Shown here one piece after another: positions 1-64,000 of a stretch of 64,000 bases of DNA. The position numbers and the translations under genes are program-made. The DNA lies in IMG/VR virus record IMGVR_UViG_3300008120_005720, positions 22,086 through 86,085 of that record; one strand, written 5' to 3'. Origin of the DNA: a virus. Numbering within the stretch: the first letter of the stretch is position 1; every line of letters begins with the position of its first letter. The notes under the pieces were generated by a model that saw nothing but the letters and a program-made list of their open reading frames with translations, ran no database searches and was not told the DNA's origin.

Positions 1-147
1 AATATCTTTAGATGGGTTTTCTTTATATTTATCCCTCATGTTTGATTTAATACATTCTTTACACTGTGCTGTTGTTTGATTTAAACGTTTATAGAAGTCA
101 CACAATGCTTTTTCTTCACCACAGTTGGTGCAAACCTTACTTTCCAT
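1..147 (-). CDS. partial zinc-finger protein (C-terminus outside window)
   Basis: Leftward ORF starting at ATG (145-147) and running off the window edge. The visible 49 residues hold two CxxC pairs (VCTNCGEE near residues 5-12 and AQCKECI near 34-40), a treble-clef or zinc-ribbon arrangement often seen at the N-terminus of phage HNH-type nucleases. No catalytic part is visible, so nuclease function is only a guess. Its start overlaps the end of the next leftward gene by 11 bp, implying one transcript. Confidence 0.6.
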   Translation of the reverse strand, partial: MESKVCTNCGEEKALCDFYKRLNQTTAQCKECIKSNMRDKYKENPSKDI

Positions 148-298
148 TGTTAAGACTGTTAAAATGCTGCTCTAACAACCAATTGATTAGTTGTGACTTA
201 TTCATCCCATCTTTAACAAGTTGGTCATAGTTTTCTGATGATATGGTAATAGATAATTTACCTTTCTTTTCTTCTGTTGTTTTTGCTTTTCTTCCCAT
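137..298 (-). CDS. small ribbon-helix-helix-like protein
   Basis: 53-residue leftward ORF. After a basic N-terminus (MGRKAKTTEEKKGK) comes a short strand-like stretch LSITISSENYDQL and a helix-turn-helix part with NKSQLINWLLEQHF. This matches the beta-alpha-alpha layout of ribbon-helix-helix (CopG/MetJ-type) DNA-binding proteins. Probably a small phage transcription regulator. The upstream region on this strand contains TATTTATA. Family assignment is by pattern only. Confidence 0.55.
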   Translation of the reverse strand: MGRKAKTTEEKKGKLSITISSENYDQLVKDGMNKSQLINWLLEQHFNSLNNGK

Positions 299-361
299 AA
301 TATTTATTGTTTATATCTATAAATATCTAGAAATATTAAAAAAGTCGTACTAGTACGAATT

Positions 362-505
362 TTATTTAATCTTTTTTTCGTTTTCTTTCTTAAAGTGTTC
401 AGTTAGAAGTGAATCGATTAATTTGGATTTATTATAATTACCTTCTTCTAATTGTTTAAGAATCTCTGGTGACAATGCCACACTAATTTTTTTAATATCA
501 GTCAT
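362..505 (-). CDS. small ribbon-helix-helix-like protein
   Basis: 47-residue leftward ORF starting MTDIKKISVALSPEI and continuing into NKSKLIDSLLTEHFKKE. It resembles its leftward neighbour at 137-298 in layout (strand, then two helices with NKSxLIxxLLxxHF), so the two look like paralogous ribbon-helix-helix regulators. It faces the rightward nucleotidyltransferase gene across a divergent intergenic region, so it could act there, but no operator was identified. Confidence 0.55.
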   Translation of the reverse strand: MTDIKKISVALSPEILKQLEEGNYNKSKLIDSLLTEHFKKENEKKIK

Positions 506-558
506 AATGTTTTATTTTAAATATAAGTAGAATATTTTAAAAAATAAATAGGTTAATG

Positions 559-590
559 TTTGGTAGATTAATAAATTATACATACCTTTG
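559..590 (+). promoter_or_regulatory. Bacteroidetes-type promoter
   Basis: TTTG at 559-562 and TACCTTTG at 583-590 with exactly 20 bp between them. The predicted transcription start near 597 lies downstream of the in-frame TTG at 588, supporting ATG 606 as the start of the nucleotidyltransferase gene. Confidence 0.7.
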
Positions 591-605
591 TTAAAAATTA
601 AGAAT

Positions 606-1781
606 ATGACACAGAAAATTACATACGATTACCTTAAAGAGAATGGATTGATTCTTTTTGAATGCATTATTGGTAGTCAAGCCTATGGTACTCAGACACC
701 AACGTCTGACGAAGACCGAAAATTCGTTTACATGTTACCTATTGATAATATCTTGGGTACTGGATATGTTGAACAGTTGAATGTTAATGCTGACTATACT
801 GGTTGGGAGTTAAAAAGGTTCTTAGAACTAATGGGAAGCTCAAATCCTACAGTTTTAGAGTTGCTTAACACACCAGAAGATTGTATCATCACAAAACATC
901 CATTGTTCCAATATGTATTGGACCACAAGGCTGATTTTATTACCAAAAGGTGTAAGAACTCATTTGCTGGTTATGCTGTACAGCAAATCCAAAAAGCTAG
1001 AGGTCTTAACAAAAAACAGAATTGGGAGAAAGATAAAGTAACTCGTAAAGATGTATTGGACTTTGTATATGTTATTGAAGGTGAAAAATCTATTCCATGG
1101 AAAGTGTGGAATAACGGTACATATGATGAAAAGTTTTGCGGTGTAACTAACGTACCTAACGCTAGAGATGTTTATGCTGTTTTCTTTGATGTTGATGCTA
1201 ATAACTGTTTTAACGAAAACATTCCAGAAGATATTAGAGAAAAGTCTAAAGCTTGGAGAAAAGAAGAAGGTTACCCTATGGGTTTTGGATATAAAGGTCT
1301 TGTTAAGACTGGTGAAGGTGCAAACGCTGCTGAATCAAATCAATTAAGGTTATCTAGTATACCAAAAGGTGAAAAACCTATCTGTAACATTATCTATAAC
1401 AAAGATGGTTACTCAATGCATTGTAAAGATTACAAAGAGTATGAAGAATGGTTGGCTAACAGAAATGAACAGCGTTATGTTGACACACAAGCACATGGTC
1501 AAAAGATTGACGGTAAAAACATGATGCATTGTATGCGATTAATCAGAATGGCTAAAGAAATTGGTAGAGGTGAAGGTATTATCGTTAGACGACCAGACGC
1601 TAAAGAATTGTTAGCGATTAGACGTGGTGAAGTTGATTTAGATACACTTATTGATACAGCAGAAGCTGAAATCAAAGAGATGGATAGAATCTTTGACGAA
1701 TCAGACTTACCAAACAAGATTGACCCAGAATTGGTTAATACTTTATTGGTTAAAATAAGAAGAGAATTTTACAAGTTATAA
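606..1781 (+). CDS. RlaP-like nucleotidyltransferase (DNA polymerase beta superfamily)
   Basis: 391 residues from ATG 606. Near residues 23-40 lies GSQAYGT followed by SDED, the nucleotide-binding GS and metal-binding acidic residues of minimal nucleotidyltransferases. Length and the GSxAYGTxTPxSDxD pattern fit the RNA-repair-pathway nucleotidyltransferase (RlaP) family found in phages and in bacterial RNA-repair clusters. The substrate is not visible. A role in repairing or maturing cleaved tRNA would suit a genome so rich in unusual tRNA genes, but that is inference. It starts a short rightward operon with the next gene. Confidence 0.75.
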   Translation: MTQKITYDYLKENGLILFECIIGSQAYGTQTPTSDEDRKFVYMLPIDNILGTGYVEQLNVNADYTGWELKRFLELMGSSNPTVLELLNTPEDCIITKHPLFQYVLDHKADFITKRCKNSFAGYAVQQIQKARGLNKKQNWEKDKVTRKDVLDFVYVIEGEKSIPWKVWNNGTYDEKFCGVTNVPNARDVYAVFFDVDANNCFNENIPEDIREKSKAWRKEEGYPMGFGYKGLVKTGEGANAAESNQLRLSSIPKGEKPICNIIYNKDGYSMHCKDYKEYEEWLANRNEQRYVDTQAHGQKIDGKNMMHCMRLIRMAKEIGRGEGIIVRRPDAKELLAIRRGEVDLDTLIDTAEAEIKEMDRIFDESDLPNKIDPELVNTLLVKIRREFYKL

Positions 1782-1782
1782 T

Positions 1783-2022
1783 ATGGACGGAAAAGAATTT
1801 TTAGAATTACACCAGAAGAATATGGAAATACTAGGTTTCTGGGATGAAGATTACAAAAGAAGTGTAATAAACGTTATAGAAACTAGGTATCATAAAGATA
1901 TTATTCGAGAATGGGGTATTTCTGATATGGTAATTAACGGTGATAAAGTATTACTTAAATGGTACAAAAGACATGCACCGTTGTCAGATGAAGAGATTGT
2001 TAAAAGATTTCGAAGTCTTTAA
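1783..2022 (+). CDS. hypothetical protein
   Basis: 79 residues, one base after the preceding stop, so cotranscribed with the nucleotidyltransferase. The product is charged and helical (for example EFLELHQKNMEILGFWDED and a basic stretch near VLLKWYKRHAP) with no cysteine cluster, signal peptide or membrane segment. No family recognised. It ends exactly where the convergent leftward gene ends. Confidence 0.6.
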   Translation: MDGKEFLELHQKNMEILGFWDEDYKRSVINVIETRYHKDIIREWGISDMVINGDKVLLKWYKRHAPLSDEEIVKRFRSL

Positions 2023-2352
2023 TTATTTATAGAAAGGATTGTTTTTTAAAAGGAAGTTGATATTATTATCGGCTTCCTCGCAATCTTTAATAAATGAAAT
2101 AACTTGTTCATCAGTAAGTGTTCTCCACTCATTTTCAGCTTCAGTTTTTATCATATATTTTCTATGTAAAAAACGTTCTACTTTTAAGTAGTTTTCAGAC
2201 TTATAAAATTTAAGTAATTGAATCTTATATGCGTTCCCAGTCTGTAATTCAGAAATTCGTTTAGCTATGCTACGTTTAGTTACACCTATTTTATATTTTT
2301 CATCACCTTTTTCATCTATCGCTAGTAATAGATATACAAAACCTTTATTCAT
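2023..2352 (-). CDS. T5orf172/GIY-YIG-like domain protein (intact copy)
   Basis: 109 residues from ATG at 2350-2352. The N-terminal half reads FVYLL followed by YKIGVTKRSIAKRISELQTG, the T5orf172/MUG113 variant of the GIY-YIG fold, which occurs in phage proteins of mostly unknown role. The start overlaps the end of the upstream homing endonuclease by 8 bp. A truncated relative of its own first 40 residues lies on the far side of that endonuclease (2994-3116), so this copy seems to have been preserved or restored at the insertion. Confidence 0.75.
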   Translation of the reverse strand: MNKGFVYLLLAIDEKGDEKYKIGVTKRSIAKRISELQTGNAYKIQLLKFYKSENYLKVERFLHRKYMIKTEAENEWRTLTDEQVISFIKDCEEADNNINFLLKNNPFYK

Positions 2353-2971
2353 AATATTTCCATTTAAAACCACCAGATTTATTTCTTTCACCACGACATA
2401 CAGCACCAATACCATAACTACTTTTAAGACCAATACCTTTCGCTGCGTCTGTTATTGAAGACCAAACTTTAATTACATCACCACTTAAAGTTAATTGACA
2501 CACTTTTTTCTTATTAACCTCAGACGCTACTATAGGATTGTATTTGTTTTTTTTATGTGCTTTACTAATATTTTCTTTCCACTCATTTGTCATATTTTTA
2601 GCTGGGTTATTATCTTTCATTAATTTTCTTCTAATTTCTTTATATTCATCAGTATGTGTTCTACCCTTCCATGAAGGAGGATTTTCACCACCAAAAGTTC
2701 CATTTGTTAAATTAAAACCCCATGTTTTAAATTGACTTATCCAATATTGTTCTAACCATTCCCATTCACCATCTATTTCATCCATTATTTCCATATTGGG
2801 GGTTAAACCAAGTTTTAATAATGATTTTATCCAATTAATTCTATGATTATTAGCACCAGTAATTTTAGCTTCGCTAATATGTTTCCTACATCTATCATAT
2901 GGGTTAATACTTTTACCAACATATTTAATTTCATCAGTTATAGGGTCTTTCAATACGTAAATATAATTCAT
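2345..2971 (-). CDS. GIY-YIG homing endonuclease with NUMOD domains
   Basis: 208 residues. The N-terminus has the GIY-YIG core (IYVLKDP, then KYVGKSINPYDRCRKH), the catalytic Arg in YDRCRKH and a Glu-rich helix (EWEWLEQYW). The middle carries NUMOD3-like DNA-contact repeats (GRTHTDEYKEIRRKL) and the C-terminus a NUMOD1-like end (SSYGIGAVCRGERNKSGGFKW). Free-standing phage homing endonuclease. Upstream on its strand is an ATATTTATTA motif. Inserted between a 5' fragment and an intact copy of the same target gene. Confidence 0.9.
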   Translation of the reverse strand: MNYIYVLKDPITDEIKYVGKSINPYDRCRKHISEAKITGANNHRINWIKSLLKLGLTPNMEIMDEIDGEWEWLEQYWISQFKTWGFNLTNGTFGGENPPSWKGRTHTDEYKEIRRKLMKDNNPAKNMTNEWKENISKAHKKNKYNPIVASEVNKKKVCQLTLSGDVIKVWSSITDAAKGIGLKSSYGIGAVCRGERNKSGGFKWKYYE

Positions 2972-2993
2972 TTTTATTTTTATTAATAAATAT

Positions 2994-3116
2994 CTATAAT
3001 TTGTGAAAAGTCTGCAATTGCTTTACACGTTTATTTGGGTCATTCTTGGTAATACCAATCTTATAACCTTCACTACCGTCTTTATTGACGCAAAATAACA
3101 AATAAACATATCCCAT
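2994..3116 (-). pseudogene. truncated 5' fragment of a T5orf172-domain gene
   Basis: 40-codon leftward ORF MGYVYLLFCVNKDG...KRVKQLQT followed by an unrelated tail FHKL and a stop. It aligns with the first ~40 residues of the intact protein at 2023-2352 (GYVYLL/GFVYLL, YKIGIT/YKIGVT, LQT/LQT), and similarity ends abruptly after LQT, just before the homing endonuclease. I read it as the original gene start left behind when the endonuclease cassette inserted. Confidence 0.7.
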
Positions 3117-3165
3117 AATTATAATTATAACGATTAATTTTCAATTTGTCAATATATTTATTAAT

Positions 3166-3654
3166 ATGAAGAAATTAATAAAAGAATTACTAAGAGAAAG
3201 TTTAATATCTGAAGTTGGTGAGTTAAGCAATCCAAGATATAAAAAAGGTCAGTTTCATTTTCATAAATTTAGCGGTAATAATTACGAAACATTCTTTTAC
3301 GATGAGGTATTAGATAAAAATATAAATATTGCAGCGTATGTTAACCCTATGGATGACACGTCATATAGTTTTAGTTTTGGTGTTGATGGTAGAACTATTT
3401 CTGTTGATAAAACTGATGTTAGACATTATTTTCAAATTTTAGCAACAGTTAAAGAAGCGCTTATGCAATTTTTAGAAGAAGTTCAACCAGATTATGTTGA
3501 TTTAGCTGGTGCTGACGCTAGAGGCAAGAAAGGTCAAAAAGATAACATCTATCATCAAGTAATAGAAAAAAATGCTGCTGAACTAAGAGCGTTAGGTTAT
3601 GAACTAGCTGACCCTTTAGATTCACCAGCTTTAAAAAAAATAGAAAATAATTAA
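3166..3654 (+). CDS. conserved phage protein with LLRE-type N-terminus (paralogue A)
   Basis: 162 residues. Starts MKKLIKELLRESL, a short amphipathic leader also present in the paralogue at 5314. The two also share YFxIL-TV-EALxQFL and KKGQKD/SKGQKD near the C-terminus. Function unknown; the conserved leader might be a delivery or processing peptide on a virion-associated protein, but nothing here proves that. The start is preceded by ATATATTTATTA. Confidence 0.65.
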   Translation: MKKLIKELLRESLISEVGELSNPRYKKGQFHFHKFSGNNYETFFYDEVLDKNINIAAYVNPMDDTSYSFSFGVDGRTISVDKTDVRHYFQILATVKEALMQFLEEVQPDYVDLAGADARGKKGQKDNIYHQVIEKNAAELRALGYELADPLDSPALKKIENN

Positions 3655-3661
3655 AAAAAGT

Positions 3662-3693
3662 CTTGACAAATCTAAAAAAATGTCGTACATTTG
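3662..3693 (+). promoter_or_regulatory. Bacteroidetes-type promoter
   Basis: CTTG (3662-3665), 20 bp, TACATTTG (3686-3693). Followed within 60 bp by a short leader ORF and a terminator, upstream of tRNA-Cys. Confidence 0.8.
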
Positions 3694-3743
3694 TATAACA
3701 TTTAATAGATGTGATATATTTAATAATAAAAAAGAATAAAACT

Positions 3744-3818
3744 ATGAAAACTTTTTACACACAATCAGCGTTACTTTTATGTTTACTAGTGGTAAACGTG
3801 GTGGGCTATGTATGTTAA
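3744..3818 (+). CDS. short hydrophobic leader-type peptide (24 aa)
   Basis: ATG at 3744; peptide MKTFYTQSALLLCLLVV followed by NVVGYVC. It lies between a promoter and a strong terminator, the position of an attenuator leader. The DNA at its 3' end contains CTATGTATGT, also present at the 3' end of the leader ORF at 5883. GTATGTT here can pair with AACATAC just before the terminator. Translation is unproven. Confidence 0.4.
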   Translation: MKTFYTQSALLLCLLVVNVVGYVC

Positions 3819-3842
3819 AGAAGTCATAAAATAAACATACGA

Positions 3843-3876
3843 AAGGCCTATCAAATAACTGATAGGCCTTTTTTAT
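3843..3876 (+). terminator. intrinsic terminator
   Basis: Perfect 11-bp stem AAGGCCTATCA / TGATAGGCCTT (3843-3853 with 3860-3870), 6-nt loop, then a T run. Directly upstream of tRNA-Cys, so the tRNA needs read-through or its own start. Confidence 0.85.
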
Positions 3877-3878
3877 TT

Positions 3879-3949
3879 GGCATCGTGGCCGAGTGGCTAG
3901 GCAGAGGTCTGCAAAACCTCCCACACTGGTTCGAATCCAGTCGATGCCT
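3879..3949 (+). tRNA. tRNA-Cys (GCA)
   Basis: Acceptor GGCATCG/CGATGCC pairs perfectly, anticodon loop CTGCAAA gives GCA, and the T loop is TTCGAAT. No CCA is encoded. It lies immediately downstream of an intrinsic terminator. Confidence 0.93.
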
Positions 3950-3988
3950 CAAAAGATAAAATAATAATATAAAAGTAAAAAAAAGAGT

Positions 3989-4144
3989 ATGGAAACAAAC
4001 AACGACAAAATAACCACTAGAACAGTGATTAGCGGAAAAATGGAAGGGTCTAGAAAATACCTTAGACCAAACGTAAACAAATTGGAAAGTAATTTCAATT
4101 GGGGTAAAATAATAAAAAAGTTGTTAAAGACTAAAAGAAAGTAA
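3989..4144 (+). CDS. small basic hypothetical protein (51 aa)
   Basis: ORF METNNDKITTRTVISG... ending in a lysine-rich tail (GKIIKKLLKTKRK). It starts 39 bp after tRNA-Cys and ends 11 bp before the next gene, with neighbour-like codon use. No family recognised; the basic C-terminus would allow nucleic-acid contact. Confidence 0.5.
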   Translation: METNNDKITTRTVISGKMEGSRKYLRPNVNKLESNFNWGKIIKKLLKTKRK

Positions 4145-4155
4145 AAACAAGTGTT

Positions 4156-4476
4156 ATGACAGACGTAAGAAAAGACTTCCTAGTTAACAGAGAGGAAACT
4201 GGAAGAGAGGTAGTTTTCTACCCAGAAACTGGAAAAAAATATTACATTGAGTACATCGAACCAAGAAGTTGGAGAACATCTTGGGGCGACATCGACCCAG
4301 CATCAAAAACTGTTACTGGTAGCTATGGTGATAAGTACAGAGGTGCGATTAAATCAGAAGAGTCTGTAATAACAAAAGAAAATGGGTTTGATGAAATAAT
4401 TGAAGGTGAAGGAAGTCCTTACCATACAATTAATCAAATGCATGATAAATGGAAAAAAGAAAATGGTTATGCTTAA
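4156..4476 (+). CDS. hypothetical protein (106 aa)
   Basis: Soluble acidic protein with a beta-rich pattern (YYIEYIEPRSWRTSWGDIDP, then a glycine-containing turn GSYGDKYRGAI). No recognised domain. Its stop overlaps the start of the next gene (ATG at 4469), a translational-coupling arrangement. Confidence 0.6.
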   Translation: MTDVRKDFLVNREETGREVVFYPETGKKYYIEYIEPRSWRTSWGDIDPASKTVTGSYGDKYRGAIKSEESVITKENGFDEIIEGEGSPYHTINQMHDKWKKENGYA

Positions 4477-4750
4477 CGAAATAGAAATCAAAAAAGACTT
4501 AATGAAGTCTAAGAATATGGCAACGTTTAGTCACTACATTGCTGGTAATTTGTATTACAACATCGTAGTTATGGGTGAATTATACCAATTTCCAATAAAA
4601 ACAATAGAATCAGCTAATGATGGCCAGTTGAATATTCAATTATCAAGTGATTTAGGTACAACTAGTTTTGAAGCTGAAATCAGAGGTTCTGAATTAGCTA
4701 GATGGATAAGCAAAGCCATCAAGAATGAAACATTTATAAAGCTAGGGTAA
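4469..4750 (+). CDS. conserved-type hypothetical protein (93 aa)
   Basis: Start chosen at ATG 4469, which overlaps the previous stop. An earlier in-frame ATG would give a lysine-rich extension inside the upstream gene. Sequence MLNEIEIKKDLMKSKNMATF followed by YYNIVVMGELYQFPIKT and a C-terminal helix (SELARWISKAIKN). I have a weak impression of a small phage family; function unknown. GCTAGG/CCTAGC (4741-4758) forms a hairpin over the stop. Confidence 0.6.
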   Translation: MLNEIEIKKDLMKSKNMATFSHYIAGNLYYNIVVMGELYQFPIKTIESANDGQLNIQLSSDLGTTSFEAEIRGSELARWISKAIKNETFIKLG

Positions 4751-4761
4751 AACCTAGCATA

Positions 4762-4834
4762 TTGGACTGTAACTCAGAGGCAGAGTGCTGCTTTAACATG
4801 GCAGAAGTCGGGATTTCGAAATTCCCAGTCCAAC
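4762..4834 (+). tRNA. tRNA, anticodon AAC by position (Val?)
   Basis: Acceptor TTGGACT/AGTCCAA pairs perfectly and CTGCT/GGCAG closes a 7-nt loop TTAACAT, placing AAC at positions 34-36. The T stem has a T-T mismatch at its last pair and position 8 is not T, so the tRNA is somewhat degenerate. A34 is unusual for a bacterial-type tRNA. Confidence 0.65.
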
Positions 4835-4847
4835 AAAAATTAAGAAC

Positions 4848-5027
4848 ATGGAAAACTTAGGTCATTCAATATCAGACAATATTGAACATATGAAAAACAT
4901 ACGTGAAGAAATAATTCAGAAATGGATTGATAGTGGGTTACTGGATAATCTAAATGTACCTGGAAAGAAAAACATAGCAGAACTATATGATTGTTGTGCA
5001 ACAAATATGATTAAAGATAAAAAATAG
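4848..5027 (+). CDS. 59-aa protein resembling the N-terminus of T4 gp23-type capsid proteins
   Basis: ORF MENLGHSISDNI... with a central segment IREEIIQKWIDSGLLDNL, then NIAELYDCCATN. The kW-(x)-sGLLd-L, ~10 residues, NiAeLxExqA pattern is reminiscent of the start of gp23-like major capsid proteins, but the protein stops after 59 residues. It could be a decayed or domesticated fragment. The last two bases of its stop codon are the first two of the following tRNA-Val. Confidence 0.5.
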   Translation: MENLGHSISDNIEHMKNIREEIIQKWIDSGLLDNLNVPGKKNIAELYDCCATNMIKDKK

Positions 5028-5098
5028 GGGTATAGCTCAGCGGTAGCAGCAATTGCCTTACATGCAATAGGTCGGGGGTTCGAATCCCTCTACCCCTA
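5026..5098 (+). tRNA. tRNA-Val (TAC)
   Basis: Acceptor AGGGGTA/TACCCCT, anticodon stem ATTGC/GCAAT with loop CTTACAT (TAC), T loop TTCGAAT. The D arm has one extra base. Its first two bases lie within the stop codon of the preceding ORF. Confidence 0.92.
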
Positions 5099-5106
5099 CA
5101 ATAAAC

Positions 5107-5186
5107 GGTCCGATGGTGAAATTGGTATACACGCTGGATTTAAGCTCCAGTCCTTCGGGGTGAGGGTTCGACTCCCTCTCGGGCTA
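5107..5186 (+). tRNA. tRNA-Leu (TAA)
   Basis: Class II tRNA with long variable arm (TCCTTCGGGGT). Acceptor GGTCCGA/TCGGGCT with G-T pairs, anticodon loop TTTAAGC (TAA). Confidence 0.92.
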
Positions 5187-5191
5187 CATAT

Positions 5192-5275
5192 GCGGATATG
5201 GGGGAATTGGTAGACCCGAATGCCTTAGAAGCATTTGCTGAAATATGCGTGTCAGTTCGAGTCTGACTATCCGTA
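5192..5275 (+). tRNA. tRNA-Leu (TAG)
   Basis: Class II tRNA with a variable arm TGCTGAAATATGCGT. Acceptor GCGGATA/TATCCGT, anticodon stem AATGC/GCATT with loop CTTAGAA (TAG). Confidence 0.92.
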
Positions 5276-5313
5276 CAACTAAGTTTTTTAATAGTGTTAC
5301 TATATTTATAAGT

Positions 5314-5817
5314 ATGAAAAAACGTATAAAACAATTATTAAGGGAAAATCTAGATAATATTAATGAAATTGGTAATTTAAGTTATTATCCACCTTATATT
5401 AAAGAAGGTGGTTTTAACATAATAAAGTATGGTGATGATTATGAGATTTCATTTGACGAAGAATCTGGTTATGACGTTAAAATAGATTTTATTGATTTAG
5501 TGTCAAATAAAAAAACTTATGTTTTAGCGTTTTCTGTTGGTAATAATATGATTCAAAAATTTAAAACAACAACTAAAGCGTATTTTAAAATTTTATCTAC
5601 TGTTGGTGAAGCTTTATTACAATTTTTATCAGAATATGAACCTTTCTTAATTATTATTAATGGTCAAGATAAGGAAGGTTCAAAAGGTCAAAAAGATTTT
5701 ATATATAAAAACATTGTAGAGAATAATAAATCTAGACTTAATGAAAAAGGTTACGCATTTGAGGTAGGACCTACAAGCGTTAAAATATTTAAAGAAGAAA
5801 AAAACGATAATTTATAA
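5314..5817 (+). CDS. conserved phage protein with LLRE-type N-terminus (paralogue B)
   Basis: 167 residues from ATG 5314. The upstream in-frame start would run back into tRNA-Leu and is rejected. N-terminus MKKRIKQLLRENL, shared YFKIL-TV-EALLQFL and KGQKDFIY segments, and similar length make it a paralogue of 3166-3654. ATATTTATA lies 5 bp upstream of the start. Function unknown. Confidence 0.65.
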   Translation: MKKRIKQLLRENLDNINEIGNLSYYPPYIKEGGFNIIKYGDDYEISFDEESGYDVKIDFIDLVSNKKTYVLAFSVGNNMIQKFKTTTKAYFKILSTVGEALLQFLSEYEPFLIIINGQDKEGSKGQKDFIYKNIVENNKSRLNEKGYAFEVGPTSVKIFKEEKNDNL

Positions 5818-5823
5818 AAAAAA

Positions 5824-5855
5824 CTTGACAAATAAACGAACTTTTAGTATATTAG
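5824..5855 (+). promoter_or_regulatory. Bacteroidetes-type promoter
   Basis: CTTG (5824-5827), 20 bp, TATATTAG (5848-5855). Drives the leader/attenuator unit that follows. Confidence 0.65.
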
Positions 5856-5882
5856 TGTATATTTAATTAATAAAGATAAAAA

Positions 5883-5972
5883 ATGAGAACAATTAATAAC
5901 ATATTTGAATTTGACTTCTTCGCAGCCGAGGCCGATTTTAGCCTAGGGAGGTCAACCTATGTATGTAGTTAA
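5883..5972 (+). CDS. leader-type peptide (29 aa) of an attenuator
   Basis: ORF MRTINNIFEFDFF... ending STYVCS. Its coding DNA contains AGGTCAACCT (5949-5958), the exact reverse complement of AGGTTGACCT in the terminator downstream, so translation of the leader could decide between terminator and antiterminator. CTATGTATGT near its end also occurs in the leader ORF at 3744. Expression is not proven. Confidence 0.45.
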   Translation: MRTINNIFEFDFFAAEADFSLGRSTYVCS

Positions 5973-6026
5973 TTAAGTAACTATACTATATTTGAAAGGT
6001 TGACCTAAACAGTCAACCTTTTTTTG
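5949..6026 (+). promoter_or_regulatory. transcription attenuator (antiterminator + terminator)
   Basis: Terminator: AAGGTTGAC (5996-6004) with GTCAACCTT (6012-6020), then T7. Competing antiterminator: AGGTCAACCT (5949-5958) with AGGTTGACCT (5997-6006), 10 perfect pairs. The two helices share the same strand and cannot coexist. Confidence 0.7.
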
Positions 6027-6071
6027 TTTATATAGGTTTGAAAAAAAAAATAAAAAAATATTACAAATAAA

Positions 6072-6103
6072 TTTGGAAGTTTAAAAAATAGTTCATACAT
6101 TTG
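6072..6103 (+). promoter_or_regulatory. Bacteroidetes-type promoter
   Basis: TTTG (6072-6075), 20 bp, TACATTTG (6096-6103). First of two tandem promoters for the large tRNA array. Confidence 0.8.
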
Positions 6104-6160
6104 TAAAACAAAATTAAAGAAAACGTTCTTTGAAAGATTAGAAAAAAAAATAAAAAAATA

Positions 6161-6192
6161 TTTGCAAATTAAAAATATTATTAATACATTTG
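6161..6192 (+). promoter_or_regulatory. Bacteroidetes-type promoter
   Basis: TTTG (6161-6164), 20 bp, TACATTTG (6185-6192). Second tandem promoter; predicted start about 13 bp before the first tRNA-like half. Confidence 0.8.
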
Positions 6193-6212
6193 CAATGTGA
6201 AATTAAAACAAT

Positions 6213-6250
6213 GGACAGATAGCTCAGTTGGTAGAGCATCGCACTATAAT
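6213..6250 (+). pseudogene. orphan tRNA 5' half
   Basis: GGACAGA acceptor strand, TA, D arm with GCTC/GAGC, anticodon-stem strand TCGCA and loop CTATAAT. Then the sequence passes directly into a complete tRNA-Phe. No 3' half (TGCGA ... TCTGTCC) was found nearby. Either a truncated tRNA or half of a split one. Confidence 0.6.
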
Positions 6251-6323
6251 GGGAAGGTAGCAAAGTTGGTCAATGCACTGGACTGAAAATCCAGCCATGT
6301 GGGTTCGAATCCCACCCTTCTCA
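6251..6323 (+). tRNA. tRNA-Phe (GAA)
   Basis: Acceptor GGGAAGG/CCTTCTC, anticodon stem CTGGA/TCCAG with loop CTGAAAA (GAA), T loop TTCGAAT. It abuts the tRNA half upstream with no spacer. Confidence 0.92.
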
Positions 6324-6334
6324 CAAAATTAAAT

Positions 6335-6406
6335 GTTCCGTTAGTGAAGGGGTTAACACGTCACTCTTTCTAAGTGAAGGCGAGGGTTCGAATCCCTCAC
6401 GGAATG
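6335..6406 (+). tRNA. tRNA-Glu (TTC), copy 1
   Basis: Acceptor GTTCCGT/ACGGAAT, anticodon stem TCACT/AGTGA with loop CTTTCTA (TTC). Discriminator G. Confidence 0.88.
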
Positions 6407-6477
6407 CAAACGCTCGCACTTATAGTTACGTATCGGTGGAGAGGATGAGTATGACAATCTGGAAAGACAGATAACAC

Positions 6478-6549
6478 GCTCCTATCGTCTAACGGTTAGG
6501 ACCCCAGGTTTTCAATCTGGTAATGAGAGTTCGATTCTCTCTGGGAGTA
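6478..6549 (+). tRNA. tRNA-Glu (TTC), copy 2
   Basis: Acceptor GCTCCTA/TGGGAGT, anticodon loop TTTTCAA (TTC), D arm TCGTCTAACGGTTAGGAC typical of tRNA-Glu. Preceded by an ATCTG/CAGAT hairpin in the spacer. Confidence 0.9.
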
Positions 6550-6619
6550 CTATCAAGCGAGTGCTGCAACACTTGCAAGAGAGCCGATGATAAAGGTTTG
6601 CAGACTGATTGAGTCGGTT

Positions 6620-6690
6620 GTTGGGTTCGTCTAGTGGATAGGATGGCCGCAGTGAAGCGGTTGACACGGGTTCGAATCCCGTACCCAATA
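6620..6690 (+). tRNA. tRNA with 6-nt anticodon loop, probably His (GTG)
   Basis: Acceptor GTTGGGT/ACCCAAT and T arm are perfect. The anticodon stem GCCGC/GCGGT encloses only AGTGAA, so GTG can be read but the usual pyrimidine 32/T33 is missing. A true 6-nt loop would be abnormal. Confidence 0.75.
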
Positions 6691-6762
6691 CAAGTGAGGT
6701 GATGAACCTATATTATTGACAGACTCTATGAGCGGATGATATAGTGTTCCCACCGAATATAA

Positions 6763-6834
6763 GGAGCTATGGTCCAACGGCTACGATGTCTGACTGTCTA
6801 TCAGAAGATGGGGGTTCGATTCCCCCTAGTTCCG
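6763..6834 (+). tRNA. tRNA-Asp (GTC), copy 1
   Basis: Acceptor GGAGCTA/TAGTTCC, anticodon stem TCTGA/TCAGA with loop CTGTCTA, discriminator G as usual for Asp. Confidence 0.92.
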
Positions 6835-6854
6835 CCCATGGTAAACAATTGCGT

Positions 6855-6920
6855 GGTTTGGCGATTGTGGAGATGTAAAAGCTATTAAGAGGTTCGAAAC
6901 TTGAGAATAGTTACCAAACC
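6855..6920 (+). other. structured spacer between tRNAs
   Basis: GGTTTGG (6855-6861) pairs with CCAAACC (6914-6920). Inside, CTATT (6882-6886) pairs with AATAG (6906-6910). Contains a TTCGAAA but no tRNA fold. Could guide processing or be a small RNA. Confidence 0.4.
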
Positions 6921-6926
6921 TATAAA

Positions 6927-7000
6927 GGGGGATTAGCTCAGCTGGCTAGAGCACTTGCCTTGCACGCAAGGGGTCATCGGTTCGATTCCGATATCCTCCA
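6927..7000 (+). tRNA. tRNA-Ala (TGC), copy 1
   Basis: Acceptor GGGGGAT/ATCCTCC with the G3-T70 wobble that marks Ala; anticodon stem CTTGC/GCAAG with loop CTTGCAC (TGC). Confidence 0.95.
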
Positions 7001-7001
7001 C

Positions 7002-7155
7002 AAAACACTTAGTGAGGTAAGACTGGTAGGCTTCTAACCCTAAACCTAGAGATAGGAGGGGGAGACTAACGAAAGAACCAAACGAGTAGTTAGTTGAAGG
7101 GATTTGTTCGAAGTGTTGAGTTTGGTGTAGAACAAATCGTGTAACTGGGTGTTTT
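7002..7155 (+). other. large structured spacer between tRNAs
   Basis: AAAACAC (7002-7008) pairs with GTGTTTT (7149-7155), closing about 150 nt. Inside, GATTTGTTC (7101-7109) pairs perfectly with GAACAAATC (7130-7138). Candidate structured RNA or long processing stem. Confidence 0.4.
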
Positions 7156-7159
7156 ATTT

Positions 7160-7231
7160 GGTCTATTGGTCCAATGGCTAGGATACGGCACTGTCTATGC
7201 TGTGGTGAGAGTTCGATTCTCTCATAGACCG
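7160..7231 (+). tRNA. tRNA-Asp (GTC), copy 2
   Basis: Acceptor GGTCTAT/ATAGACC, anticodon stem CGGCA/TGCTG with loop CTGTCTA, discriminator G. Different body from copy 1. Followed by the palindrome GACTTTTAAAAGTC. Confidence 0.9.
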
Positions 7232-7304
7232 CTTGACTTTTAAAAGTCTAAAATAAAAATGAAGTTGGTAATTCACCGTAAAACCGTGGTTTCTTCATTT
7301 ATCT

Positions 7305-7378
7305 GGGGCAGCATGTACCAAGGCTGGCGTTTCTCCCTTGCAAGGAGAGAGTGGAGAGTTCGATTCTCTTCTGTTCCA
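7305..7378 (+). tRNA. tRNA-Ala (TGC), copy 2, unusual D arm
   Basis: Acceptor GGGGCAG/CTGTTCC with G3-T70, anticodon stem TCTCC/GGAGA with loop CTTGCAA (TGC), T loop TTCGATT. The D arm (TGTACCAAGGCTGGCG) does not form a standard stem. Confidence 0.8.
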
Positions 7379-7379
7379 C

Positions 7380-7568
7380 ATGGAAAAATTTAGTTTTGAA
7401 GAAGGTAAGGATTATTACTTAGAAAAAGGTAAAATCATATACACAGAACATTATTTAAAGAAAAGAGGAACTTGTTGCGGCAGTGGATGTCGTCACTGTG
7501 TATTTGACCCACCTTATACGAAAGGTAACAAAGTTTTAAAAGAAAACGAAGAAGAAAATTTGGATTAA
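7380..7568 (+). CDS. DUF5522-type small cysteine-rich protein
   Basis: 62 residues from ATG 7380, one base after tRNA-Ala; the longer in-frame ORF would overlap the tRNA and is rejected. The core IIYTEHYLKKRGTCCGSGCRHCVF matches the DUF5522 pattern (CCGSGCRHCP-like), probably metal-binding. Such proteins are common in Bacteroidetes genomes, which hints at acquisition from a host; role unknown. It carries the next promoter at its 3' end. Confidence 0.8.
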   Translation: MEKFSFEEGKDYYLEKGKIIYTEHYLKKRGTCCGSGCRHCVFDPPYTKGNKVLKENEEENLD

Positions 7569-7590
7569 TCAATTATTTAATGTATATTTG
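7559..7590 (+). promoter_or_regulatory. Bacteroidetes-type promoter
   Basis: TTTG (7559-7562), 20 bp, TATATTTG (7583-7590). Only 4 bp before the next ATG, so the leader would be absent or the start lies further in. Confidence 0.6.
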
Positions 7591-7594
7591 TAAT

Positions 7595-7756
7595 ATGAAA
7601 AAAGAATTTAAAATAAAACTATTACAGATACTTGCTAATTACGTTATTAGTATGTTAGAACATTCACATAGTGAAACTATGTTCTATTATTATTTTGAAA
7701 TAGGTGCGATGATAGATGCGTATGCTATTGAATACCACGACATTTATTTAGATTAA
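7595..7756 (+). CDS. small hypothetical protein (53 aa)
   Basis: ORF MKKEFKIKLLQILANYVISM... with a hydrophobic first half and an aromatic, acidic second half. The LLQILANYVIS part resembles the 24-residue ORF at 27256 (KLLAEYIVSYVI). Possibly a small amphipathic or membrane-associated phage protein. Confidence 0.45.
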   Translation: MKKEFKIKLLQILANYVISMLEHSHSETMFYYYFEIGAMIDAYAIEYHDIYLD

Positions 7757-7774
7757 AAAAAAAGTTGAAAAATA

Positions 7775-7806
7775 TTTGGATTATTAAAATATTATCCATA
7801 CATTTG
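7775..7806 (+). promoter_or_regulatory. promoter with conserved spacer (class shared with 14615 and 16539)
   Basis: TTTG (7775-7778), 20 bp, TACATTTG (7799-7806). The spacer carries a GGATTAT / ATTATCC near-inverted repeat around TAAAAT and matches the spacers at 14615 and 16539 at most positions, unlike other promoters in the window. Confidence 0.75.
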
Positions 7807-7832
7807 TAGTATAAATTTAAAAAGTAAATAAA

Positions 7833-8162
7833 ATGAGTAAGTTTGTAAAAACGTTATCAGCATCTAACGCTGAAATCAAAGAAGCAAGAGCTAAAATGTT
7901 AGCTGACACTACTGTATTAGAAGTAGAATCTTTCGTTCAAGCATTGAAGAAAGAAAAATTAGAGTTACAAAACAAGTTAGCTAACCTAACTGACTTAGCG
8001 CCAGACAATACGTATTCTTTACGTCCAGGTTCAAAAGACTTTGATGCTAAATTATGGGTACGTGAGTTACACTCAACAAAAATGGAGATTGCTCTTAAAG
8101 AAATGGAGTTGGAAGAAGCTCAAGCAATATACAACGAGTGGTTCGGTTCTGATGAAAAGTAA
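7833..8162 (+). CDS. coiled-coil hypothetical protein (109 aa)
   Basis: MSKFVKTLSASNAEIKEARAK start, then a heptad-like helix (ESFVQALKKEKLELQNKLANL) and a second helix (KMEIALKEMELEEAQAIYNEW). Predicted all-helical and soluble. Expressed from a promoter of the same class as the coiled-coil and OmpA-domain genes at 14670 and 16798, which may link their functions. Confidence 0.65.
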   Translation: MSKFVKTLSASNAEIKEARAKMLADTTVLEVESFVQALKKEKLELQNKLANLTDLAPDNTYSLRPGSKDFDAKLWVRELHSTKMEIALKEMELEEAQAIYNEWFGSDEK

Positions 8163-8165
8163 TCC

Positions 8166-8792
8166 ATGTATTTTAAACTAGATAAATCTAAAAAGATGAA
8201 AAGAGTATATTTGGCAAAGTCCAATAGGGCGAACCCTAACTTAGTGTCAGCAGTTCGCCAAACTCTTTCTAAGTTTAATGTTCAAATCGTTGAGTTCACT
8301 GGTGGTTATTATACACATGATTTATTAGAAACATGTGATGAGTTGTATGTTATCCCAGACTTAAATGATTCGTTTGATGATGAATATGGTGGTTTTTGGT
8401 CGGTACCTATTGGTAAAGGTTTGTATGAACAAATAGAACATTTTAGTGGTTATAATGGTAGTACAGAAGTTTTTATTGTTACTAGTTTTGGTGAAAACGT
8501 TGGTGGTATATATTATGAAGGAAACGATGATGATTTCCATTCAATTTCTGTAGAAAATGAAAATGACTATGTTAAATATGCGTATCTAACGATTAATACT
8601 AATAATGCTGAAATAGCACCATGGGAGTTATATGATTTTGTTTTAGAATCAAATGATATTAAAGATGAATCATGGGTAACTAATGTGTTGAATGAATCAA
8701 TTGTTGAATACAAAACATGGAAAGAAAAAGAAGGAAATAAAAAATTTTTATTTCTTGTTGCAAAAAAACTTGCAAAGTTAAAATTAAGTTAG
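8166..8792 (+). CDS. hypothetical protein, Rossmann-like N-terminus (208 aa)
   Basis: An internal ATG at 8196 (MKRVYLAKSNRAN) is an equally good start. The N-terminal part (VYLAKSN, helix, VQIVEFTGG, then ETCDELYVIPDL and VGIGKGLYEQI-like VPIGKGLYEQI) alternates strands and helices in a manner reminiscent of nucleoside deoxyribosyltransferase or TIR-like folds. No catalytic residues can be assigned. Promoter 8769 lies in its 3' end. Confidence 0.55.
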   Translation: MYFKLDKSKKMKRVYLAKSNRANPNLVSAVRQTLSKFNVQIVEFTGGYYTHDLLETCDELYVIPDLNDSFDDEYGGFWSVPIGKGLYEQIEHFSGYNGSTEVFIVTSFGENVGGIYYEGNDDDFHSISVENENDYVKYAYLTINTNNAEIAPWELYDFVLESNDIKDESWVTNVLNESIVEYKTWKEKEGNKKFLFLVAKKLAKLKLS

Positions 8793-8800
8793 TAAATTTG
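8769..8800 (+). promoter_or_regulatory. Bacteroidetes-type promoter
   Basis: CTTG (8769-8772), 20 bp, TAAATTTG (8793-8800), 17 bp before the ATG of the ParB-fold gene. Confidence 0.65.
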
Positions 8801-8817
8801 TAAAAAAAAAGAGTAAT

Positions 8818-9795
8818 ATGAATAATGAGAGTAAAACAATCGATATGGATACCCTAACTCATGTCGATATTGAAAGAAACGCAGCGTTAATTGAGTTATT
8901 AGATGCATACACAATTAATGGTTCTAGCGTTGGTCGTTATGTAGTTGACGGTAATGAGTGCGAAGTTAGATTCATTGTTGTAACACCAGATTTAGCATCT
9001 GAAATTTTGGAAAAATACAATAATGAGAATAGACCTCTTTCTAAAACTAATGTGATTAAATTAGCTAAAGAAATGGAAAATGGTAACTGGAAGTTTAACG
9101 GTGAGACTTTATCTTTTAATGCAAAAGGTAATTTATCAAACGGACAACACAGATTACATGGCATTGTTGTTAGCGGAATGACATTTAGATTTTTAGTTAC
9201 GTCTGGAATTGACCCAGAAACTTTTCCAACTATTGATAGTGGAAGAAAAAGAACTGGTTCTGATGTTTTAGGTATTGCTGGTGTAAGCAACGCAACAACG
9301 GCTTCTGCTGTTTGTAAATTTATTAACGCTTTCAAAACTGGTAAATTTAGTTATACTAGCAAAGCTTCAGATAATAGAACATTATCTAACACTGATATTG
9401 AAGAATACTACAATAGTTTAAAAAATATCGATGAAAGTATTAAATTTGGTAAAAACATGTCATTAAAAAGCTGTGGATTATTAACAGCAACAGTTGTGTC
9501 TAGTTTCCACTATTTGTTTTCTGAAGTTGATGATGTTTTAGCTGAAGATTTCTTAACTAAATTATCAACTGGTATTGATTTAAAACAAAATTCACCAATA
9601 CTAGCGTTAAGAAACAGATTACTTAATTCTAAAAACAATGAAAGTTTTAGATTGACTAATGATGCAATACTTAAATTGATTTGTTATGCGTGGGAGAAAT
9701 TTGTTAAAAATGAAATAGTTAAAGTACTTAAATTACCAGAAAACTATGAAATTAACATATATGGTTCAAACCCACAAAAAATGTTAGATTTATAA
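8818..9795 (+). CDS. ParB/sulfiredoxin-fold phage protein
   Basis: 325 residues. The core around residues 80-145 reads RPLSKTNVIKLAKEMENG, then LSNGQHRLHGIVVSG and later FPTIDSGRKRTGSD. The NGQHR motif is the ParB-type nucleotide/phosphate-binding signature, in a version common in phages. The C-terminal half is helical. Might be a CTP- or ATP-binding protein or a nuclease; its specific role is unknown. Confidence 0.65.
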   Translation: MNNESKTIDMDTLTHVDIERNAALIELLDAYTINGSSVGRYVVDGNECEVRFIVVTPDLASEILEKYNNENRPLSKTNVIKLAKEMENGNWKFNGETLSFNAKGNLSNGQHRLHGIVVSGMTFRFLVTSGIDPETFPTIDSGRKRTGSDVLGIAGVSNATTASAVCKFINAFKTGKFSYTSKASDNRTLSNTDIEEYYNSLKNIDESIKFGKNMSLKSCGLLTATVVSSFHYLFSEVDDVLAEDFLTKLSTGIDLKQNSPILALRNRLLNSKNNESFRLTNDAILKLICYAWEKFVKNEIVKVLKLPENYEINIYGSNPQKMLDL

Positions 9796-9824
9796 AAAAG
9801 CGTAACCGAAATTCGGTTACACTT

Positions 9825-9898
9825 GGTCCTTTAGCTCAGTAGGTTAGAGCAACTGACTCATAATCAGTAGGTCGATGGTTCGAGCCCATCAAGGACCA
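9825..9898 (+). tRNA. tRNA-Met (CAT)
   Basis: Acceptor GGTCCTT/AAGGACC, anticodon stem ACTGA/TCAGT with loop CTCATAA. Elongator Met or lysidine-type Ile cannot be told apart by eye. The GTAACCG/CGGTTAC hairpin (9802-9820) lies just upstream. Confidence 0.92.
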
Positions 9899-10214
9899 CA
9901 TTTAGGTGATTCTCAGTAATGGAGAGAGTAGAATCTTTAGAGTAGTGAACATGAAAAGGCACGCAAAGCGTTAAAATATTTCTCAGTAGAGCCTCACATA
10001 AATCACAATGCTACTCACTAAAAAATATTGGGCTGTCCATGGCCCACGTATATATGTAGAATGTCTATGATAAAATACGTTTGAACTACCGTTCATATAG
10101 TCGTATGGTTAGGGTGGTACCTAATTAGTAATAATACGATGAAAAAAACAGAGACCACTGGTTCTGATGCGAATGGTCAGATAGGTAGTGGAAAGCCGAA
10201 AAATTCCACAAATT
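9899..10214 (+). other. 316-nt non-coding stretch with strong secondary structure
   Basis: No ORF or standard tRNA. Visible helices: GGGC/GCCC (10031-10034 with 10043-10046), GAAC/GTTC (10083-10094), TCGTAT/ATACGA (10101-10106 with 10134-10139) enclosing TTAG/CTAA, and CCACT/AGTGG around 10154-10190. Candidate structured RNA(s) or decayed tRNAs. Confidence 0.4.
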
Positions 10215-10289
10215 GGCTTCGTAGCTCAGCTGGATAGTAGCAACGCACTTCTAATGCGTAGGTCGAAGGTTCGAATCCTTCCGAAGTCA
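10215..10289 (+). tRNA. tRNA-Arg (TCT)
   Basis: Acceptor GGCTTCG/CGAAGTC, anticodon stem ACGCA/TGCGT with loop CTTCTAA (TCT), T loop TTCGAAT. Confidence 0.92.
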
Positions 10290-10525
10290 CAAGGTAGAGC
10301 GAAAGGTCACGTTTTCAGTTAAATGTCCGCAGATAGGCTCTTTAAACATTCTGGAATTAAAAACTGAAGGTAAATTACGACCATACAGTAATTGCTTTTT
10401 TCGTAGTGATGGTTTTAAAGTAAAAACTCGACTATTATAAATGAAACTTTATTTAGCGGTTTAGCGGTAATTTATGATGGCAGAAATGCAGAAGAGTAAA
10501 TGAAACCTTAAATTTACTCTTAATA
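10290..10525 (+). other. structured non-coding spacer
   Basis: Nested helices TTCAGTT/AACTGAA (10314-10320 with 10362-10368) and AATGT/ACATT inside it; ACCAT/ATGGT (10380-10384 with 10409-10413); and AGAGTAAA/TTTACTCT (10493-10520) ending 5 nt before tRNA-Pro. No ORF. Confidence 0.4.
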
Positions 10526-10651
10526 CGGGAGGTAGCCCAATTGGTAGAGGCAGCGGTATTGCAAAAAGTTTAATCTGTTTTAAAGATTAAGTTCAGCAAA
10601 TAAAACGCTAATCGGAACCGCAGAGTGTTAGTTCGAGTCTAACCCTTCCGA
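10526..10651 (+). tRNA. tRNA-Pro (TGG) interrupted by a 52-nt intron-like insertion
   Basis: Acceptor CGGGAGG/CCTTCCG, D stem GCC/GGC, anticodon stem GCGGT/ACCGC and T arm GTTAG/CTAAC are intact. Joining 10561 to 10614 gives loop ATTGGGA, anticodon TGG with G37. C1-G72 and A73 are the Pro pattern, as in the uninterrupted tRNA-Pro at 22334. Other junctions would give TCG or TGC anticodons, so the exact splice sites are inferred. Confidence 0.75.
10562..10613 (+). other. intron-like element (hairpin + TTCAGCAA)
   Basis: Begins CAAAAAG, forms hairpin TTAATCT/AGATTAA, continues GTTCAGCAA and ends near CTAATC. Too short for a group I or II ribozyme. The same features recur at the permuted tRNAs (13481-13789), at 22703 and at 24147. 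Confidence 0.7.
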
Positions 10652-10699
10652 CCCTTGACTTTTTTGTACTTTGTCGTATATTTATATTAAAATAGATGT

Positions 10700-11353
10700 A
10701 TGGCAAGGAAACAGAAAACGATTCATTACTTATATAAGACTACTTGTATTATAACAAATAGATATTATATAGGAATGCACAGTACAAATAATCTAGATGA
10801 TGGTTATATGGGAAGTGGAAAAAGATTAAGATATAGCATACGTAAATATGGTGTTGAAAACCATAAAAAAGAGATATTAGAGTTCTTTGATACACGTGAG
10901 TTATTGGTTGAAGCTGAAATAAAAGCAATCAGTGAAGAAATGATTACAGATAACAACTGTATGAATTTAAAAGGCGGTGGTACTGGAGGTTTTATTAATG
11001 AAGAACATAGAAAAAAATTTTTATTGGTTGGATTACAAAATTTAAAAATTAATCAATCTAAACGAATTGAAAATATGAAAAAAACTATGTCTACAGATAA
11101 AATTAAAAATAAGATTAGCGAATCTTTAATTAAATTTTATAATGAAAATGGTAATGTTGGGTTTTTTGCTGGTAAACAACATACTGAGGAATCTAAACAG
11201 AAAATAAGTGAAGCATCTAAAGGTAAAGGTATTGGTGAATCAAACAGTCAATATGGTACTTGTTGGATAACCAAAGATGGTTCGAATAAAAAGATTAAAA
11301 AAGATGACCTTGATATCTACCTAAATAAAGGATGGGTTAAAGGAAGAAAATAA
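10700..11353 (+). CDS. GIY-YIG homing endonuclease (Seg-like) in tRNA array
   Basis: 217 residues. GIY-YIG core HYLYKTT ... RYYIGMHST, then GYMGSGKRLR and a NUMOD3-like stretch (GKQHTEESKQKISEASKGKG). The C-terminal ~40 residues (ESNSQYGTCWITKDGSNKK) are almost identical to the endonuclease at 23352, so the two are recent paralogues placed in the two tRNA arrays. Preceded by CTTG-N19-TATATTTA and the TATTTATA motif. Confidence 0.9.
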   Translation: MARKQKTIHYLYKTTCIITNRYYIGMHSTNNLDDGYMGSGKRLRYSIRKYGVENHKKEILEFFDTRELLVEAEIKAISEEMITDNNCMNLKGGGTGGFINEEHRKKFLLVGLQNLKINQSKRIENMKKTMSTDKIKNKISESLIKFYNENGNVGFFAGKQHTEESKQKISEASKGKGIGESNSQYGTCWITKDGSNKKIKKDDLDIYLNKGWVKGRK

Positions 11354-11432
11354 AATTAGTTCTATTAGGTGCAACAAAACGGTTGATAATCATAGGTAAC
11401 TATGTCAGAAGCTACAGACATGACTAATTTTT
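11352..11432 (+). terminator. large stem-loop followed by T run
   Basis: AAAATTAGT (11352-11360) pairs with ACTAATTTTT (11423-11432). Inside is ATGTC/GACAT. The stem starts in the stop codon of the endonuclease gene, so it may terminate that message or define the 5' side of the RNA that follows. Confidence 0.5.
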
Positions 11433-11436
11433 AATA

Positions 11437-11540
11437 TTGGTGCCACACGGAACAGAAACTATTCCCGTAGTTAAGCTGTTTGGGTTTTGGTGACGGGGCG
11501 AGAGTCCCCTTAATCAATCCACGTGTGGAAGGGACACCAA
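11437..11540 (+). ncRNA. 5S-rRNA-like structured RNA (104 nt)
   Basis: Terminal helix TTGGTG/CACCAA continues into CCACACG/CGTGTGG. Two arms follow: AACAG/CTGTT with AACTA/TAGTT inside, and GGGG/CCCC capped by CGAGAG. TTCCCGTAGTTAAGC and GTGTGGAAGGGACACC resemble conserved bacterial 5S rRNA segments (TTCCCAT...AGTTAAGC and GTGAGAGTAGGACGCC). About 15 nt shorter than 5S, mainly in the helix III region. It ends 2 nt before a tRNA. Identification is tentative. Confidence 0.45.
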
Positions 11541-11542
11541 TC

Positions 11543-11677
11543 GTTGCTATGGAGAAATTTGGTAGACTCACTCCACTGACCCGTCTGTAAAGACTAGACT
11601 ACACCTTGTCAAGTGTGGGTGATGGGGTAAACGGGGGTTGTGACATAACACTGTAGGTTCGAATCCTACTGGCAACA
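11543..11677 (+). tRNA. interrupted class II tRNA, probably tRNA-Tyr (GTA)
   Basis: Acceptor GTTGCTA/TGGCAAC and T arm GTAGG/CCTAC are intact. CCCGT (11580-11584), loop CTGTAAA and ACGGG (11631-11635) make a perfect Tyr anticodon arm once 11592-11630 (39 nt) is removed; a 17-nt variable arm follows, as expected for Tyr. GTAAA flanks the insertion on both sides. About 9 extra nt between D arm and anticodon stem are unexplained. Confidence 0.55.
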
Positions 11678-11706
11678 CAAAATAACGTAAAATAAAAAAA
11701 AAACAA

Positions 11707-12309
11707 ATGGGAAGTTGTGGTTCATGGGATGCTAGTTTATCTTTGGTTAAAAGAATTGGTATCACAAAAAAAGAAGAAAATTCTTCTGAAGATATAAAAA
11801 AGTTCATTGAAAAAAACAAAAATAGTTTTAAACAACGTAAATCTTATGAAGATTTAAAGAAAAACGATGTTTTAATCATGGTTGTTGCTGATGATGAAGA
11901 TGAAGACCTTTATGAAGAGATTACTATGGCTGAATTAGGGTTAGAAAATGTTAACGCTAAAGAATTTATAGAAAACAAAATGTGGGAACAATTTGAAGAT
12001 AAATTCGAAGATGTTTTAGAATTAATTGATATTGAAGGGTTAGATTTTTATGTTGAAATTAAAGACTTAGAAAACAAGCTTAAATTTTTAGACCTTAAAG
12101 TTCTATCTAAAAATTTCCATGGTTGGGATGCAAGTACTCCTTCATTTATCGAAGATGAACAAAATTTAGCTAGTTGTAGTGGTTGGATATATTGTCACAA
12201 TGATAACTCTGATACGGATTCATTTACTATAACACAAAAATTTATTGATAGTTTAAGTGTTGGTGATAAGCTAGTGTTAAGAGGTGATGGTGATGGTGAA
12301 CATTGTTAA
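11707..12309 (+). CDS. acidic hypothetical protein (200 aa)
   Basis: Starts MGSCGSWDASLSLVKRIG, then a basic helix, then long acidic stretches (VVADDEDEDLYEEITMAELG). The C-terminus has two cysteines in SCSGWIYCHND and ends GDGDGEHC. No signal peptide or membrane segment. Unknown family; the high acidity is like DNA-mimic proteins but that is speculation. Confidence 0.6.
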   Translation: MGSCGSWDASLSLVKRIGITKKEENSSEDIKKFIEKNKNSFKQRKSYEDLKKNDVLIMVVADDEDEDLYEEITMAELGLENVNAKEFIENKMWEQFEDKFEDVLELIDIEGLDFYVEIKDLENKLKFLDLKVLSKNFHGWDASTPSFIEDEQNLASCSGWIYCHNDNSDTDSFTITQKFIDSLSVGDKLVLRGDGDGEHC

Positions 12310-12322
12310 ATAAAAAAAAAAC

Positions 12323-12682
12323 ATGAAGAAAATTGTTTTAATGTTTGTTATTGGTATTGGATTGATTTCATGTAAAGAACAACCAAAACAAGAAGAAACG
12401 GTTGAAGTGCAAAGAATTGATTTGGATATTCCAGTTCAAACACAAGTTGTAACTCAAACTGTTGAGGTTTACAGAAAACCAAAAAAACTTTGGAACACCA
12501 AAGAGTTAAAATTACCAGTTGGTAGAATTGTAAAAATGGATTGTGGTAATTGTTTACAATCTGATAGAAATTTAAAGAATAATTATATCACTATTGAATG
12601 TGAAGATGGTTATCTTAGAATTTTTAGAGATATAGATGTTGATTTATATCTAAACATGGAAGTCAACGATTCCATAAATTAA
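12323..12682 (+). CDS. small lipoprotein (119 aa)
   Basis: Signal peptide MKKIVLMFVIGIG followed by lipobox LISC-K, so a type II signal peptidase substrate with Cys near residue 17. The mature part is Gln/Val-rich then has CGNC (possible disulfide or metal pair) and an acidic C-terminus. It could change the host envelope, for example in superinfection exclusion, but no family is recognised. Confidence 0.75.
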   Translation: MKKIVLMFVIGIGLISCKEQPKQEETVEVQRIDLDIPVQTQVVTQTVEVYRKPKKLWNTKELKLPVGRIVKMDCGNCLQSDRNLKNNYITIECEDGYLRIFRDIDVDLYLNMEVNDSIN

Positions 12683-12711
12683 AAAAAAAGTTGAAAAAGT
12701 TACAAAAAAAA

Positions 12712-12743
12712 CTTGCATTTTGAATCAAATGTTCGTACATTAG
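12712..12743 (+). promoter_or_regulatory. Bacteroidetes-type promoter
   Basis: CTTG (12712-12715), 20 bp, TACATTAG (12736-12743), 60 bp before the coiled-coil gene at 12804. Confidence 0.7.
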
Positions 12744-12803
12744 TAACATAAAAATTGGATATAATAATCATAATAAAAAAGTAAAAAAAAAAGTAAAAAG
12801 AGT

Positions 12804-13067
12804 ATGGCGACAAAAAGTACACCAGCAAGAAAAGCTTCTGCAAACACAGAAGTAGTTTTAGGACAAGCGGCAGCGCAAATCACTAAAGCTGTTAACGAAT
12901 TGAAAGCTGCTACAGCAACTGTAACAACATTGTCTGAGCAAGCTGACCAATTAACATTGTTAGTAGCTAACAAAGAAGAAGCTATCGCTTCATTAGAAGT
13001 AGAGTACGCTGAGAAACGTAGACAAGCTGACGTTGAGTTAGAATTGTCTTTCAAAGCTAACCAATAA
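12804..13067 (+). CDS. Ala-rich coiled-coil protein, N-terminal part before an in-frame TAA
   Basis: 87 residues, MATKSTPARKAS then long helices (ITKAVNELKAATATVTTL, ASLEVEYAEKRRQADVEL). The frame stays open after the TAA at 13065 as far as 13436 with the same composition, so this is either the N-terminal part of a 210-codon gene made by read-through, or a gene recently broken by a nonsense mutation. Confidence 0.65.
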   Translation: MATKSTPARKASANTEVVLGQAAAQITKAVNELKAATATVTTLSEQADQLTLLVANKEEAIASLEVEYAEKRRQADVELELSFKANQ

Positions 13068-13178
13068 AGAGTTGTTAACGAGTGGTTACGTGCAAACGGA
13101 TACACTTCTATCGCAACAAGTGAATTAACAACTTTACGTTCTGAGTTAGACTCAACTAAAGCTAACACTGAAAACACA

Positions 13179-13436
13179 GTGAAGAAAGAAGTTGCAACAG
13201 TTGCTGCTACTTTGAAATCTCAGTACGAGAATGAAATCAAATTGATTCACTCTGAGAACAAAGCAATCGCTGCTGAGAACGCTGCTAAAATTGGTACATT
13301 AGCAACTCAAAACGAGTTCTTACAAGAACAAGTGACTAAGTTGTATGCACAATTAGATGCAGAGCGTTCAGCTGGTATCGAAAGAGCAAAAGCTGGGTCA
13401 GTAGGTTCAATTAACGTTGCACCAGCTGGTAAGTAA
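13179..13436 (+). CDS. C-terminal part of the same coiled-coil gene (GTG start or read-through)
   Basis: Same reading frame as 12804-13067. The first possible strong start is GTG at 13179, but codons from 13068 on (RVVNEWLRANGYTSIA...) also look coding. Helical, Ala/Glu-rich, ending with GSVGSINVAPAGK. If made alone it is an 85-residue coiled coil. Confidence 0.55.
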   Translation: MKKEVATVAATLKSQYENEIKLIHSENKAIAAENAAKIGTLATQNEFLQEQVTKLYAQLDAERSAGIERAKAGSVGSINVAPAGK

Positions 13437-13447
13437 TTAGCAATAAT

Positions 13448-13473
13448 ATTCTACGTGGGGAACTGCGTAGAAT
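13448..13473 (+). other. perfect 8-bp hairpin before the permuted tRNA
   Basis: ATTCTACG (13448-13455) pairs with CGTAGAAT (13466-13473), with a 10-nt loop. No T run follows, so it may be a 5' border or processing hairpin for the permuted tRNA precursor. Confidence 0.5.
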
Positions 13474-13480
13474 GTTACAA

Positions 13481-13516
13481 GGGAAAGAAAGATTATTTCA
13501 GCAACAAAAACTGAAT
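13481..13516 (+). other. 3' intron half of permuted tRNA-Asn
   Basis: Contains GGGAA (13481-13485), AAGATTAT (13489-13496) and TTCAGCAA (13497-13504), then a short A-rich link to the 3' exon at 13517. Both helix strands are complementary to the intron half at 13605-13618. Confidence 0.75.
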
Positions 13517-13594
13517 AGGCTGTTAACCTCGTGGTCATGGGTTCGAATCCCATACTGTCCTTAATTGGGCGGTTAGCTCAGCGGATAGAGCACG
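13517..13594 (+). tRNA. circularly permuted tRNA-Asn (GTT)
   Basis: 3' exon 13517-13561 (AGG, loop CTGTTAA, CCTCG, T arm ATGGG/CCCAT, ACTGTCC, T) lies upstream of 5' exon 13567-13594 (GGGCGGT, D arm GCTC/GAGC, A, CG), with a 5-nt spacer. Rejoined, the acceptor GGGCGGT/ACTGTCC has seven pairs (three G-T) and the anticodon stem becomes CGAGG/CCTCG, so the join falls between positions 28 and 29. No part of the cloverleaf is missing. Confidence 0.85.
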
Positions 13595-13620
13595 TATCAA
13601 AAAAGTAATCTTGTTCCCCC
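13595..13620 (+). other. 5' intron half of permuted tRNA-Asn
   Basis: TATCAAAAAAG, then GTAATCTT (13605-13612) and TTCCC (13614-13618). These pair with AAGATTAT and GGGAA upstream of the 3' exon, bringing the two ends of the precursor together. Confidence 0.75.
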
Positions 13621-13643
13621 AGTATTAAGTCCTCTGTCTTACA

Positions 13644-13681
13644 GAGTAATTAAAAGATTGTTTCAGCAAGTTAACTAAAAA
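13644..13681 (+). other. 3' intron half of second permuted tRNA
   Basis: GAGTA (13644-13648), AAGATTG (13654-13660), TTCAGCAA (13662-13669). AAGATTG matches CAATCTT at 13776-13782 of its own partner, while the Asn locus has AAGATTA with TAATCTT. A competing hairpin CTCTGT/ACAGAG overlaps its left end. Confidence 0.75.
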
Positions 13682-13765
13682 TTTGTATAGATAACAAAGG
13701 GACTGGGTTCGAATCCCAGCATGTCCTAAAACAGAGGTAGGGGCGTGTGGTGTAAGGGTAGCACA
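13682..13765 (+). tRNA. second circularly permuted tRNA (isotype unclear)
   Basis: 3' exon about 13682-13727 (anticodon arm TTTGT/ACAAA with loop ATAGATA, T arm CTGGG/CCCAG, CATGTCC, T) precedes 5' exon about 13741-13765 (GGGCGTG, D arm GTGT/GCAC). GGGCGTG/CATGTCC gives seven pairs. By position the anticodon is AGA, odd for a tRNA without a long variable arm, so the exact join or identity is uncertain. Spacer 13 nt. Confidence 0.75.
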
Positions 13766-13789
13766 AAAAAAAGGGCAATCTTGGTACTC
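13766..13789 (+). other. 5' intron half of second permuted tRNA
   Basis: A run of A, then CAATCTT (13776-13782) and TACTC (13785-13789), complementary to AAGATTG and GAGTA upstream. The next tRNA starts 4 nt later. Confidence 0.7.
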
Positions 13790-13793
13790 ATTT

Positions 13794-13865
13794 ACAGCGT
13801 TAGCTCCAGTGGTAGAGTCCACTCTATAGAAGTGGGGGACGTTGGTTCGATTCCAACACGCTGTA
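13794..13865 (+). tRNA. tRNA with anticodon ATA by position
   Basis: Acceptor ACAGCGT/ACGCTGT, D stem GCTC/GAGT, anticodon stem CCACT/AGTGG and T arm GTTGG/CCAAC are all good. The loop CTATAGA puts ATA at 34-36 with G37. An A34 anticodon of this kind is not standard in bacteria; amino-acid identity not assigned. Confidence 0.8.
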
Positions 13866-13866
13866 C

Positions 13867-13964
13867 AAGAACAAACTAGTGTTAGTTCAATTATTGCGGT
13901 TTGTAACCGTAGGTTGAATGAGATTGTGGCCACAATGGGTAAATTCCCACTAGTCTCTGTTCTT
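13867..13964 (+). other. tRNA-like cruciform RNA (decayed tRNA-Thr?)
   Basis: AAGAACA/TGTTCTT and ACTAGTG/CACTAGT close a branched fold. Inside are TTCAA/TTGAA with CGGTT/AACCG around TGT (a Thr-like loop TTTGTAA), and the palindrome TTGTGGCCACAA. The T arm (TGGGTAAATTCCCA) lacks TTC, so it is not a standard tRNA. Confidence 0.45.
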
Positions 13965-14032
13965 CTTATTTTCTTTGTTTAGTAAAACAAAGTGGTGGAT
14001 GCTCGGAGGTTAAACTCTCGGCCCAAAAGGAT

Positions 14033-14109
14033 TGGACAGTAGTATAATGGTATTACGCTCTGCGGTACGTACAAAGAGTGAGATAGTGGTTCGAATCCAC
14101 TCTGTTTCA
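14033..14109 (+). tRNA. tRNA with 13-nt anticodon loop
   Basis: TGGACAG pairs with CTGTTTC except for a T-C at 1-72; the D arm and T arm AGTGG/CCACT are normal. GCTCT/AGAGT closes the loop GCGGTACGTACAA, six bases longer than normal and containing the tandem GTACGTAC. Anticodon cannot be assigned; a mini-intron is possible. Confidence 0.65.
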
Positions 14110-14137
14110 ACAATGTTTTATTATTAAAATGTTTTAA

Positions 14138-14623
14138 ATGAGTAAGAAAAGTACAATACCGTTGAATTATCAATTAGGTATGATGGTTGGTGAATACATT
14201 GTAGCACTACATTTACCAACACTTAGCACAGACATGCTAAAATCTAGAAAAATCATCCAAGTATCAGAAGAAGAAACTGCTGAATGGGAAACCTTACAGA
14301 AAAATGAAGAACCATATTGGTTTAGTGATAAAAAAAGGGAAGAAGATAAAGAAGGTTATTTAAAAGTTTTTTATGATAATCGTAAATGGTATCATAAATT
14401 GGAAGAAAAATATCTACCAGAAACCCTAAAAGTTCCAGTACCTAGAGTAGAACCAACCAACATCAATCGATTTGGTGAAGGTATTGAATCAGCGTTATGG
14501 AATTGTGATATGTCACATTATAAAATACAAGAAGGTTTTTTTGAGCAAACAGAAGACATTGCATGGTGTTCTTATATTATTTTAACAAGACACATAGAAA
14601 AAGTTCCAGAAAAGTTTGCATAA
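14138..14623 (+). CDS. hypothetical protein (161 aa)
   Basis: Soluble mixed alpha/beta sequence starting MSKKSTIPLNYQLGMMVGEY with an acidic, lysine-rich middle and two cysteines near the C-terminus (WNCDMSH, DIAWCSY). No recognised family. Its end carries the promoter for the downstream coiled-coil gene. Confidence 0.6.
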   Translation: MSKKSTIPLNYQLGMMVGEYIVALHLPTLSTDMLKSRKIIQVSEEETAEWETLQKNEEPYWFSDKKREEDKEGYLKVFYDNRKWYHKLEEKYLPETLKVPVPRVEPTNINRFGEGIESALWNCDMSHYKIQEGFFEQTEDIAWCSYIILTRHIEKVPEKFA

Positions 14624-14646
14624 TTAAAATATTATCTATACATTTG
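14615..14646 (+). promoter_or_regulatory. promoter with conserved spacer
   Basis: TTTG (14615-14618), 20 bp, TACATTTG (14639-14646). Spacer contains ATTAAAATATTATCTA, nearly the same as at 7775, and similar to 16539. Confidence 0.75.
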
Positions 14647-14669
14647 TATCAACGTTAAAAATTTAGAAA

Positions 14670-15386
14670 ATGGGATTAAAAGATTTATTTATCGTTAGTG
14701 ATGAAAACGCTAACGAACCAAAACAAGAGGCTGTAACACCTACGCCATCTACAACAAAATTCCCCACATCAACACCTACAAGTGAAGAAAGTGGTGGTAT
14801 ATTTAGTGTGTTTGGGTTTGGTAAAAGTGATGAACCAACACCACAACCAACAATGTCAACATCTGTATCTAATGAGCATTTACAAGCGACATTAGAGTTA
14901 TACCAAAGAGGGTTCGATTCATTGAACCAACCTGGGTATGATTTCTATGAGTTTTATCAAGCAATCATGCAAGCTGGTGTTAACAACCCTCAAGTATATC
15001 CAATGGCGTTGACAATGGCATCTGCAATGGATAAAAGTATTAGCAAAGATAAACTAGTTCAGCAATCAGAATTTTATATTGCTGAAATCAACAAAGTTTA
15101 CAATGATTACAATAGCAAAGGTCTTGCTAAGAAACAAGATTTAATGGCTCAAAAGCAACATGAGAATGAGTCATTGGTAAATGAATTATCTTTGTTAAGA
15201 CAACAATTAGAAGCTATCAAAACACAGATTGCTGACAAAGAAAATAAATTGTCTGTGATTGACGTTAAATACGCACCAATGATTAGTGAGGTAGATAGCA
15301 AAATAGGAGCCAATGAAATGGCAAAAAACCAAATTGTTCAATCTATTGAACAAGTTAAAAGTGGAATTATTAATAACATAAAATAA
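14670..15386 (+). CDS. linker-rich coiled-coil protein (238 aa) of ABC/OmpA cluster
   Basis: Residues 1-75 are low-complexity (Pro/Thr/Ser-rich with two GxFGFGKSD-like segments). The middle (LELYQRGFDSLNQPGYDFYEFY) is helical and 150-238 form a long coiled coil (LVNELSLLRQQLEAIKTQI, NKLSVIDVKYAP). No membrane segment. First gene of the cluster leading to the membrane coiled-coil protein and ABC transporter; probably a cytoplasmic partner of the next gene. Confidence 0.6.
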   Translation: MGLKDLFIVSDENANEPKQEAVTPTPSTTKFPTSTPTSEESGGIFSVFGFGKSDEPTPQPTMSTSVSNEHLQATLELYQRGFDSLNQPGYDFYEFYQAIMQAGVNNPQVYPMALTMASAMDKSISKDKLVQQSEFYIAEINKVYNDYNSKGLAKKQDLMAQKQHENESLVNELSLLRQQLEAIKTQIADKENKLSVIDVKYAPMISEVDSKIGANEMAKNQIVQSIEQVKSGIINNIK

Positions 15387-15395
15387 AAAGTAAAA

Positions 15396-16520
15396 ATGAG
15401 TACACAAAGTAAAACAACAACGCTAAATGCTAACTTAGCTGAGTTACCAATTTTAAAACACTTTAACCAAAACGAAATTGCTACCAAAGTAGACAACTTC
15501 CGTAAAGGTGAGAAAGGAATGTTCTGGTTCTTCAAATTGGCCGCACTAATTGGTGTTGGTTATTTGACATGGACATATGTATTACCACCAGTTTTCCAAG
15601 CAATTGGCCAATTTATGGCTGTGGCTGCGACTGGAGTATTAATCGTTGCTGGTATTATAATGGCACCAGTTATCTTGAAAGGGATTCGTTTATTTACACG
15701 TAACGTACATAAAGCGTTAATTAAATACGACCCTTTTGCTCAATTAGAAGCTGAAAAGGTTAAGTTGCTTGAAAACCAACGTATGTTCAGAATTTCTAAA
15801 CAAAACATTGCATCGTTGAAAACTGAAATGGAAGCTGAAGCTGATAAAGCTGAAAAAGAAGCTGAGTCTGGTCAAACTAGAATTATCTCTCTTCAAGGTA
15901 AAGCTGAAAAGATTAAATTAGCAATGGACCAAATGGTGCAAAAAATGGGTACGGCTGCTAAAGCTGAAGATGAATATGTTAATTATGCATCTGAATTGCA
16001 AAAAACATTGGCTGAAGGACAACGTGTAGCTAACAGATTAAACCAACAAAAAGACTTTGTTCAAAAATACGGTTCTCGTGCCGCTATTATGAAGAAAATG
16101 GGTCAAAAATTAACAATGGTTGAAACTGTTATGGATATTAAAATCCAAGACTTTGATGCCACTGTTGATATGTTGAAGAAAGACTATGAGTTTGGTCAAA
16201 AATCAAACGCTGCTACAACAGCTGCTAAAAATGCGATGGGTTTCACAAAAGGTTGGGAGTTAGATTATGCGTTGGATGTTGTTACATCTACAATCGCTAA
16301 TGATATCGCAATCACTGCTGGAAACTTGAAAGATATCGAAACGTTAACTAGTAACTATTCATTAGATTCTGATGAATTGTATGCAAACTTAAATGTTATC
16401 GCTGACAAAATCAAAGTAGGTCAAGATATTATCCCAGAGGCAAAACAATATTCTAACCCAGAATATGTTCTAACTCAGTCAGATAGAGTTAAATCTGGAG
16501 GTTTCGGAGATTTATTTTAA
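15396..16520 (+). CDS. membrane coiled-coil protein, PspA-like (374 aa)
   Basis: Residues ~47-95 hold two hydrophobic segments (AALIGVGYLTWTYVLPPVF, AVAATGVLIVAGIIMAPVIL). From ~125 on it is a long Lys/Glu/Ala/Gln coiled coil (ASLKTEMEAEADKAEKEAES, KLAMDQMVQKMGTAAKAEDE) like PspA/IM30-type membrane-remodelling proteins, though with real membrane anchors. Ends GGFGDLF. Located 9 bp after the previous gene and upstream of the OmpA-domain gene. Confidence 0.65.
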   Translation: MSTQSKTTTLNANLAELPILKHFNQNEIATKVDNFRKGEKGMFWFFKLAALIGVGYLTWTYVLPPVFQAIGQFMAVAATGVLIVAGIIMAPVILKGIRLFTRNVHKALIKYDPFAQLEAEKVKLLENQRMFRISKQNIASLKTEMEAEADKAEKEAESGQTRIISLQGKAEKIKLAMDQMVQKMGTAAKAEDEYVNYASELQKTLAEGQRVANRLNQQKDFVQKYGSRAAIMKKMGQKLTMVETVMDIKIQDFDATVDMLKKDYEFGQKSNAATTAAKNAMGFTKGWELDYALDVVTSTIANDIAITAGNLKDIETLTSNYSLDSDELYANLNVIADKIKVGQDIIPEAKQYSNPEYVLTQSDRVKSGGFGDLF

Positions 16521-16538
16521 AAAAAATGTTACAAAATG

Positions 16539-16570
16539 TTTGGAGAATTGAAATATTCTCCATACATTTG
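16539..16570 (+). promoter_or_regulatory. promoter with inverted repeat in spacer
   Basis: TTTG (16539-16542), 20 bp, TACATTTG (16563-16570). The spacer contains GGAGAAT-TGAAAT-ATTCTCC minus shared ends, a near-perfect 7-bp inverted repeat that could bind a dimeric regulator. Same class as 7775 and 14615. Confidence 0.8.
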
Positions 16571-16616
16571 TGATATGAAATTAGAAATATAAATTGTTTA
16601 ATTAAAAAAAAGAAAA

Positions 16617-16694
16617 ATGTCAAAAACATCGAATCATGTAAAAATCTCTTGCTTGTTAGAGTGGATTAAATCTATTAAAAAATACAGATTTTAA
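16617..16694 (+). CDS. short leader ORF (25 aa)
   Basis: MSKTSNHVKISCLLEWIKS ending KKYRF, in the ~230-nt leader between the promoter and the OmpA-domain gene. May be translated as a leader peptide; the rest of the leader is extremely A-rich. Little can be said. Confidence 0.3.
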   Translation: MSKTSNHVKISCLLEWIKSIKKYRF

Positions 16695-16797
16695 TCTTAG
16701 AAACAAGAAAAATAAAAAGTAAAATAGTAAAGTAAAAAAAAAGAGTAAAAACAAAAAAAAAAAAAAGAAAAAGGGAAGAATTTTAAGACAACCAAAA

Positions 16798-18585
16798 TTG
16801 ACAACTTTAGCTGAGGGTGTAATCGTAGGATTAGGTTTAGCTATCGTATTAACAATCGTATACTTTGTTTCTCCAGGTTTAAGAGTTGCAGTATCGAAAG
16901 AAATGAAAGCGTTAACAATCAATACTGATGATTTGAATAACGTAACAAAAGGTGCTGAATTACCGTTGCCAAGTGCAGAAGTTTCTGGTAACTTTGACGA
17001 AAGCAAATTAATTAGAATTGCTGAATATGCATGGAATGGTAACTCTGGTATGATTGTAGCAAATGGTGGACCTCGTACAACTGAAGGGTCTCTAATGGAA
17101 GCAGCTAACGTAAACTTAGAAATCGTGCGACAAGACATGGTTGGTGGTTTACGCGATATGCAAATCAAGTTCGTTGAAGAATTTAGCAAAGGTGTTGCAT
17201 ACCCTAAATCACAAAAATCAGCTTTTGCTGTATCGATAATGGGTGATGGTGTACCTTTCTATATCACAACGACACAAAAAGCGTTAGATGAGAAATTTGG
17301 TAAAGGTAAATATCATGTAGTTAATATCGGTGCAATCGGTTTATCATATGGTGAAGATAAGTTAATAGGTCCTAAAGTATGGCAAGATAACCCACAAACG
17401 CTTAGAGGTGCTGTTGTGTCATCTGTTATCGGTGACGGAGATTGGGTAGTAGCAGTAAACTATGCATCTGCAAATGGTGTACCAGTTAACCCAGACCCAA
17501 CAACTTATGACCCTAATGCATTGAACTTTGTACCATCACAAGATGATGACTTTATCAACTCTGTAAAAGAATTGATTAAATCTCAAAACACTGGATTTAC
17601 TGTACCTTTGAAAGAAGTTAAAGATGGTAAATTAACTGGTAAAACAATTAACCATAAAATTGATGGTGCTACTACGTGGACACCAGGTGATAAAATGGCT
17701 TTTGATGCATTGACTGGGTTTACAGATGTTGTATCTACAAAGGACTTTGTTAACCAAATGGCTACATCAATCATAGTTGTTAAAGAATGGGCGTTACAAC
17801 ATGAAAAAGAAGTAACAAATATCTTGAAACAAACTTATACAGCATGTAACCAAATTAAACAATACGATAGATGGGCTCGTAAAGCTGCTGAATGTGTTGC
17901 AAAAACATATAACTTTGAAACAGCTGACTATTGGTATAAATTGTTTAAAGGTCAAAAAGGTACAAAAGGTGGTTTAGATTATAATATTGGTGGTACAAGA
18001 GTGTTTAACTACGCTGATGCTATGCAATACTACGGAATCACTGATGGTAACAACAGATATAAAGCGGTATACAACCAAGTATCTATGTACTTGACAGATT
18101 TGAATCCATGTGGTTTCAATGAAACTTGTAAAGATGGTGTTGTACAATACGAAGATGCTGTTAACTTATACTTTTTGAAATCAATTACTGATGTTGATGC
18201 TGGTAAAACACAAACGTTTAACTATGCTGAAAATAAAACTAAAGTGATGGCTGACGGACAATGGAATATTAACTTTGCAACTGCAAGTACAACTATCCAA
18301 GGGTCTGAAAAAACTCTAGAAACTATCTACAACTTGTTAATTCAAGCTGAGCAAACCAAATTGAAAGTTATTGGTCACACTGATAACGTTGGTAACTCAC
18401 AATCTAACATGGTATTGTCTAGAGGTCGTGCTAACTCAGTTGTTGATTATTTGGTTAATCGTGGAATCCCTAGAACTCGTATCCAATTTGTGGATGGTTT
18501 AGGTGATACTAATCCAGTTGCAAGCAACGCTACTGCTGATGGTAAAGCGAAAAACAGACGTGTAGAAATAACATTGTTACAATAA
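16798..18585 (+). CDS. membrane-anchored solute-binding-like protein with C-terminal OmpA domain
   Basis: 595 residues from TTG 16798; no ATG exists between the upstream stop at 16720 and here, so the start is uncertain. Residues ~7-27 form a membrane anchor (EGVIVGLGLAIVLTIVYFV). The middle ~400 residues look like a periplasmic ligand-binding domain of the nitrate/sulfonate ABC type. The last ~110 residues are an OmpA/MotB peptidoglycan-binding domain (KVIGHTDNVGNSQSNMVLS, SRGRANSVVDYL). With the permease and ATPase downstream this suggests an envelope-spanning transporter. Followed by a terminator. Confidence 0.8.
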   Translation: MTTLAEGVIVGLGLAIVLTIVYFVSPGLRVAVSKEMKALTINTDDLNNVTKGAELPLPSAEVSGNFDESKLIRIAEYAWNGNSGMIVANGGPRTTEGSLMEAANVNLEIVRQDMVGGLRDMQIKFVEEFSKGVAYPKSQKSAFAVSIMGDGVPFYITTTQKALDEKFGKGKYHVVNIGAIGLSYGEDKLIGPKVWQDNPQTLRGAVVSSVIGDGDWVVAVNYASANGVPVNPDPTTYDPNALNFVPSQDDDFINSVKELIKSQNTGFTVPLKEVKDGKLTGKTINHKIDGATTWTPGDKMAFDALTGFTDVVSTKDFVNQMATSIIVVKEWALQHEKEVTNILKQTYTACNQIKQYDRWARKAAECVAKTYNFETADYWYKLFKGQKGTKGGLDYNIGGTRVFNYADAMQYYGITDGNNRYKAVYNQVSMYLTDLNPCGFNETCKDGVVQYEDAVNLYFLKSITDVDAGKTQTFNYAENKTKVMADGQWNINFATASTTIQGSEKTLETIYNLLIQAEQTKLKVIGHTDNVGNSQSNMVLSRGRANSVVDYLVNRGIPRTRIQFVDGLGDTNPVASNATADGKAKNRRVEITLLQ

Positions 18586-18604
18586 TCTACCACAACTTAA
18601 TTAA

Positions 18605-18634
18605 AGTCCCTAGCGTTTGTTAGGGGCTTTTTTT
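18605..18634 (+). terminator. intrinsic terminator
   Basis: AGTCCCTA (18605-18612) pairs with TAGGGGCT (18621-18628), followed by T7. Separates the very long OmpA-domain message from the permease gene. Confidence 0.85.
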
Positions 18635-18655
18635 AAACTTTTAAAAAATAAAAAT

Positions 18656-19426
18656 ATGAAAAATTTAATAAAACCATTTCAAGATTTAAAAGGTACTTCT
18701 AAAGGTACTATTATGTTAGGTTGGTTAGTAGCTATATTGGTGTTTTGGACACTAAATATGTTTGGAACATCACATATGTTCCCAACACCAACACAAGTTA
18801 TTCATGGGTTTGGAGATTTATGGGCTGAAGGGTTAGTAGTTCACATTGTTAGTTCAATCGCTTTATGTGCACACGCTGTGTTCTTATCAGTGATTATCTC
18901 ATTGGTTATTGCATATTCAACAGCAATTCCAATTATGAAGCCAGTAGGAACGTTTATATCCAAATTAAGATATCTTCCATTGACTGGTATTGCTTTCTAT
19001 TTAGCAATTATCATCAACGATGCTAGAAGTCTTCAAGTATGGGTGCTTGTAGTGTTCATGACAACGTTTCTAACGACATCTCTTATCCAAATGATACAAG
19101 ACATCCCCAAAGAAGAATTGGACCACGCAAAAACGCTAGGATGCAATCGTTGGGAGATTCTATGGGAAGTAGTTATCAAAGGTAGATTAGATTATGTGTT
19201 AGAGTTGGTAAGACAAAACTTAGCAATTGTTTGGATGATGCTTGTAACGGTTGAATCTATATTAGCAGCTGCTGGTGGTATGGGATTCTTAATTAAAAAT
19301 AGTGATAAATTGGGTGACAATGGTAGAGTAATTGCACTACAAATAATAATAGTTGTTGTAGGGTTATCGTTAGACTTTATCATCACTAAATTACGTAAGT
19401 TGATATTCAGATATTCAAACTATTAA
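18656..19426 (+). CDS. ABC transporter permease (SsuC/TauC/NrtB-like)
   Basis: 256 residues from ATG 18656. About six hydrophobic segments. The cytoplasmic EAA loop typical of binding-protein-dependent permeases is visible near residue 160 (EELDHAKTLGCNRWEILWEV). Upstream motif FPTPTQVIHGF matches the P(S/T)P periplasmic start seen in nitrate/sulfonate/taurine permeases. Works with the ATPase at 19703 and probably the binding/OmpA protein at 16798. ABC importers are very unusual in phages. Confidence 0.9.
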   Translation: MKNLIKPFQDLKGTSKGTIMLGWLVAILVFWTLNMFGTSHMFPTPTQVIHGFGDLWAEGLVVHIVSSIALCAHAVFLSVIISLVIAYSTAIPIMKPVGTFISKLRYLPLTGIAFYLAIIINDARSLQVWVLVVFMTTFLTTSLIQMIQDIPKEELDHAKTLGCNRWEILWEVVIKGRLDYVLELVRQNLAIVWMMLVTVESILAAAGGMGFLIKNSDKLGDNGRVIALQIIIVVVGLSLDFIITKLRKLIFRYSNY

Positions 19427-19428
19427 AT

Positions 19429-19701
19429 ATGAAAAATGAAATTATAACAATAGATGAATTAAAAGTATTGTTATGGGATAATAAAGATTTAATTCATGAT
19501 AAAAGAACGTATGAAGCTGATTTAATATTTAATGAAATTGGTGAAGTTATGAAAAGTAGGTATAATATTGAAAGTGATTATCTTAATGACATTATTGAAA
19601 GATATTATAAATATTCAGATAAACCAGTTCCCACAACATCATTAGTAACTGATAAACCAAAAAATAAGTTTTTAATTTTAGCATCTAAAAAAAGAAAATA
19701 A
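19429..19701 (+). CDS. small hypothetical protein between ABC permease and ATPase (90 aa)
   Basis: Acidic helical N-terminal part (ITIDELKVLLWDNKDLIHD) and a basic tail (FLILASKKRK). Sits 2 bp after the permease and 1 bp before the ATPase, so it is part of the transporter operon, but no domain is recognised. Confidence 0.55.
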   Translation: MKNEIITIDELKVLLWDNKDLIHDKRTYEADLIFNEIGEVMKSRYNIESDYLNDIIERYYKYSDKPVPTTSLVTDKPKNKFLILASKKRK

Positions 19702-19702
19702 T

Positions 19703-20524
19703 ATGAGTTATAGAGAACAAGATACAATATTATATGTTGATAACATTAGTGTTGGATATGAAGGGAAAACAATTCTTAAAGATGTTTCAATCATTGAGAA
19801 AAACATAGTAAGAGATGGTCACGCATCTACTGGCCAAACAATTGCTGTGTTAGGTCGTTCTGGTAGAGGTAAATCTACTTTGTTCAGAGCGTTGACTGGA
19901 TTGGTTAAACCAATGTCTGGTCAGATTTTGATTAGTGACATGAGTACTGAAGTTGCAGACGATGCTAAAGTGTTAGCTGAGGGTGATGTAGGGTTTGTGG
20001 ACCAAAAATACACGTTGTTTAGACATAAAACAGTGTATCAAATTTGTCAATATGCTTTGAGAAAAAGCAAAGCAACAAAGGAAGAAAAAGATAAGTTGAT
20101 TACTGAGTTTTTGACTGAATGGGGTTTGTTAGAACATAAAGATAAATACTCATGTGAATTATCTGGTGGTCAAAGACAAAGAACAGCAATCATTGAGCAA
20201 ATGTTATCATCTAAACACTTTATGATTTTGGATGAACCATTCTCTGGATTAGATGTTGGGAACATTGAAAAAGTAAAAACATCATTTCAAAAGATTTTGG
20301 ATGCTGATGAATATAATACAATCATATTCTCAACACATGATATCAGATTGGCCGCTGAATTAGCTGACAGTATTTATATTATTGGTAACCCAGAAGGAGT
20401 GACTGATTATTCAACCATATTGAAACACTATGACTTAAAGAAAATGGGCTTAGCGTGGACAAAATATGGTGATGGACATAGAAAATTAGTTGCAGACATA
20501 AAAGAAATTTTATTAAAATCTTAA
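19703..20524 (+). CDS. ABC transporter ATP-binding protein
   Basis: 273 residues. Walker A GRSGRGKST near residue 50, Q loop VDQKYTLFRH, signature LSGGQRQR near 152, Walker B MILDEPFSGLD and H loop STHD. All catalytic residues are present, so it is probably an active ATPase of the SsuB/TauB/NrtD class. Partner of the permease at 18656. Confidence 0.93.
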   Translation: MSYREQDTILYVDNISVGYEGKTILKDVSIIEKNIVRDGHASTGQTIAVLGRSGRGKSTLFRALTGLVKPMSGQILISDMSTEVADDAKVLAEGDVGFVDQKYTLFRHKTVYQICQYALRKSKATKEEKDKLITEFLTEWGLLEHKDKYSCELSGGQRQRTAIIEQMLSSKHFMILDEPFSGLDVGNIEKVKTSFQKILDADEYNTIIFSTHDIRLAAELADSIYIIGNPEGVTDYSTILKHYDLKKMGLAWTKYGDGHRKLVADIKEILLKS

Positions 20525-20526
20525 CA

Positions 20527-20763
20527 ATGAAAAAATTTATTGGTTTTATATTTTACAGACGATTACCAAAAAGATTAAATTTGGAATTGCAATTATTAGC
20601 GCCAATAAGGTCGTTTAAAGATGGTATAACATTTTTTGATTTAAAAATAAATTTTGATAGATGGAAATCTGAACATACACCAGCGTTTCAATTTGAATTA
20701 ACAATATTAAACTTATATAATCATATATGGGTTTATCAAAATAACTTTGAAGAGGAATGGTAA
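20527..20763 (+). CDS. hypothetical protein (78 aa)
   Basis: Starts 2 bp after the ATPase stop and overlaps the next gene by 7 bp. MKKFIGFIFYRRLPKRL then LELQLLAPIRSF and DLKINFDRWKSEH, ending NNFEEEW. A beta-rich small protein with an aromatic N-terminus; no family recognised. Confidence 0.5.
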   Translation: MKKFIGFIFYRRLPKRLNLELQLLAPIRSFKDGITFFDLKINFDRWKSEHTPAFQFELTILNLYNHIWVYQNNFEEEW

Positions 20764-21077
20764 TAGTAAGTGATAGATTTTTAAGGTTTTTGACATTCTT
20801 TTTAGGTGGAGGTCAATTACCATCAGCAATGGCGTTCTTTCCTTTTGTTATTCTTAATAGCAAAGTGAAAGCAACGCCAGAGTTGATAAATCATGAAAGA
20901 ATTCACCTAAGACAACAATTGGAAATGTTAATAATCCCTTTTTATATATGGTACTTGATTGAATATTATACTAAAGGTTATTATAACGTTTCTTTTGAAA
21001 AAGAAGCATATGATAATGATAATAACTTGAATTATCTAAAAAATAGACGTATATTTAATTTTATTAGATATTTATAA
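20757..21077 (+). CDS. small membrane-associated protein with HExxH-like motif (host-like)
   Basis: 106 residues. Hydrophobic N-terminal third (LRFLTFFLGGGQLPSAMAFF), then NHERIHLRQQLEMLIIPFYI, a HExxH variant in which both His and the Glu are kept, followed by SFEKEAY with a possible third metal ligand. I know this layout from conserved small proteins of Bacteroidetes chromosomes, so lateral acquisition is likely. Protease activity is unproven. Confidence 0.6.
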   Translation: MVIVSDRFLRFLTFFLGGGQLPSAMAFFPFVILNSKVKATPELINHERIHLRQQLEMLIIPFYIWYLIEYYTKGYYNVSFEKEAYDNDNNLNYLKNRRIFNFIRYL

Positions 21078-21096
21078 TAAAGACTTAGTTCATAAG

Positions 21097-21131
21097 AACA
21101 ACTTTTAAGTAGAGTTAAGGTTGTTGTTTTT
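21097..21131 (+). terminator. intrinsic terminator
   Basis: AACAAC (21097-21102) and GTTGTT (21120-21125) with an inner TTTTAA/TTAAGG helix, then a T run. Ends the ABC cluster transcript. Confidence 0.7.
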
Positions 21132-21150
21132 AAATAATAAAAAATGGATA

Positions 21151-21588
21151 GTGAATGTGATAGTAAGCAGAAAAGTACTGGGGACAATTTGTCTAATGAT
21201 AGCGACTTTTCTGAACCCCCTAGGGTTCGACATACTGGTTTTCAAACTGATGCAGTTAACCAACGATTATTGGAGTACAATGTACATTCTATATGGATTA
21301 GCATTTGTGTTCTTCTTATTGTCGCACTTATTTTTTAGATTAAAAAAAAGAGTTTTAGGTAATACATTTATAACGATTGCTTTATTTTTAAACCCACTGG
21401 GTTATGATGTTGTCGTTTATAGCATTACACTACTAACAAAAAATTATTGGATGACTATGGCAATTATGTATACGTTAGCGTTTGTTTTTTTTGGATTTTT
21501 TATGTACCTTTACAAAATAAATCCTATTAAACTTATTAGAGAAAAGATTATTGGGTTACATGAAAAATTTATTAAAAAAAAAAAGTAA
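21151..21588 (+). CDS. membrane protein with internal duplication
   Basis: About 145 residues from GTG 21151; the in-frame TTG at 21121 lies in the terminator and the ATG at 21144 is in another frame. Two repeats each contain FLNPLGFDILV/FLNPLGYDVVV, LT-YW-TM and LAFVFF, giving four hydrophobic segments, then a basic tail (KFIKKKK). Looks like a tandem-duplicated two-helix membrane module. Function unknown. The start is uncertain and a frameshift relative to ATG 21144 is possible. Confidence 0.55.
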   Translation: MNVIVSRKVLGTICLMIATFLNPLGFDILVFKLMQLTNDYWSTMYILYGLAFVFFLLSHLFFRLKKRVLGNTFITIALFLNPLGYDVVVYSITLLTKNYWMTMAIMYTLAFVFFGFFMYLYKINPIKLIREKIIGLHEKFIKKKK

Positions 21589-21589
21589 A

Positions 21590-22012
21590 ATGAAAACATT
21601 TGACGAATTATTCGAAGAGTTCTTTAATAAAAAGAATTCAGATGAATCTAAGAAGAAAAATAAAAAAGAGGAAAAACCTAAAAATGAAGGGTTTAGTGAT
21701 GAATTATCCAAATTAATCAAAGTGTTGTCTAACGCTAGACAAATAACTGATGATGATGAAAAATTCAAAATAGACACTGAATATGGTGAACCTACTAGAG
21801 TAGAGTATTATCATGAAGATGAATTATACTTTAAAAAGTCTATATGGGAAGTTGAAGACGGTGAAATTGTTAAGTTAGAAGTTTCAGACATGCCATTTGA
21901 ACTTGAAGACCCTAAGTCTTTGGAAGAATTATTAGAAGAAGCGATTCAAGCTGAAGAATACGAAAAAGCAGCTGAATTAAGGGATGAAATAAATAAAAAT
22001 AAAAAAAATTAA
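21590..22012 (+). CDS. UVR-motif protein (140 aa)
   Basis: Start ATG 21590. Lys/Glu-rich N-terminal half, then a beta region (TRVEYYHEDELYFKKSIWEV). The last ~30 residues are a UVR/UvrB-UvrC interaction helix pair (SLEELLEEAIQAEEYEKAAE, LRDEI). Such motifs also occur in McsA-type adaptor proteins. Probably binds a partner protein; which one is unknown. Confidence 0.7.
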   Translation: MKTFDELFEEFFNKKNSDESKKKNKKEEKPKNEGFSDELSKLIKVLSNARQITDDDEKFKIDTEYGEPTRVEYYHEDELYFKKSIWEVEDGEIVKLEVSDMPFELEDPKSLEELLEEAIQAEEYEKAAELRDEINKNKKN

Positions 22013-22029
22013 AAAAAGTTTGAAAAAAA

Positions 22030-22061
22030 CTTGACAAATGTAAAAATAGTTCGTACATTTG
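22030..22061 (+). promoter_or_regulatory. Bacteroidetes-type promoter
   Basis: CTTG (22030-22033), 20 bp, TACATTTG (22054-22061). Heads the attenuator unit that precedes the second tRNA array. Confidence 0.8.
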
Positions 22062-22112
22062 TAGTATAAATTTAAACTTTTTAAAAAAACCATATATTTA
22101 ATATAAAAGAAA

Positions 22113-22214
22113 ATGAAAACAACTTATATGACATATCAACCGAAACAGTATACGAAAGGCGGACAACCGCAATCGACTGGGCGTGTCATGTTGTTTGACT
22201 TGACTACATTATAA
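22113..22214 (+). CDS. leader-type peptide (33 aa)
   Basis: MKTTYMTYQPKQYTKGGQ... Its DNA contains ACTGGGC (22176-22182), complementary to GCCCAGT of the terminator downstream, so ribosome position could influence termination. Starts MKT like the ORFs at 3744 and 24286. Confidence 0.4.
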   Translation: MKTTYMTYQPKQYTKGGQPQSTGRVMLFDLTTL

Positions 22215-22270
22215 GAAATATAAAAACACTTATAAGGCCCAGTTCAGAGAAATCTAGACTGGGTTTTTTT
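22176..22270 (+). promoter_or_regulatory. transcription attenuator (antiterminator + terminator)
   Basis: Terminator CCCAGT (22238-22243) with ACTGGG (22258-22263), then T7. Alternative helix ACTGGGC (22176-22182) with GCCCAGT (22237-22243). Same logic as the unit at 5949, different sequence. Confidence 0.6.
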
Positions 22271-22333
22271 GTTTATGGCACCTATGCCACCCAATTAATA
22301 GGAACGTTATTTGACATGTTGGTTTAAAAATAT

Positions 22334-22406
22334 CTAGATGTGGGAAAGTTGGTATTCCGCTGCGTTTGGGACGCAGAGACCGCAAGTTCGAACCTTGCCA
22401 TTTAGA
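22334..22406 (+). tRNA. tRNA-Pro (TGG), copy 2
   Basis: Acceptor CTAGATG/CATTTAG (C1-G72, A73), anticodon stem CTGCG/CGCAG with loop TTTGGGA (TGG, G37). Uninterrupted, unlike the copy at 10526. Confidence 0.92.
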
Positions 22407-22413
22407 CACATAA

Positions 22414-22487
22414 CGAGTAGTATAGGAGTGGTTTATCTAGCGGCATTTGGAATGCCGAGCACGTTGGTTCGAATCCAACCTATTCGA
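22414..22487 (+). tRNA. tRNA-Pro (TGG), copy 3
   Basis: Acceptor CGAGTAG/CTATTCG (C1-G72, A73), D stem TAGG/TCTA, anticodon stem CGGCA/TGCCG with loop TTTGGAA (TGG, A37). Confidence 0.88.
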
Positions 22488-22502
22488 CACGAGAGACTGT
22501 TA

Positions 22503-22549
22503 CTAATTCATAGGGTGCCATATGGTGAAGCCCCACTGCATAGAATTAG
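22503..22549 (+). other. spacer hairpin between tRNAs
   Basis: CTAATTC (22503-22509) pairs with GAATTAG (22543-22549), enclosing a palindromic CCATATGG. Lies 5 nt before tRNA-Gln. Confidence 0.4.
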
Positions 22550-22554
22550 ACTAT

Positions 22555-22628
22555 TTTCCGATAGACAAACTGGCAAAGTCACTCCCCTTTGAAGGGAGAA
22601 TTTGGGGGTTCGAAGCCCTCTCGGAAAT
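22555..22628 (+). tRNA. tRNA-Gln (TTG)
   Basis: Acceptor TTTCCGA/TCGGAAA, anticodon stem CTCCC/GGGAG with loop CTTTGAA (TTG). T1-A72 is typical of Gln. Confidence 0.92.
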
Positions 22629-22656
22629 CAAAAGTGAATTTTTTTCACAAAAAAAA

Positions 22657-22688
22657 CTTGCATATGTAAAAAATAGTTTGTACATTTG
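22657..22688 (+). promoter_or_regulatory. Bacteroidetes-type promoter
   Basis: CTTG (22657-22660), 20 bp, TACATTTG (22681-22688). The predicted transcript starts just before the intron-like element at 22703. Confidence 0.8.
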
Positions 22689-22702
22689 CAATATAATAAT
22701 AA

Positions 22703-22767
22703 AAGATAGTTTCAGCAAATTACCAAACATCAAACTTTTATTTTGACACGTAACATACTATCTTGTT
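22703..22767 (+). other. intron-like element without tRNA exons
   Basis: AAGATAGT (22703-22710) followed by TTCAGCAA, 38 nt, then ACTATCTT (22757-22764) and GTT. Same order as in the permuted tRNA genes (3' half first), with an 8-bp perfect helix, but only AT-rich sequence between. Located at the very 5' end of a promoter-driven transcript. Confidence 0.6.
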
Positions 22768-22771
22768 ATTT

Positions 22772-22853
22772 GGGAGCACGCCAGAGTTGGAGAGCTGGGG
22801 CAGACTGTAAATCTGTTGTTAACGCTGAGTAGGTTCGAATCCTACTGCTCTCA
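22772..22853 (+). tRNA. tRNA-Tyr (GTA), uninterrupted
   Basis: Class II: acceptor GGGAGCA/TGCTCTC, anticodon stem GCAGA/TCTGT with loop CTGTAAA, long variable arm, T arm GTAGG/CCTAC. Confidence 0.92.
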
Positions 22854-22921
22854 CTCGCTATGAGACCGTTTAGAATTTTATCGACTTAGTAGTTATTAAG
22901 TAACGTAATAAATTCATTTTT

Positions 22922-22994
22922 GCCTTTATAGCACAGCTGGTAGTGCACTTCACTTGTAATGAAGGGGTCGTTGGTTCGAATCCGACTAAAGGCT
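22922..22994 (+). tRNA. tRNA-Thr (TGT)
   Basis: Acceptor GCCTTTA/TAAAGGC, anticodon stem CTTCA/TGAAG with loop CTTGTAA (TGT). Confidence 0.94.
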
Positions 22995-23039
22995 CAAGGT
23001 TAACTAGGGTCGAGCCATATTTTGCCACGGTTAACATTA

Positions 23040-23078
23040 GAAGAATGAACCTAGAGATGGCCGTGACTGTCATTCTTC
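23040..23078 (+). other. spacer hairpin before tRNA-Gly
   Basis: GAAGAATGA (23040-23048) pairs perfectly with TCATTCTTC (23070-23078), 8 nt before tRNA-Gly. Confidence 0.45.
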
Positions 23079-23085
23079 AAAATTT

Positions 23086-23159
23086 GCGGATATCGTATAA
23101 TGGTTTTATTATACTAGCCTTCCAAGCCTGGGATTTCAGTTCGATTCTGAATATCCGCT
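23086..23159 (+). tRNA. tRNA-Gly (TCC)
   Basis: Acceptor GCGGATA/TATCCGC, loop CTTCCAA (TCC). The D loop is enlarged and the anticodon stem CTAGC/GCCTG has mismatches, so it may be partly decayed. Confidence 0.8.
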
Positions 23160-23176
23160 CAAAAAGAGGAACAACA

Positions 23177-23214
23177 AGTGTGGGTGCCTCAAGGGACAGC
23201 TGCCCTACCACACT
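23177..23214 (+). other. spacer hairpin between tRNA-Gly genes
   Basis: AGTGTGG (23177-23183) pairs with CCACACT (23208-23214), with inner AGGG/CCCT. Ends 4 nt before the next tRNA. Confidence 0.45.
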
Positions 23215-23218
23215 CTAT

Positions 23219-23290
23219 GCAGATGTCGTATAATGGCTATTACGGGGCCTTGCCAAGGCTCGGATGGGTGTTCGATTCACCTCATCTGCT
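23219..23290 (+). tRNA. tRNA-Gly (GCC)
   Basis: Acceptor GCAGATG/CATCTGC, anticodon stem GGGCC/GGCTC with loop TTGCCAA (GCC). Confidence 0.92.
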
Positions 23291-23351
23291 CCGAGACCGT
23301 TTTTTGTACTTTTTACGTTTTAGCACATATTTATATTAAAAGAATATAATT

Positions 23352-24023
23352 ATGGCGAGGAAAGAAAAAAAGTATCATTTTATATATAAAACTACTAATA
23401 TATTAAGTGGTAGATATTATATAGGAATGCATAGTACCGATAGTCTAGATGATGGATATTTAGGTAGTGGGAATAGATTGAGGTTAGCTATTAGAAAACA
23501 TGGCAAATCAAATTTCAAGCGAGAAATTTTAGAATTTTGTGAAACTAGAGCCGATTTGAAAAAAAGAGAAAAAGAAATCGTTACTTTAGATGAAATAGCA
23601 AAAGATGAGTGTATGAATTTAGTTGTTGGTGGTGAAGGAGGGTTTATATCCGAAGACGGTGTAAAGTTAGGTAGGGTTAAATGTGATGAAAAACTAAAAG
23701 AAAAGTATGGTGAAAAATTTAAAATTGTAATTATTAAAAATTACCATTCAAATTTAACTGAAGAAGAAAAGTTGATTAGAGGTAAGAATATTAGTAATGG
23801 TCAAAAACATTCTGGTTTTGATTTTGGTTCACCATTTAGAGGTAAAAATCATTCTGACCAAACTAAAAAGAAAATGTCTGAATCATCTAAAGGTAAAGGT
23901 ATTGGTGAATCAAACAGTCAATATGGTACATGTTGGATAACTAAGGATGGTTCTAATAAGAAGATTAAGAAAGAAGAGTTAGACACATACCTAAACGAAG
24001 GTTGGGTTAAAGGAAGAAAATAA
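23352..24023 (+). CDS. GIY-YIG homing endonuclease (Seg-like), paralogue of 10700
   Basis: 223 residues. GIY-YIG core FIYKTTNILSGRYYIGMHST, GYLGSGNRLR, central helices, NUMOD3-like GKNHSDQTKKKMSESSKGKG and a C-terminal ESNSQYGTCWITKDGSNKK nearly identical to the protein at 10700. Located between tRNA-Gly and an interrupted tRNA-Tyr. Upstream ATATTTATA. Confidence 0.9.
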   Translation: MARKEKKYHFIYKTTNILSGRYYIGMHSTDSLDDGYLGSGNRLRLAIRKHGKSNFKREILEFCETRADLKKREKEIVTLDEIAKDECMNLVVGGEGGFISEDGVKLGRVKCDEKLKEKYGEKFKIVIIKNYHSNLTEEEKLIRGKNISNGQKHSGFDFGSPFRGKNHSDQTKKKMSESSKGKGIGESNSQYGTCWITKDGSNKKIKKEELDTYLNEGWVKGRK

Positions 24024-24120
24024 AAATATACTGGTTTTTGACACCGTTTTACCGTTAGGGCCCATCGTGAGGTTAACAGAATACAAAGTGGTGTGACAGA
24101 TGTGGAGAGACACATATTAT

Positions 24121-24247
24121 GGGGGTGTTGAAATGTTAGATAAATCACATTCTGCCTTTTAGATTAAAGAATGTTTGCAGCAAAATCAAAATTATTCACG
24201 CAAACTGTAAATTTGATAAAACGTTGGTGCAATTCCAGCCGCCCCCA
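24121..24247 (+). tRNA. interrupted tRNA-Tyr (GTA) carrying the intron-like element
   Basis: Acceptor GGGGGTG/CGCCCCC, T arm GTTGG/CCAGC with T loop TGCAATT, and anticodon arm CAAA-CTGTAAA-TTTG are recognisable. Between D arm and anticodon arm lies an insertion of about 51 nt with ACATTC/GAATGT (24147-24152 with 24169-24174) and TTGCAGCAA, the element of 10562 with a compensated stem. TCAC occurs at both borders. Exact junctions uncertain; variable arm short for Tyr. Confidence 0.6.
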
Positions 24248-24285
24248 CTAAAATAAAATTATAAAAACATTAAAAAATAGAAACT

Positions 24286-24327
24286 ATGAAAACATTTATC
24301 AACATTAAGCGAAAGATTAAACGATAA
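24286..24327 (+). CDS. possible 13-aa leader ORF
   Basis: MKTFINIKRKIKR then stop, followed by hairpin CACTCG/CGAGTG (24330-24354) and tRNA-Lys. Similar placement and MKT start as the leaders at 3744 and 22113, but no terminator. May not be translated. Confidence 0.25.
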   Translation: MKTFINIKRKIKR

Positions 24328-24370
24328 AGCACTCGGCCAAGCTGGTTACGAGTGTTAATGGAAAGATTAC

Positions 24371-24444
24371 GCCTTCGTAGCTCAGCTGGTTAGAGCACTC
24401 CACTTTTAATGGAGGGGTCATGGGTTCGAGTCCCATCGGGGGTA
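24371..24444 (+). tRNA. tRNA-Lys (TTT), copy 1
   Basis: Acceptor GCCTTCG/CGGGGGT with G-T pairs, anticodon stem CTCCA/TGGAG with loop CTTTTAA (TTT). Confidence 0.9.
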
Positions 24445-24468
24445 CAAATTCACCATAAGGTGACATTT

Positions 24469-24541
24469 GCGCTCGAAGCTCAAGTGGACGGGCTTTCCGC
24501 TTTTAACGGAAAGGTTACGGGTTCGAGGCCCGTGGGGCGCA
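24469..24541 (+). tRNA. tRNA-Lys (TTT), copy 2
   Basis: Acceptor GCGCTCG/GGGGCGC (last pair G-G), anticodon stem TTCCG/CGGAA with loop CTTTTAA (TTT), T arm ACGGG/CCCGT. A TCACC/GGTGA hairpin separates it from copy 1. Confidence 0.87.
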
Positions 24542-24565
24542 CAAGAATTAAACCAACATGTAATT

Positions 24566-24593
24566 ATGCACGATTTTTATCGTGCATTTTTTG
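24566..24593 (+). terminator. intrinsic terminator of second tRNA array
   Basis: ATGCACGAT (24566-24574) pairs with ATCGTGCAT (24579-24587), followed by T6. Its T run contains the TTTG of the next promoter. Confidence 0.88.
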
Positions 24594-24621
24594 TTTATAT
24601 CAATTTCTTTTTGTACATTTG
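24590..24621 (+). promoter_or_regulatory. Bacteroidetes-type promoter
   Basis: TTTG (24590-24593), 20 bp, TACATTTG (24614-24621); ATG of the next gene 4 bp later, so the message would be nearly leaderless. Confidence 0.75.
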
Positions 24622-24625
24622 CACT

Positions 24626-24859
24626 ATGAGTAGATTTAAAGAATGGACTGGAACATATAGTCATGTTGGTAATTACCTATTAGAAAAAGGCTATGCCAAC
24701 GATAAAAATATGTTTGGTGAAGCAAAGAAATTGATATATAAATTCACTGAATATTGTACTGATAATAAAGGTAGTTTTTCGGATAGATGCATGCATGTAA
24801 GAAAGAATTATAGCAAGTTTATCAATTGGGTTCACGCTTATAAAAAAGAAAACAAATGA
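24626..24859 (+). CDS. hypothetical protein (77 aa)
   Basis: Start ATG 24626; the longer ORF would run into tRNA-Lys. Basic helical protein (RFKEWTGTYSHVGNYLLEKG, KKLIYKFTEYCTDN). Stop overlaps the next ATG (ATGA). No family recognised. Confidence 0.55.
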   Translation: MSRFKEWTGTYSHVGNYLLEKGYANDKNMFGEAKKLIYKFTEYCTDNKGSFSDRCMHVRKNYSKFINWVHAYKKENK

Positions 24860-25224
24860 AAAAGGAAAAATACGCAAGATTAGTTGAGTTGATTGGCAAA
24901 GAAAAAGCTGATGAAGTCAGAGAAAGTCATGCCAAATACGAAGAAGAAAAAAAAGCACAAGGAATCAAAGAACATAAGCGTTTAGAACGTATGGTTAATG
25001 CTATGATACCTAAAAAAGATTTGATTGGTGGTGAATATTATAATGGTCATAGATGGAGAGGTAAACATGTTGCTATGTGGGACGCTGAAAAGAAAATGTT
25101 TTTAACTATCAACTATACAATGGGTGGTTTTTATGTGGAAGAATTAAATCATTTTGAAGATGTGGCTGAAACTAGAATTGATGGGTTTATACCATTTGAA
25201 ATTATAAATAAATTTGAAATATGA
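24856..25224 (+). CDS. hypothetical protein (122 aa)
   Basis: N-terminal charged helix (KKEKYARLVELIGKEKADEV), then a beta-rich part (GGEYYNGHRWRGKHVAMWD, MFLTINYTMGGFYVEELNH). ATGA overlaps on both sides show tight coupling in a three-gene operon from promoter 24590. Unknown function. Confidence 0.55.
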   Translation: MKKEKYARLVELIGKEKADEVRESHAKYEEEKKAQGIKEHKRLERMVNAMIPKKDLIGGEYYNGHRWRGKHVAMWDAEKKMFLTINYTMGGFYVEELNHFEDVAETRIDGFIPFEIINKFEI

Positions 25225-25553
25225 AGAATAGTGAAAAACAATTAATTAAAACGTTAGCTAATGAATTAAGTAAATCAACAAGAACTGATTGGACTACTGG
25301 TGATTTATCAATATGGTCATCATGGGCTAAGAAAATGAGAGATACTATAACGACATCTGTTGGTGTGTTAAACACTATGGTTGATAACAAAGATGATGTT
25401 GAACCAGAAAACTCTCATTTAAATTTAGAAATAGATACAAAACATATCACTGAAAGATTCAATAAAATTGTTGATGAAATGACAAAAGAAGAGTTTTTAG
25501 AATGGTTTGATAGACGATTAGAATTAAAAATTAAATTATCAGATGTAAAATAA
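25221..25553 (+). CDS. hypothetical protein (110 aa)
   Basis: Helical, starting MKNSEKQLIKTLANEL, with a C-terminal charged helix. Last gene of the operon; followed by a bidirectional terminator. No family recognised. Confidence 0.55.
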   Translation: MKNSEKQLIKTLANELSKSTRTDWTTGDLSIWSSWAKKMRDTITTSVGVLNTMVDNKDDVEPENSHLNLEIDTKHITERFNKIVDEMTKEEFLEWFDRRLELKIKLSDVK

Positions 25554-25555
25554 AA

Positions 25556-25583
25556 AAAGAGGGTATTTAACCCTCTTTTTTTT
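25556..25583. terminator. bidirectional intrinsic terminator
   Basis: GAGGGT (25559-25564) with ACCCTC (25570-25575), A-rich on the left and T8 on the right, placed between convergent genes. Confidence 0.85.
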
Positions 25584-25722
25584 ACCCTTGACCTACGCTT
25601 TTCTTTTTATAGTTCTTAGCATTTTTAGATACTGAAGTTTTACATTTAGAATGAACTCCTGGTCTTTTCTTTTTACCTTTACTAATTTTAGTAGAAGATA
25701 CTGTTTTAACTGCTTTTGCCAT
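25582..25722 (-). CDS. small very basic protein (46 aa)
   Basis: Leftward ORF MAKAVKTVSSTKISKGKKKR... with GVHSKCKTSVSKNAKNYKKK and C-terminal VGQG. I recall similar small basic proteins ending HxKTKxS...KNYKKxxxGQG from other phages. Likely nucleic-acid binding or virion-packaged. One of few leftward genes here; TATTTATATATG lies upstream on its strand. Confidence 0.65.
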   Translation of the reverse strand: MAKAVKTVSSTKISKGKKKRPGVHSKCKTSVSKNAKNYKKKSVGQG

Positions 25723-25794
25723 AATATTAAGTTTTACATATATAAATACTTGATAAAGCCATTTTTTATTTGTATATTTAGTAAAAATTTTAAT

Positions 25795-26034
25795 ATGAAG
25801 AATTTAATAACAATTGATGTTGATACTGACAGAGAACAAGCAATTTTAATCGGTAAAGGTGCTGATATTCCATCACCGACAAATAAAGAGGAAGCACGTG
25901 AAATGATTATCAACGATATCAAATGTGTTTGTGAAACATTATGTATGTTAATTGATGTCGCTGACCAAAACAAATACGCATTAAAAGCTGAATTGATTAC
26001 TGAATCAATAAAACAATTAACAAAAATGCTTTAA
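25795..26034 (+). CDS. hypothetical protein (79 aa)
   Basis: Start ATG 25795 (MKNLITIDVDTDREQAILIG); the longer upstream reading frame is antisense to the basic protein. Mixed strand-helix, with CVCETLCMLIDVADQ in the middle. No family recognised. Confidence 0.55.
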   Translation: MKNLITIDVDTDREQAILIGKGADIPSPTNKEEAREMIINDIKCVCETLCMLIDVADQNKYALKAELITESIKQLTKML

Positions 26035-26061
26035 AATAACGTTTAAATAAAATAATATGGG

Positions 26062-26571
26062 ATGATTGAGATTGATATTACTGACGACCAAAGAAAAAGG
26101 GGTAAAGAACTTTATGAGTTCAATGTCTTGAAAGGCTCGGTAACTGAAGGAAAAGGTAATGAAGTTGGTGCGTTAGGTGAAATAATTGTTTGGGACCAAT
26201 TTAAAAAAATAACAAAATATGTTGGGTCATATGATTACGATATGATAATAAGAGGTAAAAAAGTTGACGTTAAAACAAAATTACAAAACTTTGAACCTAA
26301 ACCATATCATAGAGCTAACATCTTCGCTTACAATATAAGACAGAAATGTGATTACTATTGTTTCGTTGCTATTTTATCAGATTTATCAAAAGGTTGGATA
26401 ATTGGTTGGAAAGAAAAAGAGAAGTTTTTCAAAGAAGCGATATTTAAGAAAAAGGGCGAAGTAGATGACGCTGGAACAAACGAAGGTTGGGTTTTTAAAG
26501 GTGACTGCTACTGCTTAAATAATGACCAATTAGATAATAAGGTGAAAGAAAGGTCAAAAAATATTAATTAA
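26062..26571 (+). CDS. PD-(D/E)XK nuclease-like protein
   Basis: 169 residues. GALGEIIVWDQF near residue 35, then YDYDMIIRGKKVDVKTKLQN near 55-75: the E ... D ... (D/E)xK spacing of PD-(D/E)XK nucleases (D in YDYDM, DVK). Middle beta strands and C-terminal cysteines (GDCYCLN). Could be a DNA-recombination or restriction-type endonuclease. Catalytic assignment is by pattern. Confidence 0.65.
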   Translation: MIEIDITDDQRKRGKELYEFNVLKGSVTEGKGNEVGALGEIIVWDQFKKITKYVGSYDYDMIIRGKKVDVKTKLQNFEPKPYHRANIFAYNIRQKCDYYCFVAILSDLSKGWIIGWKEKEKFFKEAIFKKKGEVDDAGTNEGWVFKGDCYCLNNDQLDNKVKERSKNIN

Positions 26572-26578
26572 TTATTTC

Positions 26579-27061
26579 GTGAAAAAAGAAAATATGGAAT
26601 TAGTAACTACCTATTTATGTAAGACCAGTGATGTCGGTGTACATTCAAATGTTTTTGGTGGTAGGTTGATATCAATAATTGATGAAAGCAGTGCAGCGTA
26701 TGTGGCGCAAATATGTGATACCCCAAGAGTTGTAACTGTTAAAATTGATGATTTGATATTCGACAAACCAGTTAAAGTTAATAACATAATTAAACTATAC
26801 GCAAAAGTTTTGAATTTTGGTAAAACATCAGTAACTTTGTATGTTGAATTAAGAAAACACGATGTTTACACTGGCGACCAAGAAATAGCAATTAAAACAA
26901 ATATAAAGTTTGTTAGAATAAACGATGAAGGTAAACCAATTCCAATAACAGAAGAAGTTAAGAAAAGGTATTACGAAAGAATTGAGAAGTATGGTAAAGG
27001 TCTTTTGAGCACTGAAGAAAAAGAAATTGCTATTCAAAATGAAACCAAGAATCTCAATTAG
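26579..27061 (+). CDS. hotdog-fold acyl-CoA thioesterase-like protein
   Basis: 160 residues from GTG 26579; ATG 26594 (MELVTTYLCKTSD) may be the real start. The segment HSNVFGGRLISIIDESSAAY is the conserved GG-(x)-L-(x)3-D pattern of YciA/BFIT acyl-CoA thioesterases, and DKPVKVNNIIKLYAKVLNFG the following strands. Hydrolysis of acyl-CoA is the usual activity. Rare in phages. Confidence 0.75.
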   Translation: MKKENMELVTTYLCKTSDVGVHSNVFGGRLISIIDESSAAYVAQICDTPRVVTVKIDDLIFDKPVKVNNIIKLYAKVLNFGKTSVTLYVELRKHDVYTGDQEIAIKTNIKFVRINDEGKPIPITEEVKKRYYERIEKYGKGLLSTEEKEIAIQNETKNLN

Positions 27062-27254
27062 TTTTGGTGAACCAGTTGCTATGTGTAATAGATGTAACGC
27101 AGCAATGTGTTTTGTTCACTGTAAGTATGATAACTGTAAAGTTACAGAAATACGAACAAATAATGGTGTACCATATATAAACACACCGATTGGTCAAGAA
27201 CCACCATTATATTGTTTAGATTGTGAATTATTAACTAATATTAAACTAAATTAA
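27039..27254 (+). CDS. cysteine-rich small protein (71 aa)
   Basis: ATG 27039 overlaps the end of the thioesterase gene. Contains CNRCNAAMC, HCKYDNC and CLDC, enough for one or two zinc sites. Function unknown. Confidence 0.6.
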   Translation: MKPRISISFGEPVAMCNRCNAAMCFVHCKYDNCKVTEIRTNNGVPYINTPIGQEPPLYCLDCELLTNIKLN

Positions 27255-27255
27255 T

Positions 27256-27330
27256 ATGAATTGCAACGAAAATAACATTAAATTACTAGCTGAATATATC
27301 GTCAGTTATGTAATCAGATACCCAAATTAA
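27256..27330 (+). CDS. short ORF (24 aa)
   Basis: MNCNENNIKLLAEYIVSYVI then RYPN, between two tightly packed genes with no gap to spare. Resembles part of the small ORF at 7595. Possibly a translated micropeptide. Confidence 0.35.
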   Translation: MNCNENNIKLLAEYIVSYVIRYPN

Positions 27331-27332
27331 GG

Positions 27333-27581
27333 ATGGATTATTATATGGAGATTATGGCATATTTTGCCTCAGTAATAGTACTTATATCTTTCATGGTTAA
27401 AGATATTATTTTATTAAGATTATTAAATACTTTAGGTTGTATGCTATTTGTCGTGTATTCAACTTATCATGGAAGATACCCATTGGTGTTTTTAAACGTC
27501 ATGGTTATTTTAGTTAATTTAGTTTATATTTACAAACCCCTAGTTTCATTATGGAAGGAACATTTAAAAAGGAAATTATAG
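27333..27581 (+). CDS. small membrane protein, YgjV/SemiSWEET-like (82 aa)
   Basis: Three hydrophobic segments (ASVIVLISFMVKDIILL, LLNTLGCMLFVVYSTYHG, VFLNVMVILVNLVYIY). The K-D-I-(x)-L-R-L-(x)-N-(x)2-G and final N-(x)n-N layout resembles YgjV-type inner-membrane proteins. Substrate, if any, unknown. Overlaps the next gene by 31 bp. Confidence 0.55.
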   Translation: MDYYMEIMAYFASVIVLISFMVKDIILLRLLNTLGCMLFVVYSTYHGRYPLVFLNVMVILVNLVYIYKPLVSLWKEHLKRKL

Positions 27582-27742
27582 GTAATGAGTTATACCTATA
27601 TAACGCAAAAGGTGAATTAATATTTAAACGTTGGTTAGACCAAAAACGTTCAGTTGTTTTTGATGTCGCAACGTATGATAAACACACACTAGTTTCAATA
27701 ACTGAAGAAAATGGTGAAATAATTCGTAAAAAGAGATGTTAA
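27551..27742 (+). CDS. hypothetical protein (63 aa)
   Basis: Beta-rich sequence (LYLYNAKGELIFKRWLDQKR, TLVSITEENGEIIRKK). Overlaps both neighbours (31 bp and 7 bp), an arrangement consistent with translational coupling to the DHFR gene. Confidence 0.5.
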   Translation: MEGTFKKEIIGNELYLYNAKGELIFKRWLDQKRSVVFDVATYDKHTLVSITEENGEIIRKKRC

Positions 27743-28242
27743 GTATTATAGTAGCAGCGTCTACCAACATGGTCATTGGTAAGAATAATGAATTGCCATG
27801 GCATATTCCAGATGATTTAAAGAATTTTAAAAACTTAACATCTGGAAAACGTGTATACATGGGTCGTAAGTGTTGGGAATCACTACCAGAAAAATTTAGA
27901 CCATTACCCAACAGAGAAAACATCATCATAACTAGAGATGAAAATTACCAAGCTGAAGGCGCTATAGTTATGAATAATTTAGATATGATTAAACGAGCAT
28001 ATGAAATGTCTTCTTTTAATTTAGGAATTGAAGAACATTTTGTTATTGGTGGTGGTGAAATCTACAAAGAACTATTCCCAATTGCACGTAAATTGTATTT
28101 AACAGAGGTTTTATCAGATGTTGAAGGTGATACATACCTTGAAGGTTTTAATGAAGAAGAGTGGACTAATATCTACGAAAGCGCTATCTATGAGGAAAAC
28201 GGTTTCAAATATCGTTTTAAATATTTTGTAAGAAAATCGTAA
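27736..28242 (+). CDS. folA: dihydrofolate reductase
   Basis: 168 residues. SIIVAASTNMVIGKNNELPW then DLKNFKNLTSGKRVYMGRK and later FVIGGGEIY: the DHFR substrate region (LPWxxPxDLxxFK), NADPH motif (GR) and GGG-(x)-Y loop are intact, so it should be active. Reduces dihydrofolate to tetrahydrofolate for thymidylate synthesis; common in large phages. Starts 7 bp inside the previous gene. Confidence 0.95.
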   Translation: MLSIIVAASTNMVIGKNNELPWHIPDDLKNFKNLTSGKRVYMGRKCWESLPEKFRPLPNRENIIITRDENYQAEGAIVMNNLDMIKRAYEMSSFNLGIEEHFVIGGGEIYKELFPIARKLYLTEVLSDVEGDTYLEGFNEEEWTNIYESAIYEENGFKYRFKYFVRKS

Positions 28243-28247
28243 TTTAA

Positions 28248-28279
28248 TTTGTTTTATTAATTTTTTGTTTGTACATTTG
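28248..28279 (+). promoter_or_regulatory. Bacteroidetes-type promoter
   Basis: TTTG (28248-28251), 20 bp, TACATTTG (28272-28279); next ATG at 28284. Confidence 0.75.
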
Positions 28280-28283
28280 TCCT

Positions 28284-28622
28284 ATGAGTATTGAAAGGAA
28301 AAAAGCACAACCAAAACCAATAGTTAAATCTGAACCCAAAAAAAGAGTGGTTGCGGAAGAAAAGCCTATTGTCGTTGAGGAAACTAAACCAAAAGTTGTT
28401 GCTAAACAACCAATTAAACCAGAAGTTAAAACTGAAGCAGAAGAAACTGTTAAAGTAAAAAAGGCTGAAAACAAGTATGAAAGAATATTTGTTGAAGCTA
28501 AAGCTGAAGAAAAAGCTAAAATAGCTGAAAGGGTTAAAAATGGCGAATTAAAATATGCTTTCTATGCGACAGACGGTGATAAAGGTTATCATCATTATTT
28601 AGTAATTAAAAAACAAAAATAA
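28284..28622 (+). CDS. Lys/Pro/Glu-rich protein (112 aa)
   Basis: From ATG 28284. Residues 1-65 are a low-complexity KPxxKxEPKK-type linker; the last 45 residues (KYERIFVEAKAEEKAKIAER, KYAFYATDGDKGYHHYLVIK) look folded. Probably a tether or structural adaptor. Next gene starts immediately. Confidence 0.55.
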   Translation: MSIERKKAQPKPIVKSEPKKRVVAEEKPIVVEETKPKVVAKQPIKPEVKTEAEETVKVKKAENKYERIFVEAKAEEKAKIAERVKNGELKYAFYATDGDKGYHHYLVIKKQK

Positions 28623-29204
28623 ATGGCAAATACAGTAACAAATATTGTACAAATTTACGCTAACGATGAGGCGATTGATAAAATCAACGAAAGATTCGAA
28701 GTAGCTGGTGGTTATAGTGATATGGTTAGCTTTGCAAAAGCTTTTTACGATGAACCAGAAACAGTTATCGATAAAGATGGTAAAGAAGGCGTTTTAATTA
28801 ATTGGTCTTTAGACAACATGGGTGCTAAATGGGTTTATATCGAAAACGATATCGATATGGATAGATGGAATATAGCATCAGCAAATTATTATCCACATGA
28901 GTTTTTAATGAGACTTTTTGAATTGGTTGTTGAAGTTGACCCAGATGCATACATTGTAAACAAATACAATGATGAAACATATGACCCAACTGGTGTTGTT
29001 GTATACAAGAAAGACCCAGAAGGTTTCTTTGCGTGGTATAATTATGAGGAGTCAAAAGAAGACCCAACAAACGATATGGATTGGGAAGATGATGCTTACG
29101 AAGATGAGCGAGAAAACTTTATATATGAGATAGAAGAATTTCATGAAGAATACGAAGGGTATTGTATCAGAATGATTGATGAAGGTGATGGGAATCAATT
29201 TTAA
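28623..29204 (+). CDS. YubB/DUF1281-like ferredoxin-fold protein
   Basis: 193 residues. N-terminus MANTVTNIVQIYANDEAIDK is the typical start of the YubB-type ferredoxin-like family of plasmids and phages, and the middle (WSLDNMGAKWVYIENDI, NWGTKWD-like position) agrees. The C-terminal third is very acidic. Function unknown. Confidence 0.55.
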   Translation: MANTVTNIVQIYANDEAIDKINERFEVAGGYSDMVSFAKAFYDEPETVIDKDGKEGVLINWSLDNMGAKWVYIENDIDMDRWNIASANYYPHEFLMRLFELVVEVDPDAYIVNKYNDETYDPTGVVVYKKDPEGFFAWYNYEESKEDPTNDMDWEDDAYEDERENFIYEIEEFHEEYEGYCIRMIDEGDGNQF

Positions 29205-29220
29205 TTTAAAATAAAACAAA

Positions 29221-29616
29221 ATGAGTTTAAAAGAAAGAATTAACGCAGATTTCATGGAGGCTTTTAAAGCTAAAGACATGAACAAAAAAAATTTTTTAGG
29301 TGTTGTGAAAGGTGAAATCCAAAACGAAGTTGGTCGCTCTGGTAAAGACGATGATGAAACAGTTATGGGTATTTTGAAGAAAATTGAAAAATCTTTGAAA
29401 CAAACTAACACAGCTGAATCATTAGCTGAGTTAGAATACATTAAACCATACTTACCAACTTTAATGGATGAAATTAGTATTCGTTCAATCATCAGAACAT
29501 TTAAAAAAGATGGTATTGATGATGTTGGTAAAATGATGGGTGCGTTCAATAAAGCGTATAAAGGTCAAGCAGATAACGCAGTAGTGTCAAAAATCGTTAA
29601 AGAAGTATTAGCATGA
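29221..29616 (+). CDS. YqeY/GatB-domain protein
   Basis: 131 residues. MSLKERINADFMEAFKAKDM, then LKKIEKSLKQTN and YLPTLMDEISIRSIIRTF, and a C-terminal GxVNKxL-like MMGAFNKAYKGQADNA. This is the YqeY fold, related to the tRNA-binding tail of GatB and adjacent to tRNA metabolism genes in many bacteria. Plausible tRNA-binding protein in a tRNA-rich phage. Confidence 0.8.
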   Translation: MSLKERINADFMEAFKAKDMNKKNFLGVVKGEIQNEVGRSGKDDDETVMGILKKIEKSLKQTNTAESLAELEYIKPYLPTLMDEISIRSIIRTFKKDGIDDVGKMMGAFNKAYKGQADNAVVSKIVKEVLA

Positions 29617-29990
29617 TTTGGTATGTTTTATTTATATTACTAGTGCATTGGTTTGCAGATTTTGTTCTGCAAACCCATCATATGAGCACTAGAAAAAGTA
29701 GCAGTAACTACTATCTTACATTGCATGTTACTGTTTATACATTTGCAACTATCTTTTTATGGGCGTTAGTATTACCGTTTTCATCAATACATATAACATT
29801 TAGTGGTGTATGGTTATCATTTATCGCTATATTTGCAATGCATTGGGTAACAGATTACTTTACTAGTAGATGGACTAGTAGATTATACAAAGAAGAAAAT
29901 TACCATGATTTCTTTGTTGTCATAGGTTTTGACCAAGTGTTACATTATACACAGTTATTATTAACATTTAATTATTTAATTAACATATGA
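29613..29990 (+). CDS. DUF3307 membrane protein
   Basis: 125 residues, about four hydrophobic segments. LLVHWFADFVLQTHHMSTRK is the hallmark of DUF3307 and HWVTDYFTSRWTSRLY follows. Overlaps the previous and next genes by 4 bp. A phage inner-membrane protein of unknown role. Confidence 0.8.
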   Translation: MIWYVLFILLVHWFADFVLQTHHMSTRKSSSNYYLTLHVTVYTFATIFLWALVLPFSSIHITFSGVWLSFIAIFAMHWVTDYFTSRWTSRLYKEENYHDFFVVIGFDQVLHYTQLLLTFNYLINI

Positions 29991-30583
29991 GATTAAAATT
30001 AGACCATCAACGAATTTGGTTTACATCTGATTATCACTTTTGTCATGCAAATGTAATAAAATACGATGAACGACCATTTGCTGATGTAGAAGAAATGAAC
30101 AACGCTCTTATTGAAAATTGGAACCATTATGTTGATGACGAAGATGTGGTTTTTTATCTAGGTGATTTATCATTTGATAAAAATGGAAAACAAACACAAG
30201 AGTTAGTTAATCAATTAAAAGGTAAAATCCATTACATATTGGGTAACCATGACAAGGAAAAAGACATACGTAAACTTAATCGATTTGAAACAGTGAGTGA
30301 TTATGTCAACTTATCGGTGTTAGACCCAGACAACCCTAGAAAATGGCAAGATATTATGATGATGCACTACCCAATACTATCTTGGGATAAAGCACACCAT
30401 GGCGCATGGCATTTGCATGGTCATTGTCATGGTTCATTGATGAAAGACCCAAGTTATGAATGGTATTATAGTAAAAAAGTAACTGATGTTGGTTGTTGTA
30501 TGACAGATTATACACCATTACATTATACTGATTTGAAACAGATGATGTCAACAAAAGAAATCGAGAAAGTTGGACACCACTAA
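29987..30583 (+). CDS. calcineurin-like metallophosphoesterase
   Basis: 198 residues. FTSDYHFCHANVIKY (DxH), VFYLGDLSF (GD), ILGNHDK (GNHD) and LHGHCHG (GHxH) supply the two-metal site. Length fits small phage phosphoesterases acting on nucleotides or RNA ends. Substrate not evident. Confidence 0.88.
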   Translation: MRLKLDHQRIWFTSDYHFCHANVIKYDERPFADVEEMNNALIENWNHYVDDEDVVFYLGDLSFDKNGKQTQELVNQLKGKIHYILGNHDKEKDIRKLNRFETVSDYVNLSVLDPDNPRKWQDIMMMHYPILSWDKAHHGAWHLHGHCHGSLMKDPSYEWYYSKKVTDVGCCMTDYTPLHYTDLKQMMSTKEIEKVGHH

Positions 30584-30594
30584 ACTAAAACAAT

Positions 30595-31965
30595 ATGAGC
30601 GAAAAAAAGAAAAAAATTGAAGATTACATAATTAAAAAGCATGAAAGGTTAATTGAAAAATTAAGTAGAGAAGCTTCATATGCTAGAAATGATATAGGTA
30701 CATTACGAAATAAATATATGAAAAATAATGAAACAATAGAAACTGAATACCCTAGTTTGGGTGTTACAGCAGTTGAAACTAATGATGAGTTAGAACTAGA
30801 AGAATATCAAACTGATAGATATACTGATGATATTAGTATTATCGAATTAGCTGTAATTAACTCTTTTTTATACGATACTTATCGTAAAAAAATTAAAACT
30901 GATATCACATTAGACAGTTATGGTAAAACTGATGGTGTTGGTCGTATCGATTTTAATGGTGCGTTTGATAACACTGAATCGTTCTGGTTTAAAGGTAAAA
31001 TCAAAGACGTTGATAACGATTTTATTTTTCAAACTAAAATCTATATTGATGGAAGAGGTGAATTAATTATGCAACTTCACATTGCTTGTAAAAATATGAT
31101 GGATGAAACAAAACTTTTTGAAATCTTTAAAGACATTAAAAAGATTGCGTTTAACAATTCTGAATATGTTGGTAAGTGTATCAAAGTTAAATTAAGAGAT
31201 TATAGATTCAAAGGAATTGAGATTATTGATATTCAAGAATCATCAAATGAATTAATTTTGAATGAAACTCAAAGAAAATTCATTGAACACTTTGTTACTA
31301 GAGTTTCTAGAGGTGGTAATGCTAGATACTTACTTAATGGAGAACCAGGAACTGGTAAAACGGAATCAATTCGTGAAATGTGTAGAAAACTAGTACCAAA
31401 TGTAACGTTTATTATCCCAGATTTTACTCACGCTGATGATTTAACAATGATTATGGAGTCTTGTGAAATATTTGAGAACGCTGTAATCATTATGGACGAC
31501 ATCGACTTATATTTAGGTTCACGTGATAACGGAAGTTACACTAGATTATTAGGTCAGTTCTTATCTTTCTTTGATGGTGTGAAGAAACGAAAAATTAGTT
31601 TGTTAGCGTCAACTAACGATAAAGGATTGGTTGATAAAGCTGCTGAAAGACCAGGTCGTTTTAATTTCACGTTGGATTATAGTTTCTTAGATGAAGAACA
31701 AATCATCAAAGTATGTGATATTCATTTACCAGAGCAATGGAGAGTTAAAGACGTTTATGATGCTTTGACTGGAACAATAAACGGTAAAAAAGCAAAAATC
31801 ACTGGTGCGTTTATCGCTAACTTAGCTGATAACATCAGAGAAATGTCAGAAGATGACGAAAACTGGGGTATCAATGATACTGTATCATTGATTACAGAAT
31901 CATACAAAGGATTCTATTCCAGTCAAGTCGAAAAAGAAAAATCCACAATGGGTTTTATTAGATAA
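30595..31965 (+). CDS. AAA+ ATPase (456 aa)
   Basis: N-terminal ~230 residues: charged helix then a beta domain. AAA core: Walker A LNGEPGTGKTESI near residue 250, Walker B VIIMDDIDLY, sensor 1 LLASTNDK and arginine finger ERPGRF. C-terminal lid follows. Architecture resembles BCS1/FtsH-type AAA proteins without a membrane segment. Two related AAA proteins are at 48298 and 61584. Role unknown. Confidence 0.85.
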   Translation: MSEKKKKIEDYIIKKHERLIEKLSREASYARNDIGTLRNKYMKNNETIETEYPSLGVTAVETNDELELEEYQTDRYTDDISIIELAVINSFLYDTYRKKIKTDITLDSYGKTDGVGRIDFNGAFDNTESFWFKGKIKDVDNDFIFQTKIYIDGRGELIMQLHIACKNMMDETKLFEIFKDIKKIAFNNSEYVGKCIKVKLRDYRFKGIEIIDIQESSNELILNETQRKFIEHFVTRVSRGGNARYLLNGEPGTGKTESIREMCRKLVPNVTFIIPDFTHADDLTMIMESCEIFENAVIIMDDIDLYLGSRDNGSYTRLLGQFLSFFDGVKKRKISLLASTNDKGLVDKAAERPGRFNFTLDYSFLDEEQIIKVCDIHLPEQWRVKDVYDALTGTINGKKAKITGAFIANLADNIREMSEDDENWGINDTVSLITESYKGFYSSQVEKEKSTMGFIR

Positions 31966-31973
31966 AAAAAGAG

Positions 31974-32004
31974 TCCGAATAATTTGATTATTCGGATTTT
32001 TTTT
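31974..32004 (+). terminator. terminator whose loop contains the next promoter's -33 element
   Basis: TCCGAATAAT (31974-31983) pairs with ATTATTCGGA (31987-31996), loop TTG, then T8. The TTTG of the following promoter (31983-31986) straddles the loop. Confidence 0.88.
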
Positions 32005-32014
32005 CATACATTTG
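31983..32014 (+). promoter_or_regulatory. Bacteroidetes-type promoter overlapping terminator
   Basis: TTTG (31983-31986), 20 bp, TACATTTG (32007-32014). Drives the NAD+ metabolism genes from 32032. Confidence 0.8.
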
Positions 32015-32031
32015 TATTAAATAAAAAAGAT

Positions 32032-33021
32032 ATGGAACAAAAATCAAATATTAACGCAACCGATTATCAAATCGGTGTTGTCGTAGCAAGGTTTCAAGTA
32101 CACCAACTACATGATGGTCAAAAGAAACTATTAGATATGGTGTTTAAAAACCATAAAAAAGTAATAATCTTTTTAGGTGTATCAGTTATACCTAACACAA
32201 AAAACAATCCATTGGATTTTGCAACAAGAAGAGCAATGATACAAGCAGCATACCCAGAAGCTGTTGTGTTACCACTTAAAGATAAACGCTCTGACACACA
32301 ATGGTCGCAAACGCTAGATGCTGAAATTAAAGTGCCTTTTGGTGATTTATCAGCGGTATTGTATGGTAGTCGTGACTCATTTATCCCTTACTATAATGGT
32401 AAATATCCGATTATAGAATATACAACCGATGTGTTTTACTCTGGTACAGAAGTACGTAAAGAAGTATCAAGAAAAATATTAGCATCAGAAGACTTTAGAG
32501 CTGGTGTAATCCACGCAACATACGCTGCTAGACCAGTTACTTATCCTACTGTTGATATTACAGTATATAACGATAAAGGGCAAATCCTAATGGCTAAAAA
32601 ACCAAACGAAGACAATTATCGTTTTATTGGTGGGTTTGTTGATAGAACTGATGAGTCATGGGAAAGAGCAGCAAAACGTGAATTTAAAGAAGAAACTGGT
32701 GGTAATGCTGAAATTGAAGATATAAAGTATGTTTGTAGTGGTGCTGTAAACGATTGGCGTTATGCTAAAACAGAATCTGGTATCATGACAACATTGTTTA
32801 TTGGTAAATTCTTATGGGGTAGAATTGAACCATCTGATGATATTGCATCTTTGCATTGGGTTAACCCATTTGATATTGAATTATCTCAAATTATGACAGA
32901 ACACCAAGAATTGTTTGAAAAATTAATCAGATTTTTACTTAAAACACAGTTGATTGAGAAAAACACTGGTGAGGGTAAAATTAAAGAAGCAAAAATTAAA
33001 TATGGCGAAAGTATAGCATGA
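32032..33021 (+). CDS. bifunctional NMN adenylyltransferase / Nudix hydrolase (NadM-type)
   Basis: 329 residues from ATG 32032. Residues ~10-175: nucleotidyltransferase fold (VVVARFQVHQLHDGQKKLL, with the HxxH replaced by QLHDGQ, and RRAMIQAAYP). Residues ~180-300: Nudix box GGFVDRTDESWERAAKREF-KEETGG. It would make NAD+ from NMN and ATP and hydrolyse an ADP-ribose-like compound. First gene of a set with the NAMPT-like and NADAR genes. Confidence 0.9.
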   Translation: MEQKSNINATDYQIGVVVARFQVHQLHDGQKKLLDMVFKNHKKVIIFLGVSVIPNTKNNPLDFATRRAMIQAAYPEAVVLPLKDKRSDTQWSQTLDAEIKVPFGDLSAVLYGSRDSFIPYYNGKYPIIEYTTDVFYSGTEVRKEVSRKILASEDFRAGVIHATYAARPVTYPTVDITVYNDKGQILMAKKPNEDNYRFIGGFVDRTDESWERAAKREFKEETGGNAEIEDIKYVCSGAVNDWRYAKTESGIMTTLFIGKFLWGRIEPSDDIASLHWVNPFDIELSQIMTEHQELFEKLIRFLLKTQLIEKNTGEGKIKEAKIKYGESIA

Positions 33022-33356
33022 AAGTAGCAGTAATTGGTAGCAGAGGATTCAACGATTATGAATTGGTTAAAACTACATTATCACCATTTACTATAACATT
33101 GTTGGTTAGTGGTGGTGCAAAAGGTGCTGATTCGTTGGGTGAAAGATATGCAAATGAAAATAACATTCAAACACTTATCTTTAAACCAGATTGGAAGAAA
33201 CATGGACCAGCTGCTGGTCCATTGAGAAATACCGATATTGTTAACAATGCTGATACAATAATAGCATTTTGGGACGGTGAATCTAAAGGAACTAAAGATA
33301 GTATCACCAAAGCAGAGAAATTAGAAAAGAATATAATAATAGTAAACATAAAATAG
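33018..33356 (+). CDS. SLOG/DUF2493 (YspA-like) protein
   Basis: 112 residues. MKVAVIGSRGFNDYELV, VSGGAKGADSLGERYA, and GPLRNTDIVNNADTIIAFWD are the nucleotide-binding motifs of the SLOG (LOG-DprA-like) family. SLOG proteins sense or process NAD-derived or nucleotide signals; here it overlaps the NadM gene by 4 bp. Confidence 0.85.
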   Translation: MKVAVIGSRGFNDYELVKTTLSPFTITLLVSGGAKGADSLGERYANENNIQTLIFKPDWKKHGPAAGPLRNTDIVNNADTIIAFWDGESKGTKDSITKAEKLEKNIIIVNIK

Positions 33357-33357
33357 T

Positions 33358-34986
33358 ATGCAATCAGAAACTAGAAGAATGAAGAGAGATTTAGCGTTAA
33401 AAAATGTGATTAAATCTAGATTAGCAGAAGCAATCAAAAACAAAGATTGGTCTGAAATTGAAACATTGGAAGGTCTTATTTCAAAAGTATTGGATAAACC
33501 TAACAACCTAGTACTTATGGGTGATGCTTATAAGTATTCACACCACAAATTCTACGAAGACAATACAACAACTGTTTATTCATATATGGAATCACGTGGT
33601 GGTAAATTTAGCGAAACCGTATGGTTTGGTTTAGAAATGTTCATCAAAGAATATTTGGAAGGTGTTGCAATCACACAAGAAGAATTAGAAGAAGCGTATG
33701 AGTACTTAGGTACTAAACATGGTGTGTTTGGTCGTGATGATGTGTTTGACAAATCTAAATTCCAATACATTATTGATGTTCATGGTGGTAAATTACCAGT
33801 ACGTATCAAAGCAGTAAAAGAAGGTACAGTAGTAGGTGTTAAAAACGTTCTTATGACTATTGAGAACACTGACCCTAATTGTTATTGGTTAACTAACTTC
33901 TTAGAAACTATCATGATGCAATTATGGTATCCAATCACAGTTGCTACGTTATCACGTGAGGTCAAAAAAATCGTTATTGAATATTTTGACAAAACTGTTG
34001 CGTTACCAACTGATATAATGAATACAGTTATTGAGTTCGTATTGAATGATTTCGGTTTCAGAGGTGTATCTTCAGTACAATCAGCTGGTTATGGTGGCGC
34101 TGCACACTTGATTAACTTTATGGGTTCTGATACAACAGCTGCATCAAAACGTATTTGTGATTACTACAATACAGATACAATCTTTGGATTATCTGTACCA
34201 GCAACTGAACACTCTATCATGACTATGAAAGGTGAAGAAGGTGAGGTTGAAATGATGAGAAGAACGTTGGAGAAATACCCTACTGGAATTGTAGCGTGTG
34301 TATCTGACTCTTATCACATCTTACGTGCATGTTCTGAGAAATGGGGAACTGAGTTACGTGATTTGATTCTATCTCGTCCATCAACTCCAGGTAACCAATT
34401 AGTTATCCGTCCAGATTCTGGTCACGTTGTCAACACGTTGAAAGCAGTATTTGAAATATTGTTTGATAAATTTGGTTACACAGTAAACGACAAAGGGTTC
34501 AAAGTATTACCACCACAAGTTCGTGTAATCCAAGGTGATGGTGTAAACATTAATTCAATTCGTGAGATTTACGAAGAGTTATACAGATTAGGTATTTCTG
34601 CTGAGAACATTGTGTTTGGTATGGGTGGTAAATTGTTACAAGCTGATATCAACCGTGATACTCAAAACTTTGCAACAAAAGCATGTTTTGCAGTTGTAAA
34701 TGGTGAACAACGTGATTTAGTTAAATCACCAACAGAGGTTGATGAAAATGGTGACTTAAAACCATCATTCAAAAAATCTAAACAAGGTCGTTTGAAATTG
34801 GTTAAAGATTACAATGATTACACTTATCATACAGTAACTTCATTGGAAGATGGGTATGAAAGTTCACGTGATGAATTAATAACTATTTTTGAAGATGGTA
34901 AACTATTGGTTGAAACGAAATTTGAAGATATTCGTAGTAGGGCAAGAATAATGAGTCTAAAACCATCTTTAGAATATTTAAGATAA
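33358..34986 (+). CDS. nadV: nicotinamide phosphoribosyltransferase-like enzyme
   Basis: 542 residues. LMGDAYKYSHHKFY, DFGFRGVSSVQSAGYGGAAH, VPATEHSIM, SDSYHILRACS, IRPDSGHVVNTL and FGMGGKLLQ are conserved NAMPT/NadV motifs including the PRPP- and nicotinamide-binding residues. Converts nicotinamide plus PRPP (or an ADP-ribose analogue, as reported for phage NARP1 enzymes) to the mononucleotide. With 32032 and 41601 it forms a nicotinamide salvage route. Confidence 0.93.
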   Translation: MQSETRRMKRDLALKNVIKSRLAEAIKNKDWSEIETLEGLISKVLDKPNNLVLMGDAYKYSHHKFYEDNTTTVYSYMESRGGKFSETVWFGLEMFIKEYLEGVAITQEELEEAYEYLGTKHGVFGRDDVFDKSKFQYIIDVHGGKLPVRIKAVKEGTVVGVKNVLMTIENTDPNCYWLTNFLETIMMQLWYPITVATLSREVKKIVIEYFDKTVALPTDIMNTVIEFVLNDFGFRGVSSVQSAGYGGAAHLINFMGSDTTAASKRICDYYNTDTIFGLSVPATEHSIMTMKGEEGEVEMMRRTLEKYPTGIVACVSDSYHILRACSEKWGTELRDLILSRPSTPGNQLVIRPDSGHVVNTLKAVFEILFDKFGYTVNDKGFKVLPPQVRVIQGDGVNINSIREIYEELYRLGISAENIVFGMGGKLLQADINRDTQNFATKACFAVVNGEQRDLVKSPTEVDENGDLKPSFKKSKQGRLKLVKDYNDYTYHTVTSLEDGYESSRDELITIFEDGKLLVETKFEDIRSRARIMSLKPSLEYLR

Positions 34987-34998
34987 AAAATAACAATA

Positions 34999-35487
34999 AT
35001 GATAACAGATAAATACGTATTCTTTTGGGGTGGGACATTCAGTCAATGGTGTCCTTCCACATTTGAAATAGAAGGAGTGCTATATAATTGCTGTGAGCAA
35101 TATATGATGGCGCAAAAAGCATTATTATTCAACGACATAGAAAGTCACAAGATGATTATGTATGCTACTAGTCCACGTGACCAAAAAGCATTTGGTCGTA
35201 GAGTTAAAGGGTTTGATAAAGAGAAATGGGAAGATGTATGTAGAGGTATCGTATACGATGCAAATTATGCCAAATTTACTCAAAACCCTAAAATGATGGC
35301 TGAACTTATGGCTACTGGTGACAGAGAAATTGTAGAAGCTAGTCCAGAAGATAAAATCTGGGGAATTGGGTTACATGAATCAGATGCTAGAGTTCACGAC
35401 AAATCAAAATGGCAAGGAACCAATTGGTTAGGTGAAGCAATAATGCAAGTAAGAGAAAAATTAAAAACAATAAAAATAGAAATGTAA
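34999..35487 (+). CDS. NADAR-domain protein (YbiA-like)
   Basis: 162 residues. FFWGGTFSQWCPSTFEIEG, YNCCEQYMMAQKA, FGRRVKGFDKEKW and GTNWLGEAIMQVREKL are NADAR signatures. NADAR proteins remove ADP-ribose attached to guanine or act on riboflavin intermediates, so it could reverse toxin-type nucleic-acid ADP-ribosylation. Next to a macrodomain gene, another ADP-ribose module. Confidence 0.9.
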   Translation: MITDKYVFFWGGTFSQWCPSTFEIEGVLYNCCEQYMMAQKALLFNDIESHKMIMYATSPRDQKAFGRRVKGFDKEKWEDVCRGIVYDANYAKFTQNPKMMAELMATGDREIVEASPEDKIWGIGLHESDARVHDKSKWQGTNWLGEAIMQVREKLKTIKIEM

Positions 35488-35858
35488 TGAGTAAAAAACA
35501 AAATGTATACGGTTGTTCGTTTACTACAACCAACGAAGTAAAAGAGATTAACAATTCACACGCTGTTAACTTTGTGTTAAAATATATGGCACATTATTTA
35601 GAACCAACGAAATTTGATGGTGAATTAGTTAAAAACAATGTTGCTGATAATTGCAATGTATCGATAAAAGATGAGGGTGAAGAAATTGCTATTTATTTAA
35701 ATGATGAAAAACATATTTCATTAAATAAAAATGGTTTCCATGCAGCTAAATTACACACTGAGCTATTTAGTTATGCACATGGTTATTTTTTCACAGTTAT
35801 TCATAATATTAAAGTTAATGGTGTTGATTTAATGAAACATCATCTTCAAATAAACTAA
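35487..35858 (+). CDS. hypothetical protein (123 aa)
   Basis: Begins at the last base of the NADAR stop codon. Mixed fold with histidines (FHAAKLHTELFSYAHGYFF) and an acidic middle (SIKDEGEEIAIYLNDEKHIS). Unknown; lies between NADAR and macrodomain genes. Confidence 0.55.
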   Translation: MSKKQNVYGCSFTTTNEVKEINNSHAVNFVLKYMAHYLEPTKFDGELVKNNVADNCNVSIKDEGEEIAIYLNDEKHISLNKNGFHAAKLHTELFSYAHGYFFTVIHNIKVNGVDLMKHHLQIN

Positions 35859-35868
35859 AAATAGAACT

Positions 35869-36192
35869 ATGATTAGATATGTAGATGGCGATTTAGTGAA
35901 AATGGCCAAAGAAGGAAAATTCGATGTAATAGCACATGGCTGTAACTGTTTCTGTGCTATGGGTGCTGGTATCGCACCACAAATTAAGCATGCGTTCCCA
36001 GAAGCATACGCTGCTGATTGTGCAACAGTTGCTGGTGATGAATCAAAGATGGGTACTATTACCCATACTGTAAACACAACACCAACAGTTGTAAATATTT
36101 ATTCACAATACGATGATTGGGATATCATTGAGAAAATCATTGAAGAAGAAATGATTGGTGAGTATGTAACAATTGTTAGATACGTTCCATGA
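35869..36192 (+). CDS. macrodomain protein with internal deletion
   Basis: 107 residues. N-terminal part FDVIAHGCNCFCAMGAGIA and HAFPEAYAAD is clearly a macrodomain. After VVNIYSQYD the sequence jumps to DWDIIEKIIEEE, the last helix, and ends VTIVRYVP. About 40 residues, including the usual GxGLAGG-type loop that grips ADP-ribose, are missing compared with typical phage macrodomains. Likely altered or lost activity. Confidence 0.75.
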   Translation: MIRYVDGDLVKMAKEGKFDVIAHGCNCFCAMGAGIAPQIKHAFPEAYAADCATVAGDESKMGTITHTVNTTPTVVNIYSQYDDWDIIEKIIEEEMIGEYVTIVRYVP

Positions 36193-36488
36193 AAATAATA
36201 TTTATTGATAAACCATTACAAGATGAAAATACTATTTCCCCACAATTAATTGATGGGGAAGTATTTCATTGGTGTGTTCGCAGTGAATGTTTGAAAGTAA
36301 ATGAAACTTTTCAAGAATGGCTGATTAGAAAGGAAGAAAGAATCAATACACACCCTAATTATAGTTCTGTTGAAGGTCTTTTAATTTATGATATGCAACC
36401 AATTGTTTCTATACCTTATGAAGGAAAAACTCATGGTAGTATGATTATTAGGTATGCTTTTTTAAGAAAAAAGGACCAAAACATTTGA
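36189..36488 (+). CDS. hypothetical protein (99 aa)
   Basis: ATGA-type overlap with the macrodomain gene. KIIFIDKPLQDENTI, HWCVRSECLKVNETF, and a C-terminal beta part. No family recognised. Confidence 0.5.
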   Translation: MKIIFIDKPLQDENTISPQLIDGEVFHWCVRSECLKVNETFQEWLIRKEERINTHPNYSSVEGLLIYDMQPIVSIPYEGKTHGSMIIRYAFLRKKDQNI

Positions 36489-36514
36489 TTTTCCAAAAAT
36501 TTTTAGTACATTTG
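36484..36514 (+). promoter_or_regulatory. Bacteroidetes-type promoter
   Basis: TTTG (36484-36487), 19 bp, TACATTTG (36507-36514), 4 bp before ATG 36519. Confidence 0.65.
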
Positions 36515-36518
36515 TCTC

Positions 36519-36992
36519 ATGAAAGTTATATTTTTAGATATTGATGGAGTATTAGCAACAACATCTTGTTATGGTAAAGGAAAAAATAACAAGTGGGGTG
36601 CCTACATGTTTGACCAAAAAGCGGTTGTTTATCTAAATTTTATACTTAGTGAGACTGGTGCTGAAATCATTTTATCGTCTGATTGGAGAAATCAATATAC
36701 TCTGCATGAAATGCGTGAAATTTTTTGTCATAACGGAGTGTTGAAAGGGCCTATAGGGTTTACACCATCCTTAAAAACATATAAGGGTGATAATCTTGAA
36801 GGTGGTCGTGCTGATGAAATTAATGCATGGTTGGAAGCTAACGCTTGGAAGAAAGACATTAAATGGGTTGCCATTGATGATTTAAATATGGATGAATGGT
36901 TACATCCAAACTTCGTTCATTGCCCTAATGAAAACGAAGGTATAAAACGTATGGGGATAAAAGATAAGATAATACAAATTTTGAATGGATAA
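36519..36992 (+). CDS. HAD-family phosphatase (Swiss Army Knife RNA-repair type)
   Basis: 157 residues. FLDIDGVLATT (DxDG), ILSSDWRN and WVAIDDLNMDEW supply HAD motifs I, II and IV. Pattern fits the HAD_SAK group seen in RNA-repair fusion proteins. May trim phosphates from RNA ends or nucleotides. Confidence 0.75.
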   Translation: MKVIFLDIDGVLATTSCYGKGKNNKWGAYMFDQKAVVYLNFILSETGAEIILSSDWRNQYTLHEMREIFCHNGVLKGPIGFTPSLKTYKGDNLEGGRADEINAWLEANAWKKDIKWVAIDDLNMDEWLHPNFVHCPNENEGIKRMGIKDKIIQILNG

Positions 36993-37419
36993 TTGGGATA
37001 AAAAGTTTATTAAATTATGTAAACACATTTCTGGGTGGAGCAAAGATAAAAATAGAAAAGTTGGTGCTGTTATAGTTGACCAAGATAACATAGTTTTATC
37101 AATGGGTTATAATGGTATACCTAGAGGGTGTGATGATGGTGTTGAGTGTAGGTATGAAAGACCAACAAAATATTTGTTTACTGAACACGCAGAAAGAAAT
37201 GCAATTTATCATGCAGCACGACATGGTGTTTCATTGAAAGGTTGCACATTATATGTAACACTTTTCCCATGTGCCGATTGTGCTAGAGCGTTAATTCAAT
37301 CTGGTATAACAAGAATAATGGCTCCAGAACCAGATTTAACCCATGAAGTATGGGGTGAACATTTCAAAGCTGCTATTGAAATGATGGAAGAAGCTAAAAT
37401 TAAAATCGAATTAATTTAA
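36985..37419 (+). CDS. dCMP/cytidine deaminase-family protein
   Basis: 144 residues. Zinc-deaminase motifs HAERNA and PCADCARAL are intact, with GYNGIPRGCDDG upstream as in dCMP deaminases. Converts dCMP to dUMP to feed thymidylate synthesis alongside DHFR. Overlaps the HAD gene by 8 bp. Confidence 0.9.
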   Translation: MDNWDKKFIKLCKHISGWSKDKNRKVGAVIVDQDNIVLSMGYNGIPRGCDDGVECRYERPTKYLFTEHAERNAIYHAARHGVSLKGCTLYVTLFPCADCARALIQSGITRIMAPEPDLTHEVWGEHFKAAIEMMEEAKIKIELI

Positions 37420-37595
37420 TGAATACAGTTAAAGTAGGAATCGCCAATGTTGGTGAAAATATATATCCAGTTGATATCGTTGAAAAATGGACACCAACTG
37501 ATATAGTTTATGCTGGTGATACAATTTTTTTCAAACATGACAATAAATATTATTCAATGAATAGTATGGATTTTCATAAAATTTTTAATTTATAA
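37419..37595 (+). CDS. hypothetical protein (58 aa)
   Basis: ATG shares its A with the preceding TAA. Beta-rich (MNTVKVGIANVGENIYPVDI, DTIFFKHDNKYYSM). Small, probably real by position. No family recognised. Confidence 0.5.
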   Translation: MNTVKVGIANVGENIYPVDIVEKWTPTDIVYAGDTIFFKHDNKYYSMNSMDFHKIFNL

Positions 37596-37598
37596 AAA

Positions 37599-37697
37599 AT
37601 GAGTATAATAAGGTCAATAAGAATTAACCATTATGAACACATGGTTAATAGAGGTTGGGATAAAACATATTGGGCGTTAAATAACATATGTGTATAA
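37599..37697 (+). pseudogene. truncated 5' fragment of a HAD-type gene
   Basis: MSIIRSIRINHYEHMVNRGW-DKTYWALNN then stop. NRGWDKTYWA aligns with KRGWDKGYFM at the start of the intact protein at 38535, just before that protein's DIHGT catalytic motif, where similarity stops and the LAGLIDADG endonuclease region begins. Confidence 0.65.
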
Positions 37698-37744
37698 CTT
37701 TACTTTTTTGTGTTTTTTAATATATTTATAATAAAAATAAAAAT

Positions 37745-38545
37745 ATGAAACATAAATGGACTGAAGATGAAATTAATTTTTTAATTAAAGAATATCCTTT
37801 AACTGATAGATATTATTGCTCAAATGTTTTAAACATACCAGTTGAACAAATAGTTTATAAGTTAAGAGTTTTAAAAATAAAAAAAGAAAAAAGTTTAAAT
37901 TATTTAAAATTTGAAAATATAAATGATTCTTATGTTGCATATATTTTAGGTTTTATGTGGGCTGATGGACATGTTAGAAATGATGGTAGACATTTTAACG
38001 TTGGTGGTGTTAAAGAAGATATTGATGAAATCGAAAATTTATTTTTTAAAGTTGGTAGTTGGGGTAAGTCTATTCAAGATAGAAGTAAAAGAGGTTGGAA
38101 AACAGCTAAATATTTGATTGGTTCAAATAAAGAAATATATAATTTTTTAATTGAACACAATTACGATAAAAAATCATATATTTCAGCTGATAAAATTTTA
38201 TCTAAAATACCAGATGATTTAAAACATTATTTTTTCAGAGGTTTGATTGACGGTGATGGTTCGTTTTATTTTAAAGATTATACTAGACAGTTTGCTATAA
38301 CTTCATCATATGACCAAGATTGGACTTATTTTGAAAGATTATGTGAAAATTTGGGTATTAAATATAATATTAAAAGAATAATTAATTTTAATAAAAAAAC
38401 AAAAAAAGAAAATAAAAGTTCAGTTTTACGAATTTTGGGTAAGGAAATTATTAAATTAGGTGAATACATTTATAATGGTGATGATTTCGGGTTATCAAGG
38501 AAAATAAATAAATATAAACAAATAAAAGAAAGTTATGATAACTAG
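37745..38545 (+). CDS. LAGLIDADG homing endonuclease
   Basis: 266 residues. N-terminal helix-turn-helix-like part (EDEINFLIKEYPLTDRYYCS), then two LAGLIDADG helices, YILGFMWADGH near residue 75 and FFRGLIDGDGS near 165, so it is a monomeric two-motif enzyme. Inserted between a gene fragment and its intact copy, overlapping the latter by 11 bp. TATTTATA lies 20 bp upstream. Confidence 0.9.
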   Translation: MKHKWTEDEINFLIKEYPLTDRYYCSNVLNIPVEQIVYKLRVLKIKKEKSLNYLKFENINDSYVAYILGFMWADGHVRNDGRHFNVGGVKEDIDEIENLFFKVGSWGKSIQDRSKRGWKTAKYLIGSNKEIYNFLIEHNYDKKSYISADKILSKIPDDLKHYFFRGLIDGDGSFYFKDYTRQFAITSSYDQDWTYFERLCENLGIKYNIKRIINFNKKTKKENKSSVLRILGKEIIKLGEYIYNGDDFGLSRKINKYKQIKESYDN

Positions 38546-38963
38546 AGCAATTGAAAATTTTTACAATGATAAAGAGAAAAGAGGGTGGGATAAAGGGTAT
38601 TTTATGTTCGATATCCATGGTACTATTTTAAAACCAAATTATGAGTATGGAAACATACCTAAAGAGTTTTACCCATTTGCTAAAGAAACATTACAAATGA
38701 TTAGCAAAATGAAAGATGTAGTAATGATTCTTTACACATGTTCACATCCACATGAAATTGAACAATATATTGAATATTTTAAAGAGAATGATATTCATTT
38801 TGACTATATCAATGAGAACCCAGAGATACCTACAAATTTAGAAGGGTATGGTAACTACGATAAAAAACCTTACATGAATGTTCTATTTGAAGACAAAGCT
38901 GGATTCGATGGTGAAAATGATTGGGATAGTGTTTTATGGTTATTAAAAGCAAAAAATGGCTAG
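38535..38963 (+). CDS. HAD-superfamily phage phosphatase (intact copy)
   Basis: 142 residues, MITRAIENFYNDKEKRGWDK then FMFDIHGTILKP (HAD motif I DxHGT), VVMILYTCSHP (motif II) and VLFEDKAGFDG (motif IV). The 5' part parallels the fragment at 37599. Probably a nucleotide phosphatase. Confidence 0.75.
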   Translation: MITRAIENFYNDKEKRGWDKGYFMFDIHGTILKPNYEYGNIPKEFYPFAKETLQMISKMKDVVMILYTCSHPHEIEQYIEYFKENDIHFDYINENPEIPTNLEGYGNYDKKPYMNVLFEDKAGFDGENDWDSVLWLLKAKNG

Positions 38964-39333
38964 GATATCTGACATACAAAGATATAATCAAACTAGAAAG
39001 GATTCGGCAAAAGAATCTCCAGATTTTGATACATTGAAGTTTAAAAACAAAAATGGGGATGTCATGGTTGTTAAACCTCAAGAAGTTAGAGATGTATTGC
39101 ATGATTTTATTGACGCTGAGTTTAATTTTTCAAATAACATAACTAAAAATCAAATGAAAGAACGATTTGATTTTAAGTTAAAACAAATTGAAAGAACATT
39201 GATTGAACATGTTGACGATAAAATAAATAAAATAGTGGAAAGCATATTAGAAAAAACTATTGATAGAATTGTTGAAGAAGAAATTAATAGAAGAGTTCAA
39301 GAAAAATTAGAAAAAATAAAAAAATGTTTATGA
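38956..39333 (+). CDS. coiled-coil hypothetical protein (125 aa)
   Basis: MARISDIQRYNQTRKDSAKE, then long charged helices (FDFKLKQIERTLIEHVDD, IVEEEINRRVQEKLEKI). Overlaps neighbours by 8-10 bp. Unknown function. Confidence 0.6.
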   Translation: MARISDIQRYNQTRKDSAKESPDFDTLKFKNKNGDVMVVKPQEVRDVLHDFIDAEFNFSNNITKNQMKERFDFKLKQIERTLIEHVDDKINKIVESILEKTIDRIVEEEINRRVQEKLEKIKKCL

Positions 39334-39635
39334 AAAGAAAAAGAATTATTGGTGTTGTAATATTAATTATATTGTTAGGATTATTCGCATTAACTGGTTG
39401 TGCTGACGCATCTCATGTTCAGCAATGTTTACCAGAAACAGAACATACTTATGGGTTCTGGGGTGGCACATGGCATGGTATGATAATGGTTCCATCATTT
39501 ATTGGTAGTCTTATATGGGACGATGTCGCTGTATATGCTGTTAATAACAATGGTGCTTGGTATGATTTTGGATTTATCGGTGGTTTTTTTATGATTATAA
39601 AACTGTTCACTGGTTATAAAAAAGTAAAAGAATGA
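39324..39635 (+). CDS. small membrane lipoprotein (103 aa)
   Basis: Signal peptide KRKRIIGVVILIILLGLFAL and lipobox LTGC. The mature part contains GFWGGTWHGMIMVPSFIGSL and NNNGAWYDFGFIGGFF with a second hydrophobic segment. This layout recalls a family of small membrane proteins common in Bacteroidetes and their phages; role unknown. Confidence 0.75.
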   Translation: MFMKRKRIIGVVILIILLGLFALTGCADASHVQQCLPETEHTYGFWGGTWHGMIMVPSFIGSLIWDDVAVYAVNNNGAWYDFGFIGGFFMIIKLFTGYKKVKE

Positions 39636-40381
39636 AAAAGAAAGTAGTAGTATTTAGTGGTGCTGGAATCAGCAAAGAGTCTGGTGTTGAAACGTTTAGA
39701 GACACTAAAGATGGTTTATGGAATAACCATAAAGTTGAAGACGTTTGTACGTTAGAAGGTTGGAGGAAAGACCGTGAAAAAGTTCTTAATTTCTACAACG
39801 ATAGAAGACGACAAATGCCAACAGTTGAACCTAACGATGCACATAAAGCATTGGTTAAATTAGAAGAAGTTTATGACGTTACAATCATAACACAAAATGT
39901 TGATGATTTGCACGAAAGAGGTGGTTCTAGTAATATTATCCATTTGCATGGTGAATTGACAAAAGCTAGAGGTTCCTTGTATAACCATAAACCTAGTCCA
40001 GTTGATGAAGTTATTGATATTGGATATAATGACATCAATATTGGTGATAAATGTCCAACAACTGGTTCTCAATTAAGACCACACATTGTATGGTTTGGTG
40101 AGTATCCTTTTAATGTTGATAAAGCTTATGATGCAGTTTATAACGCTGACGTATTGATAGTAGTTGGGACTAGTTTACAAATAAGTTATACATTGGACTT
40201 GTTGACAAACGTTAGACAACGAGTATCAGATGATAGTAATCCATGTAGAATTATCTACATAGACCCATCACCAATGAATTATTTATCTAACTATGGGTTG
40301 AACGTTGAGTATGTAAGAAAAAGTGCTGTAGAAGGCGTTAATGAAGTCGTTGATGAATTATTAAATTTGATAGAAATATAA
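39632..40381 (+). CDS. Sir2-family NAD+-dependent deacylase
   Basis: 249 residues. VFSGAGISKESGVETFRD, ITQNVDDLHERGGS and IIHLHGEL, then HIVWFGE and VVGTSLQ: NAD-binding and catalytic His present. The zinc site appears lost (only CPTTG in the insert). Uses or senses NAD+; could deacylate host proteins or compete with NAD-consuming defence. Confidence 0.88.
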   Translation: MKKKVVVFSGAGISKESGVETFRDTKDGLWNNHKVEDVCTLEGWRKDREKVLNFYNDRRRQMPTVEPNDAHKALVKLEEVYDVTIITQNVDDLHERGGSSNIIHLHGELTKARGSLYNHKPSPVDEVIDIGYNDINIGDKCPTTGSQLRPHIVWFGEYPFNVDKAYDAVYNADVLIVVGTSLQISYTLDLLTNVRQRVSDDSNPCRIIYIDPSPMNYLSNYGLNVEYVRKSAVEGVNEVVDELLNLIEI

Positions 40382-40387
40382 ATTTTT

Positions 40388-40419
40388 ATTGGTTATAACA
40401 AGATTAATTAGTATATTAG
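40388..40419 (+). promoter_or_regulatory. putative Bacteroidetes-type promoter
   Basis: ATTG (40388-40391), 20 bp, TATATTAG (40412-40419), before the DUF3127 gene. Confidence 0.5.
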
Positions 40420-40438
40420 TATAAAATAAATAAATAAT

Positions 40439-40810
40439 ATGGAATATTACACTTTTGAAGGAGTTATCAAAGAGATTTTTGATACTCAAGAATTTAAGAA
40501 CAATTTCAAGAAAAGAGAAATTGTTTTAGTTACTGATGAGGATTATCCTCAACACATAAAATTTGAATTTACTGATGAGAATGGTATCAATAAATTGGAT
40601 GACCATGCTGAAGGTGAAAAAGTTAAAATTGCTTTCTTATTGAAAGGTAGTGAGTGGCAAGGTAAATACTTTACCAATTTAAGAGGTGTCGCTATTGCTT
40701 TAGCAGATGAACCAACAACTGCTACTAAAACTAAAAAAGACACTAAGAAAGATGTTTTGTCTTCTATGACAATAGTTAACAATAACGAAGAAGATGAATT
40801 ACCATTCTAA
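40439..40810 (+). CDS. DUF3127 single-stranded DNA-binding-like protein
   Basis: 123 residues. FKNNFKKREIVLVTDEDYPQ, then KFEFTDENG and GSEWQGKYFTNLRG match the DUF3127 OB-fold. The acidic tail ending EEDELPF resembles the SSB C-terminal peptide that recruits replication partners. Probable ssDNA-binding protein. Confidence 0.8.
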   Translation: MEYYTFEGVIKEIFDTQEFKNNFKKREIVLVTDEDYPQHIKFEFTDENGINKLDDHAEGEKVKIAFLLKGSEWQGKYFTNLRGVAIALADEPTTATKTKKDTKKDVLSSMTIVNNNEEDELPF

Positions 40811-40812
40811 TT

Positions 40813-41166
40813 ATGAGTGTTGTTAAGTTTGAGTTAAAAGAAGAACACGTAAAGTTGTTAAAACATTTACGTTGGAGTAAAAACAAAAACCTTATTGTTA
40901 ATATTTCTGACGATGAAGATTCAGTTCCGTTTGGTTTTGACACTATTTATGAAGCTATCGATACAATATTAAATGGTAAGCCAGAGAATTTTGACCCATT
41001 TGAAATACATGATGTTGTAGAGTATACTGATGAACAGAAAGCAGAATGGGATAAGTTATATGATGAACTACCGTTAGCGTTAGATGTCATATTGCACAAT
41101 CAATCATTTGATTTGGGACATTATAAGACCAAGTGGCATTTACGTGATTGGAAAAAGATGAATTAA
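40813..41166 (+). CDS. hypothetical protein (117 aa)
   Basis: Acidic soluble protein (EHVKLLKHLRWSKNKNLIV, DEDSVPFGFDTIYEAID). 2 bp after the DUF3127 gene. The terminator stem overlaps its stop codon. Unknown. Confidence 0.6.
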   Translation: MSVVKFELKEEHVKLLKHLRWSKNKNLIVNISDDEDSVPFGFDTIYEAIDTILNGKPENFDPFEIHDVVEYTDEQKAEWDKLYDELPLALDVILHNQSFDLGHYKTKWHLRDWKKMN

Positions 41167-41181
41167 TTTTCATCTTTTTTT
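41154..41181 (+). terminator. intrinsic terminator overlapping a stop codon
   Basis: AAAGATGAA (41154-41162) pairs with TTCATCTTT (41169-41177), then T run that merges into the next promoter. Confidence 0.8.
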
Positions 41182-41210
41182 GTTTATATGAAAAATTATT
41201 CATACATTTG
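41179..41210 (+). promoter_or_regulatory. Bacteroidetes-type promoter
   Basis: TTTG (41179-41182), 20 bp, TACATTTG (41203-41210). Confidence 0.8.
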
Positions 41211-41231
41211 TATTAATTAAAATTTATAACT

Positions 41232-41423
41232 ATGAAAAATGTAAAAAGTTACTGTATCATAAAGAAAGTGATACAACCAAATGGTAAAACATTAAACGTG
41301 TTGATGTTGGATATTAACACAGAAGTATTGGAATTTGATAACTTACCAGATGCTGAAAAGTTTGCAGCGTTAATGACTCAGAACTCTGATTCTGGTTGGG
41401 AATACATCGTAAAAGAAATATAA
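41232..41423 (+). CDS. hypothetical protein (63 aa)
   Basis: MKNVKSYCIIKKVIQPNGKT followed by LNVLMLDINTEVLEF and a short helix. Small alpha/beta protein directly after a promoter. No family recognised. Confidence 0.55.
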   Translation: MKNVKSYCIIKKVIQPNGKTLNVLMLDINTEVLEFDNLPDAEKFAALMTQNSDSGWEYIVKEI

Positions 41424-41590
41424 TGCAACAGTTTTTATTATATTTCCTAGGTTACTTTTTATTATTCAGAGCAATAGATTTGGGTAGAGTAGAAAGTGAA
41501 AGATATAGCCTTTTCAGCAAAGAAGGGTTTATTCAATATCTTATGGTTATGGGTGCTTCAATAGTCCTTGAATGGGCTTGTAAAATGTAA
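41423..41590 (+). CDS. small membrane protein (55 aa)
   Basis: ATG shares its A with the previous TAA. Two hydrophobic stretches (FLLYFLGYFLLF, FIQYLMVMGASIVLEW). No family recognised. Confidence 0.5.
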   Translation: MQQFLLYFLGYFLLFRAIDLGRVESERYSLFSKEGFIQYLMVMGASIVLEWACKM

Positions 41591-41600
41591 AAAATAAAAT

Positions 41601-42587
41601 ATGAATCAATCGTTATTATTTACCTTAGATGGTAAAATAGAATTGGCTGAAGCCATTCTACAGTCAGCTAATTTATTTAGCACGGAACATGAAATTAGTT
41701 TAGGTTATTTAAACAAACAAAAATTCTCCGATGGTGAGTTATGTGTTGATTTCACTGACTCAGTTAGAGGTAAATCTGTGTTTTTGTTATCTAGTCCAAA
41801 CACGTCAGATGCAATCATTAATTTAGCTTTGGCTATTGATGCGGCTAAACGTGGTGGTGCTAAAGAAATCATTCCTATCTTACCATATTTTCCATATGCT
41901 AGACAAGATAAGAAAGACCAAAGCAGAGGACCAATTGGTGCTAAAGTAATGGCTGAAATAATTGAACAACGTGGTGCAACATCAGTAATCACTTTTGATT
42001 TACATGCTGACCAAATCCAAGGGTTCTTTAACATCCCAGTTACGCATATTGAAGGTAAACACGTATTTGATAGTTATATTTTTGAAACTATTAAAGCGTA
42101 TAACCACAACGAAGTAGTCTTGTGTGGTCCAGATGCTGGTTCTGGTAAACGTGTTAAACGTATGCGTGACCAAATCAATAAACGTTACGATGTTAATTTA
42201 AACATTGTGATGATTGATAAAACTAGAAAACAAGCCAACGTAATTGATGAAATGATTATCATTGGTGATGTTAAAGGTAAGCATGTCGTTATATTAGATG
42301 ATATGGTTGACACCGCTGGAACATTATGTAAAGCAGCTGAAGTGTTAAAAGATGCTGGTGCTAAGACTGTTACAGCAGTAATCGCACATGGTGTGTTATC
42401 TGGTCCAGCATACAATCGCATAGAAAACTCAATGCTAACAGAATTGGTTATTAGTGATTCATTAGAAACAATTGAAGAGCAAAAAATAACAGTTGTTAGC
42501 GTTGCACAACAAATTGGTATGGCTGTATCAGCATCAATAAATAATTTAAGCTACGAAGCATTAAAATCAATTAAAACGGTATATTAA
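41601..42587 (+). CDS. prs: ribose-phosphate pyrophosphokinase (PRPP synthetase-like)
   Basis: 328 residues. KFSDGELCVDF, PYFPYARQDKKDQSRGPIGA, FDLHADQIQGFF, GPDAGSGKR and VVILDDMVDTAGTL are the ATP, ribose-5-phosphate and PRPP-loop motifs of Prs. Supplies PRPP to the NAMPT-like enzyme; alternatively it may use ADP-ribose, as reported for the phage NARP1 partner Adps. The sequence alone does not decide. Confidence 0.92.
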   Translation: MNQSLLFTLDGKIELAEAILQSANLFSTEHEISLGYLNKQKFSDGELCVDFTDSVRGKSVFLLSSPNTSDAIINLALAIDAAKRGGAKEIIPILPYFPYARQDKKDQSRGPIGAKVMAEIIEQRGATSVITFDLHADQIQGFFNIPVTHIEGKHVFDSYIFETIKAYNHNEVVLCGPDAGSGKRVKRMRDQINKRYDVNLNIVMIDKTRKQANVIDEMIIIGDVKGKHVVILDDMVDTAGTLCKAAEVLKDAGAKTVTAVIAHGVLSGPAYNRIENSMLTELVISDSLETIEEQKITVVSVAQQIGMAVSASINNLSYEALKSIKTVY

Positions 42588-42721
42588 TGGATAATAATAA
42601 ATTTAATTTTAACAACACAACGCTATTGCAAATAGCATTGGTTGGTGGTATTGTAACTCTAGCAGCGTTGGGTGTGAACGGTTGGGGTTGGTTAGTTTTC
42701 GCACTAGTATTAACATTATAA
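42587..42721 (+). CDS. small membrane protein (44 aa)
   Basis: MDNNKFNFNNTTLLQIALVG then hydrophobic VTLAALGVNGWGWLVFALVL. Overlaps the Prs stop by one base. Probably one or two membrane helices. Confidence 0.5.
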   Translation: MDNNKFNFNNTTLLQIALVGGIVTLAALGVNGWGWLVFALVLTL

Positions 42722-42732
42722 AAAATAAAAAG

Positions 42733-42756
42733 ATGAGTCATTTTGCAGTATTAGTT
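42733..42756 (+). pseudogene. truncated 5' fragment of MSHF-family gene
   Basis: First eight codons MSHFAVLV of a 30-codon ORF ending at 42825. They parallel MSHFCVLV at the start of the intact gene at 43498, but with different synonymous codons at Ser, Val and Leu. Similarity ends where the homing endonuclease leader begins. Confidence 0.6.
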
Positions 42757-42782
42757 TATATTTATATTAAAAACAGTTTAAT

Positions 42783-43472
42783 ATGGAATATAAAAATTTT
42801 AAAAATGTACCAGCGATTTATTTGATAAAATGTTTAATAAATAATAAAATATATGTCGGTTCATCAGTTAATTTAAGAAATAGAATTAATAGACATTATA
42901 ATGATTTAATTAATAATAAACACGCATCGAATCATTTACAAAATGCTTTTAATTTATATGGTAATGAAAATTTTATAGTTGAAGTGTTAGTTTATTGTGA
43001 TAGAGAAAATATTCTACAACAAGAACAATATTTTTTAGATAAATTAAAACCATGGGACAGACTTATAGGGTATAATACTTGTGAAATAGCTGGGTCACCA
43101 AGTAAAAGAGTTTTAACTGAAGACCAAAAGAAAAAGATTAGTGATTCATTAAAAGGTAGGATTGTCTCAGAAGAAACAAGAAAAAAAATAGGTGATTCAA
43201 ATAGAGGTAAAATACAACCTAAAGAAGCTGTTGAGAAATCTAGATTGGCAAATATAGGTAGAAAACAAAATGAAGATACTATTGAAAAAAAGTCTAAAAA
43301 ATATTCTTTTATTGATAAAGAAGGGAAAATTTATATTGGTACTAATCTAAAAAGATTTGCTGATGAACATGGATTACATAGATTTAATTTAAGTAAAGTT
43401 TTAAGTGGTGAAAGAAAATCACACAAAGGGTTTAAAAAATACAATGGGGATACTGAAAACCAAATAGAGTAA
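42783..43472 (+). CDS. GIY-YIG homing endonuclease with NUMOD domains
   Basis: 229 residues. AIYLIKC...NKIYVGSSVNLRNRIN (GIY-YIG core and Arg), QQEQYFLDKLKPW (Glu). Two NUMOD3 repeats (LTEDQKKKISDSLKGR, VSEETRKKIGDSNRGK) and a C-terminal NUMOD1-like segment (RFADEHGLHRFNLSKVLSGE). Upstream TTATATTTATAT. Sits between a fragment and the intact copy of the MSHF gene. Confidence 0.9.
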   Translation: MEYKNFKNVPAIYLIKCLINNKIYVGSSVNLRNRINRHYNDLINNKHASNHLQNAFNLYGNENFIVEVLVYCDRENILQQEQYFLDKLKPWDRLIGYNTCEIAGSPSKRVLTEDQKKKISDSLKGRIVSEETRKKIGDSNRGKIQPKEAVEKSRLANIGRKQNEDTIEKKSKKYSFIDKEGKIYIGTNLKRFADEHGLHRFNLSKVLSGERKSHKGFKKYNGDTENQIE

Positions 43473-43497
43473 GTAAAATAAAAAAAAAATAAATAAA

Positions 43498-44376
43498 ATG
43501 TCACATTTTTGCGTCCTTGTTATCGGTGATAACGTTGAAGAACAATTAGCTAAGTACGATGAAAACATTGAAATGCCTAAGTATGTAAAATATACTAAAG
43601 AGCAGCTAATTGAAAACGAGAAAAAAGAAATAGAAGAGTATAAGAATGGTACTTATGCTAAGTATTTAGCTGACCCAGTTAAATATGCTGAAAATTCTAA
43701 TGAAGGTCATTTGGAATACGTTAAGAATATATTCCCTAAAAAAATGGAAATGAGTGATGAAGAGCTTTACGCTGAAGCCATTAAATACTATGAACCAGAA
43801 GATTTAGGTCCAAATGGTGAAGTATATTCAACATACAATCCAGATTCTAAATGGGATTGGTATGAAGTAGGTGGTCGTTGGGCTGGTACGATTGTAGTAA
43901 AAGACGGTGTTGAAATTGATGAACCAAATTTTTCATGGGGTTGGCGTGCAGAAGATAGAGAGAAAGTAATCGCTGAAGGTTATAAGACTGATTCAGCATA
44001 TGTTAGAGATATTGATTTTTCTAAAATGCATAGAACAGAAGAAGATTACAACGAAGCGTTACGTTATTGGGAGTTGATTGTTGAAGGTGCTGAACCAAAA
44101 AATGAAGAAAAACAAGTTAAATGGAACTGGCATAAACCAGAGTATTACACTGAAAGATACAAGAATAAAGAAACGTATGCAAAATGTCGTTCTTCATTTA
44201 GTTTGTGGGCTGTTGTAAAAGATGGTGTTTGGTACGAGAAAGGTAGTATGGGTTTTTGGGCGATGTCTGATGAAACACATGATGAAGCTGTTGATTGGGA
44301 ATTGAATTTCTATGACCGATTTATCAAAGACTTACCAGAAGATACATTGATAACTGTGGTTGATTGCCACATTTAA
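43498..44376 (+). CDS. conserved-type phage protein (MSHFxVLVIG family), intact copy
   Basis: 292 residues. MSHFCVLVIGDNVEEQLAKY and YNPDSKWDWYEVGGRWAGTI are segments I recall from large-phage proteins of unknown function. Trp-rich, ending TLITVVDCHI. No catalytic motif visible. 5' end may have been replaced by the homing-endonuclease insertion. Confidence 0.65.
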   Translation: MSHFCVLVIGDNVEEQLAKYDENIEMPKYVKYTKEQLIENEKKEIEEYKNGTYAKYLADPVKYAENSNEGHLEYVKNIFPKKMEMSDEELYAEAIKYYEPEDLGPNGEVYSTYNPDSKWDWYEVGGRWAGTIVVKDGVEIDEPNFSWGWRAEDREKVIAEGYKTDSAYVRDIDFSKMHRTEEDYNEALRYWELIVEGAEPKNEEKQVKWNWHKPEYYTERYKNKETYAKCRSSFSLWAVVKDGVWYEKGSMGFWAMSDETHDEAVDWELNFYDRFIKDLPEDTLITVVDCHI

Positions 44377-44386
44377 AAACAAGTGT

Positions 44387-44614
44387 ATGGCTGAAAAAGA
44401 ATACAAAGAAGTTACGTTCACTTTGAGTGCTGCACAACATAAAAAATATGATGAGTGGAGAAAAGAAAAGAACGAAAAGGAAGGGGAAGTATATGTAGGT
44501 GCCATTGGTGGTGCCTACTCCTTTTGTTTCACACCAACTGGGTTGGGTGATATAGTAGAAGTAAAATGTGCTGATGGAACTAGCTTAGATTTAACCGAAT
44601 ACGAATATTGGTAA
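44387..44614 (+). CDS. hypothetical protein (75 aa)
   Basis: ATG 44387 chosen over an upstream overlap. MAEKEYKEVTFTLSAAQHKK then a beta-hairpin region (GEVYVGAIGGAYSFCFTPTG). Unknown. Confidence 0.55.
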   Translation: MAEKEYKEVTFTLSAAQHKKYDEWRKEKNEKEGEVYVGAIGGAYSFCFTPTGLGDIVEVKCADGTSLDLTEYEYW

Positions 44615-44616
44615 TT

Positions 44617-45159
44617 ATGGATAATGAAGAATTATTTGTTGGTTGTGTTAACGGAGAAACACAAGCACAAGGATTATTATATGAAAAATATAATAAACAC
44701 CTATTTAATATTTGTTTAAAATATATAGGTAACGAATATGACGCTAAAGATTGTTTACAAGATGGTTTCCTTCACATTTTCAACAAGTTACAAAAAATGG
44801 ATTCTAATTCAAATATTAAATTAGATGCATGGTTAAGTGTTGTTATGCGTAACTATACATTAGATGTGTTAAGAAAGAGAAAAAAAGATAAAACTGTTGA
44901 GTATGTTGAATATTTTACTAGTGAAATCATTGATGATGAGGAATTTGTTGTTTCTATATCACACAATACTTTATTAGAATTAATTGAAACATTAACACCT
45001 CAATTTAAGAAAGTGTTTAAGATGTATGCTATTGATGAATTATCACACAAAGATATAGCTAAAGAATTAAATATTAGCGAGAGTACGTCTAAGACAAACT
45101 ACCATAGAGCAAGAAAAAAGTTAAAAAAAGGCTTATTTAGTTTGGATATTATTAATTAA
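44617..45159 (+). CDS. ECF-type RNA polymerase sigma factor
   Basis: 180 residues. Region 2: EYDAKDCLQDGFLHIFNKL and WLSVVMRNYTLDVLRKRKK. Region 4: LSHKDIAKELNISESTSKT and NYHRARKKLKK, a helix-turn-helix. Bacteroidetes host RNA polymerase could be redirected by it, perhaps to the TATTTATA-type sites seen upstream of several genes; that link is speculative. Confidence 0.9.
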   Translation: MDNEELFVGCVNGETQAQGLLYEKYNKHLFNICLKYIGNEYDAKDCLQDGFLHIFNKLQKMDSNSNIKLDAWLSVVMRNYTLDVLRKRKKDKTVEYVEYFTSEIIDDEEFVVSISHNTLLELIETLTPQFKKVFKMYAIDELSHKDIAKELNISESTSKTNYHRARKKLKKGLFSLDIIN

Positions 45160-45172
45160 ATTAGTATCTTAG
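45141..45172 (+). promoter_or_regulatory. Bacteroidetes-type promoter
   Basis: TTTG (45141-45144), 20 bp, TATCTTAG (45165-45172), before the A1-like gene. Confidence 0.55.
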
Positions 45173-45201
45173 AAAAAATAAAATTGAATAAATAACTAAG
45201 T

Positions 45202-46782
45202 ATGAAATTTAAAGAATTAACGGATGAAGTAATTGAACAAGCTAAAAAGATTTACACTGATAAATCTATGAGTTGGGATGATAGAATGAATGTTTTGGTA
45301 AAATTGTTTGGACGTTCAGAAAGAACCGTTAGAAAATGGTGTTCAGAGAAACTAAATTTTAAAGAAAAGACTGAAGTTGAACCAGAGCAATATACTCAAG
45401 CAAAAAGCAAAGTATTTGATAAAGAAAAGAAGAGATTTATTATTACATGGGCGCAAAATAACACGCCAGTTCATGGTAAATTCCTTAAAAATATTGAAAA
45501 ATATGCTAAACATATCAATGCTGATATACATGTAATTGCTGGTAGATACAAAAATCCAACTAGTATATGGTCTGAACAGCAAGAAAATGAAGAGTTCTGG
45601 GATGATAAAGTGTTAAAGTATTTAGATGCTAACAGACATGATATACATAAGTATGTATCTATATTGTCTGACATTAAAGTACCGCCAACAGCTGTTAACC
45701 CTATGACTGGTATGCAAGCGTTGAGTGGAGTTAATTCATGTGTTTTTGGTAGTCCTAAAGTGCAAATGGAAATGATTCCAGTGTTAGATGGTAATGTACC
45801 TAAAATGATGTTAACAACTGGAGCTATCACTATGCAAAACTATACTGATTCTAAATCTGGTAAAGTGGGTGAATTTCACCATACTTTTGGGTTTGTTATT
45901 GTTGAGATTAAAGATGATGAAGTGTTTTTTGTTAGACAAGTAACAGCTGATGATAAAAACGGTAACTTTTCTGATTTAATTTACAGAGTAGAAAATGGTA
46001 TTGTTAAGAATTTAACTGAATTGGAAGCTTTGGTATTGGGTGATTTACACTGTGGCCATCACGATGATGATGTTATTAAATCAACATTAACGATGACAAG
46101 TCAATTGTTACCTAAACATGTTATATTGCATGACGTATTCGATGGAGATTCAATTAGTCATCATCAAATGAAAGACCCATTTGTTCAGTATGGTAAAGAA
46201 GTGCAAGGTACTAACGATTTAGGTAAAGAAATCGAAAATATGATGGATGTATTAGCTAAATTCTCTCACTTTGAAAATGTAGTTATTGTTCGTTCAAACC
46301 ATGATGATTTTGTTGACCGATGGTTAAAGAATGAGGATTGGAAAAAGCAACCTACATTCAAGAACGCACCATTGTATATGGATTTAAGTGCTAGATTATT
46401 AAGACAATACGCAACTGGTGATGAAGTTATAGGTGTAATTCCAGAATTAATCAAAGATAGATTCCCTAAGTTTATTACGTTAGGTAGAAGTGCATCATAT
46501 AAAGTTAAGAATTGGGAGTTAGGACAACATGGTGATATTGGTTCAAATGGTAGTAGAGGTTCTTTATTACAATTTAGAAAATTAAACACGAAAATAATTG
46601 TTGGACACTACCATTCTCCAGGTCGTAAAGATGGTGCGTTAGCTGTCGGAACTAGTACTAGACTTAGAGTTGGTTACAATAATGGACCTAGTACATGGTT
46701 ACAATCACATGTGATTATCCATAAAGATGGTAGAGCACAACATATTAATTTTATTAACGGTGAATATACAACATTTTACTAA
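45202..46782 (+). CDS. T5 A1-like metallophosphoesterase/DNase
   Basis: 526 residues. N-terminal helix-turn-helix (DDRMNVLVKLFGRSERTVRK). Metallophosphoesterase motifs: VLGDLHCGHHDDDV, LHDVFDGDSISHH, VRSNHDDFVDRW and IVGHYHSPG. Length and layout resemble the T5 A1 pre-early protein, needed for host DNA degradation in T5. A similar host-takeover role is possible. Confidence 0.75.
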   Translation: MKFKELTDEVIEQAKKIYTDKSMSWDDRMNVLVKLFGRSERTVRKWCSEKLNFKEKTEVEPEQYTQAKSKVFDKEKKRFIITWAQNNTPVHGKFLKNIEKYAKHINADIHVIAGRYKNPTSIWSEQQENEEFWDDKVLKYLDANRHDIHKYVSILSDIKVPPTAVNPMTGMQALSGVNSCVFGSPKVQMEMIPVLDGNVPKMMLTTGAITMQNYTDSKSGKVGEFHHTFGFVIVEIKDDEVFFVRQVTADDKNGNFSDLIYRVENGIVKNLTELEALVLGDLHCGHHDDDVIKSTLTMTSQLLPKHVILHDVFDGDSISHHQMKDPFVQYGKEVQGTNDLGKEIENMMDVLAKFSHFENVVIVRSNHDDFVDRWLKNEDWKKQPTFKNAPLYMDLSARLLRQYATGDEVIGVIPELIKDRFPKFITLGRSASYKVKNWELGQHGDIGSNGSRGSLLQFRKLNTKIIVGHYHSPGRKDGALAVGTSTRLRVGYNNGPSTWLQSHVIIHKDGRAQHINFINGEYTTFY

Positions 46783-47177
46783 TGAGAAAGAATTTTAAAC
46801 CTTTTAATCGTTTAACTAAAGAAAGGACAAAACATATTAATAAATTGTTTAAAGCTAAAATTGAATTGTATGAGTGGCAACACCCAATCAGATGGTGTCA
46901 TAAATATGATATCACCAAAGAAGAGTGTAAGTTATGGTTGGCTGCTAAAATAGCCGACCATGCTAAAACACCAAAAAATACATTAGACTATGTTCAATAT
47001 TGTTTAGGTGAATTTGGAAATAATTTTAAAATGAATGAAGAACAAGTTAACAAAACTAATGAATTTATTGAAAAAGGTGATAACGCTCAACAAGTGGCTT
47101 TTAACATCTTAAATCTAATTAATTTTAGTAAAATTGAATTAATTAGTATAGATGAGGATTATTTTATAACAATTTAA
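46782..47177 (+). CDS. hypothetical protein (131 aa)
   Basis: Starts on the last base of the A1-like stop. Basic N-terminus (MRKNFKPFNRLTKERTKHIN), then Trp/Cys-containing helix (WQHPIRWCHKYDITKEECKL). Unknown. Confidence 0.55.
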   Translation: MRKNFKPFNRLTKERTKHINKLFKAKIELYEWQHPIRWCHKYDITKEECKLWLAAKIADHAKTPKNTLDYVQYCLGEFGNNFKMNEEQVNKTNEFIEKGDNAQQVAFNILNLINFSKIELISIDEDYFITI

Positions 47178-47209
47178 TTTGTTTTTAGAATAAATTATTT
47201 ATATATTTG
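47178..47209 (+). promoter_or_regulatory. Bacteroidetes-type promoter
   Basis: TTTG (47178-47181), 20 bp, TATATTTG (47202-47209), 18 bp before the TTG start of the next gene. Confidence 0.65.
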
Positions 47210-47226
47210 TATTAAATTTAAAGGTT

Positions 47227-48024
47227 TTGTTAGTAAAAGTAAAATTAAAAGACATAGTTTGCCGAAAAAAAAGCGCTGATATTCATTGGAGTACAAAACA
47301 AAAAGCTATGATTAAACAAATATCTGAGGATTACAATGAAGATATTAGTCTTATATGGGTATCAAAAGATAATGCAATTATTGATGGACATCATAGATAT
47401 ACTATATTATTTAATGAGTTTGGTGGTGAGCATGAAATAACAGTTAGAAAGTTTAATGTTAGTATAAAAAATTATTATAGAATAGGTTTATTATTATTAC
47501 CAATATCAATAACAATATTATGGCCTATTTATGTTATAGTAGAAAAAATAAAATTAAAAAAAATGGATAAAGTAGTAACAGCTGCTGGTGTTTTCTTTAT
47601 AAACAGAGAAAACCAAGTGTTGATTTGTCACCCAACTAATCATGATAAAAATTCATGGAGTATCCCAAAGGGTAAAGTGGAGAAAGCAGAATATTCTTTG
47701 GATGCTGCGGTAAGAGAAACTTATGAGGAAACAAACATAGACTTATCTAATTACATTGATGAGTTTATTAAATTAGAAACTCAATTTTATAAACATAAAA
47801 AGAAAAAATTACATCCATATGTAATTTTTGAAAAAACGTGTATAGGGTTGTATTCAACAAAATTTGACCTAAAGTGTAATTCAAATGTTCCAGAAGATAG
47901 AGGTGGATTTCCAGAGATGGATGATTATAAATGGGTTAGCATTGATGAAGCGAGAAATTTATTACACCCAACACAAGTTGCGTGTTTAGATAAGATTGTT
48001 GAACTTAATGAAAAAATAAAATGA
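47227..48024 (+). CDS. ParB-like / membrane / Nudix fusion protein
   Basis: 265 residues from TTG 47227. Residues 1-75: ParB-type motif IIDGHHRYTILFNEF. Residues ~80-105: hydrophobic segment (IGLLLLPISITILWPIYVIV). Residues ~115-255: Nudix hydrolase with box GKVEKAEYSLDAAVRETYEE. The order ParB fold, membrane span, Nudix is unusual. An internal ATG at 47563 could make the Nudix domain alone. Confidence 0.7.
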   Translation: MLVKVKLKDIVCRKKSADIHWSTKQKAMIKQISEDYNEDISLIWVSKDNAIIDGHHRYTILFNEFGGEHEITVRKFNVSIKNYYRIGLLLLPISITILWPIYVIVEKIKLKKMDKVVTAAGVFFINRENQVLICHPTNHDKNSWSIPKGKVEKAEYSLDAAVRETYEETNIDLSNYIDEFIKLETQFYKHKKKKLHPYVIFEKTCIGLYSTKFDLKCNSNVPEDRGGFPEMDDYKWVSIDEARNLLHPTQVACLDKIVELNEKIK

Positions 48025-48236
48025 CAATAGATTTACATGGAATTAAACATCAAGATGTTTGTAGAAAACTAGATGAAATAGTTTGGGAATGTATGCAAAA
48101 GAATAAAACACAGATTGTTATCATAACTGGTAAATCTGATAGAATGAAAGAGATAGTAAAAGAATGTCTTAAAGACTATAAGTTAATGTGTTTTGAGTTA
48201 TTCGATGGTGGTAGTTTGGTAGTAAATTTATTTTAA
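48021..48236 (+). CDS. Smr-domain protein
   Basis: 71 residues. IDLHGIKHQDVCRKLDEIV, IVIITGKSDRMKEIV: the LDxH and TGKG-like motifs of stand-alone Smr domains (MutS2 C-terminus), which act as nucleases on DNA or on mRNA at stalled ribosomes. Overlaps the Nudix fusion by 4 bp. Confidence 0.8.
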   Translation: MTIDLHGIKHQDVCRKLDEIVWECMQKNKTQIVIITGKSDRMKEIVKECLKDYKLMCFELFDGGSLVVNLF

Positions 48237-48242
48237 TAAAAA

Positions 48243-48274
48243 GTTGCATAATTAAAAGTTAATTAGTACATTTG
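48243..48274 (+). promoter_or_regulatory. Bacteroidetes-type promoter
   Basis: GTTG (48243-48246), 20 bp, TACATTTG (48267-48274). Confidence 0.7.
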
Positions 48275-48297
48275 TAGTATAATTTAAAAGTAAATAA

Positions 48298-49542
48298 ATG
48301 AGTGATTTAAAAAAAGTATGGAATGATGAAGGCAACAGATTGTATTTATCTTTTCCATCAAAAGAATTTGACAAATTAGATAACGGTGCTATCTATACTG
48401 TTAACGTTGATGAATTTGGTAGATTCTATCTAACAAAGAAAAGTGAAGGTTATAAGTTTGATTACAAACTTTATGGTTTAGAGTCAAAATTTATCAACCG
48501 AGTGTTAAAAACATATAGCAAAACTCATGGAAACTTGGGAATTTTGTTAAATGGTATCAAAGGTACTGGTAAAACGGTATCAAGTAAATTAATCGCAAGT
48601 GAGATTAACCAACCTATCATCCTTATTGATAGAAAATTAGATGGTGTGCATACTTTCTTGAATACTATCACTCAAGATATTACTATCTTTATTGATGAGT
48701 ATGAAAAAGTATATGGTGATTCAGCACAAATGCTTACAATCATGGATGGCGCGTTGAATTCAACTTTCAGACGTATGTTCTTGATGACAACAAACGACTT
48801 ATATGTTGATAGAAACTTAATTGAGCGACCATCACGTGTAAGATATTTAAAGATGTTTGGTAATCTTAAACCAGAAGTTGTTGAAGAAGTTATTGATGAT
48901 ATCTTAGAGTATCCAGAAATGAAAAAAGAATGTATTTCTTTCATTTCTAGCCTTGAAACTATCACTATTGACATCGTTAAGGCTGTGATTAATGAAGTTA
49001 ACATTCACGAAGAAGCTCCATCTGCATTTGAAGACGTGTTTAACGTTAAGAAAATCAAAGGTAACTACAATGTTAAATTGGTTGAAGATGGTAAATTATC
49101 TGAATTGGCTAAAAACGTTAGAATTTACCCAAGACCAACATACAACGATGGTACAATTGGTTATAGATTTGAAATTGATGGACAAACTATTGGACATGTT
49201 TCTAGAATCGTTAACTGGACAACTATTGAAGTTTCACCTTATGTTGATGACAAAGGTAAAAAAGTTGGGTTTGATGAACCAATCATCATTAAAATCGAAG
49301 ATGCTGATGCGGTTAACTACTCATACACATATGGTTCATATGATGAGTATGGTATGCCAACTAACGACTTTGCAACTAACAATTCAAAAGAAATCTCTGA
49401 TAAAGCTAAAAGTATAATTAAAGCTTTAGAAGAAGAAGAAGCTGATGAAGACATAGTTAGTTTAAAAGCAGCTGTAGATGTATTAAAATCATCAACACCA
49501 TTAGAGAGTTGGGATGAAGAACCTAGCGTATCAGAAGGATAA
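48298..49542 (+). CDS. AAA+ ATPase (414 aa)
   Basis: N-terminal ~65 residues beta-rich (RLYLSFPSKEFDKLDNG). Walker A LNGIKGTGKTVSSKL near residue 85, Walker B DITIFIDEYEKVYG, sensor FLMTTNDLYVD and arginine RPSRVRY. C-terminal ~180 residues hold an acidic tail. Distantly like the AAA proteins at 30595 and 61584. Role unknown. Confidence 0.85.
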   Translation: MSDLKKVWNDEGNRLYLSFPSKEFDKLDNGAIYTVNVDEFGRFYLTKKSEGYKFDYKLYGLESKFINRVLKTYSKTHGNLGILLNGIKGTGKTVSSKLIASEINQPIILIDRKLDGVHTFLNTITQDITIFIDEYEKVYGDSAQMLTIMDGALNSTFRRMFLMTTNDLYVDRNLIERPSRVRYLKMFGNLKPEVVEEVIDDILEYPEMKKECISFISSLETITIDIVKAVINEVNIHEEAPSAFEDVFNVKKIKGNYNVKLVEDGKLSELAKNVRIYPRPTYNDGTIGYRFEIDGQTIGHVSRIVNWTTIEVSPYVDDKGKKVGFDEPIIIKIEDADAVNYSYTYGSYDEYGMPTNDFATNNSKEISDKAKSIIKALEEEEADEDIVSLKAAVDVLKSSTPLESWDEEPSVSEG

Positions 49543-49591
49543 AATATATGGGGGTGTAAAAACCCCTTATATTATTTAAAAATTATACAGA
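49543..49591 (+). terminator. hairpin after AAA gene (weak terminator)
   Basis: ATATGGGG and CCCC-TTATAT (49546-49574) form a hairpin with a short AT-rich tail; no clean T run. Confidence 0.45.
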
Positions 49592-50053
49592 TTGGAAACA
49601 ATAGAAATTAAACCACCATATACATTACCAAAAAAAATATTTTTAGCTGGTAGTATTGAAATGGGTAAAGCCGAAAATTGGCAAGAGAAAATAGTTAACA
49701 CTTTTAATAAAAGTTATTTATTTTTCAACCCTAGACGTGATGATTGGGATAGTTCATGGGAACAAAAAATTGAAAACGTTCAGTTTAATGAACAAGTTAC
49801 ATGGGAATTAAATGCGTTAGATAGTAGTGATATTATCGTCATGTATTTTGACCCAAATACAAAGAGTCCAATATCTTTGTTAGAGTTAGGGTTATATGCT
49901 GCTAGTGGTAAACTGATAGTATGTTGTCCAGAAGGTTTTTGGAGAAAAGGTAACGTTGATATTGTATGTCAAAGATATAAAGTACCAACAGTTGAAACAA
50001 TTCAAGATTTAATATCAAATTGGGATTATTTAATTAATAAGTTAAATGGCTAA
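49592..50053 (+). CDS. nucleoside 2-deoxyribosyltransferase-like protein
   Basis: 153 residues from TTG 49592; no ATG is available. KIFLAGSIEMGKAENWQEKI, FFNPRRDDWDSSWEQ, then SDIIVMYFDPNTKSPISLLE (catalytic Glu in LLELG). Would exchange bases on deoxynucleosides or hydrolyse nucleoside monophosphates for salvage. Confidence 0.8.
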   Translation: METIEIKPPYTLPKKIFLAGSIEMGKAENWQEKIVNTFNKSYLFFNPRRDDWDSSWEQKIENVQFNEQVTWELNALDSSDIIVMYFDPNTKSPISLLELGLYAASGKLIVCCPEGFWRKGNVDIVCQRYKVPTVETIQDLISNWDYLINKLNG

Positions 50054-50543
50054 AAATAAAAGAGCACATAGAATAAATGATGAAATCATTGCAAGAGAAG
50101 TAAGGGTTGATGGAGTTGTAATGTCAATTAGACAAGCGTTACTAGAAGCTGAAAAGGCTGAAGTTGATTTGGTTTTGATTAACGACAAAGTAGAACCAGT
50201 TATCTGTAAACTTGTTGATTACCAAAAATTCATTTACGAACAAAAACGTAAAGAAAAGAACAAACCTAAGTCTTTAGAAGTTAAAGAAATTAAGTTAGGT
50301 CCAAACACTGCTGAAAATGATTTGGACTATCGTTCTAAACACATTATTGAGTTTTTGGAAAAGGGTCACAAGGTAAAGTTAACAATGCAATTTAGAGGTC
50401 GTGAAATGGCGTTTGTTTCAAAAGGTGAGTTACTTATGTTAAAGTTAATCGATTCAATATCAGAACATGGTTTGCCAGAAACTATGCCAAAGATGGAAGG
50501 TAAAAAAATGCAATGCCTTTTGAAACCAAAAGTTAAGAAATAG
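50046..50543 (+). CDS. infC: translation initiation factor IF-3
   Basis: 165 residues. N-domain: MSIRQALLEAEKAEVDLVLI, CKLVDYQKFIYEQKRKEK (the YGK-like linker). C-domain: VKEIKLGPNTAENDLDYRSK and KVKLTMQFRGREM. Near full length (cellular IF-3 ~170-180), and all sub-domains are present, so probably functional. IF-3 binds the 30S subunit and checks start codons; a phage copy could bias initiation to phage mRNAs, many of which start without a visible Shine-Dalgarno. Confidence 0.93.
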   Translation: MAKNKRAHRINDEIIAREVRVDGVVMSIRQALLEAEKAEVDLVLINDKVEPVICKLVDYQKFIYEQKRKEKNKPKSLEVKEIKLGPNTAENDLDYRSKHIIEFLEKGHKVKLTMQFRGREMAFVSKGELLMLKLIDSISEHGLPETMPKMEGKKMQCLLKPKVKK

Positions 50544-50579
50544 GGTTGACAAAACCAAATAAAATACATATTGTTGTAT

Positions 50580-51242
50580 ATGCAAAGTTATATACAACAA
50601 TATTTGTCAGACTACTACTATGTCAAAACCAGCGAAGTTGGTAATGATGGGATTTATTTTATTAATGATGATAGACGTATTCCGACACCATTCAATGGTA
50701 GCAAACTCATAAAAGAGATTGTTACCATTTTTGGTTTAAAAGAAGATGAAGTAAAATCATATATAGAAAGTTGGGCTGTTTCAATAAAACCAGATATAGA
50801 TTTGGAGTTTTATTGGAAAACAATGGATGACTTATTTGGTTTTCCAATAACACATCGAATAGCAGCACAAACTATTGGAATGGATTTAGTTGCTGTTCAA
50901 CCAATAAGTGGCCCACGTGTTGAGTTATTATACATGGATTTTCAATATGGTGTTGACACAGCGACTGGTGATTCAGAAACAGTAACAGCAACAACTGTGG
51001 TTGGTAGACAAGGACCAACAAATAGAAATGGTAGAGTTTATGATGAAGAAATTTATACACAATCATGGGGTGATATTGTACAATTATATGAGAACCAAGA
51101 AAATCACATAGTTGGTGAATTGGACCACCCAACACCAAGTGTTGATATCACAATGACTGATAGCGATGATTCAGCTGTTAGTAGAGCAATACAAAAATGG
51201 TCATCACTGATTGGAATTTCTAGTAGAAAACTTGGAGAATAA
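50580..51242 (+). CDS. protein resembling part of a gp23-type capsid protein (220 aa)
   Basis: From ATG 50580. FPITHRIAAQTIGMDLVAVQ then PISGPRVELLYMDFQYG recalls the (R)RVxAxTIxxDLVxVxPLxxPxGLLFYxDxxYG segment of T4 gp23-like major capsid proteins, but a real capsid protein would be twice as long. It may be a capsid accessory or vestigial paralogue. A weak promoter-like GTTG-N20-TATTGTTG lies upstream. Confidence 0.5.
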   Translation: MQSYIQQYLSDYYYVKTSEVGNDGIYFINDDRRIPTPFNGSKLIKEIVTIFGLKEDEVKSYIESWAVSIKPDIDLEFYWKTMDDLFGFPITHRIAAQTIGMDLVAVQPISGPRVELLYMDFQYGVDTATGDSETVTATTVVGRQGPTNRNGRVYDEEIYTQSWGDIVQLYENQENHIVGELDHPTPSVDITMTDSDDSAVSRAIQKWSSLIGISSRKLGE

Positions 51243-51262
51243 AAAAGTTTTATGTAGATTTG
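51231..51262 (+). promoter_or_regulatory. Bacteroidetes-type promoter
   Basis: CTTG (51231-51234), 20 bp, TAGATTTG (51255-51262). Confidence 0.6.
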
Positions 51263-51277
51263 TAGATATTTACTAAT

Positions 51278-51619
51278 ATGATGTCTATGTTTAAAAGTAG
51301 AAAAGATAAATTAAAAAGTGTTTTAGAATATAAGTTTAACGGTAAGTTAACTGATAATGATATCAATGATATATTAATCGTTTTTGACACATACCAAAAA
51401 GATAATTTGGACACAATTGAAAAGTTAAAAAGAGAAAAGATTTACGAAACTAAAAGGATAAGTGGCGCGTTAAAACAAACAATAAACGCTCATGGTCCAA
51501 TAACTAAACAATTCATAGGTTCAGCAACCAAAAGAATTTATGGTAGTTTATTAAATAATGAAAAGAAAGAAAATTTAATTATACGTTTATTAAAAAGATT
51601 ATGGAAAAAACAAAATTAG
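51278..51619 (+). CDS. hypothetical protein (113 aa)
   Basis: Basic helical protein (KSRKDKLKSVLEYKFNGKL, LKREKIYETKRISGALKQ) with C-terminal RLLKRLWKKQN. Overlaps the next gene by 19 bp. Unknown. Confidence 0.55.
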   Translation: MMSMFKSRKDKLKSVLEYKFNGKLTDNDINDILIVFDTYQKDNLDTIEKLKREKIYETKRISGALKQTINAHGPITKQFIGSATKRIYGSLLNNEKKENLIIRLLKRLWKKQN

Positions 51620-52119
51620 CAATATTTGACTTTGATGGTACATTAATTAACACACCTTTGCCAGATGAAGGTAAGGATTTGTATCAAGAAAAGACTGGTA
51701 AAAAATGGCCACATAAAGGTTGGTGGTCAAAACCAGAATCTTTGGATTTGGACGTGTTTGAAATGCCAACTGTTGATGAAGTCATAGTTGATTATATTTT
51801 AGAAGCAGCGTCAAAAGATACTATTATTGTTATGTTAACTGGTCGTATGCAAAACTTATCTGATGAAGTTAAGAAAATATTGGATGCACACGGTCTTGTT
51901 TTCCATGAATATCATTTCAATAAGGGTGGAAGCACTGAATATGCTAAGATGAAGACTATGGATGAGTTGCTTAAAAAATATCCAGAAGTTAAACAAATTA
52001 AAATGTGGGATGATAGAGATGAACATATTCCAGTATTTAAAGAGTGGGGTGATGAAAAAGTATCATCTGGCAGATTGGATAAATTTAAAATTAAACATGT
52101 TGTCCAAAATAGACACTGA
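51601..52119 (+). CDS. HAD-family phosphatase (Swiss Army Knife RNA-repair type)
   Basis: 172 residues. FDFDGTLINTPLPDEGKDLY (motif I), IIVMLTGRMQNLSDEV (motif II), IKMWDDRDEHIPVF (motif IV). The DTP-like start and WW near residue 40 match the HAD_SAK_1 family linked to RNA repair. Confidence 0.8.
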   Translation: MEKTKLAIFDFDGTLINTPLPDEGKDLYQEKTGKKWPHKGWWSKPESLDLDVFEMPTVDEVIVDYILEAASKDTIIVMLTGRMQNLSDEVKKILDAHGLVFHEYHFNKGGSTEYAKMKTMDELLKKYPEVKQIKMWDDRDEHIPVFKEWGDEKVSSGRLDKFKIKHVVQNRH

Positions 52120-52124
52120 AAATG

Positions 52125-52152
52125 AACCCACTATACATTAGTGGGTTTTTTA
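52125..52152 (+). terminator. intrinsic terminator
   Basis: AACCCACT (52125-52132) pairs with AGTGGGTT (52140-52147), followed by T run running into the next promoter's TTTG. Confidence 0.88.
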
Positions 52153-52184
52153 TTTGGTTTTTAATTAAATTATACATACATTTG
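52153..52184 (+). promoter_or_regulatory. Bacteroidetes-type promoter
   Basis: TTTG (52153-52156), 20 bp, TACATTTG (52177-52184). Confidence 0.8.
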
Positions 52185-52204
52185 TAATAATTAATAATAA
52201 GAGT

Positions 52205-52753
52205 ATGATAAAAGAAGAGTTTAAAAATAAGTTAATTGAAATATTTTCTAACGACATAGACAAAAATCATAATGTTTATGGGTTAATTTCATTTATGGAA
52301 AAGTCAGATATTAACTATCATATGGCTGATTTGACTGGACCATTAGGGCTAGCAAGTTTTGATGGTGTATACATTGACGTTAATCAAATCATAAGACATA
52401 TATCACATGATTATGGTACAATACTTTATTTTGTCATATTGCACGAAACTGCACATATGAAAAGAATGATGAAAATTGGTAAAACTGAAATTTTAAATAA
52501 TTTATCGCTGCCCGATTTTGACTTGTTTTTTGAACATGTGGTGAACGAAGAACTGATTGCTGATAAGTATGGTTCTTTAATGTATTATCTTTTAAATAAG
52601 AAGCTTTATCCATCGTTTTACACACAACAATTAAATTATTCTGATAACAAAGAAAGATATAAGACAAGAGCAAGAGGGTTTTTCGGACAAATACAAAATG
52701 ATGAGACAAAATATAAACAGTTTGTCAATAAATTTATAAAAAAAATATATTAA
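52205..52753 (+). CDS. putative zinc metalloprotease (HExxH)
   Basis: 182 residues. ILHETAHMKRMMKIG gives HETAH near residue 80; a downstream NEELIADKYGSLMYY supplies a Glu/Asp-rich third-ligand helix as in gluzincin-type proteins. No signal peptide. Stop is followed directly by the RNase R gene. Confidence 0.65.
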   Translation: MIKEEFKNKLIEIFSNDIDKNHNVYGLISFMEKSDINYHMADLTGPLGLASFDGVYIDVNQIIRHISHDYGTILYFVILHETAHMKRMMKIGKTEILNNLSLPDFDLFFEHVVNEELIADKYGSLMYYLLNKKLYPSFYTQQLNYSDNKERYKTRARGFFGQIQNDETKYKQFVNKFIKKIY

Positions 52754-54733
52754 ATGATTAAAATAGGTGATATACTAGAAGGGAAAATAAGCGTTAACGC
52801 AAGTGGTTCTGCTTATTTAGTGAGTGAGAATTTACCAAAAGATATTTACATACACAAATCTAAAACAAACAAAGCGTTACATTTAGATAAAGTTAAAATA
52901 GAGGTAATCCTAGGACAAGGACGTTCTATAGAAGGTAAAGTAATTGAAATAGTAGAACGTTTTAGAACAGAATTTGTAGGTACAATTGAGATAAGTGAAA
53001 AGTTCGCTTTCTTTATACCAGATTCAAATAAAATAATAGTTGATTTCTTTATTCCGTTGAATAAACTTAACGGTGCTATACATGGTCAAAAAGTTGTTGC
53101 AGCGTTGACTGACTGGAAAGAAGACGCTAAAAACCCTAACGGTAAAATTGTTAGAGTTATTGGAAACTCTGGTGAACATGAAACTGAAATACATTCAATC
53201 TTAGAAGAATATGGGTTACCATATGACTTTCCAGAAGACGTAATTGCTGAAGCAAACGCAATATCTGAAGTAATACCACAATCAGAAATTGATGAACGTA
53301 GAGATATGCGTGATGTGTTAACGTTCACAATTGACCCACATGATGCAAAAGACTTTGATGATGCGTTAAGTGTTAGATGGGTTGATGGTGTATTGGAAGT
53401 TGGTGTTCATATTGCTGACGTTTCACATTACATGAGACCAGAAACAGAATTGGATAGAGAAGCTTATGGTAGAGGGACTAGCGTTTACCTTGTGGATAGA
53501 TGTGTGCCAATGATACCAGAGAAGCTTTCTAACGGACTTTGTTCGTTAAGACCACACGAAGATAAGCTTTGTTTCTCAGCTGTGTTTAAAATCGACCAAA
53601 ATGGGCGTGTGATGGAAGAATGGTTTGGTAGAACTGTAATACATTCTGACCATAGATTTACATACGAAGAAGCACAAGTTATTATCGAATCTGTTGGTAA
53701 AGATAAGTCAGAATTTGGTAGAATATTAGCTGAAGAAGCTGGATTAGGTGAAATGGATTTCAGAAAAGCTGCTGAGTTAGGACAAGCTGTATTGGTGTTA
53801 GACAAATACGCTAAGAAAATGCGTAAGGTAAGATTCACCAAAGGTTCTATTTCATTTGACAAACATGAAGTTAGATTCAAATTAGATGAAAACAACAAAC
53901 CGATTGATATTTTATTCAAGGTTGGTAAAGATTCTAACAAGTTGATTGAGGAATATATGTTATTGGCTAACAGACACGTAGCACAGTTCATAAATCAAAA
54001 AGGTTTACCAATGATAAACAGAGCGCATGATAAGCCAGATGAAACCAAATTACAAAATCTTAAAGATTTCATTCACCAATTTGGTTATGACATAAAAATT
54101 GACACACCAGAAGAAACAACTAAAACATTGAATAAATTGTTATTGAATGTTAGAGGAACATCTGAAGAAGATATGATTACCAATCTTGTGGTTAGAACAA
54201 TGCAGAAAGCTGATTATCGCACAAAGAATATAGGTCATTATGGTTTAGGATTCAAACATTACGGACACTTTACAAGCCCTATAAGACGTTATCCAGATGT
54301 AATCCTACATAGACTACTATCGTTGTATTTGGATGAATCTAAGAAGGGGAAACCAATGCCAAATCTAAACAAATTAGATGCTAGATGTGGTCACTTATCT
54401 GAAAGGGAAAAGAAAGCGCAGAAAGCTGAACGTGATAGTATCAAGTTCATGCAATGTGTTTATATGTCGGATAAAATAGGTAAAGTTTACAAAGGTATGA
54501 TAACTAGTGTTGCTGAATATGGGTTGTTTGTGACTATTGAAGAAAATGGTTGTGATGGTCTTGTTAAGTTGTCTGACATAATGGGGGATACTTTTGTTGC
54601 TGATGTTGAAAACTACAGAGTAAAAGGTTCAAAATCTGGCGCTTACTTACGTTTGGGAGACGAGGTTCATGTTATAATAACGTCTGTAGATATAGAGAAA
54701 AAGAACATTAATTTATCATTAATTAACTTATAA
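52754..54733 (+). CDS. rnr: ribonuclease R-type 3'-5' exoribonuclease
   Basis: 659 residues, a little short of cellular RNase R. N-terminal cold-shock OB domains, RNB domain with TIDPHDAKDFDDALSVRW (catalytic Asp cluster) and YLVDRCVPMIPEKLSNGLCS, and a C-terminal S1 domain (KGMITSVAEYGLFVTIEENG). Degrades structured RNA and could recycle host RNA or mature tRNA 3' ends. Rare in phages. Confidence 0.92.
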   Translation: MIKIGDILEGKISVNASGSAYLVSENLPKDIYIHKSKTNKALHLDKVKIEVILGQGRSIEGKVIEIVERFRTEFVGTIEISEKFAFFIPDSNKIIVDFFIPLNKLNGAIHGQKVVAALTDWKEDAKNPNGKIVRVIGNSGEHETEIHSILEEYGLPYDFPEDVIAEANAISEVIPQSEIDERRDMRDVLTFTIDPHDAKDFDDALSVRWVDGVLEVGVHIADVSHYMRPETELDREAYGRGTSVYLVDRCVPMIPEKLSNGLCSLRPHEDKLCFSAVFKIDQNGRVMEEWFGRTVIHSDHRFTYEEAQVIIESVGKDKSEFGRILAEEAGLGEMDFRKAAELGQAVLVLDKYAKKMRKVRFTKGSISFDKHEVRFKLDENNKPIDILFKVGKDSNKLIEEYMLLANRHVAQFINQKGLPMINRAHDKPDETKLQNLKDFIHQFGYDIKIDTPEETTKTLNKLLLNVRGTSEEDMITNLVVRTMQKADYRTKNIGHYGLGFKHYGHFTSPIRRYPDVILHRLLSLYLDESKKGKPMPNLNKLDARCGHLSEREKKAQKAERDSIKFMQCVYMSDKIGKVYKGMITSVAEYGLFVTIEENGCDGLVKLSDIMGDTFVADVENYRVKGSKSGAYLRLGDEVHVIITSVDIEKKNINLSLINL

Positions 54734-54771
54734 ACTTTATTTTTTATAAATTTATTAGTATATTAGGCATT

Positions 54772-55572
54772 ATGAATGATGTAATATATATTAATAATTT
54801 TTTAGATAAATCATACAGAGTTGTTACTTCTCAAACAGATTTTTCTGTTGAAGATATCATGGATAATAAAAAAATGGTATTTTCAGATTTTAAAAAAATA
54901 TTTTTAAAATTATTTGGCGAGTTTAATGTTGACGACCAAGAAACTTCGTTGACAATAGTTAATTCATGGTTTAGAAATAAGAAAAGAATTGTTTCTGCAA
55001 AGCTATATGATATCTTTGATGAATTAGATGATTGTCAAACAAAAAGCCAACTTTTATTGGATAAAATTAAAGATTTTTGTGATTTAAACCATAAATATGA
55101 ATATCACCATGAATTCATTACAAATTTGTTTTTATCTTATTATAAAGACAAATATATAACACCAAAACTAGAAGAATACGTCAAAGGTTTAAATAATGAA
55201 ATTAATAGCGTTAAGTTAATTAATGATTTCCAAGAAGAATTTATCTTAGAACACCATAAATTAATTTCATATATGAAAGAATATTTAAATGATTGGTATT
55301 CAAAAACAATCATTGGTGATAAAGTATCCGATTTATTATCTCAATTAGTTTTAACGTTAGGTTCTAGAAATTGGGTAGTTACTTGGATTGGTCATGGGCC
55401 TTTTAGCAAAAAAAGATTATTAGAAAAATTCGTAAATGAAAACGATTATCATCATGATTTCATTTTAAAGATGTATGATAAATGGTATGAAGATGCTGTC
55501 ATTGAAGCATCGGAAAAAGCCATGGGTAGAAGTTTAGGTATCTTTAGAAATGGAGCAATAAGATTAATGTAA
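54772..55572 (+). CDS. hypothetical protein (266 aa)
   Basis: Helical protein with no recognised motif (MNDVIYINNFLDKSYRVVTS, ITPKLEEYVKGLNNEINSV, then TLGSRNWVVTWIGHGPFSKK). C-terminal AIEASEKAMGRSLG-like helix. Preceded by CTTT-N20-TATATTAG, a weak promoter match. Confidence 0.6.
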   Translation: MNDVIYINNFLDKSYRVVTSQTDFSVEDIMDNKKMVFSDFKKIFLKLFGEFNVDDQETSLTIVNSWFRNKKRIVSAKLYDIFDELDDCQTKSQLLLDKIKDFCDLNHKYEYHHEFITNLFLSYYKDKYITPKLEEYVKGLNNEINSVKLINDFQEEFILEHHKLISYMKEYLNDWYSKTIIGDKVSDLLSQLVLTLGSRNWVVTWIGHGPFSKKRLLEKFVNENDYHHDFILKMYDKWYEDAVIEASEKAMGRSLGIFRNGAIRLM

Positions 55573-55582
55573 ATAATAAAAT

Positions 55583-55957
55583 ATGAAAAAAATATTAAGA
55601 ACACTAATAATAATTTGTGTAATAACACCATTATTATCATTTGATTTATTTAACGTGAGTATTTGTAGTGCCACATGGTATGACACATCAAGACATCCTA
55701 TAGTGCATAGGCCACATTCAACAGCAGCTATAAGTAGAAACCTAATACAAAAGATGGGTTTAACTGTTGGAATAAAACATAGAAACATAAAAGGTAGTTT
55801 TTTAATGGTAACTAATGTATTTAATAATAAAGTAGACACTGTTGAAATAACAGATGTGTGCGGTTATGTAAACCATGTTGATTTGAGTAAATATTCTTTT
55901 GGTAAATTAGCAAATCATGGACAAGGAAAAATTAAAGTTGTAGTTAAAAAAATATAA
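55583..55957 (+). CDS. secreted RlpA-like double-psi beta-barrel protein
   Basis: 124 residues. Signal peptide MKKILRTLIIICVITPLLSF. The mature part has SATWYDTS, GIKHRNIKGSFLMVTNVFNN and VEITDVCGYVNHVDLS ... FGKLANHGQGKI, which matches the RlpA/double-psi barrel fold with the usual Asp. Could be a small lytic or cell-wall-binding protein helping phage exit or entry. Confidence 0.8.
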   Translation: MKKILRTLIIICVITPLLSFDLFNVSICSATWYDTSRHPIVHRPHSTAAISRNLIQKMGLTVGIKHRNIKGSFLMVTNVFNNKVDTVEITDVCGYVNHVDLSKYSFGKLANHGQGKIKVVVKKI

Positions 55958-55958
55958 G

Positions 55959-56324
55959 ATGAAACATTTTCTAATCGATATTGATGGAACTATATGTGAT
56001 GACATAAAGAATGAAGATTCACATTTATATATAATAGCAAAACCAATTGAAGGTGCTATTGAACAAATTAACCAATGGTATGATGAAGGTCATACCATTA
56101 CTTTTTTCACAGCGCGTGAGGAAAAAGACAGAGGTGTTACAACATATTGGTTAGACCAACATAACGTTAAGTATCATGGACTAATAATGAACAAACCTAG
56201 ATGTATCAACGATGACGATGAATACGTTTGGATTGACAATAGATTGGTTAGGGGCGTTACTTATAAAGGTATCTGGGGTAATTTAAAAGAAGTTGTAAAA
56301 AAAATACTTACTTTTGGTGATTAA
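55959..56324 (+). CDS. HAD-superfamily phosphatase (121 aa)
   Basis: FLIDIDGTICDDIKNED (motif I), ITFFTAREEKDRG (motif II) and YVWIDNRLVRG near the C-terminus. One of four HAD proteins here. Substrate unknown. Confidence 0.75.
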   Translation: MKHFLIDIDGTICDDIKNEDSHLYIIAKPIEGAIEQINQWYDEGHTITFFTAREEKDRGVTTYWLDQHNVKYHGLIMNKPRCINDDDEYVWIDNRLVRGVTYKGIWGNLKEVVKKILTFGD

Positions 56325-56347
56325 TTAAAAATTTATTTGTACATTTG
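56313..56347 (+). promoter_or_regulatory. Bacteroidetes-type promoter, long spacer
   Basis: TACATTTG (56340-56347); nearest TTTG (56313-56316) is 23 bp away, so the -33 part is weak. Confidence 0.5.
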
Positions 56348-56367
56348 TAGAAAATAAATTAAATTAT

Positions 56368-56910
56368 ATGAAATATTCTATTAGGATTAGCGGATATGGT
56401 TCAGAATTAACCATAGGTTCCGTAACAGAAGAAGAAAAAGCGATTCTTTCAAACCCAGACAAAGATTTACAAGAAATTGTTTTTGAAGATTTAGATAATG
56501 GGACAAGTGAAATCGATGACCAGTTTCATTGTTTTGGTGCAACATCACCTTTTACTATCACCATTGAAGATGAAGACGGTAATGAATTGTATGAGATTGA
56601 TGAAGAAAACTTATATGACTATGATACCGAAGATTTCTCATTGGTTGAAAATGAATACCCAGAGATTGATGTTACTAAAGATTTATTGATTTGTTATAGT
56701 GGTGAAAAAGGAACTTTCTTTTTAGGTTATGTTGAATTAGAAGGAGAGTTTGACATTACAAAACTAAAAATAGTTATCTCTGATGTTGAGGTTGGTGACT
56801 TTTTCTATTTTGGCGATATTATTTCCAACGTACTTTACGATGGTGAAGAAATTGACAACTGGGGTGGTGACACAGACGGTAAATCATTTGACGTTACTAA
56901 AAATTTTTAA
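56368..56910 (+). CDS. acidic hypothetical protein (180 aa)
   Basis: Highly acidic, beta-rich (ELTIGSVTEEEKAILSNPDK, SPFTITIEDEDGNELYEIDE). Predicted soluble. Possibly related to other acidic phage proteins; no motif seen. Confidence 0.6.
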   Translation: MKYSIRISGYGSELTIGSVTEEEKAILSNPDKDLQEIVFEDLDNGTSEIDDQFHCFGATSPFTITIEDEDGNELYEIDEENLYDYDTEDFSLVENEYPEIDVTKDLLICYSGEKGTFFLGYVELEGEFDITKLKIVISDVEVGDFFYFGDIISNVLYDGEEIDNWGGDTDGKSFDVTKNF

Positions 56911-56913
56911 TTT

Positions 56914-58170
56914 ATGAATTTATTAGACAAATTTAAAAACACATTTTTGTATTGTGATAAATACAAAACACATTCAGAAGCAGTAATAATTGCTTGTTAT
57001 TTTAACCCACAAGGTAACCCTTATAGGTTAATAGCATTCAATAAATGGTATGAGTCTATAAAACACTTAAATCATAGAGTAGTTGAGTGTGTTATTGGTG
57101 ACGCTAAACCAGAATTACCAGAGAACAAATACATCTCTAGGATACATACATCTAATTTGTTATGGCACAAAGAAGCTTTATTAAATAAGATTATTTCAGA
57201 GCTGCCTAATAAATTCAAATATGTATTTTGGTTAGATACTGACGTATTGTTCACCAACAAAAATTGGTTAGTTGAAAGTGTTGAATCGTTGCAAACGAAC
57301 AAAATCTTACAACCATTTGAATATTGTGTTCACTTGGAAAAAGATTTATACCAACCTACATTTAATGTTGAACGTGAAAAAGAATTTGTTAGTAATCCAA
57401 TTACTAGACATCCTAAGATGTGGAGAAGTTTCTGTGCGAACCACAATACATCTAAATATATTTCATGTGATACTAACTATGACAAACATGGTCACGTTGG
57501 TTTTGCTTGGGGCGCTAGACGTGATGTGTTAGATGAAATGCCATTATATGATAAAGCGCTTATTGGTGGTGCTGACCATATCATGGCACATGCAGCTGCT
57601 GGACAAATTGGTCATCAATGTATAACAAAAGCTTTCACTGATGACATAGAAGCAATAAATGATTGGTCCGCATTGTTTTACAATCTAATCAACGGTAAGA
57701 TTGGTTATGTTAAAGGTGAGTTGTATCATATTTGGCATGGTGATTTGGGTAAACGTCAATACTTAAAACGTATTCAAGATTTTACATCAAAAGCTAAAAA
57801 TATTACTGAACGTGATGAAAATGGATTGTTCATAACAAAGAATGGTGATGATGAATATGTAAAACAATATTTCAATCATCGTGAAGATACAACTGAAGAC
57901 CTATTAAACAATGATGAAAGTAAAATTAAAATAAGAGAAGAAGTTCGCAAAAACCAAGCTCGCAACATTTTAAGACAACAATACCCAGATGCTGATAATT
58001 CATTTATTGAATCTATGGTAATTGGATATCTTAGCGACTCAACAGTAATTGGAACTGCTGCTGGTGGTAATGTGTTTGGGGCTGTTATTGGTGATATGTT
58101 GAATGACGACACTGATAAATACAGTGGTGGTGATTTAAGCGAACATAACGATGAAGAAAATTTTTCATAA
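56914..58170 (+). CDS. GT-A-fold glycosyltransferase-like protein with C-terminal extension
   Basis: 418 residues. EAVIIACYFNPQGNPYRL, KYVFWLDTDVLFTNKNW (DxD motif near residue 110), WGARRDVLDEMPLYDKALIG and YHIWHGD, typical of a glycosyltransferase using a nucleotide sugar. Residues ~310-418 form an unrelated acidic extension with a Gly/Ala segment (GTAAGGNVFGAVIGDM). Might glycosylate phage DNA or virion, or host surface. Confidence 0.75.
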   Translation: MNLLDKFKNTFLYCDKYKTHSEAVIIACYFNPQGNPYRLIAFNKWYESIKHLNHRVVECVIGDAKPELPENKYISRIHTSNLLWHKEALLNKIISELPNKFKYVFWLDTDVLFTNKNWLVESVESLQTNKILQPFEYCVHLEKDLYQPTFNVEREKEFVSNPITRHPKMWRSFCANHNTSKYISCDTNYDKHGHVGFAWGARRDVLDEMPLYDKALIGGADHIMAHAAAGQIGHQCITKAFTDDIEAINDWSALFYNLINGKIGYVKGELYHIWHGDLGKRQYLKRIQDFTSKAKNITERDENGLFITKNGDDEYVKQYFNHREDTTEDLLNNDESKIKIREEVRKNQARNILRQQYPDADNSFIESMVIGYLSDSTVIGTAAGGNVFGAVIGDMLNDDTDKYSGGDLSEHNDEENFS

Positions 58171-58856
58171 TGAATATAACATTTATAAGTGATACACATA
58201 ATCAACATAATCTTATCCCCATGGACTATTTGTCTGGTGGGGATATTATTATTCATTCTGGTGATATGACATCTAGAGGTCATGAATATGAAGTTACAGC
58301 CTTTTTAAATTGGTATAGTCAATTACCATATACACATAAAATACTGATAGCTGGTAATCACGATTTCTTTTTTGAAAGACCCGATAAAAAGATGGTAACC
58401 AAACTATTATCAAAATATCCAAACATTACTTATCTTAACGATAGTGGTGTTGAGATAGAAGGTATAAAGATTTGGGGTAGTCCAGTACAACCTTATTTTG
58501 GTGGTTGGGCGTTCAATAGAATTGGTGAGGATATAAAGAAACATTGGGATTTGATACCTAAAGATACTAACATCATTGTAACACATGGACCAATTTTTGG
58601 TTATTTGGATATAACATTGGAAGGTGACAGAACTGGATGTGAATATCTAAGAGAAATGTTACCGACATTTACTGACTTAAAAATACATGTGTGTGGTCAT
58701 ATACATGAGTCTTATGGTTACCATGAATTTGTTGATGGTACATTATTTCTTAACGCTAGTGTATTAAACAGACGTTATGTGATGCAGAATAGACCAATAT
58801 TTTTAGAATATGGAAATAATTCTTCATTAGAATTAGGTTATATCAAAAAAAAATAA
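58170..58856 (+). CDS. calcineurin-like metallophosphoesterase
   Basis: 228 residues. TFISDTHNQHNLIPMD (DxH), IIIHSGDMTSRG (GD), ILIAGNHDFFFE (GNHD), VTHGPIFG and CGHIHESYG. A complete two-metal site. Resembles MPPED/Icc-type enzymes. Starts on the last base of the previous stop. Confidence 0.88.
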   Translation: MNITFISDTHNQHNLIPMDYLSGGDIIIHSGDMTSRGHEYEVTAFLNWYSQLPYTHKILIAGNHDFFFERPDKKMVTKLLSKYPNITYLNDSGVEIEGIKIWGSPVQPYFGGWAFNRIGEDIKKHWDLIPKDTNIIVTHGPIFGYLDITLEGDRTGCEYLREMLPTFTDLKIHVCGHIHESYGYHEFVDGTLFLNASVLNRRYVMQNRPIFLEYGNNSSLELGYIKKK

Positions 58857-58864
58857 TACATTTG
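58857..58864 (+). promoter_or_regulatory. possible -7 element (TACATTTG)
   Basis: Perfect TACATTTG 4 bp before ATG 58869, but only TTAG at the -33 position. Placed at the end of the phosphoesterase gene. Confidence 0.4.
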
Positions 58865-58868
58865 CAAT

Positions 58869-59336
58869 ATGAAATACACAGTTAGAACAATTTTAGAGGT
58901 TTTAAAAGATTTAGAACTAATAGACCCAGCACATATGAGTATGGTTTCTGATGGTAGAGGTGAGTTTCCTAATTCATATAAACTAACAGATAAAGGTGTT
59001 GAAAAATTAGAAGAAAGAATAGAAAACATTTTAAAAGAAAAAAACATGAAGAGAAAACAATACATTGGTATTCCTAGTGTTGTGTTGTTAAATTCAGAAG
59101 GTGATATTTTAAAAGCTTTCAGAACTGAGCAAGGTTTTGTTATTTTAGATGAACACCGAGAAACAATAGCCACGTTGGATAAAGATGAAATTTATAATTT
59201 TACTAGAGGACTTTTAGAATTGACTGATTCTAAAGGGAAAGTTTTTAATTATATGGAATTTCCTGGTTCTATGAAACCAGATTTGAAAATGTTGGATGAA
59301 TTCATAGGTGTCGATACGACTGGTTTAACTTATTAA
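58869..59336 (+). CDS. hypothetical protein with wHTH-like N-terminus (155 aa)
   Basis: KYTVRTILEVLKDLELIDP then SYKLTDKGVEKLEERIENIL looks like a winged helix; the C-terminal part (VFNYMEFPGSMKPDLKMLDE) is distinct. Possibly a regulator. No family recognised. Confidence 0.55.
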   Translation: MKYTVRTILEVLKDLELIDPAHMSMVSDGRGEFPNSYKLTDKGVEKLEERIENILKEKNMKRKQYIGIPSVVLLNSEGDILKAFRTEQGFVILDEHRETIATLDKDEIYNFTRGLLELTDSKGKVFNYMEFPGSMKPDLKMLDEFIGVDTTGLTY

Positions 59337-59345
59337 AATAAAAAT

Positions 59346-59696
59346 ATGAAACAAAGAAGAAAAGCAATTGAAGGAAAATTGATTGGTGAAAGCAAGACTT
59401 CGCCTGGGTATTTTAAATACCAATTCACTATCTTAGAAGTAGATGGTACTACACATGAAGTGCCAGCGTATGGTAAAGATATGGAAGATGCGTTAGAACG
59501 CCTTGTGTGGGTAGAGAGAACTGAAAAGAAACCATATAATATTATGGTTATATCAGCGTTATTAACTATAATAGTTGTCCCATCAATAATCGCAGCAATG
59601 ACTAGTAATCCAATTTGGGTGTTGGGTGCGTTAGGTTTGGCGACACTTTATGGTATTGTTATGGTAAGAGTTGATAAATATTTTAATAAGAAGTAA
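59346..59696 (+). CDS. membrane protein (116 aa)
   Basis: N-terminal soluble beta domain (GESKTSPGYFKYQFTILEVD) followed by two hydrophobic helices (NIMVISALLTIIVVPSIIAA, WVLGALGLATLYGIVMV). Unknown. Confidence 0.6.
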   Translation: MKQRRKAIEGKLIGESKTSPGYFKYQFTILEVDGTTHEVPAYGKDMEDALERLVWVERTEKKPYNIMVISALLTIIVVPSIIAAMTSNPIWVLGALGLATLYGIVMVRVDKYFNKK

Positions 59697-59697
59697 A

Positions 59698-59907
59698 ATG
59701 TTTGATAATACATTTGGTGGATTAGCTACTGCTTTTTTTATAGGATTAGTATCCTTTGGTTTGTTGCTTATGGTAGGATTATATTCATTGATTGATTATG
59801 TGTTTGTTGATGATGTGTTCGAAGTATCAACACCAATAAAACCAGAAATAAAATTGGTAACGGACGGAAAGACCGTTGATACCGTTTACATTTATAGATT
59901 TGATTAA
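59698..59907 (+). CDS. membrane protein (69 aa)
   Basis: ATG 59698 chosen, 1 bp after previous stop. One long hydrophobic helix (ATAFFIGLVSFGLLLMVGLY) and an exposed C-terminal part. Unknown. Confidence 0.55.
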   Translation: MFDNTFGGLATAFFIGLVSFGLLLMVGLYSLIDYVFVDDVFEVSTPIKPEIKLVTDGKTVDTVYIYRFD

Positions 59908-59908
59908 T

Positions 59909-60097
59909 ATGAATAAGAATAAAATAAACATGTGGATTTATGGATTGGCTATGGTAGCTGGTTTATTCAACGCCTATTTTTCATATAGAGACAACAATCT
60001 AGAGGCTACTTTAGCTTGGTTACTTTCTTCTGGAATGGCAGCTGGTGCTTTAGGTGCACATATGGAAATTAAAAAATTAAAAGAAGATGACAAGTAG
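59909..60097 (+). CDS. membrane protein (62 aa)
   Basis: ATG 59909. MNKNKINMWIYGLAMVAGLF and WLLSSGMAAGALGAHMEI form two membrane helices. Overlaps the following gene fragment. Confidence 0.55.
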   Translation: MNKNKINMWIYGLAMVAGLFNAYFSYRDNNLEATLAWLLSSGMAAGALGAHMEIKKLKEDDK

Positions 60098-60122
60098 AGA
60101 TTTTGCATTCTGGTTAAATTAA
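60087..60122 (+). pseudogene. truncated 5' fragment of MGSRDFAYWL gene
   Basis: MTSRDFAFWLN then stop. Parallels MGSRDFAYWLMGYF at the start of the intact gene at 60986, on the other side of the homing endonuclease. DNA identity is high through AGTAGAGATTTTGC, then the sequences part. Confidence 0.7.
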
Positions 60123-60171
60123 AATTGTGACATCTATTGACTTTTAGTATATGTTGTTTATATTTATTTAT

Positions 60172-60969
60172 ATGAAAACAATATATATTTACAAATTAAT
60201 AGACCCTATAACTAATAATGTTCGTTATGTTGGTAAAACAAATAATTTAGTTAGACGTTTTAGTGCACATTTAAAACGCAGTAAAACAAATAAATATCAT
60301 TCAGCTAGATGGATTAATTCTTTACTTAATAAAGATTTAAAACCAATATTAGAAATTATCGAAGTTTGTGATGAAACAAACTGGGAAGAACGTGAAATTT
60401 TTTGGATTGATTATTATCGTGAAAGATATGATTTAACTAATATTTTAGACGGTGGTGGTAATTCTGCAACTTATGGTAGGTTAGGAAAACCATGGTCTGA
60501 TGAACAAAGAATAAATAATAGAAAAGCCAGATTAGGTGTACCAGTTAACCATACTGAAGAAGGTAAGAAAAATAGAGCTAATGGTATTAGAAAATATCAT
60601 AATGAAAATAAAAAGAAAGTTTTTCAATATAGTTTAGATGGTGAATATATTAAAGAATGGGGTTCAGCTGTTGAAGCTGGGGAAGAATTAAATATTATAC
60701 ATAGTAACATAACTAAAACATGTAAAGGTTTAAGAAAACAAGCTGGTGGTTTTATTTGGTCTTTTGAACTTAAAAAGCAATCAAAATATGAAAAGAAAAA
60801 ACAAAAAACTAAATATATTTTACAGATTGATGTTAACTCTAATATAATTAATGAGTTTGAAAGTATTAGTAAAGCTTCATTGATTACTAATATTAGTAGA
60901 ACAGCAATTATTAATTGTTTATCTGGTAAAACTAAAAGTAGTGGTGGATTTAAATGGGAATATAAATAA
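60172..60969 (+). CDS. GIY-YIG homing endonuclease with two NUMOD1 repeats
   Basis: 265 residues from ATG 60172. TIYIYKLIDP ... VRYVGKTNNLVRRFSAH (GIY-YIG core, Arg), NWEEREIFWIDYY (Glu). Middle NUMOD3-like helix. Two C-terminal NUMOD1 copies, each ending in an AGGFIW / SGGFKW motif. Inserted after the 5' fragment of its target gene. Confidence 0.9.
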   Translation: MKTIYIYKLIDPITNNVRYVGKTNNLVRRFSAHLKRSKTNKYHSARWINSLLNKDLKPILEIIEVCDETNWEEREIFWIDYYRERYDLTNILDGGGNSATYGRLGKPWSDEQRINNRKARLGVPVNHTEEGKKNRANGIRKYHNENKKKVFQYSLDGEYIKEWGSAVEAGEELNIIHSNITKTCKGLRKQAGGFIWSFELKKQSKYEKKKQKTKYILQIDVNSNIINEFESISKASLITNISRTAIINCLSGKTKSSGGFKWEYK

Positions 60970-60985
60970 TAAAAAAAAAAATAAA

Positions 60986-61213
60986 ATGGGAAGTAGAGAT
61001 TTTGCGTATTGGCTAATGGGGTATTTTGAAGTTTCAGACCCTAAAGAGATTGGTCCTAAAGAGACTGAAATGATAAAAAAACATTTAGCGCTAGTGTTTA
61101 AACATGAGATTGACCCAAGTATGGGTGATGATAAACATCAGCAATTACTAAATGAAATTCACACACCTAGTAACTTAAATAGAAACGAAGGTGATGTAGT
61201 TTATCGTTGTTAA
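60986..61213 (+). CDS. conserved-type phage protein (FAYWL family), intact copy
   Basis: 75 residues from ATG 60986; the longer frame begins inside the endonuclease. MGSRDFAYWLMGYFEVSDP and EMIKKHLALVFKHEIDPSMG match a small protein frequent in large phages, function unknown. The 5' end appears to come with the endonuclease cassette. Confidence 0.7.
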   Translation: MGSRDFAYWLMGYFEVSDPKEIGPKETEMIKKHLALVFKHEIDPSMGDDKHQQLLNEIHTPSNLNRNEGDVVYRC

Positions 61214-61214
61214 T

Positions 61215-61409
61215 ATGGAAAAAGTTGAAGTAATTGGGGGTAATGGTAAGATATTCACCCCCTCTATCTTTTTAGATAGATTAGATACTGCGATTAAAAA
61301 AGGTGATTGGGTTGTTTACTATGATGTTTTATATAAGTTTGATGACTCTTTCTTTTTGAGCAGACCAATAGTTGATTATAAACAATTAATAAAAGTTAAA
61401 TATGAGTGA
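61215..61409 (+). CDS. hypothetical protein (64 aa)
   Basis: MEKVEVIGGNGKIFTPSIFL, beta-rich, 1 bp after the preceding stop, overlaps the next gene by 8 bp. Unknown. Confidence 0.5.
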   Translation: MEKVEVIGGNGKIFTPSIFLDRLDTAIKKGDWVVYYDVLYKFDDSFFLSRPIVDYKQLIKVKYE

Positions 61410-61584
61410 ATTTATTGTACATAATGATAGTGAATGTTCAGATGGACCTAAATCTGGCGCTATCAAATTAAAAGAGTTTATTGTACGTTGGGAGTACAAT
61501 GGTAATGGAAAGATATTAGTATCATTGAATAACGAAAATGATAAATTAATACAAAGTATAGAACACGTAAAATCTAAAATATAA
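61402..61584 (+). CDS. hypothetical protein (60 aa)
   Basis: MSEFIVHNDSECSDGPKSGA then IVRWEYNGNGKILVSLNNEN. Small, with tight overlaps both sides. Unknown. Confidence 0.5.
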   Translation: MSEFIVHNDSECSDGPKSGAIKLKEFIVRWEYNGNGKILVSLNNENDKLIQSIEHVKSKI

Positions 61585-62630
61585 TGGGAATTTGGAGTTT
61601 AATCGGTGTAATCACTGGTTCATTAGTTTCAGTTTGGGCGTTTTTTAAGTTTATCATCTCACAACATTTTAGGTTGGATGATAATTTGAGTAAAAACATG
61701 TTACCAATAGTTCAAAAATTGAAATATAAATTTGAAATCAATAATGAGTTGTCAATAAATAAAAAGTACCCTAGTACTTATAGCGCTTTTGCTTTTTTAA
61801 ATGGTATTCCAATTTATTTTACAAGAAGCGAAAGATTGTTGACAGCTGGTTGGCAATCAAAAGAATTGATATCTGAAATTTATTATTTCAGATGGCATAG
61901 GAAAAAACTTGAGTCTATCGTTAAAGAAATAGCTAACAATAAATTACACACCAATGTAATGGCTCTTATGCCATGGGGTTCAGATAAGTTAGGGCAGATG
62001 ACTAGAGAAAGTAATCCTAAAGTTTATATTGACGATAAGCAGTATAAGGACATTGAAAAAGATATTGAAACTATGTTTGAAAATAACTGCGGTAAAACTA
62101 GCGCTTTATTGTATGGAAAACCTGGAACTGGTAAGACTAGATTGATAAAATACTTATCATTGAAATATGATTTACCTATATATTCAATATTTTTAAACCC
62201 AGAGTATAATAATTTTGATATATTAAGCATGTTTGCTGATGTTCCAGAAAGATGTATTGTTTTATTTGAAGATTTTGATAACTATTTTAACAAAAGAGAA
62301 TGTATAATGAAACATAACGAAGTTAAATTTACATTTGATGTGTTACTTTCTGTGTTAGATGGCGTTTATAATGAATACAATCAAGTATTTTTCGTTATGA
62401 CATGCAACGACATTGATAAAATAGATGATTCATTGAAAGATAGGCCATCAAGATTCAAGTTTGTTAGGGAAATTACTGGTCCTTCATACGCAAAACGTTT
62501 AGAAATACTTGATGGTAATATTGAATTGGCTGAATTAACTGAAGGTATGACTACTGATAAAGTATTTTTTGCTAAGTCTATGGCTGGTTTATATGAAAAC
62601 AATGAAATTTTAGAAAAGATTAATGTATGA
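61584..62630 (+). CDS. BCS1-like membrane-anchored AAA+ ATPase
   Basis: 348 residues. N-terminal membrane helix (SLIGVITGSLVSVWAFFKFI), a BCS1-type middle domain (PIYFTRSERLL, FRWHRKKLESIV, LMPWGSDKLG), then Walker A LYGKPGTGKTRLIKY, Walker B CIVLFEDFDNY, sensor FVMTCNDIDKID and arginine finger RPSRFKF. BCS1-like AAA proteins move folded substrates across membranes; a phage role is unknown. Confidence 0.85.
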   Translation: MGIWSLIGVITGSLVSVWAFFKFIISQHFRLDDNLSKNMLPIVQKLKYKFEINNELSINKKYPSTYSAFAFLNGIPIYFTRSERLLTAGWQSKELISEIYYFRWHRKKLESIVKEIANNKLHTNVMALMPWGSDKLGQMTRESNPKVYIDDKQYKDIEKDIETMFENNCGKTSALLYGKPGTGKTRLIKYLSLKYDLPIYSIFLNPEYNNFDILSMFADVPERCIVLFEDFDNYFNKRECIMKHNEVKFTFDVLLSVLDGVYNEYNQVFFVMTCNDIDKIDDSLKDRPSRFKFVREITGPSYAKRLEILDGNIELAELTEGMTTDKVFFAKSMAGLYENNEILEKINV

Positions 62631-62806
62631 AAATATTAAAAGTAGAAGACCATAACTATAAAATCATTTATATTAATGATAATGGTCATTACAATGTTTA
62701 TAGAAGACTAAGTGAAACCGATTGGTGTATTTTCTCTACAAGAAGAAATAAATGGGTTAAAGTAGATGATGTAACAGAATTAGAAAAAACTTTTAAAAAT
62801 GAATAG
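62627..62806 (+). CDS. hypothetical protein (59 aa)
   Basis: ATG 62627 overlaps the AAA stop. MKILKVEDHNYKIIYINDNG with Trp/Arg-rich C-terminal half. Overlaps the next gene by 8 bp. Unknown. Confidence 0.5.
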   Translation: MKILKVEDHNYKIIYINDNGHYNVYRRLSETDWCIFSTRRNKWVKVDDVTELEKTFKNE

Positions 62807-63104
62807 AGCTGATGCTAAAAAGATTGCTGAGGTTATCACCAATCAACAATTACAAACCATGTTTAATAAAGCTAAAGCTAATATAACTGATTGGAATGTT
62901 AGAAGCAACGTTAATAAAGGTATGTCAAAAGGTGCTGCTTGGAATATATTAGCTTTTAATTTTGATATAGAATACAATTATCATATACTAGCTAAAATAA
63001 ACATGGTAAGAGAATTTGGTGAATACTTACCAGATGAACTTAAACCAATAAAAAAGAAAAAGGAATTAGGTCCTTTTTTCCATCAAGAACCAAAATTTAA
63101 TTAA
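62799..63104 (+). CDS. hypothetical protein (101 aa)
   Basis: MNRADAKKIAEVITNQQLQT, helical, then NKGMSKGAAWNILAFNFD and a Lys-rich linker KPIKKKKELG. Unknown. Confidence 0.55.
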   Translation: MNRADAKKIAEVITNQQLQTMFNKAKANITDWNVRSNVNKGMSKGAAWNILAFNFDIEYNYHILAKINMVREFGEYLPDELKPIKKKKELGPFFHQEPKFN

Positions 63105-63105
63105 T

Positions 63106-63132
63106 ATGAAAATAGTAGCTTGTGGTGACTAA
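63106..63132 (+). pseudogene. truncated gene start (MKIVACGD) next to antisense endonuclease
   Basis: ATG AAA ATA GTA GCT TGT GGT GAC TAA. The context (tight spacing after the previous gene) and a MKIVACGD start like a phosphoesterase or kinase N-terminus suggest a gene broken here by the leftward homing endonuclease. Its remainder is not visible in the window. Confidence 0.45.
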
Positions 63133-63956
63133 CCTATTATTTCTAAATATTTAGCATATTTTCTAGGTAACCCAATTTTATCATCAGAAATAGTATTATA
63201 AATATAGTCACCTAATTTTTTAATATTATTTTTATTCAATATTCTTATTAATGAAGACCCACCTTTGTTATTGGGTCTTCTACTTATTTTATATACGATA
63301 CCTAATTCATTAAAAATTTTTTCAAAAGCAGTCCAATCTTGATTTAATGAACCACATATACTAAATTGTCTTAAAAAGTGTTTTTTATTAAAATAAAAAC
63401 AACCATCACCATCAATAATACCTAATAAAAAATATTTTAAAAGATTATTAGGAATAGTTTTAATTATTAAACATGGTGAGGCTACACTTTTATTATTATA
63501 ATCATGTTTGGATAAATATTCTAATAATTCTTTATTACAAGTATTTGCTTTTGTGATTGTTTGCCAATCACCTCTTTTTCTAGTATAATAATTCCATTTA
63601 CCTATTTTATCTAAAATAGTTTTAAAAAATTCCATATCTTCATTAAGACACTCTATATTGATGTTATATCTTTGTTTAGTGTTTTTAGCGATATAACCAT
63701 CAGCCCATAACAAACCTAATAAATAAACACTATATTTATTAATATTTTCAGTAAAATTAATAATACTAACATTACATTTATCCCCAGTTTTAAGGGTAGA
63801 ATCACTTAATATTTTATTTAATGATTTTTTATCTACTTTTAAATTATTTTTTTTAACTATTGTTTGTACCTTACCCTTAGTCGTATTTAATAATTCAACA
63901 CATTTTTTCATACCTAAAGTATTATAGTTTTCTTTTATAAACTCATTAAAATTCAT
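63129..63956 (-). CDS. LAGLIDADG homing endonuclease (leftward)
   Basis: 275 residues. N-terminal helix-turn-helix-like region, then LAGLIDADG helices VYLLGLLWADGY near residue 80 and FLLGIIDGDGC near 180, and an RQFSICGSLNQDWTAFEKIF segment that parallels the enzyme at 37745. Opposite orientation to its neighbours. Upstream on its strand lies TATATTTATTATAA. Confidence 0.9.
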   Translation of the reverse strand: MNFNEFIKENYNTLGMKKCVELLNTTKGKVQTIVKKNNLKVDKKSLNKILSDSTLKTGDKCNVSIINFTENINKYSVYLLGLLWADGYIAKNTKQRYNINIECLNEDMEFFKTILDKIGKWNYYTRKRGDWQTITKANTCNKELLEYLSKHDYNNKSVASPCLIIKTIPNNLLKYFLLGIIDGDGCFYFNKKHFLRQFSICGSLNQDWTAFEKIFNELGIVYKISRRPNNKGGSSLIRILNKNNIKKLGDYIYNTISDDKIGLPRKYAKYLEIIG

Positions 63957-64000
63957 TAGTTTCGGTTTTATTCATGTTATTTTATAATAAATATATAATA

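Follow-up and report, generated by a model that had tools for sequence, protein, structure and literature searches.

A phage RNA family with a covarying terminal stem, a C-A-G-C-A-A core, and anticodon arms or permuted tRNAs as inserts

Five sites in the tRNA region of a virus record (86,085 bases), all within the window (the whole stretch of 64,000 nucleotides analysed here), had been taken for carriers of a short intron-like motif. They are members of one RNA family and not ordinary introns. A covarying terminal stem, whose two strands are called b and b′, adjoins a C-A-G-C-A-A core; the inserts are anticodon arms or tRNAs, the latter in permuted copies having an acceptor stem that pairs, and the anatomy of the whole is like that of the Class I RNAs of dictyostelid amoebas. 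On this basis it is slightly more probable than not that this Class I-like scaffold is kept in the mature RNA and displays anticodon arms.

Five elements in the window

The recurrent motif described by the first-pass annotation, TTCAGCAA, is present exactly at four of the five sites, the fifth (24147) having TTGCAGCAA, a variant also present in relatives; on both strands of the window TTCAGCAA is found 13 times as against 3.07 expected from shuffles. The stems do pair while differing in sequence, as that annotation had stated, and its denial of a group I or group II intron agrees with the gathering-level Rfam matches in the window, which are to tRNAs only. As proof of covariation five sites are too few, and it is the relatives that supply it. 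What must be abandoned is the picture of a hairpin between two exons at 13489, 13654 and 22703, where the motif-side strand lies upstream and its partner downstream (13606–13612, 13776–13782 and 22757–22764, respectively), so that the stem holds together the two ends of an RNA. Within it lie the 3′ half and then the 5′ half of a tRNA at 13489 and 13654, and one Lys(UUU) anticodon arm at 22703. The new intron class does not survive in the form proposed, the stem being the terminal stem of an RNA at three of the five sites and most relatives being minimal or permuted tRNA-like RNAs. ARAGORN calls none of the five as a tRNA, and Rfam at gathering level sees a single one, 10526, which it takes for a tRNA bearing an insert.

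The first permuted tRNA-like RNA (13481–13618, on the plus strand like the other four elements of the window) has the anticodon GUU and is supported by the acceptor covariation of its relatives. An outer helix (GGGAA 13481–13485 / TTCCC 13614–13618) surrounds b (AAGATTA, 13489–13495), TTTCAGCAA (13496–13504), the anticodon arm (AGG-CUGUUAA-CCU, 13517–13531), the T arm with the acceptor 3′ strand (13532–13560), a six-base linker (13561–13566) and the acceptor 5′ strand with the D arm (13567–13594), after which come GCACG, an A-rich stretch, b′ (TAATCTT, 13606–13612) and a G (13613). The acceptor strands, ACTGTCC (3′) and GGGCGGT (5′), pair with one another, which makes this a permuted tRNA that b and b′ close at its ends. 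The second permuted RNA (13654–13783), of which an identical copy exists in locus L048, consists of b (AAGATTG, 13654–13660), TTTCAGCAA (13661–13669), an anticodon arm (13682–13698), the T arm with the acceptor 3′ strand (13699–13726), a linker (13727–13740), the acceptor 5′ strand with the D arm (13741–13765), b′ (CAATCTT, 13776–13782) and G (13783).

The minimal element (22703–22766) is reduced to b (AAGATAGT, 22703–22710), TTCAGCAA (22711–22718), a Lys(UUU)-type anticodon arm (TCAAA-CTTTTAT-TTTGA, 22730–22746), b′ (ACTATCTT, 22757–22764) and G (22765); it is matched by R1, the covariance model described below, with 62.9 bits (E = 2.9e-14), its own row being within the R1 training alignment. 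The genes at 10526–10650 and 24121–24246 alone keep the order of the tRNA halves normal, on either side of a b′/b hairpin, and represent the same fold with its opening at the acceptor. In the former, which Rfam matches as tRNA with 42.8 bits over 10526–10651, b′ (TTAATCT, 10570–10576) and G (10577) precede b (AGATTAA, 10584–10590) and GTTCAGCAA (10591–10599); a short helix is possible between ATTGC (10558–10562) and GCTAAT (10607–10612), and removal of the arm would give the anticodon UCG. In the latter, b′ (ACATTCT, 24147–24153), G (24154), b (AGAATGT, 24168–24174) and TTGCAGCAA (24175–24183) are followed by a Tyr(GUA)-type anticodon arm (24201–24215) and by the T arm with the acceptor 3′ strand (24222–24246).

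Other features of the window include a related pair of GIY-YIG/NUMOD3 homing endonuclease genes (10700–11353 and 23352–24023) that adjoin element-bearing tRNA-like genes, and a tRNA-like gene (11543–11676) that has a long variable arm and an anticodon arm which appears by eye to be broken by ~60 bases lacking the C-A-G-C-A-A core. Neither this gene nor the tRNA-like sequences with odd anticodon regions at 13880–13970 and 14030–14110, kept in the relative L017, receive an ARAGORN call. At 6213–6250 a tRNA 5′ half runs straight into a full tRNA-Phe gene. An in-frame TAA (13065–13067) lies within the open reading frame 12804–13436, at a place where L017 is open, so that it would be either a nonsense change of recent date or a case of recoding. 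The region 18617–20524 encodes the permease and the ATPase of an ABC transporter, which are unusual for a phage, and 588–1781 a nucleotidyltransferase of phrog_388, possibly an RNA-repair enzyme.

Stem, core and inserts in the relatives

Searches with patterns and with a model show that the element recurs in many other phage records. At least 310 distinct candidates having the stem followed by G, some of them chance members, were collected from at least 193 loci besides the window, mostly from IMG/VR, to which GTDB, named phage records and record searches added a few, after removal of duplicates by inner sequence and exclusion of the window copies (L001–L003); 160 of them have an insert shorter than 60 nt (minis) and 107 a T loop, the minis with an anticodon arm having surfaced only once a T loop was no longer required. 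R1, built from 47 minis (set A1) picked by eye for similar spacing among 72 mini references, gives, with the training copies counted, at least 224 matches from 100 sources. With the number of candidates scored limited to 150 per record, it matches 17 of 19 records, many of which are fragments, and finds nothing in T4 or in G005. The T4 RNAs rnaC and rnaD were rejected as relatives, their sequences being devoid of the motif and R1 finding nothing in that phage.

That the stem belongs to the motif can be deduced from controls. Where the motif accompanies a T loop in the loci examined, an exact 7-nt partner lies downstream at 69 of 126 distinct places, compared to 2 of 58 where the reversed motif does so, and one of the two bases that follow this partner is G at 67 of the former and none of the latter, places too close to a locus end having been excluded from both sets. 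With seven control words an exact 7-nt stem occurs in 2–10% of cases and a stem with G in 1–4%. Relatives found with the motif and T-loop pattern have stems as different as AGGTTCT/AGAACCT, AAGACGC/GCGTCTT and GAATGGT/ACCATTC. The C, G, C and A of the core are present in 64 of 64 R1 matches that lie outside the search pattern, R1 having been built from exact-motif copies.

The minis have a median length of 60 nt and a GC content of 0.32. Their genomic start and end letters, which are partly set by the search patterns, are A first (150 of 157), G second (155 of 157) and, behind b′, U after the G (142 of 157); the base preceding AG is T in 137 of 157, again partly through the pattern. Among 47 minis with other stems 40 start with AG and 37 have GU after b′. 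A stem of at least 5 bp with a 7-nt loop is found in 105 of 159 minis (25.3 after shuffling), and in 53 the loop obeys the tRNA rule Y32-U33-R37-A38 (1.4 after shuffling, maximum 4), as does the loop of 32 of the 107 T-loop copies (1.3 after shuffling). A 9-nt loop closed by 4 pairs is also enriched (129 of 159 vs. 58.7), in part because it is contained in the 5-bp stem with a 7-nt loop. In the covariation set of 47 minis, for which the b stem and the arm had been selected, a 3-bp inner helix that had not been selected for is paired in 82% of cells.

The anticodons of the 53 rule-fitting minis are UUU (18), UGU (9), GUU (7), UCU (6), GGA (4), GUA (3) and others. An alignment of 25 T-loop copies, most of which belong to one permuted family, shows the anticodon varying inside an otherwise conserved arm, and three copies (L158, L232 and L203) share a common acceptor while bearing the anticodons ACG, GCG and GGA, respectively; such swapping of anticodons on one body is unlike what charging identity would lead to expect.

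The acceptor stem of the permuted copies, which was never a selection criterion, was analysed in the Asn and Gln groups, each acceptor pair being represented by a single copy (17 of 23 and 26 of 39 copies, respectively). The paired cells are 110 of 119 (92.4%) and 159 of 182 (87.4%), each position showing 3 to 6 types of pair, whereas shuffling of the partners (500 shuffles) yields mean fractions of 0.49 and 0.48 and maxima of 0.64. The linkers between the acceptor strands span 2 to 21 bases in a fixed-length parse, and in the best-pairing parse all six linkers of 4 nt are GNRA tetraloops (GTAA in L014, L217, L245 and L349, GAAA in L143 and L391). This count depends on the parse: the fixed 7-bp one gives other 4-nt linkers, TAAG in L017 and GTTG in L169 (probably misparsed), and some linkers are misparsed in either (L127 in the best-pairing, L169 in the fixed 7-bp parse). 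In L127, L149 and L391 the acceptors are extended into longer hairpins. These short, partly GNRA-capped linkers suggest that the acceptors stay closed and unchargeable, so that capped or extended acceptors would not be aminoacylated unless processed further. Pairing of the linker with upstream sequence is seen in the AGGTT and Gln-type families (GACCA/TGGTC and CCTCT/AGAGG) and was rejected as a general trait, occurring in 23 of 56 copies outside AGGTT as against 23.5 after shuffling.

The elements keep company with tRNA genes: of 288 situated in loci of 3 kb or more, 225 lie within 500 bases of one, as against 760 of 1440 random positions, and 224 of these 225 are on the strand of the nearby gene. 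Cultured carriers are Synechococcus phage BUCT-ZZ01, whose record ON615601.1 has four R1 matches on the minus strand, at 113130, 119467, 122189 and 122248, and Aeromonas phages Aeh1 and phiAS5, in all of which the elements are unannotated. One Aeromonas mini occurs in 13 Aeromonas records, nine of them named as phages; twelve have no annotated feature beneath it and the thirteenth is without any annotation. The cluster of the window has no blastn match among isolate phages, and one pattern run over GTDB genomes yielded six stretches, the sole stem in those loci, elsewhere in L261, looking spurious. Another pattern, for copies in normal order, gave nine stretches of which one lies inside a tRNA. 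BUCT-ZZ01 (L264) also has, at 10990–11286, a tmRNA gene according to Rfam, at a place where no RNA gene is annotated. In the element copies of L128, L134, L138, L143 and L174 the D arm and T arm are adjacent and there is no acceptor stem; the first four are located just 5′ of a likely gene start and may be leader elements and not tRNAs.

Likeness to the dictyostelid Class I RNAs

Kjellin et al. (2021; PMC7919456) describe the Class I RNAs as ~60 nt long with 32–41% GC, starting with AAG and ending with CUGU, with a short stem showing compensatory changes and an 11-nt motif in which T3, C6, C9, A10 and A11 are near invariant. According to the same study the terminal stem is retained in the mature RNA, as indicated by RNA-seq ends, and none is reported outside the dictyostelids. 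In amoebas the partners of these RNAs are RRM proteins.

The phage minis are likewise ~60 nt long with ~32% GC, the tRNA-bearing copies being longer; the phage family too has a covarying stem that joins the two ends, a core C-x-G-C-A-A placed directly after the 5′ strand and facing an A-rich side, a variable middle and several copies per genome. In genomic letters, partly set by the search patterns, most minis start with AG and end with CUGU, but mostly T and not A stands before the AG, the core is in most cases shorter by one base than the amoeba motif, and the middle differs in being an anticodon arm or a tRNA. At the positions corresponding to C6, C9, A10 and A11 the phage C-N-G-C-A-A agrees in 64, 64, 64 and 62 of 64 R1 matches (R1 deriving from exact-motif copies), whereas the T of the Class I motif is less conserved (52 or 39 of 64).

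The Rfam model of the Dictyostelium Class I RNA, RF01414, came up in a permissive Rfam scan of two mini loci, in an alignment spanning the whole model from the terminal stem, CAGCAA and the A-rich side to the CUG end. Over 19 records, with at most 150 candidates scored in each, it gives 23 matches at E ≤ 0.1, distributed in 14 records, about two being expected by chance; 18 coincide with R1 matches, 2 fall on T-loop copies and 3 elsewhere, one of the 23 being located in T4 gene 31.2. At the same limit 4 of 14 control genomes have a match vs. ~1.4 expected. The best score, 34.5 bits, does not reach the gathering cut-off of 41.5, and there is no match on the mini of the window or anywhere in its record. 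Since the curated score is not attained, the phage RNAs are not filed as Class I members and are said only to be built alike. RRM_1 domains are found in none of the 19 phage records and in 2 of 14 control genomes (Synechococcus elongatus and a Bacteroides).

As to origin, the likeness could well be the convergence of an unrelated phage RNA, a premise compatible with display on a scaffold and to which the RF01414 scores, all below gathering, the shorter core and the different middle lend weight. What convergence must account for is the coincidence of independent features, namely second base, end, position of the stem, core, length and GC content, and the placement of 20 of the 23 RF01414 matches on elements. 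That phages of several bacterial groups carry the Class I scaffold itself, acquired by descent or transfer, as a programmable display of anticodon arms or closed permuted tRNAs is a more tentative proposition, to which we would give appreciable but limited credence.

Proposed scaffold display and its alternatives

If the scaffold is displayed as we favour, the RNA would start with AG and its first ~7 nt (b) would pair with its nearly last ~7 nt (b′), followed by G and mostly U, hence a C-U-G-U end; UU-C-A-G-C-A-A would lie directly 3′ of b, opposite the A-rich strand preceding b′, and the variable insert between them would consist of an arm alone (minis, ~60 nt), an arm with a T arm, or a whole permuted tRNA whose acceptor stem is capped by a short loop. 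The scaffold would persist in the mature RNA as it does in the Class I RNAs, the retained terminal stem of which is what favours this reading; a protein might bind the C-A-G-C-A-A side, and the arm may deceive, as bait or mimic, the factors by which anticodon loops are recognised, anticodon-cutting nucleases of the host being the most probable; such a role would explain both the arm-only copies and the changing anticodons. Phage tRNAs are reported or proposed, in two papers (PMC10264068, PMC11555353), to answer tRNA-cutting defences; these too are phage RNAs with an anticodon loop under apparent selection, but they are ordinary tRNAs, whereas the element RNAs are mostly closed mimics or bare arms, which, with their changing anticodons, would suit a bait.

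It is rather unlikely, yet worth serious consideration, above all for the copies in normal order, that the b stem, the C-A-G-C-A-A and the A-rich strand make up a very small intron, excised with joining of the ends, either by a new ribozyme or by an endonuclease together with a phage RNA ligase, so as to yield a linear tRNA from copies in normal order and a covalently closed tRNA or an anticodon-arm circle from permuted ones. Ten copies split in the anticodon loop keep, by eye, tRNA-like positions 34–38, and in this respect fit excision better than display; six of them have U33 opposite, the loops across the gap reading CU/UCCAA (L391), CU/UACAA (L217), CU/UACAC (L375), AU/AUCAA (L014), AU/UCGGA (window) and AU/UAGGA (L017). 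The other four (L186, L320, L137 and L192) would be without U33. Copies of the Asn type would acquire a canonical 5-bp arm on joining, but in many copies the arm is already intact in the unjoined RNA, and the minis would give circles of ~20 nt. A short helix on the junction side resembles, in some types, a bulge-helix-bulge, and a run of at least 3 pairs in that helix is present in 45 of 77 minis vs. 35.4 after shuffling.

The enzymes whose co-occurrence the first-pass annotation had proposed to look for are found in part. Of 18 records 13 have RNA ligase genes, the window's own record among them, in which an Rnl1-type ligase gene lies outside the window (G000:C1:7606-8208); RNA ligases are, however, usual in jumbo phages (PMC7824862), and many large phages are known to have them with no tie to the element. 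The tRNA-splicing endonuclease family (tRNA_int_endo) is found in none of 19 records and RtcB in none of 14. The capped acceptors, moreover, make the permuted product look unchargeable, and the similar Class I RNAs retain their terminal stem when mature (PMC7919456).

Permuted tRNA genes of algae and of an archaeon, as presented by Soma (2014; PMC3978253), have the 3′ half before the 5′ half and a linker joining the acceptor strands, and the phage copies share both, with the 3′ half first and an acceptor stem that pairs. On the other hand, the algal and archaeal genes have a canonical bulge-helix-bulge where the phage copies have the terminal stem and C-A-G-C-A-A, and the phage family includes GNRA-capped or extended acceptors and arm-only copies. 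A permuted order of T arm, capped acceptor and D arm is also common to YrlA (RF02553), and that the phage RNAs are YrlA-type bacterial Y RNAs, i.e., tRNA mimics working with the Ro60/TROVE protein, could be argued from the match of RF02553 to the T-arm to D-arm part of the first permuted copy of the window. This match scores 32.9 bits against a gathering value of 69, TROVE is found in none of 18 phage records, the phage RNAs, unlike YrlA, have an anticodon arm, and the minis have neither T nor D arm, all of which leaves this identity very improbable. Decay of tRNA genes rearranged by homing endonucleases, with stems due to chance, has in its favour the GIY-YIG genes adjoining two sites; the stem, core and acceptor covariation across many phages speaks so strongly against it that we give it hardly any credit.

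In the literature surveyed, mostly outside subscription journals and bioRxiv, no title or abstract opening describes permuted tRNAs or Class I RNAs in phages. If the present reading is true, a large overlooked RNA family would be added to phage genomes, those of cultured phages included, these would be, within that literature, the first permuted tRNA-like genes in phages, and Class I RNAs would no longer be restricted to dictyostelids and would acquire a concrete hypothesis for their variable part. A truly shared scaffold would indicate that the amoeba RNAs serve in the control of tRNA or translation, the function long sought for them, and the reading bears on the answers of phages to tRNA-cutting defences.

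In a further set of copies (L333, L351, L387, L390, L155, L235 and L236) the D arm, or a hairpin replacing it, the anticodon arm and the T arm follow one another, by eye, in normal order, which places the scaffold at the acceptor end.
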